Below the pieces are notes generated by a model. That model ran no database searches. It saw nothing but the letters and a program-made list of their open reading frames with translations, and was not told the origin of the DNA. Made by a program: the position numbers and the translations under genes. Positions 1 through 44,861 of a DNA stretch of 44,861 nt are shown here, in pieces. This DNA comes from Gammaproteobacteria bacterium (GTDB taxonomy: Bacteria; Pseudomonadota; Gammaproteobacteria; Pseudomonadales; Azotimanducaceae): assembly GCA_026707045.1 (NCBI GenBank), contig JAPOXO010000089.1:1-44861 (forward strand), read 5' to 3'. Every line of letters starts with the position of its first letter. Positions within the stretch are counted from its first letter, which is position 1.

Positions 1-446
1 TGATATGCCGGTTGTACGTAGGGCTTACCTGGGACAGCACGACTAAAAGGTTCGGAGGTGCCATAGTCCGAATGCAAGATTCCGCTTGGCATTCCCTTCT
101 TCATGCGCATTCCAAAAATTCGATCAAGGCGAAAGCAGTCGCCAAGTTGCATCCTCATGACTTGCATCGTTTTGGGGTGGTCAATCAGCTCGCAAAAGAC
201 CTGTCCAAAAGCTAGAAATCCAGGAGAGGAATCGTACGAACCGCCCGCCATCCCAAACCGGTAGTTGTCGTACAACGAGCGTTGCGATTGAACCTTGCGT
301 TGCTCGGCACTGTCTGGAAGTTCGTCGAGCGTGTCGTCAAGAACGTTGTTTAACTCGTCGACTTGGCTTGGTGTCAGGACGTTTTCAACGACCAAGTAGC
401 CCTTGAGGTCATAGAGGTAGATTTCAAGCTCACTCAGTCCTTCCAT
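1..446 (-). CDS. Phytanoyl-CoA dioxygenase (PhyH)-like protein, 5' part
   Basis: The minus strand reads open from an ATG at 446 to the window edge (148 codons), so the gene is cut off and its C-terminal part lies outside. The start has a GGAG about 8 bases upstream. The N-terminus contains the pattern IYLYDLKGYLVVENVL followed by a helix-forming stretch. This resembles the opening of the PhyH family of Fe(II)/2-oxoglutarate-dependent oxygenases, where a gene product 'goes down as food for' hydroxylation of a small substrate. Near residue 129 there is LHSDYG, which fits the HxD iron-ligand motif; the distal His and the 2-oxoglutarate-binding Arg would be beyond the edge. The substrate cannot be told. 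The desaturase at 709 is divergent, so the 262-base spacer must hold both promoters. Family assignment is from motif recognition only. Confidence 0.7.
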   Translation of the reverse strand, partial: MEGLSELEIYLYDLKGYLVVENVLTPSQVDELNNVLDDTLDELPDSAEQRKVQSQRSLYDNYRFGMAGGSYDSSPGFLAFGQVFCELIDHPKTMQVMRMQLGDCFRLDRIFGMRMKKGMPSGILHSDYGTSEPFSRAVPGKPYVQPAY

Positions 447-633
447 ATGGTGTACTCCGCAAAGGTATACCCTAGTGATTATTCACTTTATGTGTCTCGA
501 GCCGATATCTAGTCTGAAATTTTGCTTGCTTCAACGAGTCACGATTCGCACCGCCTTGCTTTTGCCCAAAGTACTGTTGAAGCAATCTGCAACGAGAGTT
601 GTCTATAGCTATTACAATAATCGAAGCACTCAT

Positions 634-692
634 GCTAAACGGCGTGGCACAGGCATGCACTTTTGCTTCGTCTGTTTAGCCTTTACATTTTT
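634..692 (+). promoter_or_regulatory. Hairpin in the desaturase leader
   Basis: GCTAAAC at 634-640 pairs perfectly with GTTTAGC at 674-680, with a roughly 33-base loop. The stem is followed by a T-rich tract (681-692) and then by the ribosome-binding region of the desaturase at 693-703. It could be an attenuator or a temperature-responsive leader, since desaturases are commonly cold-regulated, but this is inference. The rest of the 447-708 spacer shows no gene. Confidence 0.3.
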
Positions 693-708
693 GGGGAGTT
701 AGGTAACG

Positions 709-1914
709 GTGAGTTTTTACGAATGGTGGTATGGAATCGTTGGGTTCTCGATCCTTTGGCCAATTCTTTTTGTGGCATTAACGACCCACACTACCTTTAT
801 CGCCATAACTCTCTATCTACATCGCCATTCAGCCCATAGATCTCTGGATTTACACCCTGCTCTTTGCCACTTTTTCCGTTTCTTCTTGTGGGTCAGTACA
901 GGTATGGTCACGAAGGAATGGACTGCCGTTCACCGTCGACACCATGCAAAAACGGAAACCGAGGAAGATCCGCATAGTCCCGTGATCTTCGGTCTCTTCA
1001 ACGTCATTCGAAAGGGCTCGGAGTACTACCGCGACGGAATTGACGAGGAGACAATTCGAAAATACGGAAAAGGGACACCCGATGATTGGGTGGAACGGAA
1101 TATCTACTCTCGATTTACCTGGGCTGGTGTAGCGCTATTTGCCGTGGTTGACCTGTTTCTATTCGGAATCGTTGGCGTCATAGTTTGGGCAGTCCAAATG
1201 ATTTGGACTCCATTCTGGGCTGCGGGAATCGTCAACGGCGTGGGTCACGCCTGGGGCTATAGAAACTTCGAGACTCAGGACGCCTCAAAAAACATTGTGC
1301 CGATCGGACTCCTCGTTTGCGGCGAAGAATTGCACAACAATCACCACACTTATCCAAATTCCGCTAGGTTCTCTTTCAAGCCATGGGAGTTTGATTTAGG
1401 CTGGCAGTACATTCGTGTTCTGGCGTTTCTGCGGTTGGCACGTCCATTGCACACAGGTCCAGTCGTGGAGCAAGTGAACGGGAAATCGATCATTGATATG
1501 GACACGCTTTGGGCGGTCGTAAACGATCGATTCAGAGTCATGGCACACTATGCCGACAACGTCGTGAAGCCAATTGTTCAGATTGAGAAGCAAGACGCAG
1601 AGGGACCGATCCGCGGACTGCTTCGGGGTGCGAGAAGGATTCTATGTTCAGATCAAATGGTGCTGCGCAAACGAGAAATTGACAAGATTGACGAGATCAC
1701 CCGTCATAGTGCTCAACTAAAGATAATTTACGACCTACATGAGGAATTGAACTCCCTTTGGGCAAAACGAACCGGGAGTGGGGATGAGCTCTTGAATGCA
1801 TTCAAGAGATGGTGCGCCCGAGCTGAGGAAACTGGTGTCGACGTGCTACGAAAGTTTGTAGCCGAGCTAAAGACCTACTCGGTTCCCAAAGTTGCGAAGT
1901 CTACATCCTCGTAG
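709..1914 (+). CDS. Membrane fatty acid (acyl-lipid) desaturase
   Basis: This 401-residue integral membrane di-iron desaturase introduces a double bond into membrane fatty acyl chains. All three histidine boxes are visible: HRHSAH at residues 38-43, HRRHH at 75-79 and HNNHH at 209-213. Hydrophobic segments flank them (about residues 10-35, 55-68 and 135-170). The text between boxes, including KGTPDDWVERN and GHAWGYRNFE, resembles from memory the Pseudomonas DesA-type delta-9 acyl-lipid desaturases of about 400 residues, so the long C-terminal cytosolic tail is normal for the family. The start is GTG 709 with GGGGAG and AGG upstream. It ends 14 bases inside the convergent argS gene. A leader hairpin precedes it. 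Confidence 0.9.
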   Translation: MSFYEWWYGIVGFSILWPILFVALTTHTTFIAITLYLHRHSAHRSLDLHPALCHFFRFFLWVSTGMVTKEWTAVHRRHHAKTETEEDPHSPVIFGLFNVIRKGSEYYRDGIDEETIRKYGKGTPDDWVERNIYSRFTWAGVALFAVVDLFLFGIVGVIVWAVQMIWTPFWAAGIVNGVGHAWGYRNFETQDASKNIVPIGLLVCGEELHNNHHTYPNSARFSFKPWEFDLGWQYIRVLAFLRLARPLHTGPVVEQVNGKSIIDMDTLWAVVNDRFRVMAHYADNVVKPIVQIEKQDAEGPIRGLLRGARRILCSDQMVLRKREIDKIDEITRHSAQLKIIYDLHEELNSLWAKRTGSGDELLNAFKRWCARAEETGVDVLRKFVAELKTYSVPKVAKSTSS

Positions 1915-3616
1915 GAACGGAGATTCCTAGGCAGTCCAAGCCAACTCTAAGAGCTTCAGCCGTTCTGGCACAAAGACCTAGTCGACTGTTTCGTTCTGAT
2001 TTCTCTGCATTGAGTACCTGACACTTCTCGTAGAACCGCGTGAAGTGGACTGTAAGGTCATAAAGAAAGTTGCACATGTGGTGTGCTTTTCTTTCCTCGA
2101 TCGATTGTTCAAGCACCTCTTGAAAGCGCAATAGTCGTACCGACAAGTCGTGCTCTGCGGGATGCCTGACTCTAATCTCTTCGAGTTCAATTCCCTGGCT
2201 GTCTATTCCTCCTCGGGCGAATATTGCATTGATTCGAGCGTGAGCATATTGCAGATAGGGCGAAGTGTTCCCCTCTAGCGACATCATCGTTTCTAGGTCG
2301 AACTTGTAGTCGCTCGTACGATTCTTGGACAGATCAGCGTACTTGATTGCTCCAATTGCTACTTTATGGGCAATTTCGTCCTGTTGGAACACTTCCAGGT
2401 GACTACTTTTCTCTCTCACTACTTGCTTTGCATGAGCTTCAGCTTGCTCAATTAAGTCCGCTAGGAGTGGATTTTCACCTGCACGAGTTTTGAGCGGCTC
2501 GCCGTGTGAGTTGAGAATCGATCCAAACGCATGGTGTTCAAGTTCAACCTCAGGTGGAGCAAATCCCGCTTTCTTTGCCACAGCGAACAGCATTTGAAAG
2601 TGAAGAATTTGTCGAGCGTCAGTGAAATACAGCACTTGGTCTGCATTGAGCTCATTGGTTCGATAGAGCAACGTAGCGAGATCAGTCGTGTGGTACAGGT
2701 AGCCGCCGTCGGATTTTTGAACAATCATGGGCAATTGGCTTCCGTCTTTGCGTACGAATCCCTCCACGAACACACATTGAGCACCATCGGACTCGACAAG
2801 AAATCCCCCATCTTCCAATTTGTCGATGACACTTGGCAAGTCGTCGTTAAATGAACTTTCTCCTCTGATGTCAGCCGGCTTCAGCAAGATATCCAGTTTC
2901 TCGTAGATCTCCTGCATGTGCCGTGTAGAAGCATCGATGAACTTCTGCCAAACCGCCATGGTCTTGGGGTCGTTAGATTGCAGTTTCAAAACCGCTTCCC
3001 GTGCTGTTGACGCAAAGTCTTTGTCTTCGTCAAATCGCTTGCTTGCAGCCACGTAAAACTGTTCAAGATCATCGAGACTCTGCCCGACCTCTTTATCCGA
3101 CCCGAGTTCTTCGATGTAGGCGACAATCTTTCCGAATGCGGTACCCCAATCCCCGATGTGGTTTTGCCGTACGACCGAGTGGCCGGCTAGCGTAAGCATC
3201 CTAGTGATCGAGTCGCCAATCACCGTGCTTCGCAAGTGCCCCACATGCATTTGCTTCGCGACATTGGGAGACGAGTAGTCCACCACAATGCGAAGCGGCG
3301 CATTAGTTGGAGTCACCAATGGTTCCGATGCCAACGCGGTAGAAAGGTAGTCGTTGTCCAGAGTCACGTTAATGAATCCAGGACCCGCAACGGAGACGTC
3401 TGAAGAGAGGTCATTCAGAACTCCGCTGTCGATGAGTTGCTGCGCCAGTGCGCGAGGATTCACTCGCATGAGCTTTCCGGCGCGCAATGCGCCATTTGCT
3501 TGATAGTCACCGAACTCGGGACGACTGGCGGGTGCAACCAGTGGTTGGGGCTGTTCTGCTCCGGTCTGTTCTAGAGCCGACTCGAGGCGACGCGAGATTT
3601 CGTTTCGGAGATTAAT
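1901..3616 (-). CDS. argS: Arginyl-tRNA synthetase, apparent ATT start
   Basis: A class I synthetase that charges tRNA-Arg in the cytosol. HVGH (residues 124-127) is the HIGH motif. LKTRAG serves as the KMSKS-equivalent loop, and the C-terminus ends LGISVPTRM as in E. coli. The longest reading with a usual start (TTG 3487, 528 aa) would cut off the N-terminal additional domain, including the conserved FGDYQANG. The open frame continues upstream to a TGA at 3626-3628, and the only codon giving the family N-terminus is ATT at 3614-3616. ATT lies 6 bases after a GAGGG ribosome-binding site and gives 571 residues (E. coli 577). Alternatively, one extra T in the TTTT run (3619-3622 on +) hides an ATG that would overlap the upstream stop as ATGA. 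It is co-directional with the cold-shock-domain gene, 9 bases apart. Confidence 0.93.
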   Translation of the reverse strand: MNLRNEISRRLESALEQTGAEQPQPLVAPASRPEFGDYQANGALRAGKLMRVNPRALAQQLIDSGVLNDLSSDVSVAGPGFINVTLDNDYLSTALASEPLVTPTNAPLRIVVDYSSPNVAKQMHVGHLRSTVIGDSITRMLTLAGHSVVRQNHIGDWGTAFGKIVAYIEELGSDKEVGQSLDDLEQFYVAASKRFDEDKDFASTAREAVLKLQSNDPKTMAVWQKFIDASTRHMQEIYEKLDILLKPADIRGESSFNDDLPSVIDKLEDGGFLVESDGAQCVFVEGFVRKDGSQLPMIVQKSDGGYLYHTTDLATLLYRTNELNADQVLYFTDARQILHFQMLFAVAKKAGFAPPEVELEHHAFGSILNSHGEPLKTRAGENPLLADLIEQAEAHAKQVVREKSSHLEVFQQDEIAHKVAIGAIKYADLSKNRTSDYKFDLETMMSLEGNTSPYLQYAHARINAIFARGGIDSQGIELEEIRVRHPAEHDLSVRLLRFQEVLEQSIEERKAHHMCNFLYDLTVHFTRFYEKCQVLNAEKSERNSRLGLCARTAEALRVGLDCLGISVPTRM

Positions 3617-3625
3617 CGAAAACCC

Positions 3626-4264
3626 TCATTTGGCCAGCTGGATCTTGGTTGCAACGGGACCTCGATCTCCTTCTTGTAACTCGTAAGTCACAACAAGATC
3701 TTTTTCTATGTTTTTGTCGTCCAAACCAGGGTCGAGGTTGGTCTTGTGAAAGAAAGCTTGTTTGCCGTCGTCTCCTTTAATAAATCCATAGGATTGTCGT
3801 TGTGAATAGGACTTGACCTGGCCTCGATTTCTAGTACCGGACGAACCTTGATTCCTTTCGGACTTAGTGGGATTTCTTGTGCGTCTGTCGGTTCGTGGTC
3901 CTGATCGAGAGGACTGTTGTGATGGTCTTGAACGACCAGGTCTATCCGAGGATTGAGCATTGCCTCGTGCGCGAACTTGGTTAGTGTCTCTAGGGCCTCT
4001 CCTCTTCTGATTTGATTGTGATCGGCTCTTTCTTTCAGCACTTACCGTTCTCTCTTCTGTGGCCTGAACTGACACGCTTCCGGTGGCTTGACGACGTACA
4101 AATACATAAACCAGCATCCCTGAACTGAGGCAAGACACGAAAACTAGGATTGCTAGAACAATGAAGTCTCCAGGAAGAAATCTAATCGTGACTTCGGCAA
4201 CCAGTGCACTCCAGAACATTCCCCCTCCAAGTAGAGTGAGTAGCAGCGATAGTTTGTTATTCAT
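3626..4264 (-). CDS. Membrane-anchored cold-shock-domain protein
   Basis: A 212-residue protein with three visible parts. Two hydrophobic segments (about residues 5-23 and 32-57) should anchor it in the inner membrane. Residues 58-146 are a low-complexity linker rich in Arg, Ser, Gln and Pro. Residues 147-212 form a cold-shock (OB-fold, RNA/ssDNA-binding) domain with RNP1-like SYGFIKGDDG and RNP2-like AFFHKTNL, ending VATKIQL. With two N-terminal helices the C-terminal domain is expected in the cytoplasm. The start ATG 4264 has AGGTG upstream. Membrane cold-shock proteins usually seen (CSD plus DUF1294) have the reverse order, so this is a different layout. It lies 9 bases before argS and 71 bases after the cyclophilin. 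The function is unknown; a membrane-tethered RNA chaperone is the simplest inference. Confidence 0.8.
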   Translation of the reverse strand: MNNKLSLLLTLLGGGMFWSALVAEVTIRFLPGDFIVLAILVFVSCLSSGMLVYVFVRRQATGSVSVQATEERTVSAERKSRSQSNQKRRGPRDTNQVRARGNAQSSDRPGRSRPSQQSSRSGPRTDRRTRNPTKSERNQGSSGTRNRGQVKSYSQRQSYGFIKGDDGKQAFFHKTNLDPGLDDKNIEKDLVVTYELQEGDRGPVATKIQLAK

Positions 4265-4335
4265 TTGGCACCTGATTGAATTATGTGTTGGCAGATGCTA
4301 GCCACGAGGGCCGCAATTTTGAATGGAGAGAGAAT

Positions 4336-5013
4336 CTATCGGTCGCGAAACTGTTGAGCTTTCGTGATGACTACTGTGTCCACAGGAAAATTCACCAGTT
4401 CCACACCATTGACGACTTCTGTTTTTGTGTTCAAGTTCTCGATTTCATGAACAATTTTCATGCCCCGGATCACTTTACCGAACACTGCGTAGCCGGCTTT
4501 GCCTTCAGATTCGGAATAGTTGAGCATGTGGTTGTTCTTTGTGTTGATGAAGAAGTCCGCCGACGCAGAATCGGGGTCGTCGTAACGCGCCATTGCCACC
4601 GTTCCCTTTGAGTTCTTGAGTCCGTTCATAGCTTCGTTCTTGACGGTCTCAGGTACATCGCGCGAATTTAAATCTTGATCCCAGGAGCCAGCTTGAATGA
4701 CAAACCCTTTGTGTGCTCTGTGAAAGATAATTCCGTCGTAATGTCCATCATCGACCAACTTCAAGAAGTGCTTAACCGTCAACGGAGCCTTGTCCGCGAA
4801 CAGTTCCAGCATTATGGTTCCATGAGAAGTATCCAAGAGGACTTTTGGGTTGTCCTGTTCCGACTCTTTCATTTCCGTGTCGTCAGAAGCAGCCTGTGTT
4901 GCTTCCGATTTACCCTCCATTGGCTTTTCCGCTGTGGATCCTGTCTCGTCAGCCGTTCCGGCAAATGCGAAAACTGCAAAGAGAAATCCGATTGCGAGTC
5001 TTTGTGTAATCAT
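4336..5013 (-). CDS. Periplasmic cyclophilin-type peptidyl-prolyl isomerase
   Basis: A 225-residue cyclophilin that catalyses cis-trans isomerisation of X-Pro bonds. Residues 1 to about 20 form a signal peptide (MITQRLAIGFLFAVFAFAG). A charged, Glu/Thr/Ser-rich spacer of about 35 residues follows, and then the cyclophilin domain. IFHRAHKGFVIQAG carries the catalytic Arg of the FHR motif, and ASADFFIN and FGKVIRGMKIV are further family signatures. The signal sequence indicates export, as for PpiA, but the acidic spacer is not typical of E. coli PpiA (190 aa) and may be a flexible tether. It is divergent from apbE (101 bases between starts) and precedes the cold-shock-domain gene on the same strand. 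Confidence 0.88.
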   Translation of the reverse strand: MITQRLAIGFLFAVFAFAGTADETGSTAEKPMEGKSEATQAASDDTEMKESEQDNPKVLLDTSHGTIMLELFADKAPLTVKHFLKLVDDGHYDGIIFHRAHKGFVIQAGSWDQDLNSRDVPETVKNEAMNGLKNSKGTVAMARYDDPDSASADFFINTKNNHMLNYSESEGKAGYAVFGKVIRGMKIVHEIENLNTKTEVVNGVELVNFPVDTVVITKAQQFRDR

Positions 5014-5114
5014 GAGTAAATTGTAGTTCCTTGTATGAACTCGACTAGCGCAGGTCGCGCAATCTAGTAATCAAGACTACACAAGAGCCGTTTAGTTTCC
5101 GACAGAAGCATCGA

Positions 5115-6131
5115 ATGCACCACAAATTTCTTGTGACTAAGTGGAGATCCCCGACACTTTGGTTTCTTCCAGCCGCTCTATTGCTTACCGCATGCAACTT
5201 TGTCGGTTACAAGTCCTACAACGGAAAAACCATGGGCACTTACTACCGGATTGTTGCAGATTGTCAGGTTGCACCTTCTCAATCTCAGATTGAGGAAGTT
5301 CTGGGATCAGTCGACGCGGTAATGTCTAACTACCGAGAAGACTCAATCGTTGAGGTATTCAATCGCTATCAGGTGGGATCCTGGTTCACAGTAGACGAAT
5401 CGCTTGTGTATGTGGCAACGGTGGCTCATCAAGTCAGTGAACTCACGTCAGGCGCATTTGACATCACTGTTAAGCCGTTGGTCGATGCTTGGGGTTTTGG
5501 ACCGCCGGGAGCTACAGACAAACCGACCGACGAGAACATTCAAACTCTTCTAGAAAAAGTGGACTATCAAGGATTGGAGATTCGAGACGATCCACCAGGA
5601 CTGCTCAAGAAGCAACCTCTAACAATCGACCTGTCCGGTATAGCCAAAGGTTACGGCGTAGACATGCTGGCGGAATTGCTAGATCAATCAGGTTGTGAGA
5701 ACTATCTCGCTGAAATTGGAGGCGAGCTTAGGGTCAAAGGGGTGAATCAAATGGGCCGGGCTTGGGAGATTGGTATTGAATCTCCGCTAATACCAGGACT
5801 AATCCAAGAGAGAATTTCGATTTCTCACGGAGCACTAGCGACTACGGGAGACTACAGAAATTACTTGGATTATGAAGGCGTCATTTACCCACACGTACTC
5901 GATGCGAAATCCGGATCTCCAGTCGAACACATGGGAGCAAGCGTAACCGTCCATATGCGAACTGCCACTGAAGCCGACTCGTATGCTACGGCGTTATATG
6001 CGCTGGGCGAGGCTGGCCTTCAACTCGCGGAGGAAAACGACATAGCGGCTCTCTTTCAACATTTGGATGGAAGAACTGGTCGTCTCGAGCAGAGAGCAAC
6101 TTCAAAGATGAAAAAGATTCTTGATGATTGA
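5115..6131 (+). CDS. apbE: FAD:protein FMN transferase (lipoprotein)
   Basis: ApbE moves FMN from FAD onto a Thr of periplasmic flavoproteins such as NqrC/NqrB or RnfG/RnfD. The protein has 338 residues. The N-terminus has a signal peptide ending in the lipobox LLTAC (Cys27), so it is a membrane-anchored, periplasm-facing lipoprotein. KTMGTYYRI, DLSGIAKGYGVD, EIGGELRVKG, ATTGDYRNY and EADSYATALYALG are the expected family motifs, including the Mg2+ and FAD site. No nqr, rnf or nosR target lies in this window. It is followed by a 358-base spacer before lolC. In Nqr-containing bacteria apbE is often followed by nqrM, but I could not find a cysteine-containing nqrM frame here. Confidence 0.93.
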   Translation: MHHKFLVTKWRSPTLWFLPAALLLTACNFVGYKSYNGKTMGTYYRIVADCQVAPSQSQIEEVLGSVDAVMSNYREDSIVEVFNRYQVGSWFTVDESLVYVATVAHQVSELTSGAFDITVKPLVDAWGFGPPGATDKPTDENIQTLLEKVDYQGLEIRDDPPGLLKKQPLTIDLSGIAKGYGVDMLAELLDQSGCENYLAEIGGELRVKGVNQMGRAWEIGIESPLIPGLIQERISISHGALATTGDYRNYLDYEGVIYPHVLDAKSGSPVEHMGASVTVHMRTATEADSYATALYALGEAGLQLAEENDIAALFQHLDGRTGRLEQRATSKMKKILDD

Positions 6132-6280
6132 AATTTCAGGCACCTTGCGGGCACGGCTAGAATCGAATTGGGCTAAATCCTAAATCAATTGATTCGCTGT
6201 GTGAATAGGTGGTGACTAGGACTTGGCAACAGTCCCGATCTAACATCGCCGTGGCGTGGATTCACCAGGAAGGCTGGGGA

Positions 6281-6328
6281 ATGCAAACACTCATAGGTCC
6301 TTGCATTCTCTTGGAGGAAACCATGTGA
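6281..6328 (+). other. Very short ORF overlapping the next by GTGA
   Basis: An ATG at 6281 with AAGG/GGGGA upstream opens a 15-codon frame that ends ...ATG TGA at 6326-6328. The GTG of the next small frame overlaps this stop. In the same frame it could be extended to a GTG near 6251. I recognise no product. It is listed because it chains with the next two small ORFs into lolC. Confidence 0.2.
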
Positions 6329-6408
6329 GAAGAGTCGAAACCACAACCACGACGATGATCGATCTGCAAGGATGTGCAGTATTGTGCCGAATGATTCTGA
6401 ATAAGTAA
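6325..6408 (+). other. Small ORF (27 aa) with strong Shine-Dalgarno
   Basis: GTG 6325 is preceded by TTGGAGG at a spacing of 7 bases, which is one of the best ribosome-binding sites in the window. The 27-residue product begins MRRVETTTTTMIDLQGC and has no recognisable family. It may be a leader peptide, or a remnant of a broken gene in the apbE-lolC spacer. Confidence 0.25.
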
Positions 6409-6418
6409 CGGAAGGAAA

Positions 6419-6493
6419 ATGGACATATTCGTGAGAGGGTCAAGCTTTCGGGTCAGAAGCAAATCGCACCAAGAAGTGTCCAAGATGTCATGA
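6419..6493 (+). other. Small ORF (24 aa) coupled to lolC by ATGA
   Basis: ATG 6419 has CGGAAGG directly upstream and starts 10 bases after the previous small frame. It ends in a TGA (6491-6493) that overlaps the lolC ATG (6490-6492), the usual sign of translational coupling. The 24-residue product (MDIFVRGSSF...) is basic and unrecognised. Because lolC has no independent SD that I can see, this frame may feed ribosomes into lolC. Confidence 0.3.
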
Positions 6494-7782
6494 AGCTTCC
6501 CCTGCCCATTCTGATTGGCATGCGCTATGTGCTTTCACCGCGAGACTTCTTGTCATCGGTTGCATCTTTGGCTGTCGCCGGCCTAGCTTTGTCAATCGCA
6601 ATTCTCGTGGTCGTGCAAGCCGTATTGACGGGTTTTGAATATGAACTGCGTGAACGCATCTTGGGAATCCTTCCTCATGTGACCATTAGCGCCAAGAACG
6701 GCGCTTTGCCAATCAATGAAATCCGAAACGATATTTCCACAATCGATGGGATTGTGGACGGGAACTCAGTAATAGAAGAAATGGTGCTGCTAGTAGCTGC
6801 TGACGAGGAAAGAACTACGCAATCTGTTAGTGAAAGTAGTGAGTCTGGACACCAACTAAGAAGCGAACCCGTGCTGGTTCAAGGTATTGACCCAAACCAA
6901 CACGGCAACTCATCCGTATTGCTGGACTTTGTAAGCGACAAAAACTTGATAAATTTTCAGTCGGGTTCATTCGGCGTGTTTGTCGGCAGTGTCACGGCAA
7001 AACGACTGGGAATCGTCAAAGATGACCTTGTAACACTAATTACTCTAAACAAGCAGGTGTCGTTGGTTGGATTTATTCCGCGTCAAAAAAGAGTTAGGGT
7101 TCTAGCGGTTCTCGAGACTGGCTCCTTTATGGATCGAAATCGGGTCTATATGCACTTTGATGATGCCAGTCGTTTGTTTCGAACTAATGGCAGTGCATCG
7201 TCGTACGAAATCCGTATTGAAAATCCCTATCAAGCCAGGTCAATTGCGAGTCAAGTTGTCGGTGTCCTCGCCGATCCCAATTTGTTTGTCAGCTATTGGT
7301 TGTCGGCTTATCAATATGGATATCTCTATCAATCGATCGTGGCTTCTCGAACTCTTCTCCTACTAGTCTTCTCATTGTTGGTTGCCGTAGCAGCATTCAA
7401 CCTGATTGCCACGGTGGGGGTGATGGTTTCCGAACGTCGTAGAGACGTAGCGGTAATACGCACTTTGGGAGGCGATCGCAAACTAATTTCCGGTGCATTT
7501 CTGACTGCTGGACTGTCGATTTCGCTCATCGGATTGATTGTTGGATGCATTGTTGGCATGTTTATCGGCTGGATGCTTGAAATCGGATTTCCGTGGTTTC
7601 AGCAAGTGCTAAATATGAACATTTTGGCCAGTTACTTCGTTCATTCTCTTCGCGTGGAGTTTGTGTTCGCAGATCTTGCGACTGTGTTTGTGATTGGACT
7701 CTTGCTATGTCTTTTGGCCATATTTGTTCCGACAATTCGTGCTGCAAGCCTAAGCCCGGCAAAGGTTTTGCGCTATGACTGA
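6490..7782 (+). CDS. lolC: Lipoprotein-releasing system permease LolC
   Basis: LolC is one of two membrane subunits of LolCDE, which extracts mature lipoproteins from the inner membrane and passes them to LolA. The 430-residue protein starts with a conserved pre-TM stretch (IGMRYVLSPRDF) and has one N-terminal helix (about 22-50). A large periplasmic domain (about 50-280) follows, then three C-terminal helices in the FtsX/MacB fold (about 285-315, 335-360 and 390-420). The cytoplasmic loop SERRRDVAVIRTLGG is typical of the family. It has about 30 more residues than E. coli LolC, including a Ser/Glu-rich loop near residue 110. It overlaps lolD by 8 bases. LolC and LolE cannot be separated with certainty; the first gene of the operon is taken as lolC. 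Confidence 0.92.
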   Translation: MKLPLPILIGMRYVLSPRDFLSSVASLAVAGLALSIAILVVVQAVLTGFEYELRERILGILPHVTISAKNGALPINEIRNDISTIDGIVDGNSVIEEMVLLVAADEERTTQSVSESSESGHQLRSEPVLVQGIDPNQHGNSSVLLDFVSDKNLINFQSGSFGVFVGSVTAKRLGIVKDDLVTLITLNKQVSLVGFIPRQKRVRVLAVLETGSFMDRNRVYMHFDDASRLFRTNGSASSYEIRIENPYQARSIASQVVGVLADPNLFVSYWLSAYQYGYLYQSIVASRTLLLLVFSLLVAVAAFNLIATVGVMVSERRRDVAVIRTLGGDRKLISGAFLTAGLSISLIGLIVGCIVGMFIGWMLEIGFPWFQQVLNMNILASYFVHSLRVEFVFADLATVFVIGLLLCLLAIFVPTIRAASLSPAKVLRYD

Positions 7783-8461
7783 CGCCATTGTTGCGAGAGC
7801 GGTTCGAAAGTCGTATAGCGATGGTGAAACCGAACTGCAAATCCTCAAGGATGTGAACCTGCATGTGAAGCAAGGTGAGCAACTCGCCATTCTTGGGAGA
7901 TCCGGTTCTGGCAAGAGCACCTTGCTCCACATATTGGCGGGATTGGACGATCTGGACGCTGGCGAAGTGCAGGTTGCGGGTCAGTCAATGAACGAAGCGA
8001 ATTCGTCGAGGCGCGCAAAGATTCGAAGTGAATTCATGGGGTTTGTCTACCAATTTCACCACTTGCTTCCAGAATTCACAGCTTTGGAAAACGTTGCGAT
8101 GCCACTCTGGATTAGGGGAGGATCAGATCGAAAGACTGCAGAGGAGCGGGCGGTTAACTTGCTCGAATCTGTGGGACTATTGGATCGCCTGAAGCACTTA
8201 CCACACAAGCTGTCCGGTGGTGAAAAGCAACGAGTGGCTGTTGCTCGTGCGTTGGTCGTAGAGCCAGCTGTTGTATTGGGGGACGAGCTGACTGGCAATC
8301 TTGATGCTTTCAATGCGGAGGGAGTCCTGGAACTGCTGGAATCCTTGCGGGAGCGAGTCCAGACAGCGTTTGTTGTCGTAACCCATGATCCAGCAGTTGC
8401 CAGCCGTATGGAGCGTACTCTCTGGCTCGACGAAGGTGTCTTGCGCAACAATGCAGCCTAA
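7775..8461 (+). CDS. lolD: Lipoprotein-releasing ATPase LolD
   Basis: The 228-residue cytosolic ATPase drives LolCDE. Walker A is GRSGSGKST (residues 41-49), the signature is LSGGEKQRVAVARAL, the H-loop is VVTHD, and the lid region FVYQFHHLLPEFTALENV matches LolD specifically. One oddity is that the Walker B continuation reads GDELTGNLD where nearly all relatives have DEPTGNLD. Asp and the catalytic Glu remain, but the Pro is replaced by Leu. The start is ATG 7775 inside the end of lolC. The end overlaps lolE by 11 bases, so the three genes are translationally coupled. Confidence 0.95.
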   Translation: MTDAIVARAVRKSYSDGETELQILKDVNLHVKQGEQLAILGRSGSGKSTLLHILAGLDDLDAGEVQVAGQSMNEANSSRRAKIRSEFMGFVYQFHHLLPEFTALENVAMPLWIRGGSDRKTAEERAVNLLESVGLLDRLKHLPHKLSGGEKQRVAVARALVVEPAVVLGDELTGNLDAFNAEGVLELLESLRERVQTAFVVVTHDPAVASRMERTLWLDEGVLRNNAA

Positions 8462-9635
8462 ATCAAAAATTGGCCTAGCTCTTTGGATGGGATTGAGATA
8501 CGTAAGGTCCCGAAACCGAGGGGTAAGTAGATCCATTAATTGGGTCTCGTTTGGCGGGATAGTGCTAGGAATCACTCTGCTACTGGTTGTAGTGGCGGTT
8601 CAAAACGGATTGTTTCGAGATGCGGAGAAAAGAATCCTGGATGTTGTACCCCATGTGGTTCTTCCCCAACAGAGTGTCCCGAAAGAAACCATCGAGTCTT
8701 TGCGCGAATCCAACAAAGTTCTCCGAGTTGAAAGGTTTGCCGAACTGTACGCATTGATGTCCGTTGAAGGCTACACAGTTAGCGTTGTAGTACATGCAGT
8801 GGATTCCTCGGCAGAAATTGAGGCTTCTACCATACGTCACAATTGGGACTACGAAACGGACAATGCCGCTATCGATCGAGGCAGCATTCCATTGGGAAGC
8901 CTTTCCAGCGGCGGATTGTTTCGACTCACATTTCCTTTGGCAACCACTGGAGGTGCTACGGCTCAACAGACCTGGTTTCGTTGGACCGCGGACACTTCGG
9001 GCAACTCGGGAGTGGCGTTTCCGCTTGTTGTAGTACACGTCGACGACCTGATTCGAAAGGAAGTGTTAGTGCCCGACCAGATCGATTGGCGAATTACGCT
9101 TCGCAATCCGTGGGAGGCCGACGCCATGTTCTCCGACTTTGCTGGAGCTCTCACATGGACTCATGTACATGCAGAGTACTTTAGGGCTTTGAGCATGGAG
9201 AAGACGATTCTCTTTGTAATGCTGACATTTGTCATTGCACTGGCTTCGCTGAATATCGTCTCAGGTCAGGCGATGCTCATAAACTCTAAGAAAACCGATA
9301 TTGCGATTCTTCGCACCCTTGGCGCGGACGGTCTGTTGCTTAACTTGGCTTTTGCCATGCACGGCTTGATTATCGTTGTGGCGGGGATCGTTGTTGGAGT
9401 TTTGGCAGGAGTGTTAATAGGCGACACATTTGAACATTTGCTACGCTTTCTCATGACGATATTTCCCGTGTCTCCCGAGGTCGGAGTGCTTTATGCAGTC
9501 CAACCGTTCTTGCGACCAACCGACCTCATCGCGACGGTGACAGTATCTTTTACTATTGCTTGCCTCGGGGTTTTGCGTCCCTTGGCCTTGGTTCTGAAAA
9601 CAAACCCAATCGATGCATTGCACAGTCCTGCTTGA
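8451..9635 (+). CDS. lolE: Lipoprotein-releasing system permease LolE
   Basis: A 394-residue second membrane subunit of LolCDE. The frame is open further upstream (to 8385), but ATG 8451 fits the family: it begins MQPKSKIGLALWMGLRYVRS, the usual short cytoplasmic lead before the first helix. The first helix is at about residues 30-52, the periplasmic domain spans about 53-260, and the three C-terminal helices follow. The loop SKKTDIAILRTLGADG between helices 2 and 3 matches that of LolC. It overlaps the end of lolD by 11 bases. It is the last gene of the lol operon; galU follows after 163 bases with its own likely promoter. Confidence 0.9.
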   Translation: MQPKSKIGLALWMGLRYVRSRNRGVSRSINWVSFGGIVLGITLLLVVVAVQNGLFRDAEKRILDVVPHVVLPQQSVPKETIESLRESNKVLRVERFAELYALMSVEGYTVSVVVHAVDSSAEIEASTIRHNWDYETDNAAIDRGSIPLGSLSSGGLFRLTFPLATTGGATAQQTWFRWTADTSGNSGVAFPLVVVHVDDLIRKEVLVPDQIDWRITLRNPWEADAMFSDFAGALTWTHVHAEYFRALSMEKTILFVMLTFVIALASLNIVSGQAMLINSKKTDIAILRTLGADGLLLNLAFAMHGLIIVVAGIVVGVLAGVLIGDTFEHLLRFLMTIFPVSPEVGVLYAVQPFLRPTDLIATVTVSFTIACLGVLRPLALVLKTNPIDALHSPA

Positions 9636-9751
9636 CTGCACCACCTTGCAACTAGGTATCAAATGAAATGGAAGAGATACAAGCACATTCCACGGATGAC
9701 TCGCGGACTTGTCGGTGGAATCGAACCTGTGGGGAAGTTGTTGGATCCTTT

Positions 9752-9780
9752 TTGAGACAAGCTTCAGTTCATTGTGTTAT
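9752..9780 (+). promoter_or_regulatory. Candidate sigma-70 promoter of galU
   Basis: TTGAGA (9752-9757) and TGTTAT (9775-9780) are separated by exactly 17 bases. This gives five of six and four of six matches to consensus. The implied start point falls very close to the galU ribosome-binding site, which lowers confidence. Confidence 0.25.
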
Positions 9781-9798
9781 TGGAAGAGGATTCGTCCC

Positions 9799-10629
9799 GT
9801 GTTGAAGAAATGTCTATTCCTTGCAGGTGGCTACGGAACTCGATTTCTGCCAGCTACCAAAGCAATGCCCAAGGAAATGCTTCCAATCCTCGACAAGCCA
9901 CTAATCCAATATGGAGTGGAAGAGGCAGTCGAAGCAGGAATGCACGAAATAGGATTTGTTACAGGTAGAGGAAAACGAGCGATTGAAGACCACTTTGACG
10001 CCAATTACGAACTTGAAAACCACATTAAGGGAACGAGTAGGGAAGAGGCGTTGCAAAGTTTGGAAGGACTAATCCAAACATGCACTATTGCGTATACGCG
10101 ACAAGGAGAGATTCTCGGAACCGGACATGCGGTGCTCTGCGGCCAATTACTCATGGGAAACGACCCGTTTGGAGTAGTTCTCGCCGATGATCTCTGCCTT
10201 AATGAACAATCTGGCGTACTTTCACAACTTGCTGAGGTCTATCGGAAATACAAGTGTTGCGTAGTCGCAGTAGAGCAAGTGCCCACTGAACTAACAAATC
10301 GATACGGAATCATCGATGGATTAGAACAGGGAGACGGAACATATCTTGTTAGAAGATTAGTAGAAAAGCCGGACCCAGCTGAAGCTCCCAGTCAACTGGG
10401 AATTGTGGGCAGGTACATTCTTGTACCCAAAATTTTTGAAATGCTGGAACAAACAAAACCCGGGTACGGAGGCGAAATCCAATTGACCGATGCGCTTAAT
10501 GCGCTTGCTCGAACTGAAAGGATCGTAGCTTGTCCATTTGATGGAATCAGATTCGATTGTGGTTCGATCGAAGGATTTGTCCAAGCAACTAATTACTGCT
10601 TGCAGCTTCGTCAGGAACAGCCAAACTAA
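9799..10629 (+). CDS. galU: UTP-glucose-1-phosphate uridylyltransferase
   Basis: GalU makes UDP-glucose from UTP and glucose-1-phosphate in the cytosol, for surface polysaccharides and lipopolysaccharide. The frame is open back to 9709, but the family begins at ...KKCLFLAGGYGTRFLPATK. GTG 9799 with GGAAGAGGA upstream (8 bases) is therefore chosen, giving 276 residues; TTG 9802 is the alternative. Motifs seen are the nucleotide loop AGGYGTRFLPATK, KEMLPILDKPLIQY, VLADD (metal Asp), LVEKPDPAEAPS, GRYIL and GGEIQLTDAL. The length is slightly short of the usual 290-300, mainly at the C-terminus. It stands alone between the lol operon and the exbB operon. Confidence 0.94.
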   Translation: MLKKCLFLAGGYGTRFLPATKAMPKEMLPILDKPLIQYGVEEAVEAGMHEIGFVTGRGKRAIEDHFDANYELENHIKGTSREEALQSLEGLIQTCTIAYTRQGEILGTGHAVLCGQLLMGNDPFGVVLADDLCLNEQSGVLSQLAEVYRKYKCCVVAVEQVPTELTNRYGIIDGLEQGDGTYLVRRLVEKPDPAEAPSQLGIVGRYILVPKIFEMLEQTKPGYGGEIQLTDALNALARTERIVACPFDGIRFDCGSIEGFVQATNYCLQLRQEQPN

Positions 10630-10643
10630 AAAGTGGCTTTTAG
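10626..10643 (+). terminator. Weak AT-rich hairpin after galU
   Basis: CTAAAA (10626-10631) and TTTTAG (10638-10643) form an inverted repeat that begins at the galU stop codon. No U-tract follows, so it is at best a weak terminator. Confidence 0.2.
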
Positions 10644-10736
10644 CGTCTAAACGAGCTGAACTCTAACTGTAGCTAACTTAGTCGTCGATGCACATGCAAC
10701 CAGCAGACAAGCCCAGTGCATCTGAATTGTGACTAC

Positions 10737-10742
10737 TATAAT
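10737..10742 (+). promoter_or_regulatory. Candidate -10 element of the exbB operon
   Basis: A perfect TATAAT lies 30 bases before the exbB ATG. The hexamer at the matching -35 position (near 10714) is poor, so an activator or another upstream feature might be needed. It would drive exbB-exbD-msbA-lpxK-kdsB. Confidence 0.35.
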
Positions 10743-10771
10743 TTCTTTGAGCTTTTTTCGTCGCCGCGCTA

Positions 10772-11395
10772 ATGTTGGAATTAGTCCGTTCTGGCGGATG
10801 GCTGCTGCTACCAATTCTTGTCTGCAGCCTTGTTGCCATCGCGATTTTCATTGAACGATGTTGGGTACTCCGCACATCGCGAGTCGCCCCGACTTCACTA
10901 TTGCGTCAGGTAGATGATCGAATTCGGCAACACGGTTATGTGGATAACAAGCTGCTGACAGAGTTCGAAAAAAGACCACTTGGCATTATCTTGGCTGCCG
11001 GACTGAGAAAGTCTGAGTTTGGGATTGAAGCTACGAAGTCGGCCATGGAACAGGCCGCCAGTCAGGTAACAATTGAACTGGAGAGATATCTGACCGCGTT
11101 GGGCACGGTGGCATCCATTTCACCCCTACTCGGGCTTCTAGGCACGGTGATTGGGATGATCCAAGTGTTCACCACTCTGGTTGCATCTGGCGGAGGAGAC
11201 CCCACATTGCTCGCTGGTGGAATATCTCAAGCCTTGATTACGACTGCATTTGGCATTTCGGTCGCCATTGTCGCCCTTGCATGCCATCGATACTTCCTAC
11301 GCCGAGTAGACAAACTGGTCGTCCTTCTTGAGCAACAAGCAGGATCGCTTGTTGACTTGCTCGTCAAGGATCTTCACACGGAACCAGAAGATTGA
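10772..11395 (+). CDS. exbB: ExbB/TolQ-type proton channel subunit
   Basis: A 207-residue inner-membrane subunit that, with ExbD, uses the proton gradient to energise an outer-membrane or cell-envelope process through TonB. Three helices are visible: about residues 8-30 (GWLLLPILVCSLVAIAIFIE), 110-135 (LGTVASISPLLGLLGTVIGM) and 150-178 (ISQALITTAFGISVAIVAL). The large cytoplasmic loop lies between the first two. The Thr and Pro pattern in helices 2 and 3 is that of the MotA/TolQ/ExbB family. No tonB follows; from memory, in Pseudomonas-type genomes this exbBD pair sits alone in front of lpxK. The stop overlaps the exbD start. Confidence 0.9.
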   Translation: MLELVRSGGWLLLPILVCSLVAIAIFIERCWVLRTSRVAPTSLLRQVDDRIRQHGYVDNKLLTEFEKRPLGIILAAGLRKSEFGIEATKSAMEQAASQVTIELERYLTALGTVASISPLLGLLGTVIGMIQVFTTLVASGGGDPTLLAGGISQALITTAFGISVAIVALACHRYFLRRVDKLVVLLEQQAGSLVDLLVKDLHTEPED

Positions 11396-11805
11396 CTTTC
11401 CGTCGACCCCGCCGTCCCGATGCGACGATCGAACTCACCCCGTTGATCGATGTGGTGTTTTTGCTTCTGATTTTCTTCATGGTTACTTCGACAGCCGTGC
11501 GAGAAACTGTGTTGTCCGTTTTGCTTCCGGAAGCTCATGGAGAATCCATGAGGAGTACCGATACAGTATTGGAAATAGTTGTTTCAGATGCCAACGAAGT
11601 TTGGATTGATGGGGAATCTTTAACCGTGGTTTCCTATAGCTCAATTCAAACTCATCTGCGGGAAAACGAACTGTCCAGTGCGGACACGCATGTTCTCATC
11701 AGAGGGGACGGAGAAGCGGACCATGCCACAGTCGTTCTGGTGTTGGACGCCCTCGGTGGCTTGGGCATGAGCAACGTTAGGATTCTTGCCACCGAACCTG
11801 ACTGA
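11392..11805 (+). CDS. exbD: ExbD/TolR-type energy transduction protein
   Basis: A 137-residue protein with one N-terminal helix and a periplasmic domain. IELTPLIDVVFLLLIFFMVT carries the conserved, proton-carrying Asp of ExbD/TolR at the start of the helix. It partners with the preceding ExbB. The start TTG 11392 overlaps the exbB stop (TTGA), which implies translational coupling. The periplasmic part ends with GGLGMSNVRILATE, a family-like terminal strand. Confidence 0.9.
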   Translation: MTFRRPRRPDATIELTPLIDVVFLLLIFFMVTSTAVRETVLSVLLPEAHGESMRSTDTVLEIVVSDANEVWIDGESLTVVSYSSIQTHLRENELSSADTHVLIRGDGEADHATVVLVLDALGGLGMSNVRILATEPD

Positions 11806-11818
11806 AAGTGAGATAGCC

Positions 11819-13645
11819 TTGAGTCAGGGCGATAAGCCAAACGACGTGCAAACCTATAGGCGCCTCGCTTCCTACGTGCGCAGCAGGGCGTGGTTGTTTG
11901 TAATCGCAATTTTTGCATTTCTGGCGGCATCCGCAGGTGAGGTGTTCTTCGCCCAAATCCTTGGAGCAGTGGTCGACTCATTCAGAGCAAATCCTGAAAC
12001 CAATGAAGTCGTCTCGACGCGTCATTTGTGGTTGCCGGACTACTTTCTCAAGATTGGGTTGCCTCTCACTATTGCGTTTTCATTAATGATTGGAATCGCA
12101 GCCACTGTCCGCGCGATAGGAACTGTTACGGGAGAGTTTCTTCTCTCGCGGGTGTCGTTCCATGTCGTTCACACGATCCGGTGCGAGCTGCACGCACGAT
12201 TGCTTGTGTTGCCAAGTTCCTACTTCGATTCGAACAAACAGGGTGCGCTATCCAATCGACTGACGGATACGACATCGAAACTTCGTGACACAGTCACAGA
12301 TGTCCTGAAGATTTTGCTTCAGGACGGTGGAAAGCTCATTCTCATGCTCGGCTATATGTTTGTTATCAATCTGTACCTGACGATGCTGTTCTTGGCACTC
12401 GCACCAATTGTTGCAGTTATCGTTCGTATCGCGTCTAGAAGATTTCGGGCGATAAGCACCAACATTCAAACATCTATGGGAGAAGTAACACACGTTGGCC
12501 AGGAGACTGTGAACTTTTTCAAGACCCTTCGAGCTTTTGGTGGGGCAGACAATCAAGACAAAGCATTCCAGACTGCGAGTGAGAAGAATCGCAAGCAACA
12601 TTTAAAGCTCATTGCAACCAAGGCTGTAAGCGCACAGTTCATTCAGTTGCTCGCAGCTCTGGCAATAGCCGTTCTCGTTGGAATTCTGTTCATAGATCAG
12701 GTATCAGGCGGGATGACTCCAGGACAACTGGTGACATACGTTGGTTTGGCTGGAGCTATGGCCAGTCCCATCAAGCGGTTGTCCGATGTAAATGCAAGAA
12801 TTCAATTCGGGCTTGCGGCAGCGACAGAAATCTTTGAGCAAATAGACATGGATGCGGAGACAGACAAGGGAGAAGACACGCTACAACAGACTAAAGGGGC
12901 TGTCAGGTTTGACAATGTGTCGTTTCGGTACGCTTCAATGTCTCGCCCGTCGATTCAGGAAGTCTCGCTCAACATTGAGCCTGGACAGATTTTTGCGCTC
13001 GTTGGATCGACTGGTGGTGGAAAGACGACATTGATGGAATTGCTTGTTCGATTCTATGAACCCGATAGCGGCGAAATCCTGATTGACGGAAGGTCTATAG
13101 GCAACTTCACCAAAGAGTCGTTGAGACGGCAGATTGCGTTGGTAAGTCAGGAAGTCTTTCTCTTCAACGACACGCTTCGATCGAATATCACGCTTGGAGA
13201 ACTTAGGAACGCCAGTGAGAAGCAATTACTTGGCGCTATACAGAGATCGAGGGTTAGTGAGTTTGTTGAACGTCTTCCAAAAGGATTGGACACCATCGTA
13301 GGAGATCGAGGATCAAATCTTTCCCAGGGGGAAAGGCAACGAGTCCTAATAGCACGTGCATTTCTAAAGGATGCGCCAATTCTCATTTTCGACGAGGCAA
13401 CGTCTGCATTGGACGCTGAATCTGAGGCACTAATTCAAAAAGCACTTGCTGATGCGATGAAAAACAGAACTACCCTTGTCGTAGCGCATCGGCTGTCCAC
13501 AATTGAAAATGCAGACACCATCGCCGTTATGGAAAAAGGACGCATTGTAGAAACCGGTTCACATGCTGAACTCTTGGCTAAGGAAGGGAGATATGCGTTT
13601 CTTCGCAGTACTCAGTTTGGAGAAAATCCCCATAAAAACACCTGA
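11819..13645 (+). CDS. msbA: Lipid A export ABC transporter MsbA
   Basis: A half-transporter that forms a homodimer and flips lipid A-core across the inner membrane. The membrane domain (about residues 15-320) has six helices. The nucleotide-binding domain follows, with Walker A GSTGGGKTT, Q-loop SQEVFLF, signature LSQGERQRVLIARAF, Walker B ILIFDEATSALD and H-loop VAHRLSTI. The frame is open to TTG 11786, but TTG 11819, 13 bases after the exbD stop with GTGAG upstream, is preferred and gives 608 residues. Assignment as MsbA rather than a generic exporter rests on position between exbD and lpxK, the usual partner gene. The start is uncertain. Confidence 0.9.
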   Translation: MSQGDKPNDVQTYRRLASYVRSRAWLFVIAIFAFLAASAGEVFFAQILGAVVDSFRANPETNEVVSTRHLWLPDYFLKIGLPLTIAFSLMIGIAATVRAIGTVTGEFLLSRVSFHVVHTIRCELHARLLVLPSSYFDSNKQGALSNRLTDTTSKLRDTVTDVLKILLQDGGKLILMLGYMFVINLYLTMLFLALAPIVAVIVRIASRRFRAISTNIQTSMGEVTHVGQETVNFFKTLRAFGGADNQDKAFQTASEKNRKQHLKLIATKAVSAQFIQLLAALAIAVLVGILFIDQVSGGMTPGQLVTYVGLAGAMASPIKRLSDVNARIQFGLAAATEIFEQIDMDAETDKGEDTLQQTKGAVRFDNVSFRYASMSRPSIQEVSLNIEPGQIFALVGSTGGGKTTLMELLVRFYEPDSGEILIDGRSIGNFTKESLRRQIALVSQEVFLFNDTLRSNITLGELRNASEKQLLGAIQRSRVSEFVERLPKGLDTIVGDRGSNLSQGERQRVLIARAFLKDAPILIFDEATSALDAESEALIQKALADAMKNRTTLVVAHRLSTIENADTIAVMEKGRIVETGSHAELLAKEGRYAFLRSTQFGENPHKNT

Positions 13646-13758
13646 ACACTCTAACGTTGGCTGGTGATTCGAATACGACCTTGAACCTGTATTCCGCACG
13701 TCAACCGTCCAAGTAGAACAACGAAACAGCATAAAGTGATTGTTCCGAGGCAATAGTT

Positions 13759-14799
13759 TTGGAGTCAATTCGAAACAAGATTGAACGTAGTTTCGACCAG
13801 TCGTGGTATTCAAAAGGATCTTGGACAAAAACCCTCACGCCGCTGTCATGGATATACGGGTTTCTTGCAAAGAGACGGCGTGTACGGTACATCCTGGGGA
13901 AACTGCCCGCTTGGAGCGCTCCGGTTCCAGTGTGCGTGGTAGGCAATATCACCGTGGGAGGAACTGGAAAGACTCCGTTGGTCGCGTGGCTGGCTTTATG
14001 GTTCGCTCGTCACAACATACGAGCCGGAATTGTCAGTAGGGGGCACGGTGGAAGAGCCGATTACCCGCTAGAAGTGTCAGCCAAAACTTCGTTTCGGGAG
14101 GCCGGGGACGAGGCTGTCATGCTTGCTCGACGTACAAAGTGTCCCGTCTTTGTGGACCGGGATCGAGCTAGAGCGGTGCAAAAACTGACCGAATTGCACA
14201 GCGTTGATGTTGTTCTCGCCGACGATGGGTTACAACACTATGCATTGGATCGCGATTTTGAGATCGCAGTCCTTGATGGAAAACGAAAGATAGGCAATGG
14301 AATGTTATTGCCCAGCGGTCCCTTAAGAGAATCAATTAGCCGACTGAGTACGGTTAACTGGATCGTCGCCAATGGTTGCAAGACTGGCTTGGTCAATGAC
14401 GAATGGGTGATGCATTATCTTGTGACGGGATTGGTAAATGTTGCAGACGAAACAAGGCTGTCAATTAATGAGTTTCAGGATCGTTTCGGCACGCACGTGA
14501 AGTCGGTCGCAGGCATTGGAAATTCCACTAGGTTCGAGAAAACCCTTATGGAAGAGAACTTTACGGCCGATTTCAGGGCGTTTCGCGACCACCATGTATT
14601 CGCCGAATCCGACTTTCACGACTGGACGAATGAGGTCATAGTTTCAACTGAGAAGGATGCACAAAAGATTCGCGAGCTTAAATCGATTGCCCCAAGAACT
14701 TGGTATGCAGAGATTGACGTTAAGTTCGAGGAGGAAATCGACACTTTTTTGTTGAAAACACTCCAAGGTTGTGGGATGCAGATGGAGATTGATTCGTGA
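13759..14799 (+). CDS. lpxK: Tetraacyldisaccharide 4'-kinase
   Basis: LpxK phosphorylates the 4' position of the lipid A disaccharide at the inner-membrane surface. The 346-residue protein has an N-terminal membrane-associating helix and the P-loop GNITVGGTGKTP (residues about 58-69). SRGHGG and GDEAVMLA follow, then the catalytic region DDGLQHYALDRDFEIAVLDG and the segment LLPSGPLRE. The start TTG 13759 has CGAGG 8 bases upstream. A 113-base spacer after msbA shows no gene. The C-terminal GVSTEKDA-like stretch (STEKDAQKI) is also typical. It overlaps kdsB by 4 bases (GTGA). Confidence 0.95.
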   Translation: MESIRNKIERSFDQSWYSKGSWTKTLTPLSWIYGFLAKRRRVRYILGKLPAWSAPVPVCVVGNITVGGTGKTPLVAWLALWFARHNIRAGIVSRGHGGRADYPLEVSAKTSFREAGDEAVMLARRTKCPVFVDRDRARAVQKLTELHSVDVVLADDGLQHYALDRDFEIAVLDGKRKIGNGMLLPSGPLRESISRLSTVNWIVANGCKTGLVNDEWVMHYLVTGLVNVADETRLSINEFQDRFGTHVKSVAGIGNSTRFEKTLMEENFTADFRAFRDHHVFAESDFHDWTNEVIVSTEKDAQKIRELKSIAPRTWYAEIDVKFEEEIDTFLLKTLQGCGMQMEIDS

Positions 14800-15563
14800 G
14801 CGGATTCAGCGTTGTAATTCCGGCTCGGTTTGGATCGACGCGATTGCCGGGCAAGCCTTTGATTGAATTGGCTGGCAAGACAATGATTGAGCGGGTTGCA
14901 GAACGTGCACTTCGCTCAGGTGCAAGCAAAGTCATCATTGCCACCGACGATAAGCGGGTGGTGGATGCAGTAAAACATCTGCCCGTCCAAGCGATGCTCA
15001 CGTCCCAAAAGCATGTATCAGGTTCAGATAGGGTGCAGGAAATTGCTTCCCACAAAGAATGGGACTCTGGAGATGTTGTCGTCAATGTGCAAGGAGATGA
15101 GCCACTCATCCCCCCGGCTGTAATTGATCAAGTTGCTGACTTGCTCGAAGAAGACGATTCGTTTGCCGCGAGTACTCTTTCGGAACCCTTGCATAGCCTC
15201 GAAGAAGTACTCGACCCCAATATCGTCAAGGTCGTATGCGACCTAAGCGGTCGAGCTTTGTATTTCTCGAGAGCAGCAATTCCATGGGATCGAGACCAGT
15301 TTCCAGAGCAAGGAAGCTTTGATTCGCAGCCAGCCTGGAGACGACACATTGGAATCTATGCGTATAGAGTGGGGGCGCTCAATGACTTCGTTGTGATGCC
15401 CAAATCTCAACTAGAACGTATCGAATCTCTGGAGCAATTGAGGTTTATCGAAAACGGTTACTCAATCGTCGTTGCTGATGCGTGTGAACACATCCCTGCA
15501 GGTGTTGATACTGAAACGGATGTGATGCGGGTGCGTCAGGTTCTTCGGGATTGTCCGCAATAA
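14796..15563 (+). CDS. kdsB: 3-deoxy-manno-octulosonate cytidylyltransferase
   Basis: KdsB makes CMP-KDO from CTP and KDO in the cytosol, the activated sugar used for the lipopolysaccharide inner core. The 255-residue protein shows VVIPARFGSTRLPGKPL (nucleotide loop), TDDKRV, SGSDRVQE, VNVQGDEPLIPP (Mg2+-binding Asp) and the C-terminal GVDTETDVMRVR. The GTG start overlaps the lpxK stop, so lpxK and kdsB are coupled. It is the last gene of the exbB-kdsB operon, and a convergent SDR gene ends 6 bases further on. Confidence 0.96.
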   Translation: MSGFSVVIPARFGSTRLPGKPLIELAGKTMIERVAERALRSGASKVIIATDDKRVVDAVKHLPVQAMLTSQKHVSGSDRVQEIASHKEWDSGDVVVNVQGDEPLIPPAVIDQVADLLEEDDSFAASTLSEPLHSLEEVLDPNIVKVVCDLSGRALYFSRAAIPWDRDQFPEQGSFDSQPAWRRHIGIYAYRVGALNDFVVMPKSQLERIESLEQLRFIENGYSIVVADACEHIPAGVDTETDVMRVRQVLRDCPQ

Positions 15564-15569
15564 CCCTTG

Positions 15570-16340
15570 TTACCTCGGTGCCATTCTTATTCCACCGTCA
15601 AGCCTAATGGTTTGTCCGTTGAAATAGGAATTCTCGACGATTTGCTGAACTAGCATTGCGTATTCTCCCGGATCGCCGAGCCTTTTGGGAAATTGGACAC
15701 TTTCAATCAATGGCAGCCTTACGCGGTCGGGTGCTCCACTCATCATGGGAGTCTCAAAGATCCCGGGAGCGATTGTGCAACAGCGAACGCCATCTCGGGC
15801 AAGGTCCCGAGCAATGGGAAGTGTCATGCCGATTACGCCGCCCTTGCTAGCGCTGTATGCGACTTGACCAATTTGACCCTCATAGCCAGCCACCGAGGCT
15901 GTATTAATGATGACTCCTCGTTCGCCTTCGTCCGTTACGGGGTCGTTTTTCTGCATTGCCGCAGCACATAGCCGCAATGTATTGAAAGTGCCAACAAGAT
16001 TCACTTGAATGATGAAATTGAAGTTGCGCAGAGGCAGGGGACCATCCCGACCGACGGTTCGGGCAGCCGCGCCAATTCCGGCACAGTTGACATTAATGTG
16101 TATTTCCCCAAAGCGCTCCAATACGCCGTTTATTGCCGTTTGCGCTGATTCTTCGTCGGCAACATTGCAAGCAAACGCCGAGGCGTTCTCGCCAATTTCG
16201 TTGGCAGTTTGCTGGGCGAGCTCTTCATTTAGATCCAACAGTGCTACCTTTCCCCCGCACGCTATGATTTGTTCAGCTGAAGCTCTCCCCAGTCCTGAAG
16301 CCCCACCTGTTATCACGGCAACTTTGTTTTTTATGTCCAC
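15570..16340 (-). CDS. SDR dehydrogenase, type II 3-hydroxyacyl-CoA dehydrogenase-like
   Basis: A 256-residue short-chain dehydrogenase. GGASGLG near residue 14 binds NAD(P). NCAGIG, the catalytic Ser in NTASVAG, and YSASKGG (Tyr and Lys) complete the active site. The C-terminal pattern GIFETPMM ... FPKRLGDPGEYA ... LDGGIRMAPR is characteristic of the HSD17B10 / 3-hydroxy-2-methylbutyryl-CoA dehydrogenase group, which act in isoleucine and branched-chain acyl-CoA breakdown. The frame is open to 16457, but GTG 16340 with GGGGA six bases upstream fits the family start. It stands alone between kdsB (convergent) and murB (divergent). The exact substrate is inferred. Confidence 0.85.
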   Translation of the reverse strand: MDIKNKVAVITGGASGLGRASAEQIIACGGKVALLDLNEELAQQTANEIGENASAFACNVADEESAQTAINGVLERFGEIHINVNCAGIGAAARTVGRDGPLPLRNFNFIIQVNLVGTFNTLRLCAAAMQKNDPVTDEGERGVIINTASVAGYEGQIGQVAYSASKGGVIGMTLPIARDLARDGVRCCTIAPGIFETPMMSGAPDRVRLPLIESVQFPKRLGDPGEYAMLVQQIVENSYFNGQTIRLDGGIRMAPR

Positions 16341-16498
16341 GGCAAATCCCCAGCGAGCACTTATGCAACAATCTTCGAAATTATAGGGTCGCCACCCGTG
16401 TGGGAACGTGCACCTTAAAGTGAGCTTCAGTGCTGCACATCTAGGTAATCGAAGCAACAGGAATCAAACGAATTCAGACTGTTGATTAGAGAACATTC

Positions 16499-17500
16499 TT
16501 GAATAGACCAGCTTCATTAGTCAAGTACAACACTTTAGGTGTTGATTCGACCGCACGGGAACTGATTCATGTTGCAGACAAGGATGAACTACTGGCCGCC
16601 AGTTCGAATGAGGAAACTTGCATCTATCTCGGTGGAGGTTCCAACGTCGTGCTGCTCAATCATCTGGATGCTCGCGTTATACGGGTGGAAATAAAGGGAA
16701 TCTTCTACAACCGCTTGGAAGATGGATCAAACTTGCTACGTGTCGGAGCCGGAGAATGCTGGCACGAGTTGGTTCGGGCTACAGTGGGAAAGGGACTTCG
16801 AGGCTTAGAGAATTTGGCACTGATACCTGGAAGTGTCGGTGCCGCACCGTGTCAGAACATCAGCGCCTACGGTCGCGAGCTTTCCGAAGTACTACACAGC
16901 GTTGAAGTGTTCGATCGTTTTCAAAATTCGTTTCAAACGATCCCCAACGAGCAATGTCGCTTCCGTTATCGGGATAGTTTGTTCAAATCCTATTTTCCAG
17001 ACCGCTATGTGATTTGCTATGTGAACTTAGTTCTAGGGGCACTAGAGCTTTCGGTGGAATACAAGGATGTAAAGGAGCATTTGGAGCAATGGCCGGTACA
17101 TGCACTGTCGAGCCGCGCAATAGCCGAAAGCGTAGTTAGAGTAAGGAAACGCAAGCTTCCAGAGGTGCGATCCCATGGAAATGTCGGAAGTTTCTTTCAG
17201 AATCCGACGATTTCACGGCGAAAGTACGATTGGCTTCGAGCCAAAACTGAAATTCGAGGATTTGATCAGTCGGATGGTGTTAGAGTCCCGGCTGCTCGCC
17301 TCATAGAGGTCTGCGGCTGGAAAGGACGTCGAATCGGTGACGTACAGGTTTGGCACAGACAGCCGCTCGTACTGGTCAATCGAGGCACGGCTAAAGGTTC
17401 AGACTTTCTCGAGCTAGCCAAACGCATAGCCGGTGACGTGCACAGCAAATTCGACATTGAACTTGCCTTGGAACCAATAGTCCTAGGCCAAGATTCCTAG
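16499..17500 (+). CDS. murB: UDP-N-acetylenolpyruvoylglucosamine reductase
   Basis: MurB reduces the enolpyruvyl group to give UDP-MurNAc, the second step of peptidoglycan precursor synthesis in the cytosol. The 333-residue protein is of the E. coli type I form. NTLGVDSTA starts the FAD domain, and GGGSNVVL and NLALIPGSVGAAPCQNISAYG bind FAD. YRDSLFK is present. GNVGSFFQNP contains the catalytic Ser at residue 231, and the C-terminal Glu is in FDIELALEP. TTG 16499 is the only start that retains the family N-terminus. It converges on rne with 21 bases between stops. Confidence 0.95.
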   Translation: MNRPASLVKYNTLGVDSTARELIHVADKDELLAASSNEETCIYLGGGSNVVLLNHLDARVIRVEIKGIFYNRLEDGSNLLRVGAGECWHELVRATVGKGLRGLENLALIPGSVGAAPCQNISAYGRELSEVLHSVEVFDRFQNSFQTIPNEQCRFRYRDSLFKSYFPDRYVICYVNLVLGALELSVEYKDVKEHLEQWPVHALSSRAIAESVVRVRKRKLPEVRSHGNVGSFFQNPTISRRKYDWLRAKTEIRGFDQSDGVRVPAARLIEVCGWKGRRIGDVQVWHRQPLVLVNRGTAKGSDFLELAKRIAGDVHSKFDIELALEPIVLGQDS

Positions 17501-17521
17501 CTAATGCGAATAACCAAGTCT

Positions 17522-20278
17522 CTAGGAAATCTCGATTGTGCCCTGGGGCTTGGCGTCTACGCTCTCCCTGAGCTGATTACGAGGATCGTTGCTCGCTCTG
17601 GAAGCGTCATCATCGTCGTCCTGTCCGTTGCTTGAATCCAACTCTGTTTCGGTGCCTGCATCTAGGGTGTGATCGGTTGATTCACTCTCGGGTGGAATGA
17701 ATGAAGCAGTTGAGTCTTGCAATGCTTCGCCTGAATCCAGCTCTTCTGTCGATGACTGCACAAGTGTGTTCGTATTTGACTCGGAGCGTTCTTCGATAGC
17801 GTCAGCGCCTGATATTGATTCGGCTCCCTCTTCACCGACTGAAACCGCTTCTGTTTGTTCCGATTCGTGACTTTCGGTACTTAGCACAACTTGCTCGGTA
17901 ACAAAGACTGATTGCTCTACGTCTGTTGTGGGACTATTGGAATCTTGGACTTCGTGGTCAGGTTCTGAAGATCTCGTTGTAGATTCCGAGTGTTGCTTGG
18001 AACTACCTGAACTGATCCTCTTCGCACTATCAGATCTTGTTCGAGAAGTTTGAGACCCTTGAGCGTTTCGAGCGTCTTGGCTACTACTTGATGGTCTTTG
18101 CCGTTGTTGTTTCTGTTGCTCTAGACCTTGGTCGACAACTGCCTCGGTTGTATCGTCGGATTTCCGTTGTGATCTTGTTCTAGACCTTTGGTTGTCCCTA
18201 GTTCGCTTGTCGGACTGCGCCGTTTCTCGTGCTGACGACTCAGAGGATCTACGCTGTGTTCGTGCAGATTGAGGTCTATTGGAAGCCGCGGTTGCTTTTG
18301 GTTTTTCTCGTGGAGCGTCAGCAGAAGTTGATCTCGATGAGGAGGTTCTTTCTGCGGTTGCTCGTTGAGGTCGCTGTCTTCGGCCCGCGCCTGTTTTCGC
18401 CGTTGGTCTAGTTTGGCGTTCCTTGGTCGGTGCTCGTTCTCTAGTACGTCTACGAGCAGTTGGTTCATTCGAGGAAGTTTCAGCAACCATGAACAACCGT
18501 CGATGTAAGTAGCCTAGCATTTGCCCAACACCCACAATGGCTTGTCTGAAGGGATTTGTCGAAGTGCGTCGTGAGTCTTGCCGAGCGGACCGACCGTCGG
18601 ACTTGGAAGAAGATCTCGATCGACTGCGTCGACTCTTGTTCGTTTTCTCAATATCGGACCGTGATACGGCAGCGGTCTCAATCGATTTTGCCGGAGATGC
18701 TCTTGTCCCGTTCCTTTTTCTATCCTGTTGAGAACCACTTGCCTTGCCCTGTGCGTAGCTTTCGGTTTCGCGCGGTTTGTTGCTGTGCTGACTTCGATAC
18801 GAGTGCGTGACGTAGGTTGAATTGTCGTCATCGAGATCTGGAATGATCTCAATCGTAGACTTCGACTGAATCTCAAGTACGCTAAGATGCGAACGCAGTT
18901 CGTTAGTGAGGAAAGCGGCGACATCAGGTGTTACATGTGTTCGAATTTTTGTGACTTTCTTGTCGTAACACTTTGCTTCAAGTTCGTGAAAAATATGGTG
19001 GGCAATAGAAGAAACAGTACGAATTCTCCCGTAACCGCTACAAGTGTCGCACTTCTCGAACGCCGTATCGTAGATTGAAGACTTGGTTCGACGACGTTGA
19101 AGTTGCATCAGGCCGAATTTCGAAATAGGTTCGCACTTTGTGCGATGCCTATCCTTTTGGCAGGCACGTTCGACTCTTTCCTGAACTTTTCGGATGTCAT
19201 CTTCCGAGTTCATGTCGATGAAGTCCACGACAACCAATCCGCCAATGTCTCTCAGGCACAGTTGATTGAATAACTCATCAACTGCTTGAAGATTGGTGTT
19301 CAGAACCATGTCCGAGAAATTGTTCTTATACTTGGATTTCGCTGAATTTACATCCACGGCCAAGAATGCTTCGGTCGGATCAAGAACGATTTGACCTCCT
19401 GACGGCAGCGTGACCTGACGGTCAAACACACGATTGGATTGCTTCTCGATCTTGTTGCGAGTGAAGAGCGGCAAAGCATCTTCATAAAGCAAGATCTTGC
19501 CTTCGAAATCTGGCATGAAATTGTTCACAAAATCAACGGTTTGCTGGTAAACCTCTTCGTCATCGACAAGGATTTCCTCGATTTGTGCATGTAGGTTGTC
19601 GCGCAACACGGTATTGACCATGTTGTTCTCTTCGTATAGCAATCTGGGCGCCTCGGATTGCTTGTACGCCTGATTGATCAGGTCGAGCAACTGGATGCAC
19701 TCGTTGACATCTTGCTGCAAGGTCTTCATATCTTTGCCACCAGCCGAAGTGCGAACAACAAGCCCTGCATCCTTCGGAAGTGAGACTTTGGACAGAATCC
19801 GGTTCATTTCCTCCCGTTCAGGCCCGGTGATCATCCTAGAGATGCGGTTTCGAGGACGATTGGTAGTGAAAACGATGTGCTGCCCGTGCAATTGGATTCG
19901 TGTAGTGAGCGACGCGCCTTTGTCGGCTCGGGAGTCCTTGTCGACTTGCACCAGCACGTCGTCACCGACTTTGACGTAGTCAGAAATGCGTTTTTCAGAG
20001 GGAGCACCATCCGAAAAATCGGACGGCCTGGTAAGAGGTTCAACCCGGGAGAGTGCTAGCAGACCTTGTTTGACATCTCCATAGTCGACAAAAGCGGCAT
20101 TGAGCTCATCTTTAACTGCAGAGACCTTTGCTTTGTAGATGTTGCCTTGGAGAGGTCGGTTATTGTTGTGCTCGATGTGGAGGTCATGCAATACCGTTGG
20201 GCTCGAACCTTCGTTAGTAGTGACTACAGCGACACGCACTTCTCGAGCTGGAAGCACATTGATTAAAATTTTCTTCAT
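17522..20278 (-). CDS. rne: Ribonuclease E
   Basis: The 918-residue endoribonuclease is the scaffold of the RNA degradosome. The N-terminal S1 domain begins MKKILINVLPAREVRVAVV. The DNase I-like site has Asp309 (AVDVNSAKS) and Asp352 (VVDFIDM), and the Zn-link is CDTC (410-413). The tail from about residue 490 is disordered and carries an Arg/Ser-rich block (about 547-575). A short amphipathic segment at about 578-600 (GQMLGYLHRRLFMVAE) resembles the membrane-targeting helix of RNase E. More Arg/Ser/Thr-rich sequence follows, then a long acidic Glu/Ser region. ATG 20278 fits the family start; ATG 20290 would add four residues. The leader holds several inverted repeats. Confidence 0.96.
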   Translation of the reverse strand: MKKILINVLPAREVRVAVVTTNEGSSPTVLHDLHIEHNNNRPLQGNIYKAKVSAVKDELNAAFVDYGDVKQGLLALSRVEPLTRPSDFSDGAPSEKRISDYVKVGDDVLVQVDKDSRADKGASLTTRIQLHGQHIVFTTNRPRNRISRMITGPEREEMNRILSKVSLPKDAGLVVRTSAGGKDMKTLQQDVNECIQLLDLINQAYKQSEAPRLLYEENNMVNTVLRDNLHAQIEEILVDDEEVYQQTVDFVNNFMPDFEGKILLYEDALPLFTRNKIEKQSNRVFDRQVTLPSGGQIVLDPTEAFLAVDVNSAKSKYKNNFSDMVLNTNLQAVDELFNQLCLRDIGGLVVVDFIDMNSEDDIRKVQERVERACQKDRHRTKCEPISKFGLMQLQRRRTKSSIYDTAFEKCDTCSGYGRIRTVSSIAHHIFHELEAKCYDKKVTKIRTHVTPDVAAFLTNELRSHLSVLEIQSKSTIEIIPDLDDDNSTYVTHSYRSQHSNKPRETESYAQGKASGSQQDRKRNGTRASPAKSIETAAVSRSDIEKTNKSRRSRSRSSSKSDGRSARQDSRRTSTNPFRQAIVGVGQMLGYLHRRLFMVAETSSNEPTARRRTRERAPTKERQTRPTAKTGAGRRQRPQRATAERTSSSRSTSADAPREKPKATAASNRPQSARTQRRSSESSARETAQSDKRTRDNQRSRTRSQRKSDDTTEAVVDQGLEQQKQQRQRPSSSSQDARNAQGSQTSRTRSDSAKRISSGSSKQHSESTTRSSEPDHEVQDSNSPTTDVEQSVFVTEQVVLSTESHESEQTEAVSVGEEGAESISGADAIEERSESNTNTLVQSSTEELDSGEALQDSTASFIPPESESTDHTLDAGTETELDSSNGQDDDDDASRASNDPRNQLRESVDAKPQGTIEIS

Positions 20279-20340
20279 GGTTTCGAACATCCTTCATGGT
20301 CGTCTCGAAACCTGTCTGTCGAAAGGGAACTGTTACATTA

Positions 20341-20463
20341 GTTGATACCTGAAGACCATGATTCACCACTGTGTGCTTGTATCAACAAGATGAAGTCCAT
20401 CTTGTACGGTTCGTCGAGTCTGATCAACGTTGCGGAACCAGGCTTAAACGTCCAAGCTGGTTC
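20341..20463 (-). promoter_or_regulatory. Inverted repeats in the rne leader
   Basis: Three repeats lie 60-190 bases upstream of rne. GTTGATAC (20341-20348) pairs with GTATCAAC (20379-20386). CAAGATG / CATCTTG (20386-20392 / 20398-20404) has a 5-base loop. GAACCAG-CTT / AAG-CTGGTTC (20435-20445 / 20454-20463) has one bulged base and an 8-base loop. None is followed by a U-tract. In E. coli the rne leader folds into hairpins through which RNase E limits its own mRNA, so a similar autoregulatory leader is inferred here. Confidence 0.4.
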
Positions 20464-20679
20464 GTTTTCCCACCGATTATGTGGATGAAATGTAGAGTGT
20501 CTGGTCACGACATTCTCTGTTCAATAGGGTAGTCTTCAGTTTCACCTTACAAGAACAATTCTGTCTCGGCGAATTCTAGGTTTCGAAAAATCTGTTGTTA
20601 TGTTTAGTAACGCGAAAAATTGCGTTCACATGCGAAAATCCCTTGATTTACACGTCGCAAAAGAGCAATCAGTGTCTTC

Positions 20680-20749
20680 GAGGCGGTAGCTGCGCCTTGT
20701 TGTACGAAATCTATATTTCAGCTACCCGGAATCGTCCGAAGGACGCCTC
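20680..20749. ncRNA. Possible structured RNA element in the rne-rluC spacer
   Basis: GAGGC (20680-20684) pairs with GCCTC (20745-20749). GGTAGCTG (20685-20692) pairs with CAGCTACC (20719-20726). CGTCC / GGACG (20733-20737 / 20741-20745) closes a 3-base loop. Together these make a nested, three-way-junction-like fold in 70 bases, with one shared base. The strand is unknown: it could be the distal rne leader (-), the rluC leader (+), or a small RNA. I recognise no known family. Confidence 0.3.
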
Positions 20750-20787
20750 CCAACCAAGCTTTCGCAATTTGGTGAATAATCATACAA

Positions 20788-20871
20788 CATTTTGATACAA
20801 AATGGAACAGTTTGCCAAAAGTGAACGCTTTCATGCTCTTAACCAGCGCTATTGGCCTTACTACATGAAAG
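20788..20871 (+). promoter_or_regulatory. Dyads upstream of rluC
   Basis: CATTTTG-ATA-CAAAATG (20788-20804) is a perfect dyad, and CTTTCATG (20828-20835) is repeated inverted as CATGAAAG (20864-20871), 21 bases before the rluC ATG. Either could be an operator or leader structure. The rest of the 614-base spacer shows no convincing gene. Confidence 0.25.
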
Positions 20872-20892
20872 TTCAGAGAAATCATTAGTCAG

Positions 20893-21789
20893 ATGCCGGT
20901 CCGGTACATAACCGTCAATGATCATGTAGGCCAGCGGCTGGACAATTTTCTTATACGCGAATTGCGTCCAGTCCCAAAACGCCGCATCATGCAGATGATC
21001 CGCCGGGGCGAAGTGCGAGTCAATTCAAAGCGTGCTCGAGTAGGATTGCGTCTCGAGGAAGGAGACCGCATACGTGTACCTCCGATAGTCCGTGAGGAAC
21101 CACCGGACAAGGACATTGGCGATTCTCTAAAGGCTCATGTCCGAGAACGGGTGATCTTCGAGGATGATCGCCTGATCATTGTCAACAAACCGGTTGGACT
21201 TGCCGTCCATGCTGGAGGGACCATTCAAGTCGGCTTAATTGATGTCGTTCGATCGATTTATGAATCGGATCGCATCGAACTAGCGCACCGAATAGACAAG
21301 GATACTTCTGGTTGCGTAGTCATGACTCGAACCCGAGTTGCACTACTGGAAGTACACCATGCATTCAATCAAAAACTCGTTGAAAAACACTACGATGCAA
21401 TCGTCTTCGGACAATGGCCCGAAAATTGCGCTCGAATTGATTTGGCAATTCGACGATTCTCAATGCCCAATGGAGAGCGACGGGCTGAAATCGACTCATC
21501 GGGACGGGAAGCTTTGACAGAATTTTCTATAAAGTCTCGTTGTCCTTCAGCTACGTGGCTGGATGCTGTACCCATTACGGGAAGAACGCACCAGATTCGA
21601 GTTCACGCGGCAAGTACTGGACATTTTGTACTAGGCGATCCGAAATACTCACGAGCAAATAGCTCCATCAAAGTTCCACGCATGCTGCTCCACGCTTCCT
21701 CAATCACCTTTGCAAAGGGACCAAGGGTCCAAGCACCACTGGATCAATCATTTACCGAGTGCTGGCATCGATTGTGTCAAGAGGATTGA
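20893..21789 (+). CDS. rluC: 23S rRNA pseudouridine synthase RluC
   Basis: RluC converts specific uridines of 23S rRNA to pseudouridine. The 298-residue protein has an N-terminal S4 RNA-binding domain (residues about 12-70: RLDNFLIRELRPVPKRRIMQ) followed by the RluA-type catalytic domain. HRIDKDTSG holds the catalytic Asp, and GRTHQIRVHAASTGH and LGDPKY are standard motifs. It is divergent from rne, as in E. coli. The last 38 bases overlap the convergent maf gene. RluC rather than RluD is inferred from its position next to rne. Confidence 0.94.
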   Translation: MPVRYITVNDHVGQRLDNFLIRELRPVPKRRIMQMIRRGEVRVNSKRARVGLRLEEGDRIRVPPIVREEPPDKDIGDSLKAHVRERVIFEDDRLIIVNKPVGLAVHAGGTIQVGLIDVVRSIYESDRIELAHRIDKDTSGCVVMTRTRVALLEVHHAFNQKLVEKHYDAIVFGQWPENCARIDLAIRRFSMPNGERRAEIDSSGREALTEFSIKSRCPSATWLDAVPITGRTHQIRVHAASTGHFVLGDPKYSRANSSIKVPRMLLHASSITFAKGPRVQAPLDQSFTECWHRLCQED

Positions 21790-22378
21790 TCCCAAGTAGT
21801 CTAAGAAAGCTCGCAGTCTTGATAAGTGGCAGACCAACCAGTGCCGATGGGTCGTCGGAACAAACCGATTCAAACAAGAGAGGTGCATGCCGTTCAGATT
21901 TAATTGCGCCGGCACAGTCGAATGGTTTATCTAGGTCTACGTAGCGCTCGGCTTCGCCTGGAGTGAATTCTCTGAATTTGATAGTAGTGGATACCACGTC
22001 CCCAAAAATCTTCCCATCGGGAGCACGTACGCAAACCGCTGTTTCAAACCGCACCAAACTTCCTGGATAGCGCATGAGACAGGCCAGTGCGTTCTCTCGA
22101 TTGCCCGGCTTGGTCAAGATTTCGCTATCGCATACACCAACTTGATCACTCCCGATGACAACGCAACCTGGATTAAGGTCGGCAACAGTTTCCGCTTTCA
22201 GCTGTGCAAGGCGCATAGTTAGGTCGTAAGCAGATTCATTCGAATGTTGAGTCTCGTCGATATGCGCGGGAACTACACGAAAGGAATAGCCCAAAGACTG
22301 GAGCTGTTCGCGACGATACGGAGACATTGTTGCCAGTATTAGCTGCACATCTACCCCGACCAAGGGAGAAGTAGCCAT
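21752..22378 (-). CDS. maf: Maf-like nucleoside triphosphate pyrophosphatase (YceF type)
   Basis: A 208-residue house-cleaning enzyme that hydrolyses non-standard nucleoside triphosphates; its E. coli relative at this locus (YceF) prefers 7-methyl-GTP. ILATMSPYRREQL is the family opening, VVPAHIDET follows, VIGSDQVG contains the catalytic Asp, and KPGNRENA is also present. The frame is open to 22405, but ATG 22378 with AGGGG five bases upstream is preferred. It sits between rluC and yceD as in E. coli, and overlaps rluC by 38 bases at the 3' ends. Confidence 0.93.
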   Translation of the reverse strand: MATSPLVGVDVQLILATMSPYRREQLQSLGYSFRVVPAHIDETQHSNESAYDLTMRLAQLKAETVADLNPGCVVIGSDQVGVCDSEILTKPGNRENALACLMRYPGSLVRFETAVCVRAPDGKIFGDVVSTTIKFREFTPGEAERYVDLDKPFDCAGAIKSERHAPLLFESVCSDDPSALVGLPLIKTASFLRLLGINPLDTIDASTR

Positions 22379-22476
22379 TATCACCCCTGAAATGAGCTGG
22401 AGCAATCATCAAACTGATTTGACAATATACTCGAATCCTCCTAATATCCGCGCCAAAGCAGACTTCCCTTGACCGC

Positions 22477-22977
22477 ATGGTCGCACTTGTGCCCCGCGAA
22501 TTAGCTAGATCCAATAGGATTTGGCAAGGGAAAATTCCAATTGCGTCATTCTCACGTTTGCACGAAGTACTTGGCAAACAAGACGGAGATGTGAGAGTTC
22601 GCTTGGAGTTTTCGTACGACGAAAACGGTCGTGTCCGCATCATTGGACAGGTAGCCGCCCCAGCGGAACTCACGTGCTATACCTGCATGAAGACCATGGA
22701 CACAAATGTAACTGCAGAAATTGACATGTGTGTAGTTGACAGCGAACGCGAGGCGAGGGAGATTTTTGCAGATTTCGATGCGGTTGTTCTGCATGACGGA
22801 CCGACGACAATTGAAGAACTGGTGGAGGATGACATACTCTTGAGCGTTCCAACAAACGTGTGTGCACACGGGGAGTCCTGTACTAATCGTCCGCAGTCTT
22901 TTGTCGGCAGCCCGGAGAAGAAATATCGTCCGTTTCAACAGATTGGCCAAGTGGTCAAAGTAGCTGAAGAGTCTTGA
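22477..22977 (+). CDS. yceD: YceD / DUF177 large-ribosomal-subunit accumulation protein
   Basis: A 166-residue DUF177 protein. YceD homologues are required for normal 23S rRNA accumulation and are nearly always encoded next to rpmF. Visible marks are the beta-rich centre (VRVRLEFSYDENGRVRIIGQV), the zinc-knuckle-like CYTCMKT pair with a later CAHGESC, and the acidic HDGPTTIEELVEDDILLSVP that typifies the family. The start ATG 22477 is divergent from maf (98 bases). It precedes rpmF by 29 bases. Confidence 0.92.
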   Translation: MVALVPRELARSNRIWQGKIPIASFSRLHEVLGKQDGDVRVRLEFSYDENGRVRIIGQVAAPAELTCYTCMKTMDTNVTAEIDMCVVDSEREAREIFADFDAVVLHDGPTTIEELVEDDILLSVPTNVCAHGESCTNRPQSFVGSPEKKYRPFQQIGQVVKVAEES

Positions 22978-23006
22978 CTGAACAACTCGCAGATTGAGGA
23001 GTAGCC

Positions 23007-23201
23007 ATGGCCGTACAACAAAATCGAACAACTCGCTCAAAGAGAAACTTGCGTCGCTCTCATCATCGCATCGCCAAGCCAACGCTCTCGGAGGATGTAC
23101 TCTCGGGCGAAGTGCATCGACGTCACCACATCACGGAAGACGGTTACTACCGTGGCCGCAGAGTCGTTGACACCACAGAAAAAGTATCTGACGACGAATA
23201 G
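23007..23201 (+). CDS. rpmF: 50S ribosomal protein L32
   Basis: A 64-residue bL32. It begins [20 protein letters not shown], the near-invariant basic N-terminus that threads into the large subunit, and has [13 protein letters not shown] near the end. It lacks the four zinc-binding cysteines found in some L32 forms, as do most gammaproteobacterial versions. The last eight residues form an acidic tail beyond the usual end. GAGGAG lies six bases before the ATG. It is co-transcribed with yceD and probably plsX. Confidence 0.97.
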
Positions 23202-23231
23202 TCTCAATATCACGTAGTCCGCTCCCCAGAT

Positions 23232-24206
23232 ATGGCGGATTCTTGCAATATCGGTGTCGACACGTTGGGGTCGGAGACTCCAACTAGTGAGATCATCCAT
23301 GGTGCATTGGACTTTGCGCAAATACAAACCGATTGCGCAATCACTTTTGTCGGTAGGAAAGATGAATTGCAACAGGCCAAGGACTTTGGTCACTCAGTCG
23401 TTGTTTGCCCAGACTCCGTATCGCATTACGAATCGTTAGTCGGAGTGCTTAGGCACAACCGAAGCTCTTCAATGAAAGTCGGACTTGAACTGTTGTCGAC
23501 TGGAGAGATTGACGGTTTTGTGAGCACAGGGGATACTGCTGCATTGATGGCTTTAAGTAGGCAAGTCCTTCCGATGCTGCCTAGCTTTGACCGACCGGCA
23601 ATCATTAAACGCTTCGACGGTAGGCAACAGCCTTATTGGATGTTGGATCTCGGAGCAAATGTTGTTCGCAAGAAATCCTGGCTTTTACAATTCGCGCAAA
23701 TGGGAAGTGCTTACGCAACGGCGGTGGGATCAGTAGCTCGGCCTCGAGTTTCTCTTTTGAACATTGGGTCGGAAGCGCGAAAGGGCCCACAGATTCTGAG
23801 AGAGACAGCGAGTGATTTATCGAAAACGGCTAATCTCAACTTTGTAGGGTTTGTGGAGGCTGACCGTCTGTTTGACGGAAGTTCGGATGTTGTGGTGACC
23901 GATGGGTTTTCCGGTAATGTTGCATTGAAGTCGATTGAAGGTGCAACACGGATTGCTCATCACTTTATTGATCAGGAATTGCATACCGCTGGACTCAATG
24001 AGAGCGAAGTAGCAAGGTCTGTTGCGCAAGAGGTTCGAGAAAAGTTGAACGCTCAGGCGTACAACGGTGCAAGTCTAATAGGATTGAACGGTGTGGTAGT
24101 CAAGAGTCACGGAAGAACCGACAGAATTGGAATTGGTGCAGCCCTTCAATTGGCAAGAGAAGAAATCCAGGCTCGGGTGCCTGAGCACTTAAGACGCGAC
24201 CGTTAG
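23232..24206 (+). CDS. plsX: Phosphate acyltransferase PlsX
   Basis: PlsX makes acyl-phosphate from acyl-ACP for phospholipid synthesis at the inner membrane. The 324-residue protein has STGDTAALM, DLGANV, NIGSEARKG, TDGFSGNVALKSIEG and the C-terminal YNGASLIGLNGVVVKSHG, all family marks. The N-terminal motif usually written D-x-MGGD is here GVDTLGSE, so two residues of that loop differ. The protein is about 30 residues shorter than that of E. coli. No fabH follows; fabD begins 21 bases after the stop. Confidence 0.93.
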   Translation: MADSCNIGVDTLGSETPTSEIIHGALDFAQIQTDCAITFVGRKDELQQAKDFGHSVVVCPDSVSHYESLVGVLRHNRSSSMKVGLELLSTGEIDGFVSTGDTAALMALSRQVLPMLPSFDRPAIIKRFDGRQQPYWMLDLGANVVRKKSWLLQFAQMGSAYATAVGSVARPRVSLLNIGSEARKGPQILRETASDLSKTANLNFVGFVEADRLFDGSSDVVVTDGFSGNVALKSIEGATRIAHHFIDQELHTAGLNESEVARSVAQEVREKLNAQAYNGASLIGLNGVVVKSHGRTDRIGIGAALQLAREEIQARVPEHLRRDR

Positions 24207-24227
24207 CACACGGAGGTACTAGAGAAC

Positions 24228-25154
24228 GTGACAAAGGCTTATATTTTCCCCGGGCAAGGCTCGCAATCTGTAGGTATGGTAGATGACTTTCTTGACGCGA
24301 GCAGCGCTTTCTCCAATCGTCTGAAAGAAGCTTCGGACCTTATCGGCTTCGATTTGACTGCAATTGTGAAGAACGGCCCCGTCGAGGAATTGAATCGAAC
24401 CGAAATTACTCAACCTGCTCTTCTTGCAACGTCGGTTGCGATGTGTGAGCATTTCCTGGCGGAAGGTGGACCCTCAGCGGAGCTACTAGCCGGACACAGC
24501 GTTGGAGAGTACTCTGCTTTGGTCGTGAGCGGTGCGTTTACGTTTTCGGATGGTGTCGCGCTTGTTCATCATCGAGGACGTCTGATGCAACAAGCTGTCC
24601 CGAAAGGCGAGGGACTTATGGCGGCGGTCATCGGGTTGGACGATCACGTAGTCGAAGAGATTTGCGCTGAGATTGATGGTGTGGTTTCTCCAGCAAATTA
24701 CAACTCTCCTGGACAGCTTGTAATTGCGGGAAGTGCCAAGGCGGTTGAAATCGCGTCGGATCGATGCCAAGAAGCCGGAGCGCGTAGAGTAATACCGTTG
24801 GAGGTTAGCGTTCCCAGTCACTGTGATCTCATGAACTCCGCTTCTGAGGGTCTTGTGGACCTGTTGAATGAAGCTTCTATTCAAACTCCGCGGGTACCCA
24901 TTTACCAAAATGTGAATGCTCGGCCGTCCACGGATCCGGATGAGATTCGGAACGGCTTGATTGAACAGGTTAGATCGCCTGTACTTTGGACAGAGTGCAT
25001 AAGATCAATGATTCGAGACGGAGCAACAGAGTTTTTTGAATGCGGACCCGGACGGGTACTGTCCGGTCTTATGAGACGAATAGACAGATCCGCCCAGACG
25101 GTAGCTCTTGGTGACTTCAGCTCATTCATGAAGCAAGTAGAGATGTTCAAGTGA
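24228..25154 (+). CDS. fabD: Malonyl-CoA:ACP transacylase
   Basis: FabD loads malonate from CoA onto ACP for chain elongation in the cytosol. The 308-residue protein has the nucleophile elbow GHSVG with Ser91, GRLMQ with Arg118/119, the conserved Gln in FPGQGSQ near the start, and His198 in VPSHC as catalytic partner. The start is GTG 24228 with CGGAGG at a somewhat long spacing. Its stop overlaps the fabG GTG by 4 bases. Confidence 0.97.
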   Translation: MTKAYIFPGQGSQSVGMVDDFLDASSAFSNRLKEASDLIGFDLTAIVKNGPVEELNRTEITQPALLATSVAMCEHFLAEGGPSAELLAGHSVGEYSALVVSGAFTFSDGVALVHHRGRLMQQAVPKGEGLMAAVIGLDDHVVEEICAEIDGVVSPANYNSPGQLVIAGSAKAVEIASDRCQEAGARRVIPLEVSVPSHCDLMNSASEGLVDLLNEASIQTPRVPIYQNVNARPSTDPDEIRNGLIEQVRSPVLWTECIRSMIRDGATEFFECGPGRVLSGLMRRIDRSAQTVALGDFSSFMKQVEMFK

Positions 25155-25882
25155 CAACGCAAAGAACTGCACTTGTTAGCGGTGCCAGCCGAGGGATAGG
25201 GTCGGCAATCGCGTGCCGACTAGTGAAAGATGGCATCTTTGTCTACGGGACAGCAACCACTGACGAAGGAGTTGAATCGATAAACGATGCACTTGGAAGC
25301 GACGGTAGTGGCCTAAAAATGGTTCTTCCGGACGAAGAATCCATTTCAAGCGCACTAGGAGCAATTTCTGATGCTAATCGGACTGTCGAGATTCTTGTTA
25401 ACAATGCAGGAATCACACGCGACAACCTTTTCATGCGCATGTCCGACCAAAATTGGCAAGACGTATTGGACACTAACCTGACTGGAATCTTCCGTGTGAC
25501 CAAGAGTCTTATCCGATCGATGATGCGGCAACGTTGGGGCAGAATCGTGAATTTGGGCTCGGTTGTTGGACAAGCCGGAAATCCGGGTCAGGTCAACTAT
25601 TCAGCGACAAAAGCTGGAATTGAAGGGTTTACTCGTGCACTGGCACTCGAAGTGGCTAGCCGCGGTGTAACGGTGAACTGCGTAGCTCCAGGCATGATCG
25701 AAACTGACATGACTTCCGACCTGCCAGAGTCGGTTACTGACAATCTGAAATCTCGTATTCCGTTGGGTCGATTAGGGCACCCTGAGGATGTTGCAGGTGT
25801 AGTTTCCTTCTTGGTAAGCGAGGATGCTTCATACGTAACGGCACAGACCCTGCATGTGAATGGTGGAATGCTTGCAACGTAA
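25151..25882 (+). CDS. fabG: 3-oxoacyl-ACP reductase
   Basis: FabG reduces 3-oxoacyl-ACP with NADPH in each elongation cycle. The 243-residue SDR has GASRGIG (residues 11-17), NNAG, Ser137, and Tyr150-x3-Lys154 in YSATK. It also has the FabG-typical VNCVAPGMIETDMT and the C-terminal TLHVNGGML. GTG start overlaps fabD by 4 bases. A hairpin follows the stop before acpP. Confidence 0.97.
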   Translation: MTTQRTALVSGASRGIGSAIACRLVKDGIFVYGTATTDEGVESINDALGSDGSGLKMVLPDEESISSALGAISDANRTVEILVNNAGITRDNLFMRMSDQNWQDVLDTNLTGIFRVTKSLIRSMMRQRWGRIVNLGSVVGQAGNPGQVNYSATKAGIEGFTRALALEVASRGVTVNCVAPGMIETDMTSDLPESVTDNLKSRIPLGRLGHPEDVAGVVSFLVSEDASYVTAQTLHVNGGMLAT

Positions 25883-25889
25883 AATATAT

Positions 25890-25917
25890 GGAGGAGGATT
25901 CAATAAAATACTCCTCC
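25890..25917 (+). promoter_or_regulatory. GC-rich hairpin between fabG and acpP
   Basis: GGAGGAG (25890-25896) pairs perfectly with CTCCTCC (25911-25917) around a 14-base AT-rich loop, 7 bases after the fabG stop. A C-rich rather than U-rich stretch follows, so it is not a standard terminator. The left arm also looks like a strong Shine-Dalgarno sequence that the stem would hide. It may set the very different levels of fabG and acpP mRNA by processing or end protection. Confidence 0.4.
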
Positions 25918-25960
25918 CCCAAATACCCTCAATCGACACTTTACGGAGAGACACAAGCGA

Positions 25961-26206
25961 ATGAGCGATATCGACGAACGCATTAGGCGATTAATAGCTG
26001 AGCAACTGAAGAGCGACGTGAGCGAAGTCAAGGACGATGCATCGTTTGTGGACGATCTCGGCGCAGACTCTCTCGATACCGTGGAGCTGGTAATGGCGCT
26101 CGAAGAGGAATTCGAGACCGAAATTCCAGATGAGGATGCCGAAAACATAACCACTGTGCGTGAAGCGATCGATTACATCAAGAATCAAGTTGGGGATGAT
26201 AACTAG
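25961..26206 (+). CDS. acpP: Acyl carrier protein
   Basis: An 81-residue acidic carrier that holds growing acyl chains on a 4'-phosphopantetheine arm. The attachment site is Ser37 in [21 protein letters not shown]. Four helices are predictable and the composition is strongly acidic. The start ATG has GGAGAG upstream. It is separated from fabG by 78 bases holding a hairpin and from fabF by 98 bases, which fits independent control. Confidence 0.98.
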
Positions 26207-26304
26207 CAGAAGGATCTTCACATTAGGTGTAAGGACACTGTATTTCTTGGCGATACCGCTCGTAATCGCTCAAGTTTCGAAATGAGCTTGATCGGGCTTT
26301 CTCG

Positions 26305-27537
26305 ATGAGCAGACGACGCGTAGTCGTTACCGGACTAGGTGCAATAACTCCGATCGGCAATTCAGCCGATGAGTTGTGGAGCAATGCCTTGAAAGGCAAG
26401 AGCGGTGTTGCTCCGATACAGTCCTTTGACACGACCGGTCAAAGGGTGCACATCGGTGCCGAAGTCAAGGATTTCGACCCTTCCCAGTACATGGAAGAGC
26501 GCGAAGCCCGCCGCTATGACCCATTCATTCAGATTGGGGTTGCCGCGGCTGCTCAAGCCATAGAACAAGCTGGCTTAGCACACAGTCCAGACCTAGACCG
26601 AGTAGGAGTTGCCATAGGGTCTGGCATCGGCGGCATACAGACCATTTCTGAACAGCATGAAGTCGTGATAACGCGCGGGCCTCGTCGCGTGACACCATTC
26701 TTCGTTCCCTCCAGCATTGTGAACTTGATCGCTGGAAAGGTCTCCATCGACTACGGTTTTGCTGGTCCCAACATAGCAATTGTGACTGCGTGCACGACAG
26801 GAACTCACAACATTGGATTTGGATTTCGCACTATTCAGCACGGAGAAGCGGATGCGATGGTGGTTGGGGGATCCGAATGGTCGACTTCGCCGCTCACAAT
26901 AGCGGGATTCGCATCCATGAAAGCTCTTTCGACGCGAGTGGATGACCCCGAAAGTGCAAGTAGACCTTGGGACAAGGGCCGAGATGGTTTTGTCTTGGGC
27001 GATGGCGCGGGAGTTATTGTCCTAGAATCCTATGAGCATGCCATGGGGCGTGGTGCAGAAGTCCTTGCAGAAGTCTCAGGTTTTGGAATGAGCGCGGACG
27101 CACATCACATCACCAGCCCTCCTGAAGATGGAAAAGGTGCGATCACCTCGATGAAGTTGGCATTGCAAGATGCGGATGTTGCTCCGAAGGAGATTGACTA
27201 CATCAATGCTCACGGCACTTCGACACCTTTAGGCGATGTTGCCGAAACTAGGTCGATCAAGGCCGTCTTTGGGGATGATACCCGTGTTCCAATCAGTTCA
27301 ACCAAATCGATGTTTGGCCATCTCTTGGGGGCGGCTGGTTCGGTTGAGGCCATTGTCTCGATAATGTCACTGAAGGACCAATCGATTCACGCAACGATCA
27401 ATCTTGATGACCCAGACGACGAATGTGATTTGGACTATGTTCCGCACGAGTCTCGTCAAACAAGTCTGAACCTGGTACTTAGCAATTCATTTGGATTTGG
27501 TGGAACAAACGGTACGCTCGTTTTCCGCAGGGTCTGA
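26305..27537 (+). CDS. fabF: 3-oxoacyl-ACP synthase II
   Basis: FabF condenses malonyl-ACP with acyl-ACP and helps set the saturated/unsaturated balance. The 410-residue protein has the catalytic triad Cys163 (TACTTG), His303 (NAHGTST) and His339 (SMFGHLLGAAG), with Lys334 nearby, and the C-terminal NSFGFGGTNG. The start ATG 26305 lacks a strong SD. mltG begins 6 bases after the stop. pabC, often found here, is absent. Confidence 0.97.
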   Translation: MSRRRVVVTGLGAITPIGNSADELWSNALKGKSGVAPIQSFDTTGQRVHIGAEVKDFDPSQYMEEREARRYDPFIQIGVAAAAQAIEQAGLAHSPDLDRVGVAIGSGIGGIQTISEQHEVVITRGPRRVTPFFVPSSIVNLIAGKVSIDYGFAGPNIAIVTACTTGTHNIGFGFRTIQHGEADAMVVGGSEWSTSPLTIAGFASMKALSTRVDDPESASRPWDKGRDGFVLGDGAGVIVLESYEHAMGRGAEVLAEVSGFGMSADAHHITSPPEDGKGAITSMKLALQDADVAPKEIDYINAHGTSTPLGDVAETRSIKAVFGDDTRVPISSTKSMFGHLLGAAGSVEAIVSIMSLKDQSIHATINLDDPDDECDLDYVPHESRQTSLNLVLSNSFGFGGTNGTLVFRRV

Positions 27538-27543
27538 GAGTGA

Positions 27544-28563
27544 ATGGCGCGGCGGTTTGTGATTGCAAACACCTTAGGAGTACTGGCAGCTGTCGGGCTG
27601 GTTCTGGGTGCGGTCGTCTACTTCAACGGTTGGAAGACGAGCGAACTGGAGCTGGATCGTGAGGTCTTGTTTGTAGTTCAACCCGGTGACTCGTTTCAGC
27701 ATGTAGCTGCGGAATTAGAAGACTCAGGACTCATCAATCGACGCCGTCTGTTCCGCATCCTGGGACTATTGAACGGAGACCTTGCCTCCATTCAGGCAGG
27801 CGAATACTCATTCGCTCAGACAACAAACCCTGTTTCCGTTTTGGAAAAGCTCACTTCTGGAGACGTGGTCAAGCGTCAGATTCGATTACCGGAAGGCGGA
27901 ACGTTTCGTCAGTTCAAAGAAATCTTGCAGTCGGAATCTAAGCTTGCCTTCGATATTGATTCCATCACGGTAAAGGACATTTTGGAATTCTTGGGAGAGT
28001 CGGGCGAGCACAAGAGGTTTGGGGAAGGCTGGTTCTTCCCGGATACCTACGTCTTTCAGATGGGAGACAGTGCGTCCGATGTCTTGAGAATTGCACATGA
28101 TCGGATGGTGGAATCTTTGGATGGAACATGGAAGTCAAGAACTCCATGTGAAGACATTTCAAGTGAATACGACCTTTTAATTCTGGCTTCTCTGGTTGAA
28201 AAAGAAACCTCGAGGAAAGACGAAAAACCTCTTGTTAGTGGAGTATTTACTCGGCGACTTGCGAAAGAAATGAAGCTACAGGCTGATCCCACTGTCATTT
28301 ATGGATTAGGCGCCGAATTTGATGGAGATCTGAAAAGAGAACACTTGCGTCGACCCAATGAATACAACACGTACGTGAACTTGGGTTTGCCGCCAACTCC
28401 CATCGCAGCTCCTTCATCGGAGTCGCTGCATGCCGCAGCTCATCCTGCACCAGGCGACGCGCTGTTTTTTGTGGGTAGAGGAGACGGCACAACACATTTT
28501 TCCTCCACTCTAAAAGAACACAATGAAGCCGTTGAACGATATCAGCTGGGCGAACGAGACTGA
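27544..28563 (+). CDS. mltG: Endolytic murein transglycosylase MltG
   Basis: MltG cuts nascent glycan strands and helps determine peptidoglycan chain length. The 339-residue protein has one N-terminal inner-membrane helix (about residues 5-27) and a LysM-like region with PGDSFQHVA. The YceG catalytic domain follows, with Glu219 in LASLVEKET and the marks LQADPTVIYGLG and YNTYVNLGLPPTPIAAPS. It lies between fabF and tmk as in E. coli. The stop is 3 bases before the tmk GTG. Confidence 0.96.
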   Translation: MARRFVIANTLGVLAAVGLVLGAVVYFNGWKTSELELDREVLFVVQPGDSFQHVAAELEDSGLINRRRLFRILGLLNGDLASIQAGEYSFAQTTNPVSVLEKLTSGDVVKRQIRLPEGGTFRQFKEILQSESKLAFDIDSITVKDILEFLGESGEHKRFGEGWFFPDTYVFQMGDSASDVLRIAHDRMVESLDGTWKSRTPCEDISSEYDLLILASLVEKETSRKDEKPLVSGVFTRRLAKEMKLQADPTVIYGLGAEFDGDLKREHLRRPNEYNTYVNLGLPPTPIAAPSSESLHAAAHPAPGDALFFVGRGDGTTHFSSTLKEHNEAVERYQLGERD

Positions 28564-28566
28564 GCT

Positions 28567-29181
28567 GTGCGCGGCAGGTTTATTACTGTTGAAGGCATCG
28601 AAGGGGTCGGAAAGTCAACTATCGTTCCATTCGTTCAACAGAAACTTGAGGCTGAAGGTCGAATTGTCCATGTCACTCGCGAGCCCGGAGGCACCAAGCT
28701 AGCGGAAGCCGTACGCGACCTACTCTTGTCCGACTGGGCTGAGACTATCCTCCCTCAAACCGAACTCTTGCTCATGTTTGCATCCCGAGCACAGCATGTC
28801 TCCACTGTGATTGAACCAACTTTGCAAGCGGGAACAGATGTAGTTTGTGAACGATTCACTGATGCTTCGATGGCATATCAGGGCGGAGGAAGGGGGATAG
28901 AAGATTCGTTTATAGAGTCTCTAGCTCAGCTAACTCACGGTGAAACTTCACCAGACTTGACGCTCTATTTGGATTTGGATGTGGAGGAGTCGTCGTTTCG
29001 AACTCAAAATCGTCGCAAAGATAGGATCGAACAAGAAGATCTAGATTTCTTCCAACGTGTTAGAAACGCATATCGCAAGCTTGCTTCGAAACACCAAAGA
29101 ATAGTGACCATCGATGCGAGCCGATCTCTTCAAGAGGTTGAGTCCTCAGTCGCCACGGCCCTTGCTGGATTGAACAAATAG
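28567..29181 (+). CDS. tmk: Thymidylate kinase
   Basis: Tmk phosphorylates dTMP to dTDP. The 204-residue protein has the P-loop GIEGVGKST (residues 10-18), the TREPGGT motif, CERFTDASMAYQGGGRG in place of the usual DR-Y region, and DLTLYLDLDVE. The lid has RTQNRRKDRIEQED, giving the E. coli-like (type II) form with basic residues in the lid. The start is GTG 28567, coupled to mltG. holB follows after 4 bases. Confidence 0.96.
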   Translation: MRGRFITVEGIEGVGKSTIVPFVQQKLEAEGRIVHVTREPGGTKLAEAVRDLLLSDWAETILPQTELLLMFASRAQHVSTVIEPTLQAGTDVVCERFTDASMAYQGGGRGIEDSFIESLAQLTHGETSPDLTLYLDLDVEESSFRTQNRRKDRIEQEDLDFFQRVRNAYRKLASKHQRIVTIDASRSLQEVESSVATALAGLNK

Positions 29182-29185
29182 ACCG

Positions 29186-30040
29186 ATGGACCCGTTACCG
29201 CCCTGGTTCAATCGTTCTCTGCAGAAAGTGTTGGAATCCGCGGAGACCGAACGATTGCATCATGCGCTGCTTGTCGACACTCGTCCAGGTTGGGGTGCTG
29301 AGAAATTTGTTGCCGCATGGGTGTCCGCCCTGATTGGTATCGAAAAAGACCCTCGCGAGTCTGCGCATCCGGACATTCGTTGGATAAGACCAGAAGGATC
29401 TATATTGAAAGTCGATCAGATGAGGGATCTGATCGACTTCGTGAGTCTCTCCGTTCAAGTTGCGTCACGCAAGATTGTGGTTGTTGAGTCATTCGAGACT
29501 GCGAACATTGCTGCGTCAAATGCCATTTTGAAGTCATTGGAAGAACCACCGCCAAACACGCACCTAATTCTCATTACAAATGCCATCGATTTGTTGTTGC
29601 CGACTATTAGAAGTCGATGTCAAAGAATTTCTCATGAATTTGGTACTGAGACGGAGTGTCGAGAGTGGTTGGTCGAACAGGGCCTGACTGCGGAAAGTGT
29701 TGAAGAACTGGCGGCTGAGTTTGGCTATTCTCCCTACAGCATTCTTGAAGCGAGTGAACAGAAGTTGGCATCCTTGCGGACTCGTTTGATGAGCACTTGG
29801 AGAGAATCAGAGAAGACCTTGCAGTTGGCGGAAGGACTCAAGAATGAGGAAATTGACCTACTACTCGTCAGATGGATGCGAATTGCCGAAAGATTTGCGA
29901 TACGAGGAACAAACTCTCGCATTCATCTATTTTGGGACGACCTAATCGCTGCTCGTCGAGCTTTTAAGGAAGTAGGAGCTTTAAATAAGCAGCTTCAGCT
30001 TGAACGCCTCTTGATCAAGTGGTCTGATCTGGCTCCGTAG
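29186..30040 (+). CDS. holB: DNA polymerase III delta' subunit, reduced
   Basis: HolB is the delta' part of the clamp loader. Recognition rests on NAILKSLEEPPPNTHLILITNAIDLLLPTIRSRCQRI cut across several motifs (SLEEPP, SRC arginine finger region), HPD followed by an IRWIRPEG-like strand, and position after tmk. The 284-residue protein is about 50 residues shorter than E. coli's. The region that usually carries a four-cysteine zinc module is collapsed to a short loop before HPD. The P-loop region reads RPGWGAEK, which is not a working Walker A; that is usual for delta'. The gene ends 4 bases from the convergent peptidase. Confidence 0.88.
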   Translation: MDPLPPWFNRSLQKVLESAETERLHHALLVDTRPGWGAEKFVAAWVSALIGIEKDPRESAHPDIRWIRPEGSILKVDQMRDLIDFVSLSVQVASRKIVVVESFETANIAASNAILKSLEEPPPNTHLILITNAIDLLLPTIRSRCQRISHEFGTETECREWLVEQGLTAESVEELAAEFGYSPYSILEASEQKLASLRTRLMSTWRESEKTLQLAEGLKNEEIDLLLVRWMRIAERFAIRGTNSRIHLFWDDLIAARRAFKEVGALNKQLQLERLLIKWSDLAP

Positions 30041-30044
30041 GAAT

Positions 30045-31361
30045 TTACGCAGCCTGTCTGAATGCTTCGCGGGTTAGGTTGCGAATGCGTTCTTCCTCGA
30101 CAAGGACGTTGTCCTCAATACGGACTCCGCCAAAGGGCATCAACTTCTCCACTTTCTTCCAGTTTATGTCCCTGTTGTCCGACATGGGACCTAGAAGAAT
30201 CGGTATCAGGTAGATTCCGGGTTCTACGGTGAAGACCATACGTGGAGATATCTCCCTCAAGAGGCGCAACGACGGAAACCGTTCGGGTGGATTCTCTGCG
30301 TTGCCTTCTTCATCAATGATGTGACCTCCTAAGTCGTGGGTCTGCAAACCTAATAGGTGCCCTGTACCGTGTGGGTAGAAAACATCAGTCAATCGTTGTT
30401 CATAGGCAGCAGTGGCAGAACAAGTGATTAGGCCGCATTCCGCCAGAGATTCTGCAACCAGCTGGTGGGCTCGTTCGTGAAATTCCAAAAAAGTCGAAAA
30501 GGACTTTAGCTCGCGGATTAGTTGTTGTTGAAACTCGTTGACAGACCGAACCAGTTGGTCGTAATCATTTCCTTCTTCACGAGCATAGGAACGGGTAATG
30601 TCCGCATGGTAGCTCTGGTACTTTGCTCCTGCATCAATGAGCAGACTACGCACGCTTGAAGGAGGAGCAAGATCGTAGTGTTGGTAGTGCAGTGTGCTTG
30701 CGTGCTCGTTTAATCCCACAATATTTGGATACGGAAGTTGGCTTTCGACTTGCTTGCTAGCTGTCAAAAATGCAATGTGAATGTCGAACTCGCTTGAATC
30801 GCTGAAGAATGCCTCTCTCGCGGCTAAGTGTCCTTTAACTCCCATGGCAGTTGCTTTTTCCATGTTTTCTATTTCAAACGGCGTCTTAAACGCACGACGG
30901 TACGCCAATTGATTAAGTAGTGTCTGTGTTGGCGGTTCCACATTAGAAATTGCCAAGTAGTTCGATGGTTCTGGCCCGATGTAAGCGATGCGGCGATTGC
31001 CCTGCACCGATAACTTGCAGGCTTGCTCCAAGTCCTTCAACGACGTGTGGACCCGATGCTCAAAATTCTTGGCTAGATGAGGGGGAATTGACGATGGTAG
31101 GTACCAATAGTCTTCGGGGGTATACCAGTGCAGTTCGGGTTCTGAATCCACATTGACAATTAGAACGCAGTGTTCGCATTGATCGAAAACTGTCCAACGC
31201 AGAAAGTGCGGATTGGCGTGGAAGGGAGGAGACTGGTCATCGGAATAGTAGAAGGGGGCATCTCCCGCAGCAATCATCGCGGAATCGTAGTTATTTTGGG
31301 AAAGCAGCTCTTTCCATTCGTCCGTGAGCGCAATAAGTTGGTCTTCGTATTTGTCGTTCAC
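30045..31361 (-). CDS. pepQ: Xaa-Pro dipeptidase (M24 family)
   Basis: A 438-residue cytosolic metallopeptidase of the pita-bread fold that cleaves X-Pro dipeptides. The five metal ligands are visible: Asp in LIDAGAKYQ, Asp in YHADITRSY, His in HGTGHLLGLQTHD, Glu in TVEPGIYLIP and Glu in GVRIEDNVLV. Length and the long N-terminal domain fit PepQ (about 443 residues in E. coli). The start is GTG 31361 with GGAAGA upstream. It is divergent from the molybdenum hydroxylase operon, with a 223-base spacer. Confidence 0.9.
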   Translation of the reverse strand: MNDKYEDQLIALTDEWKELLSQNNYDSAMIAAGDAPFYYSDDQSPPFHANPHFLRWTVFDQCEHCVLIVNVDSEPELHWYTPEDYWYLPSSIPPHLAKNFEHRVHTSLKDLEQACKLSVQGNRRIAYIGPEPSNYLAISNVEPPTQTLLNQLAYRRAFKTPFEIENMEKATAMGVKGHLAAREAFFSDSSEFDIHIAFLTASKQVESQLPYPNIVGLNEHASTLHYQHYDLAPPSSVRSLLIDAGAKYQSYHADITRSYAREEGNDYDQLVRSVNEFQQQLIRELKSFSTFLEFHERAHQLVAESLAECGLITCSATAAYEQRLTDVFYPHGTGHLLGLQTHDLGGHIIDEEGNAENPPERFPSLRLLREISPRMVFTVEPGIYLIPILLGPMSDNRDINWKKVEKLMPFGGVRIEDNVLVEEERIRNLTREAFRQAA

Positions 31362-31460
31362 CTTGCAGAATCTTCCGTGTTCGATTGGTGGTTTCTGAAT
31401 TGTATTGAGCCAATAATCTGATGCGACCGTGTGGCTTTAGCACCAATTGAGGAGACCCGA

Positions 31461-31559
31461 ATGGTTCTCAAGCGAATGAATAACGAGAGTCAGGCGGTTT
31501 CTATGCGAATTTCTGAGTTGTCAAAAGGCGTTTTAGGTGCCTGTGTAAAATTCGGCTAG
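31461..31559 (+). other. Small ORF (32 aa) before the molybdenum hydroxylase operon
   Basis: ATG 31461 follows TTGAGGAGA at a spacing of about 6 bases, a strong ribosome-binding site. The product MVLKRMNNESQAVSMRISEL... is basic and unrecognised. It ends 25 bases before the GTG of the FAD subunit. It could be a leader peptide or a real small protein. Confidence 0.3.
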
Positions 31560-31584
31560 AGATACACGAATCTGGGGAGTTCTT

Positions 31585-32460
31585 GTGAGTAGCTACACCT
31601 TCGCCGCACCTACTTCAATTGATGAAGCTCTTTCCGTCCTTGCGAATTCGTCTCGGAGAGGCGAACGAGCTCAAGTTTTGGCGGGAGGCACTGACGTCAT
31701 CGTTCAGATGAGATCGTTCGACAACGAGCCCCGTTTGCTTGTCGATGTCAAGAAGCTTGCTGAAACAAACGAAGTCAGTATTGGCGAGGATGAAGTATTC
31801 ATAGGATCTGCTATAGCTTCTGGCGTGCTGAACGAGAATGACGAACTTAAGCGCATGTTTCCGGGCTTGCTAGAGTCGGCCGATTTGATTGGTTCCACTC
31901 AGATTCAAGGTCGAGCCAGCATTGGGGGAAATTTGTGCAATTCTTCTCCTGCAGGAGACACTATTCCTGCCTTGATAGTCAACTCGTCAGTGTGTGTAAT
32001 CGCCAACAGCAATGGCAATCGGGAAGTTCCAGTTGAGGACTTCGTGACGGGTGTTGGCACAAACTGCATGTCGGCAGAAGAATTTTTAATTGGCTTCAAA
32101 ATTCCACGACCACCGGCGCGAACGGGTGACGCATATTTGAGATTCATTCCACGTACAGAGATGGACATTGCTGTTGCGGGCGCTGGAGTTTCGGTAACGT
32201 TCGACGATAGTGGAGTATGCACTAGAGCTCGTGTAAGCATCGGTGCTGTGGCTCCAACGGCATTGCTTGTGGCAGACGCAGCAAACGCTTTGATTGGTAC
32301 TCAGGTAGACGATTCGGCTCTGCGAGCCGCGGAAGCTGCTTGTAGTGCGGCTGCGTCACCAATCACTGACAAACGAGGAACTGTCGAATACCGCAGGAAG
32401 GTGGTGGGCGTGTTGTGCCGGCGTGCCGGAACGATTGCACGCGACAGGGCGCTGGCGTAA
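31585..32460 (+). CDS. Molybdenum hydroxylase FAD subunit (CoxM/CutM-like)
   Basis: The medium subunit of a xanthine-oxidase-family hydroxylase, which passes electrons from the iron-sulphur subunit through FAD to an acceptor. The 291-residue protein has the FAD motifs AGGTDVIVQMR (about residues 33-43) and TQIQGRASIGGNLCNSSPAGD (around residue 110). The usual C-terminal domain ends with YRRKVVGVLCRRA. The start is GTG 31585 with GGGGAG upstream. The order FAD, 2Fe-2S, Mo subunit is that of cox clusters, but the active-site motif of the large subunit shows it is not a CO dehydrogenase. The substrate is unknown. Confidence 0.92.
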   Translation: MSSYTFAAPTSIDEALSVLANSSRRGERAQVLAGGTDVIVQMRSFDNEPRLLVDVKKLAETNEVSIGEDEVFIGSAIASGVLNENDELKRMFPGLLESADLIGSTQIQGRASIGGNLCNSSPAGDTIPALIVNSSVCVIANSNGNREVPVEDFVTGVGTNCMSAEEFLIGFKIPRPPARTGDAYLRFIPRTEMDIAVAGAGVSVTFDDSGVCTRARVSIGAVAPTALLVADAANALIGTQVDDSALRAAEAACSAAASPITDKRGTVEYRRKVVGVLCRRAGTIARDRALA

Positions 32461-32501
32461 ATTTCAGCGACTAGTAACAAGAACAGAGGGATTAAGGGAC
32501 G

Positions 32502-32981
32502 ATGAAAAAGGTACACGTTTCGACAACTGTCAACGGCCAACCGGAAGAAGCTTTATGTGAAGTACATCAGTCGTTGTTGGACTTGCTGCGCGACGAGCTA
32601 GGACTTACAGGTACCAAGGAAGGATGCGGAACCGGTGATTGTGGAGCATGCACAGTTCTTTTGGACGGCAGATTGGTTTGTTCGTGTTTGGTTCTTGGCG
32701 TCGAGGCGGAAGGCAAGGAAGTTACCACGATTGAAGGTATCGCGGATCCGGATAGATTGCATGTTGTTCAACAGAAGTTCCTTGAACATGCGGCACTTCA
32801 GTGCGGAATTTGCACGCCAGGCTTTATAGTCGCAGCGAAGGCTTTGCTTGACAAGAATCCGGACCCGGACGAAACAACGATTCGATACTGGTTGGCTGGT
32901 AACTTGTGCCGTTGTACGGGTTACGACAAAATTGTTCGAGCCGTTCAGGACGCCGCGCAAGAATTGGCCCAAAGTAGTTAG
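32502..32981 (+). CDS. Molybdenum hydroxylase 2Fe-2S subunit (CoxS-like)
   Basis: The 159-residue small subunit carries two [2Fe-2S] clusters. The plant-ferredoxin-like cluster uses Cys42, Cys47, Cys50 and Cys62 ([16 protein letters not shown]). The second, alpha-helical cluster uses Cys101, Cys104, Cys136 and Cys138 (CGICTPGF and CRCTGY). All eight ligands are present, so this subunit looks functional. It starts at ATG 32502, 41 bases after the FAD subunit, and is followed 14 bases later by the large subunit. Confidence 0.95.
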
Positions 32982-32995
32982 GACAGGAGAAAACC

Positions 32996-35218
32996 ATGGC
33001 AGAAGCATTAGATTTGAAAGCAATCGGCACACGTCCGATTCGTCCGGATGGCGTTGACAAAGTTACGGGTCGCGCCAATTTTGGTGCGGACATGGCATTG
33101 CCTGGGATGATTCACGCAAAGGTGCTGAGAAGCCCCTACGCTCATGCGCGCATTAAGAGCATCGACCTATCCAAGGCTTTGGAATTGGACGGGGTTTTTG
33201 CAGCGATTTGTGGACGCGATCTTCCCCAAGAGGGCGCAAATGACCTAAGCATCAACATTCTCGCTCGCGAGAAGGCTTTGTATCACGGTCATGCGGTTGC
33301 CGCAGTAGCTGCAAGTTCGGCTGCCTTGGCTGACCGCGCACTCGATCTCATCGAAGTTGACTATGAAGAGCTGGATCCTGTCCTGACCATCGATGATGCA
33401 ATCGCGAACGGAGCTACGTTGGTCAACGAAAACATGTACACAAATGGTGATCGATCCCAGCCGCCCAGCAACGTCGCTGCACAGCAAAAGTTCGAAAGAG
33501 GCGACGTGGATAAAGGATTTTCAGAAGCCGATGTTGTAGTCGAGGAAGAGTATCGAGTTCCCACGGCACATCAAGGCTACATCGAACCCCATGCGTGTAT
33601 CGCGGACATCAACGAAGCAGGTCGTGCGACCGTTTGGTGCTGCACACAGGGACAGTTCGATGTACGAAGCATGACGGCTGGCGTGCTCAATAAGAAAGTA
33701 TCCGATATCAAAGTGATTCCATCGGAGATCGGAGGTGGATTTGGCGGAAAGACAACCATCTATCTGGAACCTGTCGCAGTGAAACTCTCCGAGATGTCCG
33801 GTCGACCAGTGAAGATGGTCATGAATCGCGAAGAGGTCTTCCGAGCTACCGGGCCAACTTCGGCAACTCTGTGCCGCATAAAGGTTGGTGCGAAGAGAGA
33901 CGGAACAATAACCGCTGCCACCGCGTGGTTGGCCTATGAGGCCGGTGCGTTTCCCGGTGCTCCAGTGGGACCGGGATGCATGTCTGTTTTAGCGCCTTAC
34001 AACCTTGAAAACTTGCGAATCGAAGGTCTGGATGTATTGGTCAACAAGCCCAAAGTGGCTGCGTAGCGGGCGCCCGGCGCACCTCAGTCGTTGCCCGCCA
34101 TGGAGTGCACCATCGCCGAGATTGCCCGAAAGATCGAAATGGACCCACTCGACCTTAGGCTTAAGAATGCCGCTGATGAAGGTACGGTGGCTCCGTATGG
34201 ACCGAAATTTCCCCCAATCGGATTGGTGGAATGTCTCAAGGAAGCGCGGAAACATCCAAACTATCTGAGTCAGAAAGGCGAAGGAGTGGGGCGAGGAGTC
34301 GCGGTCGGCTTCTGGTTCAACATTGGCATGCAATCAAGTGCGGAGGTCAGGATCGCCGAGAACGGTGCGGTCACCATCATGGAAGGAAGCCCCGACATTG
34401 GTGGATCTCGTGCGTCAATGTGTCTTATGGCTGCTGAGACGTTAGGAGTTTCCTACGACACCATCAACGCCCATGTTGGTGATACTGAAGCGACCGGATT
34501 CTGCAATGTGACTGGCGGCAGTAGGACTACGTTTGCCACTGGATTGGCAGTAGTACAAGCATGTGAAGACATCATCGCGCAATGTAAGGAACGAGCTGCG
34601 TTGACGTGGGATCTTGATGTGGATCAAGTCGATTGGGAAGAAGGAAAGGCCGTACCAAAACCTGGAGTCAATGCAGATGTTCAACCGCTTTCGCTTGCAG
34701 ACATAGCAAGGTCGGCTGGTCGAACAGGAGGTCCGCTACTCGGACGAGCCAGCTTGAACGCACAAGGACCAGGAGCATCGTTTTCCGTTAACTGGACGGA
34801 TGTAACCGTAGACCGCGATACTGGAAAGGTGGATGTCTTGGCTTTCACCGCAGTTCAGGATGCAGGAAGAGCAATTCATCCAGCATACGTGGAAGGACAA
34901 ATGCAGGGCGGTGCAGTGCAAGGTTTGGGATGGGCCCTCAATGAGGAGTACATTTATGATCAGAAAGGCGTGATGGAAAATGCAGGATTTCTCGACTATC
35001 GAGTTCCGGTAGCATCCGACATGCCAATGATCGAATGTCAGATTGTTGAGGTTCCGAATCCATCGCATCCCTATGGTGTAAGAGGTGTTGGAGAAACTCC
35101 CATCGTCGCACCGTTGGCCGCAACATCCAATGCGGTTCGGGACGTGCTGGGCTATCGCATCAACGATTTGCCGCTGTCACCTCCAAGGGTCTTGGCATCG
35201 CTGGACGAGAGCAACTAG
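32996..35218 (+). CDS. Molybdenum hydroxylase large subunit, interrupted by in-frame TAG
   Basis: This is the molybdopterin-cytosine/ molybdopterin-binding catalytic subunit of the xanthine oxidase family. One frame of 741 codons runs from ATG 32996 (AGGAG upstream) to 35218, with a TAG at 34064-34066 as codon 357. Before it are RPDGVDKVTGRA, the Mo-binding GGGFGGK (246-252) and NREEVF. After it are RAPGAPQS, GGSRTTFATG, VEGQMQGGAVQGLGWAL and the catalytic Glu in GVGETP. The TAG replaces the Tyr of the active-site A-Y-R loop (AYRCSFR in CO dehydrogenase); Ala at the Cys position argues against CO oxidation. It may be a nonsense mutation, a base-call error (TAC to TAG) or a readthrough codon. 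Both halves are well conserved around it. Confidence 0.85.
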
Positions 35219-35331
35219 CAGAACGCGTCGTTGGCTGTGCAGAGACGGTTGATTCGAAACACACACGAGCATCGCCCGATAGTGGAGGTTTGTTCTTAAC
35301 AAGCAAAGATTGCATTTGTTTATGAAGGTAG

Positions 35332-35580
35332 TTGGGTTTGGCTAAGGTAGTCTTTCCAGACCATTTGCTCACGCACACCAACGGCGAGCGTGAACTGAAC
35401 GTCGAATGCAATTCATTTCGAAGCTTGGTTCGTGCATTGGATGCAAAATTCCCAGGAATCGAAGAGGTGCTCAGTAAAACGGCCGTTGCAATTGACGGAC
35501 AGATTTATCAAGATGCTTGGCTTGAGAGAATTGGTCCTGATAGTGAAGTCTTCTTTATGCAGCGCATCGAAGGGGGCTAG
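35332..35580 (+). CDS. MoaD/ThiS-like ubiquitin-fold protein ending in Gly-Gly
   Basis: An 82-residue protein (80 from the second TTG at 35338). The predicted beta-grasp pattern includes the strand KVVFPDHLL, a helix SLVRALDAKFPGIEEVL, AVAIDGQ and VFFMQRIEGG at the C-terminus. A terminal Gly-Gly is the activation site of sulphur carriers such as MoaD and ThiS. Position directly after a molybdenum hydroxylase suggests a role in cofactor or active-site sulphur supply, but this is inference; no activating (MoaB/ThiF-type) enzyme lies nearby. The start is TTG with AAGG upstream. A 113-base spacer before it shows no gene. Confidence 0.75.
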   Translation: MGLAKVVFPDHLLTHTNGERELNVECNSFRSLVRALDAKFPGIEEVLSKTAVAIDGQIYQDAWLERIGPDSEVFFMQRIEGG

Positions 35581-35599
35581 CCGAAACTAGCCTAGGCTT

Positions 35600-36493
35600 A
35601 TGCCAAAACTTGTCAACTTGGGTTCGTTGTGCGTCGACAACGTCTACCACGTGCAGAGCATTGCGCGAGCGGGAGAGACAGTCACAAGCCTAGGTCACGA
35701 AGTACATCCCGGCGGTAAAGGACTGAACCAATCCCTGGCGGCTGCTCGTGCTGGCGCAGAAGTCGTACATGTCGGATGCGTAGGGTCAGACGGTGGATCG
35801 CTTGTCGATGTCTTGAGCGGATCCGGCGTAGATGTTTCTTACATAAGAACTCTGGAGAGTCCATCGGGTTCCGCTGTGATTCAAGTGGATGCTCACGGTC
35901 AGAATGCAATATTCATTACCGGAGGAGCAAATCGGCTTGTCAGTCGCGATCAAGTAGATACCGCAATCGAATTGCTTGATTCCGATGACTGGCTGTTGCT
36001 GCAAAACGAAATCAACGATCTGGACTATGTGCTTGATGCGGCGGAGGCACATGGAGCCAACACTGCATTCAATGTAGCTCCTGTTGATGGTCGGGAATCT
36101 GAGTACTCTTATTCGGCCGTGTCAATGTTGATCCTCAACGAAATCGAGGCAGGTGCACTGGCTCAAACCGACGACCATCTTCAGGCTTTCACGACTCTTC
36201 GGTCATCGTACCCCGCAACTCAGATCATACTCACGCTTGGTCGCGAAGGCCTGCGGTATGCACTGGGCAACAAGACTCTGGAGTTGCCAGCGTTTGATGT
36301 TGAAGTAATTGACGAAACCGCAGCGGGCGATGCGTTTATTGGGTTCTACATGGCAGCGGTACTGCGCGCCGAGTCGACCTATGTCTCGTTGCGCGAGGCT
36401 TCAGCTGCCGGAGCACTTGCTGTCACCAAGACAGGTGCAGCGACATCTATTCCATATAGAACGGCTGTGGAGAGCTTTATCGCTAACTATTGA
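35600..36493 (+). CDS. Ribokinase-family (PfkB) sugar kinase
   Basis: A 297-residue kinase. The family marks are NLGSLCVDNVYHV at the N-terminus, HPGGKGLNQSLAAARAGA (substrate Gly-Gly hinge), VGCVGSDGG, the ATP-side LNEIEA and the anion-hole motif DETAAGDAFIGF with catalytic Asp. It most resembles ribokinase, which makes ribose-5-phosphate. Beside a molybdenum hydroxylase, a nucleoside-salvage role (ribose released from nucleosides) is possible but unproven. It begins 19 bases after the MoaD-like gene, so it is probably in the same operon. Confidence 0.85.
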   Translation: MPKLVNLGSLCVDNVYHVQSIARAGETVTSLGHEVHPGGKGLNQSLAAARAGAEVVHVGCVGSDGGSLVDVLSGSGVDVSYIRTLESPSGSAVIQVDAHGQNAIFITGGANRLVSRDQVDTAIELLDSDDWLLLQNEINDLDYVLDAAEAHGANTAFNVAPVDGRESEYSYSAVSMLILNEIEAGALAQTDDHLQAFTTLRSSYPATQIILTLGREGLRYALGNKTLELPAFDVEVIDETAAGDAFIGFYMAAVLRAESTYVSLREASAAGALAVTKTGAATSIPYRTAVESFIANY

Positions 36494-36525
36494 AGGAACC
36501 ACGCGTGCCACTTTGGAAAGGGTAT

Positions 36526-37305
36526 ATGATCAAGGTAATTGTCAATTGCGCATGCGTCTTCGCTGCGCTGGCTCTGGGATTTCATGCGATGGCGGATGAT
36601 GATGAACTGCGGTTCACAAAGTAAGAGAACTTTAACTGCGACGCTAAAGGCGAGAAGTTCGAGATGCACGCGGATTTGAAGAAGCACATTCCTCCCGCGT
36701 TCACTTACAAGGACTCGGAGGACGACGATGACGTATGTCATTACCTCAACTAGTTCATGGAGGAGGGGTAGTCGTAGGACAGAGGCCGCCCACGAGGACG
36801 CTCACCAAGACGATGTTCCACACTGAGCGCTCTTTGTTCACGACCGAATGGGACGTCTTTGAAATCATGGACCTCACAGTGGAGGATCACCACCATCCAC
36901 AGGTGCCCATCATCGAAAGGCCTGAAGAAATGGTTGAAATCGATCGACATTTCAGAACTAGACGATGACATCCCAAACGACAAAGAGCTCAAACAAGTTC
37001 TTGACTGGACGATCAGGGCACGTATATCTGGTGTTTCAGTGAACCCCCTCATGATGGGATATGGAACGCACGACCTTGTCGATGGAAAAAGCTACTTCCA
37101 GATAGACACACCTCTAAGTATGAAAGATGCGCACCACTTTGAATTCAAGCCTGAATCCATTCTTTTTCAGATCCACCTGCGTGAGCACATCCATGCAGGG
37201 GTATCTCAATTCGGCCCACGACACACCCACACCGACGAGGAGAGGAAAGTTCGAGATTGGACCAATAAACTAATGAATTTAGCATGGGGATCATACCCCG
37301 GCTAA
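36526..37305 (+). pseudogene. Decayed exported-protein gene (nonsense codon plus two frame changes)
   Basis: ATG 36526, with GGAAAGGG just upstream, opens a clear signal peptide (MIKVIVNCACVFAALALGFHAMA). A TAA interrupts at 36622-36624. The same frame then continues with protein-like sequence (ENFNCDAKGEKFEMHADLKK...) to 36753. From about 36735 the coding character moves to a second frame (FTTEWDVFEIMDLTVED, to about 36940). It then returns to the first frame (DISELDDDIPNDKELKQ ... LAWGSYPG) and stops at 37305. The frame shifts cancel out, as expected of two small opposing indels. About 260 codons are covered. I recognise no family; the C-terminal part is His-rich. It is either a pseudogene or a poorly sequenced stretch. 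Confidence 0.5.
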
Positions 37306-37325
37306 ATCATATCGGAGGCAAAAGC

Positions 37326-37370
37326 ATGTTGTTCGACATCAGCCAAGACAACGTGGAATGCAACAAGTGA
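37326..37370 (+). other. Upstream ORF (14 aa) overlapping the orphan gene start
   Basis: ATG 37326 follows TCGGAGG at a 7-base spacing, the best ribosome-binding site in this region. The frame MLFDISQDNVECNK stops at TGA 37368-37370, 13 bases inside the 421-residue gene, whose own ATG (37358) has no clear SD. Translation of this short frame could deliver ribosomes to the larger one. Confidence 0.35.
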
Positions 37371-38623
37371 AGGCGGGAAGGGCGGCATCCTTGGTCTGCG
37401 TCTCGCTCGCCGCAGGAGGGCTGATTGTCCTCTTCCTGTCCGGGAGCGTTGAAGATTCCGTCGTTGACAACCTGTCGACGACGACGCCGGACAGTCCTCT
37501 CGAAGCACCTGCGCCTTCGACCCAAGAAACCCCCTTGAAAGTGGAGGTGGAAGCGAACGAGGCCCCTTCGTCGCCTTTGTTCCTTGGAGACGAATGCCCG
37601 GAGACACTGGACGCAGGCGTCCTCACCAATGAGAAGTGCCTGGACGCGACGGAGAGGCACTTTATGGACAGCCCCGCGTACGTGATATGGGATGTGGGTT
37701 TGATGCCTAGAGAAGGCAGGTTCACGTACCGAGACATGTTCGCAAGCAGCGAACAGGACCTTCAGCTTGTGATTGACGCCCTCTCTCGTCCGGAATGCCG
37801 ATTGTTGGAGGGCCCCGTTCGGCGGGATCTCCGGGAGTCCTGCTACGCTGATGCCTTCTCCCGGCATGTGGCTTTGATGGAAATGTGCTTCTCATCAGAG
37901 CACATAGATGACTACTTTGAGCCGTACACGGGACTTGATTCTTCCTTCTACACAAACAATCTAGCAACTTTGGAACATTACAGAGAAGTCGAACCCATGG
38001 CTTTCCCTCGACACAAACGTCAGAACAAGAAGGAATGGTACTACGTGTGGCGCAACCATTTTCGTGAGGACATATTGCGATCCGCTTGGCTCCAATCCAG
38101 GGGGAAGTGCCCAACATCCAACTTGAGGGAGAAAGGACTTGACATCGAGATCGCTGCATTCTTAGATGGAGATCTCCTTCCGTGGGGGCAGATATGGCGA
38201 TTGGGCGACATAGCAGCCCGCCTAGGAGACGAAAGATCATTGGTTGTACCGTATTATGATCTGCCGTCAGGAAGACACCTTTCCGCGGAGCCACTTGCGA
38301 TTAGAAGACAATCGAGGGAAGTACATTTTTCGTGGATGCCACTACTACATAAAGCAATTCGGCTGAGTCGATACGATCGCAGTAGAAGCGAAGCGGTTGC
38401 GAGAGCCGCAAAGGGAATAGTTGCATTGAGGAAGTCCGGGTACGAAGCCGACGTCGAGGACCTCGTCGAACGGATCTGCAAGGAAAAGCGAGAAATCAAG
38501 GATTGCGCTACATCGATCAATGGTGCAGAGGAGCTATTGGACCCCACGGACATGGAGTCGCTGCGTGCCTTGGACGAGATCGAGGATGCAGCCCTGAAGC
38601 TGGGTTTGTACCAGCGATTCTAG
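37358..38623 (+). CDS. Unrecognised membrane-anchored, cysteine-rich protein
   Basis: A 421-residue protein that I cannot assign. Residues about 9-29 (AASLVCVSLAAGGLIVLFLSG) form one N-terminal membrane segment. Residues 30-75 are a Pro/Thr/Glu-rich spacer. The rest is a mixed alpha-helical, charged domain with eight cysteines (e.g. GDECPE, NEKCLD, RPECRL, RESCYA, EMCFSS, RGKCPT, ERICKE, KDCATS), consistent with disulphides in the periplasm. The C-terminal part (from about 330) is repetitive helix-turn-helix-like sequence rich in Arg, Glu and Ala. Base composition is visibly more GC-rich than in neighbouring genes, suggesting transfer. ATG 37358 is a weak start; GTG 37367 is an alternative. 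It follows a decayed exported-protein gene. Confidence 0.65.
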   Translation: MQQVKAGRAASLVCVSLAAGGLIVLFLSGSVEDSVVDNLSTTTPDSPLEAPAPSTQETPLKVEVEANEAPSSPLFLGDECPETLDAGVLTNEKCLDATERHFMDSPAYVIWDVGLMPREGRFTYRDMFASSEQDLQLVIDALSRPECRLLEGPVRRDLRESCYADAFSRHVALMEMCFSSEHIDDYFEPYTGLDSSFYTNNLATLEHYREVEPMAFPRHKRQNKKEWYYVWRNHFREDILRSAWLQSRGKCPTSNLREKGLDIEIAAFLDGDLLPWGQIWRLGDIAARLGDERSLVVPYYDLPSGRHLSAEPLAIRRQSREVHFSWMPLLHKAIRLSRYDRSRSEAVARAAKGIVALRKSGYEADVEDLVERICKEKREIKDCATSINGAEELLDPTDMESLRALDEIEDAALKLGLYQRF

Positions 38624-38822
38624 TCGTTCGTGGGATGATTAATGTTCCCCAGCCTGTCCATGTGCACTCACATCCAACGGACATTCGAAGTGAACATTGT
38701 CCAAGTCTTTGTGTCGATTCGCATCTCAGAGCGAAATCTTGTGGCCGGACGCACATGATGCTCTGGTCTCACACTAGGGCATCTACGGCGACCTTCAACA
38801 GGATTCTTACCCTTGAAGTTCA

Positions 38823-38860
38823 AATTGATCGTTGCTTGATGAAAGCAACGCCAATCAATT
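38823..38860 (-). terminator. Strong hairpin after the HAD hydrolase gene
   Basis: AATTGAT-CGTTGCTT (38823-38837) pairs with AAGCAACG-ATCAATT (38843-38860, with CCA bulged) to give 15 base pairs and a 5-base loop. On the minus strand it starts at the HAD stop codon and is followed by a short AATTTGAA tract. It probably ends transcription in this convergent spacer (38624-38859), which shows no gene. Confidence 0.5.
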
Positions 38861-39510
38861 CAGGGAAATGATAGTCCCGTTGCGATCTCAAGCTCTTGAA
38901 TTGCTTCATCAGGATCCACTACCTTGATGGTGATCATGCCCATTGCTCGGGCAGTCTTTAGGTTGATGCCTAGGTCGTCCAGAAACACGCACTCCCCGGG
39001 CTGGCAACCCAACCGATCACAAGCAATTTTGTAAATCTGTGGTTCTGGTTTTCGTACGCCTTCCACGCTGGACTCAACAATTGTGTCAAACATACCCATG
39101 ATTTCGGCGGTCTGAGAGTTTCGAACCATCTCTGGAGTAGCTTGGACTTGCGCTGCCGGTTTCATGTTGTTTGTGATGCAACCGACGCGATAGTGCCTCT
39201 TGCATTCCGCAAGGGTGGAGACCATACGAGGCCTTACTTCACCGGCTAGTAGAGAGAGCACATCCTCGCCTTTCACCGAGTGACCTAGTTTCTCGCTTTC
39301 CAATCTGAAAAGTTCGTCGAACTCCGTGCGCGTGATTTTGTTTGACTCAAGCTGTGCCCATGCGTTTGCTTCAATGTTTCGGGAATTGACCGATCGTATG
39401 AAGTTTTCCGGCAATCCTCGTACCCTCTCGAATTTGGCGAAGGCTTCAAACGGACTGCTGGTGAAGACACCTCCGAAGTCCCAGAGAATGGCTTTGAGAG
39501 ACTCATTCAT
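38860..39510 (-). CDS. HAD-superfamily hydrolase (epoxide-hydrolase N-domain-like)
   Basis: A 216-residue haloacid-dehalogenase-type phosphatase. WDFGGVFTSSPF is motif I (DxGGV form, nucleophile Asp), CITNNM is motif II, VRKPEPQIYKIACDRLG is motif III with its Lys, and FLDDLGINLKTARAMGM is motif IV. The DFGGV form and the SSPF continuation match the subgroup related to the N-terminal domain of soluble epoxide hydrolase and ACAD10. The frame is open to 39588, but ATG 39510 with GGAAA upstream fits the family. The substrate is unknown. Confidence 0.85.
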   Translation of the reverse strand: MNESLKAILWDFGGVFTSSPFEAFAKFERVRGLPENFIRSVNSRNIEANAWAQLESNKITRTEFDELFRLESEKLGHSVKGEDVLSLLAGEVRPRMVSTLAECKRHYRVGCITNNMKPAAQVQATPEMVRNSQTAEIMGMFDTIVESSVEGVRKPEPQIYKIACDRLGCQPGECVFLDDLGINLKTARAMGMITIKVVDPDEAIQELEIATGLSFP

Positions 39511-39686
39511 ATGTCGGTTTCCATGTAGATTATTGGCCCGCGAATCGGTAGATAGGCTGGAGACGTGAGCAATGTCACGCAAGGTCAAGCAATAGCTGGG
39601 AATTGTAGAGAATTGGGATCACCGCAATGAAGTCTTGATCTTGGTTCATTCAGCTACTTCAGTAGTCGGGACTGTTCCTGTGCAGA

Positions 39687-41534
39687 CTATGCATAACGTT
39701 CCGCTTGAGTATTGAACATCAGTCGATACTTGCCGTCGATATCCAAGAGCTCTTCGTGGCTTCCTTGTTCGATGATTCTTCCGTCTTCTACGACAACGAT
39801 CGTATCTGCCATACGTACCGTGGAGAATCGATGAGAGATAAAAACTACGGTTTTGTTTTCGGAGAGCCGGGCAAATCGGTCGTACAACGCCGCTTCTCCG
39901 AATGCATCCAAAGCAGCTGTCGGCTCATCCAGAAAGAGGATTTGCGATTCGCTCATAAATGCGCGCGCAATCGCCAAGTTTTGCCATTCCCCACCCGATA
40001 GATCGACTCCTTCGTCGAATGTCTTGCCTAAGATCGTGTCGTACTCTTTTGGAAGCTTGGAGACAAACTCATGAGAACCCGCTTTCTTCGATGCATCTTC
40101 GATTACATCGCGATGGTTGAGTTGTTCAACGTTTCCGACACCTATATTGTCTGATGCGGATATCTGGTATCGGACGAAATCTTGAAAAACTGCGCTTATG
40201 TTTCTGCGAATGTCCTGTAGCTCATAGTCGCGAAAATCAGTCCCGTCGAGTTCGATACTCCCTGAAATGGGGTCGTAGAACCTTACCAGTAGTTTGATCA
40301 ACGTGGTTTTTCCAGCTCCATTCTCACCCACGATGGCGAGTTTTGTGCCCGCAGGGATCGAAAATGAAACCCCTTTCAGAATATCGGTATCCGTTCCTGG
40401 ATACTTGAATGTCACGTTCCGCAGCCTTATACCTCTTCGAATGGGTGACGGAACCTTGATGAGTTTCCTTGCACGTGGCGGTTGCAGTGATCCTTCAATT
40501 GACTTGGGATCCAGATCTAACAATTCGAAGAAACGAGTGACAAAAAGTGTGCTTTCAAAGAGGTAGCCTCCGCTCGAAATCAATCCTTGTAACGTGCTCA
40601 CCGCGGATTGAGCAGCACCGACTATCATCGTAAGATCTCCGACTGTCAGTCCTCCTTTAGCAGTTCTATACACGGCATAGGCCCAGACCAAAGCAATGCC
40701 AATCGTGGGTAAGTTATTGATAGTTAAGTCTAATTTTAAAAACCGAATGTTTAACCTAATTATCGTGCGTACGACGATATCTCGGTATTTGCGAAATCTC
40801 TCAATAATGAACTGCTTTAGACCAAAGATACGGATTTCCTTGATTTTTTCCCTTTGGGTGGGCAAGTCTCCGTAGTAGTCGCTTGATCGATAGTTGCGAA
40901 TCATCTCGGTTTCCATGTCGAACCTCTTACGAGCTGTAAAGCCCTCGTAGTAGATTCGCGGCAGAGTAGTAACTATCAGCAAGACAATGGCCAACGGATG
41001 TAGGATCGAGAGCAGTCCGAAAATGGCGGCTAACGACAGGAACTGTTGCAGAAATCTAGGAACACCTTCTACAACGTTTTGAATCCGCCAAACGTTGCGC
41101 CGAGCTTGGGCTAACCGATCGTAGAACTGAGGAGCTTCAAAGAACGCAACATCTAAGCTTGCCGCCTTGTCCAATAGGCTCGCGTGTGCGGATGAATAGA
41201 CTCTTTCGGTCAGGATGTGCGACCAAATGTTGTTTAGTTGTGAGAGCAATGAGTTTCCCAGTCGAACAGCCGTGACTATTAAGATGGGCAAGAGAACGTA
41301 GAACCAATCGACCTCACTTCCCAGGCTTTCCACTACGCGATCCACAATGACTTTCATAAACCAAAAAGTGACTGCAGGTGTGATGGCTTCGACAACACGA
41401 AGTACACCGGTTGCTGCCAGCAATAGGGGCGCCGACTGCCACATGAAACGGATGACCCGAGGAATCAGAGCAAAGACCTCCATCACCGACTTGGTCTTCA
41501 GAGTGTCAAAGATGTTGAAGGAGGTTGATGCCAT
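39687..41534 (-). CDS. ABC exporter, fused permease-ATPase (copy 2)
   Basis: A 615-residue half-transporter. The membrane domain covers about residues 28-320 with six helices. The nucleotide-binding domain has Walker A GENGAGKTT (403-411), the Q-loop Gln451, signature LSGGEWQNLAIARAF (from 512), Walker B LFLDEPTAALD (Asp536, Glu537) and H-loop His568. The LSGGEW form is common in exporters of peptides and small molecules. All ATPase residues are present, so it could work as a homodimer or with the closely related upstream copy. It begins 78 bases after that gene. Cargo is unknown. Confidence 0.9.
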   Translation of the reverse strand: MASTSFNIFDTLKTKSVMEVFALIPRVIRFMWQSAPLLLAATGVLRVVEAITPAVTFWFMKVIVDRVVESLGSEVDWFYVLLPILIVTAVRLGNSLLSQLNNIWSHILTERVYSSAHASLLDKAASLDVAFFEAPQFYDRLAQARRNVWRIQNVVEGVPRFLQQFLSLAAIFGLLSILHPLAIVLLIVTTLPRIYYEGFTARKRFDMETEMIRNYRSSDYYGDLPTQREKIKEIRIFGLKQFIIERFRKYRDIVVRTIIRLNIRFLKLDLTINNLPTIGIALVWAYAVYRTAKGGLTVGDLTMIVGAAQSAVSTLQGLISSGGYLFESTLFVTRFFELLDLDPKSIEGSLQPPRARKLIKVPSPIRRGIRLRNVTFKYPGTDTDILKGVSFSIPAGTKLAIVGENGAGKTTLIKLLVRFYDPISGSIELDGTDFRDYELQDIRRNISAVFQDFVRYQISASDNIGVGNVEQLNHRDVIEDASKKAGSHEFVSKLPKEYDTILGKTFDEGVDLSGGEWQNLAIARAFMSESQILFLDEPTAALDAFGEAALYDRFARLSENKTVVFISHRFSTVRMADTIVVVEDGRIIEQGSHEELLDIDGKYRLMFNTQAERYA

Positions 41535-41612
41535 TTGTGGACTACGAACTTCTCTCTAGCAGCTTTAAGTTGTGGCTGACTCGAAGAAAGTGTCTAACAC
41601 GTACAAGAATGA

Positions 41613-43460
41613 TCATCGATACCGCTGAGCCTGTGTGTCAAACATGAGCTGGTATTTGCCGCCCCGTGCGATCAGTTCCTCGTGGTTACCGACTTCAACC
41701 ACGGATCCTTCGTCCACCACCACTATTAAGTCTGCCATTCTCACAGTGGAGAATCGATGGGAGATAAATACCACTGTCTTGTCTTCGGACAAGCGCGTTA
41801 TACGTTCATAAAGCTCTCTTTCCTTTAGTGCATCTAGAGCAGCAGTTGGCTCGTCAAATATGAAGACTTGCGCATCGCTCATGAATGCCCGCGCTATGGA
41901 CAAGTGCTGCCATTCTCCGCCGGAGAGATCGATACCTTCATCCAACGTACGCCCGAGGATGGTGTCATAGCCTTGAGGAAGTCCATTTACTACCTCCTCA
42001 GCCCCACCTTTCTGCGCTGCATCAACTATTCGTGGACGGTTTTCGACATGTGCTACGTTGCCAACTCCAATATTGTCCGCAGCGGATATATCGAACCTTG
42101 CGAAGTCCTGGAAGACAACGCTCATATTGGACTGTAGACTCTCAATCTTGAATTCTCGGTAGTCGTGGCCATCGATGCAAATAGCACCTTCAATAGGGTC
42201 ATAAAATCGTGCTAGTAACTTAATCAAGGTCGTCTTTCCTGCTCCGTTCTTTCCCACCAAAGCAACTTTCGAGCGTGCAGGAATGGAGAATGAGACATCT
42301 TTGAGAATTACTTCATCGTTGCCGGGATAAGAAAACGATACGTTTTCTAATTCAATTCCATGCTGAATCGGGTTTGGAACAAGAATGGGCTGACTGAAAC
42401 GCTCTCTTTCGAGCGAACCCGATATAGTGGTTGGATCCAGATCCAGAACTTCGAAGAATCTCGAAGTTTCTAGACAAGTTTGGTATGTAGAACCTGCTTG
42501 TCTAATAATGCCCGCGATCATACTGGTTATTTGCTGGCTTGAAGTGAAAACTAGCGTGAGTGTTCCTATTGTGATTTCACCTGTTGCGGCCTGAATGACA
42601 GCATAGATTCCTACCGCACTTACACCCATCATCGACAAGCTCTCCAAGCTCATTTCCCACTTCAAGAACTTCTTTAACAACCCCAGCCAAGCCTGTATGT
42701 ATTTCTCGCGTGTCTCCAAGAAGCGGGTCTTGAAGGTTTCTCCCAAGCCAAAAATTCGGATTTCTTTAACAGTTTCCCGTTCAGTAAGGAGTGAGTCTTG
42801 ATAATTCGCCATTCGCATGTTGCGCGACAGTTCCGACTGGAGTTGAAATCGACGGCGCGACATGTGCGCCTCGAGAAAGATACGTGGGAGCACAGTTCCA
42901 AACAGCACAAGAACAGCGAGCGGGTGGAGAATCGATAGTAGACCAATCATCGCAGACAACGACAACAATTGTTGAAACATGCTCATAACAACCCAAAGCA
43001 CTGATTCCACCTGCCATTTGTTGTCGTTTGCTTGCTTTAACTGGTCGTAGAATTTCGGTGCCTCAAAATACGCAATATCGAGTTCAGCTGACTTGCCGAT
43101 CAGTTTTTCGCTCGCGGAGGTGTAAACGTGTTCGGCGAGAACCTCACCCAATAGACCTTCGATGGCTCCTATTACGGCGTTTCCAATCCATAGTGCAAGT
43201 ACGACTCCGACGGGAATCAACAGGTATGCCCAGTCAATGGGCATTCCGATGCGCTCTACGACTCGGTCGACGATGACCTTGGTCATCCAGACAACGGCAG
43301 GAGAAACTAGCGCGACAATCGACGTGAAGAACATTAACGCGCATAGGGTTAGCGGGGAGACATGCCAAATCAACTTAACGACACGAGGAAATAGACGAGC
43401 TAGTTCTCGAATCGTTTTGAGACGAAGTAACTCTTCAGGATCGTAAGTTGTAGAGCTCAT
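41613..43460 (-). CDS. ABC exporter, fused permease-ATPase (copy 1)
   Basis: This is the paralogue of the next gene downstream, with the same architecture. The frame is open to TTG 43472, but ATG 43460 gives 615 residues, exactly the length of its partner. Walker A is GKNGAGKTT, the signature LSGGEWQHLSIARAF, Walker B FIFDEPTAALD and the H-loop ISHRFSTVRMAD. Shared unusual wording, such as YFEAPKFYDQL versus FFEAPQFYDRL in the first cytoplasmic loop and EIRIFGL in the second, shows recent tandem duplication. Both ATP sites look intact, unlike many heterodimeric exporters with one degenerate site. Confidence 0.9.
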   Translation of the reverse strand: MSSTTYDPEELLRLKTIRELARLFPRVVKLIWHVSPLTLCALMFFTSIVALVSPAVVWMTKVIVDRVVERIGMPIDWAYLLIPVGVVLALWIGNAVIGAIEGLLGEVLAEHVYTSASEKLIGKSAELDIAYFEAPKFYDQLKQANDNKWQVESVLWVVMSMFQQLLSLSAMIGLLSILHPLAVLVLFGTVLPRIFLEAHMSRRRFQLQSELSRNMRMANYQDSLLTERETVKEIRIFGLGETFKTRFLETREKYIQAWLGLLKKFLKWEMSLESLSMMGVSAVGIYAVIQAATGEITIGTLTLVFTSSQQITSMIAGIIRQAGSTYQTCLETSRFFEVLDLDPTTISGSLERERFSQPILVPNPIQHGIELENVSFSYPGNDEVILKDVSFSIPARSKVALVGKNGAGKTTLIKLLARFYDPIEGAICIDGHDYREFKIESLQSNMSVVFQDFARFDISAADNIGVGNVAHVENRPRIVDAAQKGGAEEVVNGLPQGYDTILGRTLDEGIDLSGGEWQHLSIARAFMSDAQVFIFDEPTAALDALKERELYERITRLSEDKTVVFISHRFSTVRMADLIVVVDEGSVVEVGNHEELIARGGKYQLMFDTQAQRYR

Positions 43461-43682
43461 TGGTGAATCCAAATCACATATCTACATACACACAGATAAG
43501 CGATTCTGATAGCTCTCAAGGACAAGTGTTTAAACCTGCAAAAGCCGTTGGTAATCTAGGTGGAGACTGCGCGCGCCAAACGAAAGTGCACACCTTGGCT
43601 ATTGTAATGAAGAGTCTCCATGTGACTTGATCGGCAAATGGCGCCAGGGCGCACGTTTAACAAGCCAGGATTCGAACTCCGT

Positions 43683-43698
43683 TTGATTCATGAACCAA
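43683..43698. promoter_or_regulatory. 16-base dyad, possible operator
   Basis: TTGATTCATGAACCAA is palindromic except for one transition pair. It lies in the divergent spacer between the ABC exporters and the SDR gene (43461-43832), a usual place for a regulator site. No regulator gene is nearby. Confidence 0.25.
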
Positions 43699-43749
43699 GT
43701 CTTCTTGCTAGGTCTATCGTTCTAAATCAAGTAGTTATAGATCTGTACG

Positions 43750-43771
43750 GGTGAGAATTGGCAGTCTCACC
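43750..43771 (+). promoter_or_regulatory. Perfect 7-bp hairpin upstream of the SDR gene
   Basis: GGTGAGA (43750-43756) and TCTCACC (43765-43771) enclose an 8-base loop, about 60 bases before the SDR start. No U-tract follows. It could be an operator or leader element. Otherwise the 372-base spacer shows no gene. Confidence 0.3.
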
Positions 43772-43832
43772 AATAATATGCAGCTGATCACTAAGAAATT
43801 TTGCTCAGTTGTGGGAGACGGTTGAATTGGAC

Positions 43833-44612
43833 ATGCAAAACGGAGTAGCAATTATTACTGGTTCGTCGTCGGGAGTAGGGGCCGCCTGTGCTCGACAACT
43901 TGCCGAGTTGGGGAGTCACGTTGCAATCAACTATTCGAGCAACGAGAACGGAGCGCGAAAGACACAGGAAGAATGTGAAGCGTTTGATGTTGAAACTATC
44001 GTGGTTCAGGCAGATGTTGCTGACGACGAACAGTGCCGAATGCTGGTCGAGAAGACACTGGAAAAGTGGGGACGCATCGATGCATTGATCAACAATGCAG
44101 GCACGACTAAATTCAACCCCCACGGAAATCTTGACGGCCTTTCAAAAAAAGACTTTTTGCACATCTACTCGGTGAATACTGTGGGCCCGTATCAAATGAC
44201 ACGAGCAGTTGCTCCCTCGATGAGAAAAGGCGGCATGGGCAGCATCGTGAATGTGTCGTCGGTCGCGGGAGTCATGGGTGTAGGTAGTTCGGTTGCCTAT
44301 GCTGCGTCCAAGGGAGCGCTCATCACTATGACCCTGTCTTTGGCTCGTGCGCTTGGCCCCGAAATCCGCGTCAATTGTGTGTGTCCAGGATTTATACAAG
44401 GCGATTGGTTGGAGAAAGGGTTGGGCAAGGAAAACTACGCCATCGCCAAGAGTCGGGTTGAAGCGTCCGCACCGCTTGGAGTTGCTTCCAGTCCCGATCA
44501 AATTGCTCAAGGAATACTGTTCTTTGTGACAGGTGCAGATGTCGTGACTGGTGAGTGCCTGATCATGGATGGCGGATCGCACTTAGCTCAGGCAGGAACT
44601 GTGAAGCGTTAA
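43833..44612 (+). CDS. SDR-family oxidoreductase
   Basis: A 259-residue classical short-chain dehydrogenase. GSSSGVGAA is the cofactor loop, NNAGTT follows strand 4, the catalytic Ser lies in NVSSVAG, and YAASKGA holds Tyr and Lys. The C-terminus has VTGECLIMDGGSH. The Ser-Asn in INYSSNENGA after strand 2 suggests NADP(H) rather than NAD(H). The frame is open to TTG 43809; ATG 43833 is chosen, though GGGAG is 14 bases away and TTG 43827 is possible. The substrate cannot be told from sequence. It is divergent from the ABC exporters. Confidence 0.85.
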   Translation: MQNGVAIITGSSSGVGAACARQLAELGSHVAINYSSNENGARKTQEECEAFDVETIVVQADVADDEQCRMLVEKTLEKWGRIDALINNAGTTKFNPHGNLDGLSKKDFLHIYSVNTVGPYQMTRAVAPSMRKGGMGSIVNVSSVAGVMGVGSSVAYAASKGALITMTLSLARALGPEIRVNCVCPGFIQGDWLEKGLGKENYAIAKSRVEASAPLGVASSPDQIAQGILFFVTGADVVTGECLIMDGGSHLAQAGTVKR

Positions 44613-44677
44613 GCAACAGGATTAGTTTCTAGGATTGCATCAGCACGTAGCCTTTGATATAGCAAACAAAAGTAGAG

Positions 44678-44861
44678 TCAAAGCACGTTGTGCATGATGT
44701 TCTGTCCATGCACCAAGTACACGACTGTTTCGCATATGTTCTTGGCGTGGTCACTAATTCGTTCCAAAGATCGTGCCACCCAAATTATTGATAGGTCGCT
44801 TGTCAATCGTGACTGATTCTTGGTCATTTCATCCGTGACTATCTTGACTACGACATCGTAG
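44678..44861 (-). CDS. phoU: Phosphate transport system regulator PhoU, C-terminal part
   Basis: The minus strand is open from the window edge to a TGA at 44678-44680 (61 codons seen). It contains ARSLERISDHAKNICETVVYLVHG, split here as LERISDHAKNIC plus VVYLVHG, which is the second metal-binding three-helix motif of PhoU (E/DxxxD type). PhoU links the PstSCAB phosphate transporter with the PhoR-PhoB system. The N-terminal two-thirds and any pst genes are outside the window. The end seems complete. Confidence 0.9.
   Translation of the reverse strand, partial: YDVVVKIVTDEMTKNQSRLTSDLSIIWVARSLERISDHAKNICETVVYLVHGQNIMHNVL

Follow-up and report, generated by a model that had tools for sequence, protein, structure and literature searches.

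The window, i.e., the whole stretch of 44,861 nucleotides analyzed here, is contig C71 of a draft genome of 3.34 Mb (143 contigs, 94.96% complete) and encodes a molybdenum hydroxylase of the xanthine-oxidase family whose large subunit is interrupted by an in-frame TAG. Judged from the sequence, the chances are about even that this TAG is an ordinary stop codon, which breaks one of the molybdenum-hydroxylase large subunits of this genome by a recent and local loss-of-function lesion. Such a lesion would have arisen recently in the lineage as a nonsense codon accompanied by several missense changes in a stretch of 60 codons. The protein would break off at residue 356, within the first Mo-cofactor domain, and therefore no working large subunit is expected. 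Pfam and NCBIfam profiles assign the genes to a three-subunit molybdenum hydroxylase operon in the order FAD, [2Fe-2S] and Mo subunit, with the following features:

31585..32460, + strand: FAD subunit, intact (PF00941 and PF03450; deviates from 47 relatives at 1 of 124 conserved columns)
32502..32981, + strand: [2Fe-2S] subunit, intact (PF01799 and PF00111; deviates from 59 relatives at 0 of 69 conserved columns)
32996..35218, + strand: Mo-cofactor large subunit with one internal stop (PF01315, PF02738 and PF20256 across the two halves)
34064..34066, + strand: in-frame TAG at codon 357 (from the sequence; all 93 homologous stretches have Tyr)
34067..34077, + strand: GC-only palindromic stretch CGGGCGCCCGG directly 3' of the TAG (a single copy in the window against 0.00 expected)
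34091..34096, + strand: codons 366-367, Leu-Pro, mostly Met-His in relatives (93 homologous stretches)
34115..34117, + strand: codon 374, Ala, nearly always Asp in relatives (93 homologous stretches)
34241..34243, + strand: codon 416, Glu, nearly always Ala in relatives (93 homologous stretches)

The large subunit comprises 740 codons from the ATG at 32996 to the terminal TAG at 35216-35218. A single uninterrupted reading frame is expected of a Mo hydroxylase large subunit, and here it is broken at codon 357 by the sole internal stop, as an earlier, sequence-only reading of this DNA had described. The residues around the TAG read KVAA-stop-RAPGAPQS, and translation also bore out that the motifs GGGFGGK, GSRTT and GVGE are kept on the two sides of the stop; 3' of it the frame is open for 383 codons with conserved motifs. 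Scanned separately, the two halves give the family domains PF01315, PF02738 and PF20256 above their cut-offs, the upstream half covering the hammerhead domain and positions 6-207 of the MoCoBD_1 profile, the downstream half positions 210-244 of the same profile and MoCoBD_2. The substrate was left unassigned because no piece of the operon, with the large-subunit halves scanned apart, reached an NCBIfam equivalog cut-off. Elsewhere in the genome (G000:C116) a paralogue of the large subunit, 63% identical, is encoded without stops.

Directly 3' of the Mo subunit lies a small ORF of 82 amino acids (35332-35580, + strand), which ends in Gly-Gly at its C-terminus and adjoins the operon in relatives as well (33 distinct). 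It has no Pfam or NCBIfam match and is presumably similar to sulfur carriers of the MoaD/ThiS type. It is followed by a PfkB-family kinase (35600-36493, + strand) with ribokinase as top NCBIfam match (218.5 bits, below the cut-off of 299.65), and this kinase is also found 3' of the operon in the related genomes G006 and G014.

Homologues were collected as 94 distinct stretches with identities down to 48%, 93 of which cover codon 357. In all 93 the codon encodes Tyr (53 TAC, 40 TAT), in agreement with the earlier placement of the stop at the tyrosine position of the family, and the same TAG, which that reading had proposed to look for in related genomes, occurs in none of them. The description as a catalytic position is too strong for these data, as the aligned residue in 4-hydroxybenzoyl-CoA reductase (1rm6) is Met, although the Tyr is invariant within the subfamily. 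Two stops flagged in homologues were discarded as counterparts, a TAA in G035 at aligned position 739 and a TAG in G032 outside aligned positions 1-738. The 63 residues around the stop have matches in 143 of 150 genomes of the family (E value 1e-8 or better), and among the matches listed none contains a stop apart from the one of the window itself. The named relatives are metagenome-assembled genomes, labeled mostly as Gammaproteobacteria or Pseudomonadales, the nearest one found being G006 with 95% protein identity. Compared with G006, 370 of the 740 codons carry synonymous differences and another 40, counting the stop, differ in other ways, which points to strong selection on the frame up to a recent time. 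A match to the large-subunit gene turned up in each of the 17 congeners searched, so that its loss would be unusual.

It was argued in the sequence-only reading that the gene shows no damage other than the stop. This argument fails, as three residues shortly after the stop, P367, A374 and E416, are absent from 57 relatives, each at least 60% identical. In total, five of the 740 positions carry a state never seen in these relatives, i.e., N138, the stop at 357, P367, A374 and E416, and four of them (the stop, P367, A374 and E416) fall within codons 357-416. With five positions placed at random this clustering has a P of about 0.00015; leaving out the stop, which defines the place, gives a P of about 0.002 (our own arithmetic). 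Departures at columns conserved to 95% are found at 357, 366, 374 and 416, again all within some 60 codons (P about 0.002). When 12 of the 57 relatives were treated similarly, they had at most three private residues in any 60 codons. Among the 93 homologous stretches, position 366 is Met in 64 and Leu, as in the window, in 2. Position 367 is His in 60, Phe in 24, Tyr in 9 and never the Pro of the window. Position 374 is Asp in 90, Asn in 2 and Ser in 1, compared with Ala in the window, and position 416 is Ala in 92 and Val in 1, compared with Glu. At a limit of 97% with 41 relatives, the gene of the window shows six departures, of which F720Y and A735S lie well away from the stop. This number is unexceptional, given that most of the 41 relatives have 0-7 departures and a single one has 22. 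From these sequence comparisons the lesion looks local and not gene-wide.

The interpretation as a young loss-of-function lesion is slightly favoured over a local base-level error of the assembly. We infer that the lesion exists in the organism itself as well as in the assembly, and that the uninterrupted paralogue makes the loss tolerable; the unusual residues at the conserved positions 367, 374 and 416 would then be due to lost selection. Against this, decay should spread over the gene and the operon, yet four of the five never-seen states lie in codons 357-416 and the partner subunits are clean. As slow decay would damage the whole gene, the local pattern fits better with a single recent event, with several changes in quick succession, or with an error in the local assembly or consensus. 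The last of these, in which poor or sparse reads or mixed strains near codons 357-416 produced a false TAG and false missense changes while the gene is intact in the organism, is a serious competitor with somewhat less than even chances. It would account for the clustering of never-seen residues beside the stop in an otherwise clean gene and operon, and the GC-only palindrome directly after the TAG may have disturbed the reads or lowered their quality. According to PMC11017572, spurious internal stops arise from low coverage and low read quality. The miscall and the nonsense mutation, two of the three explanations offered by the sequence-only reading, both fit the data.

An assembly error is disfavoured by the rest of the window, in which comparison with the ORFs of G006 gave no other interrupted gene. 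Eight matches to G006 ORFs contained stops that could be positioned; one is the large subunit, and the rest are stops before start codons or shadows on the opposite strand. Seven weaker matches with stops lie opposite ORFs. Across the window and a 400 kb sample of this genome, 22 pairs of same-frame ORFs are split by one stop, the target included, and a Pfam scan covered five pairs besides the target, four with TAG and one with TGA; four of these five are two different genes each, and one has no domain after the stop. No donor of a chimeric patch, which would likewise have spoken for an assembly error, was found among 146 loci at the DNA level or 150 family genomes at the protein level. A foreign or paralogous patch was discarded on the DNA level, as the best non-self match to 34001-34200 is only 76% identical (G006; 146 loci), and a donor for the 63-residue stretch was discarded on the protein level, the best matches outside the window among those listed being G014 and G006 with 86% each (150 family genomes). 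Codon divergence from G006 peaks at codons 351-380 and 345-384 for window sizes of 30 and 40 codons, without significance in permutations (P 0.43 and 0.10), and for a size of 20 the peak lies elsewhere than the stop region. Third-position GC has a borderline peak from codon 348 (P 0.05 for a size of 30, 0.12 for 25), and for non-synonymous differences from G006 the maximum is at codon 341 (size 45, P 0.03), 366 (size 20, P 0.06) or 102 (size 30).

True readthrough, the third explanation offered earlier, would mean that an amino acid is inserted at the TAG in the active-site loop, through either a suppressor tRNA or inefficient decoding by a near-cognate tRNA. If true, it would be a new case of recoding at an active-site loop; the evidence points the other way and makes it very improbable, even though 383 codons past the stop are intact and keep conserved motifs. 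A general reassignment of TAG is ruled out by its frequent use as terminator, ending 104 of 287 ORFs of at least 200 codons when the window and the 400 kb sample (12% of the genome) are taken together, and 118 of 320 under another length limit. Release factor 1 was found (501.5 bits, cut-off 423). Searching the genome for pylS, as had been proposed, returned a single PylS-like match of 23.7 bits (cut-off 178.15), which is the lysine--tRNA ligase gene lysS; pyrrolysine was discarded on this ground. The amber suppressor tRNA, likewise proposed, was sought with the Rfam model by scoring 150 of 170 first-look candidates in the 95% complete draft, and a CUA anticodon was found in none of the 36 tRNAs, whose anticodons were all read. 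The tRNA genes read include no tRNA-Ile, so the expected set has gaps in the draft and a suppressor tRNA could be missing from it as well. Relatives that all have Tyr and a genome that lacks readthrough machinery were to count against readthrough, and this is nearly what was found, the reservation being the completeness of the draft. The TAG is furthermore seen in none of the aligned homologues, and damage just past the stop is unexpected in a working protein. Still less credible is a species-specific recoded molybdenum hydroxylase, in which the single TAG would be decoded by a suppressor tRNA absent from the draft and the changes at 366, 367, 374 and 416 would represent co-adaptation around a rebuilt active-site loop.

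A natural split of the large subunit into two chains, as in nicotinate dehydrogenase, also has hardly any probability. Split Mo subunits do exist, and chains A and B of PDB 3hrd match query residues 6-419 and 427-736, but this known split falls between the two Mo domains (query 419/427), whereas the TAG lies inside MoCoBD_1 (profile positions 207/210 of 244). Upstream of the first possible starts after the TAG, inspection of the sequence revealed nothing resembling a Shine-Dalgarno motif, and no aligned relative is broken at codon 357.

Independently of the hydroxylase, argS (3616-1904, - strand; TIGR00456, 506 bits) has ATT as apparent start codon (3616-3614). In 16 congeners with the argS N-terminus, the window included, the position at which other genera start is occupied by ATT in nine and ATC in six; the remaining one has AGC there and ATC two codons before. 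None of the 16 has an ATG, GTG or TTG upstream in the open argS frame, and the ATT of G006 and G014 is immediately preceded by a TAG in frame. At 14 loci of other genera, argS starts with ATG (11), GTG (2) or, in one case, ATC with ATG directly before. Translation of argS in this genus seems to begin at a conserved non-canonical AUU/AUC codon, which is perhaps regulatory by analogy with infC, where a non-canonical start codon is known to be regulatory. No literature joining argS with an AUU start codon was found. This start codon is more interesting than the interrupted hydroxylase gene and merits a study of its own.

Compared with known systems, pyrrolysine and other amber recoding share with the present gene the in-frame TAG in an enzyme gene; here, it occurs where neither PylS nor a CUA tRNA was found, where TAG is a common terminator and where relatives do not share it. 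On its own, one in-frame stop found in a draft genome says little in favour of recoding. Three-subunit hydroxylases of the xanthine-oxidase family, such as 4-hydroxybenzoyl-CoA reductase (1rm6) and XdhABC, correspond in having FAD, [2Fe-2S] and Mo subunits in one operon, in domain order and in motifs, the differences being the TAG in the large subunit and that no NCBIfam equivalog cut-off was reached with the halves scanned apart. Among the papers listed by a literature search, titles and the openings of abstracts gave no in-frame stop in a molybdenum hydroxylase. The broken gene described here is probably ordinary. The flanking residues need comparison with relatives before such a gene is called otherwise undamaged. 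Bacterial pseudogenes with an internal stop, real or spurious, as covered in PMC11017572, resemble it in the one internal stop, the intact gene in relatives and the draft assembly, and what sets the present gene apart from them is that several missense changes are clustered beside the stop.
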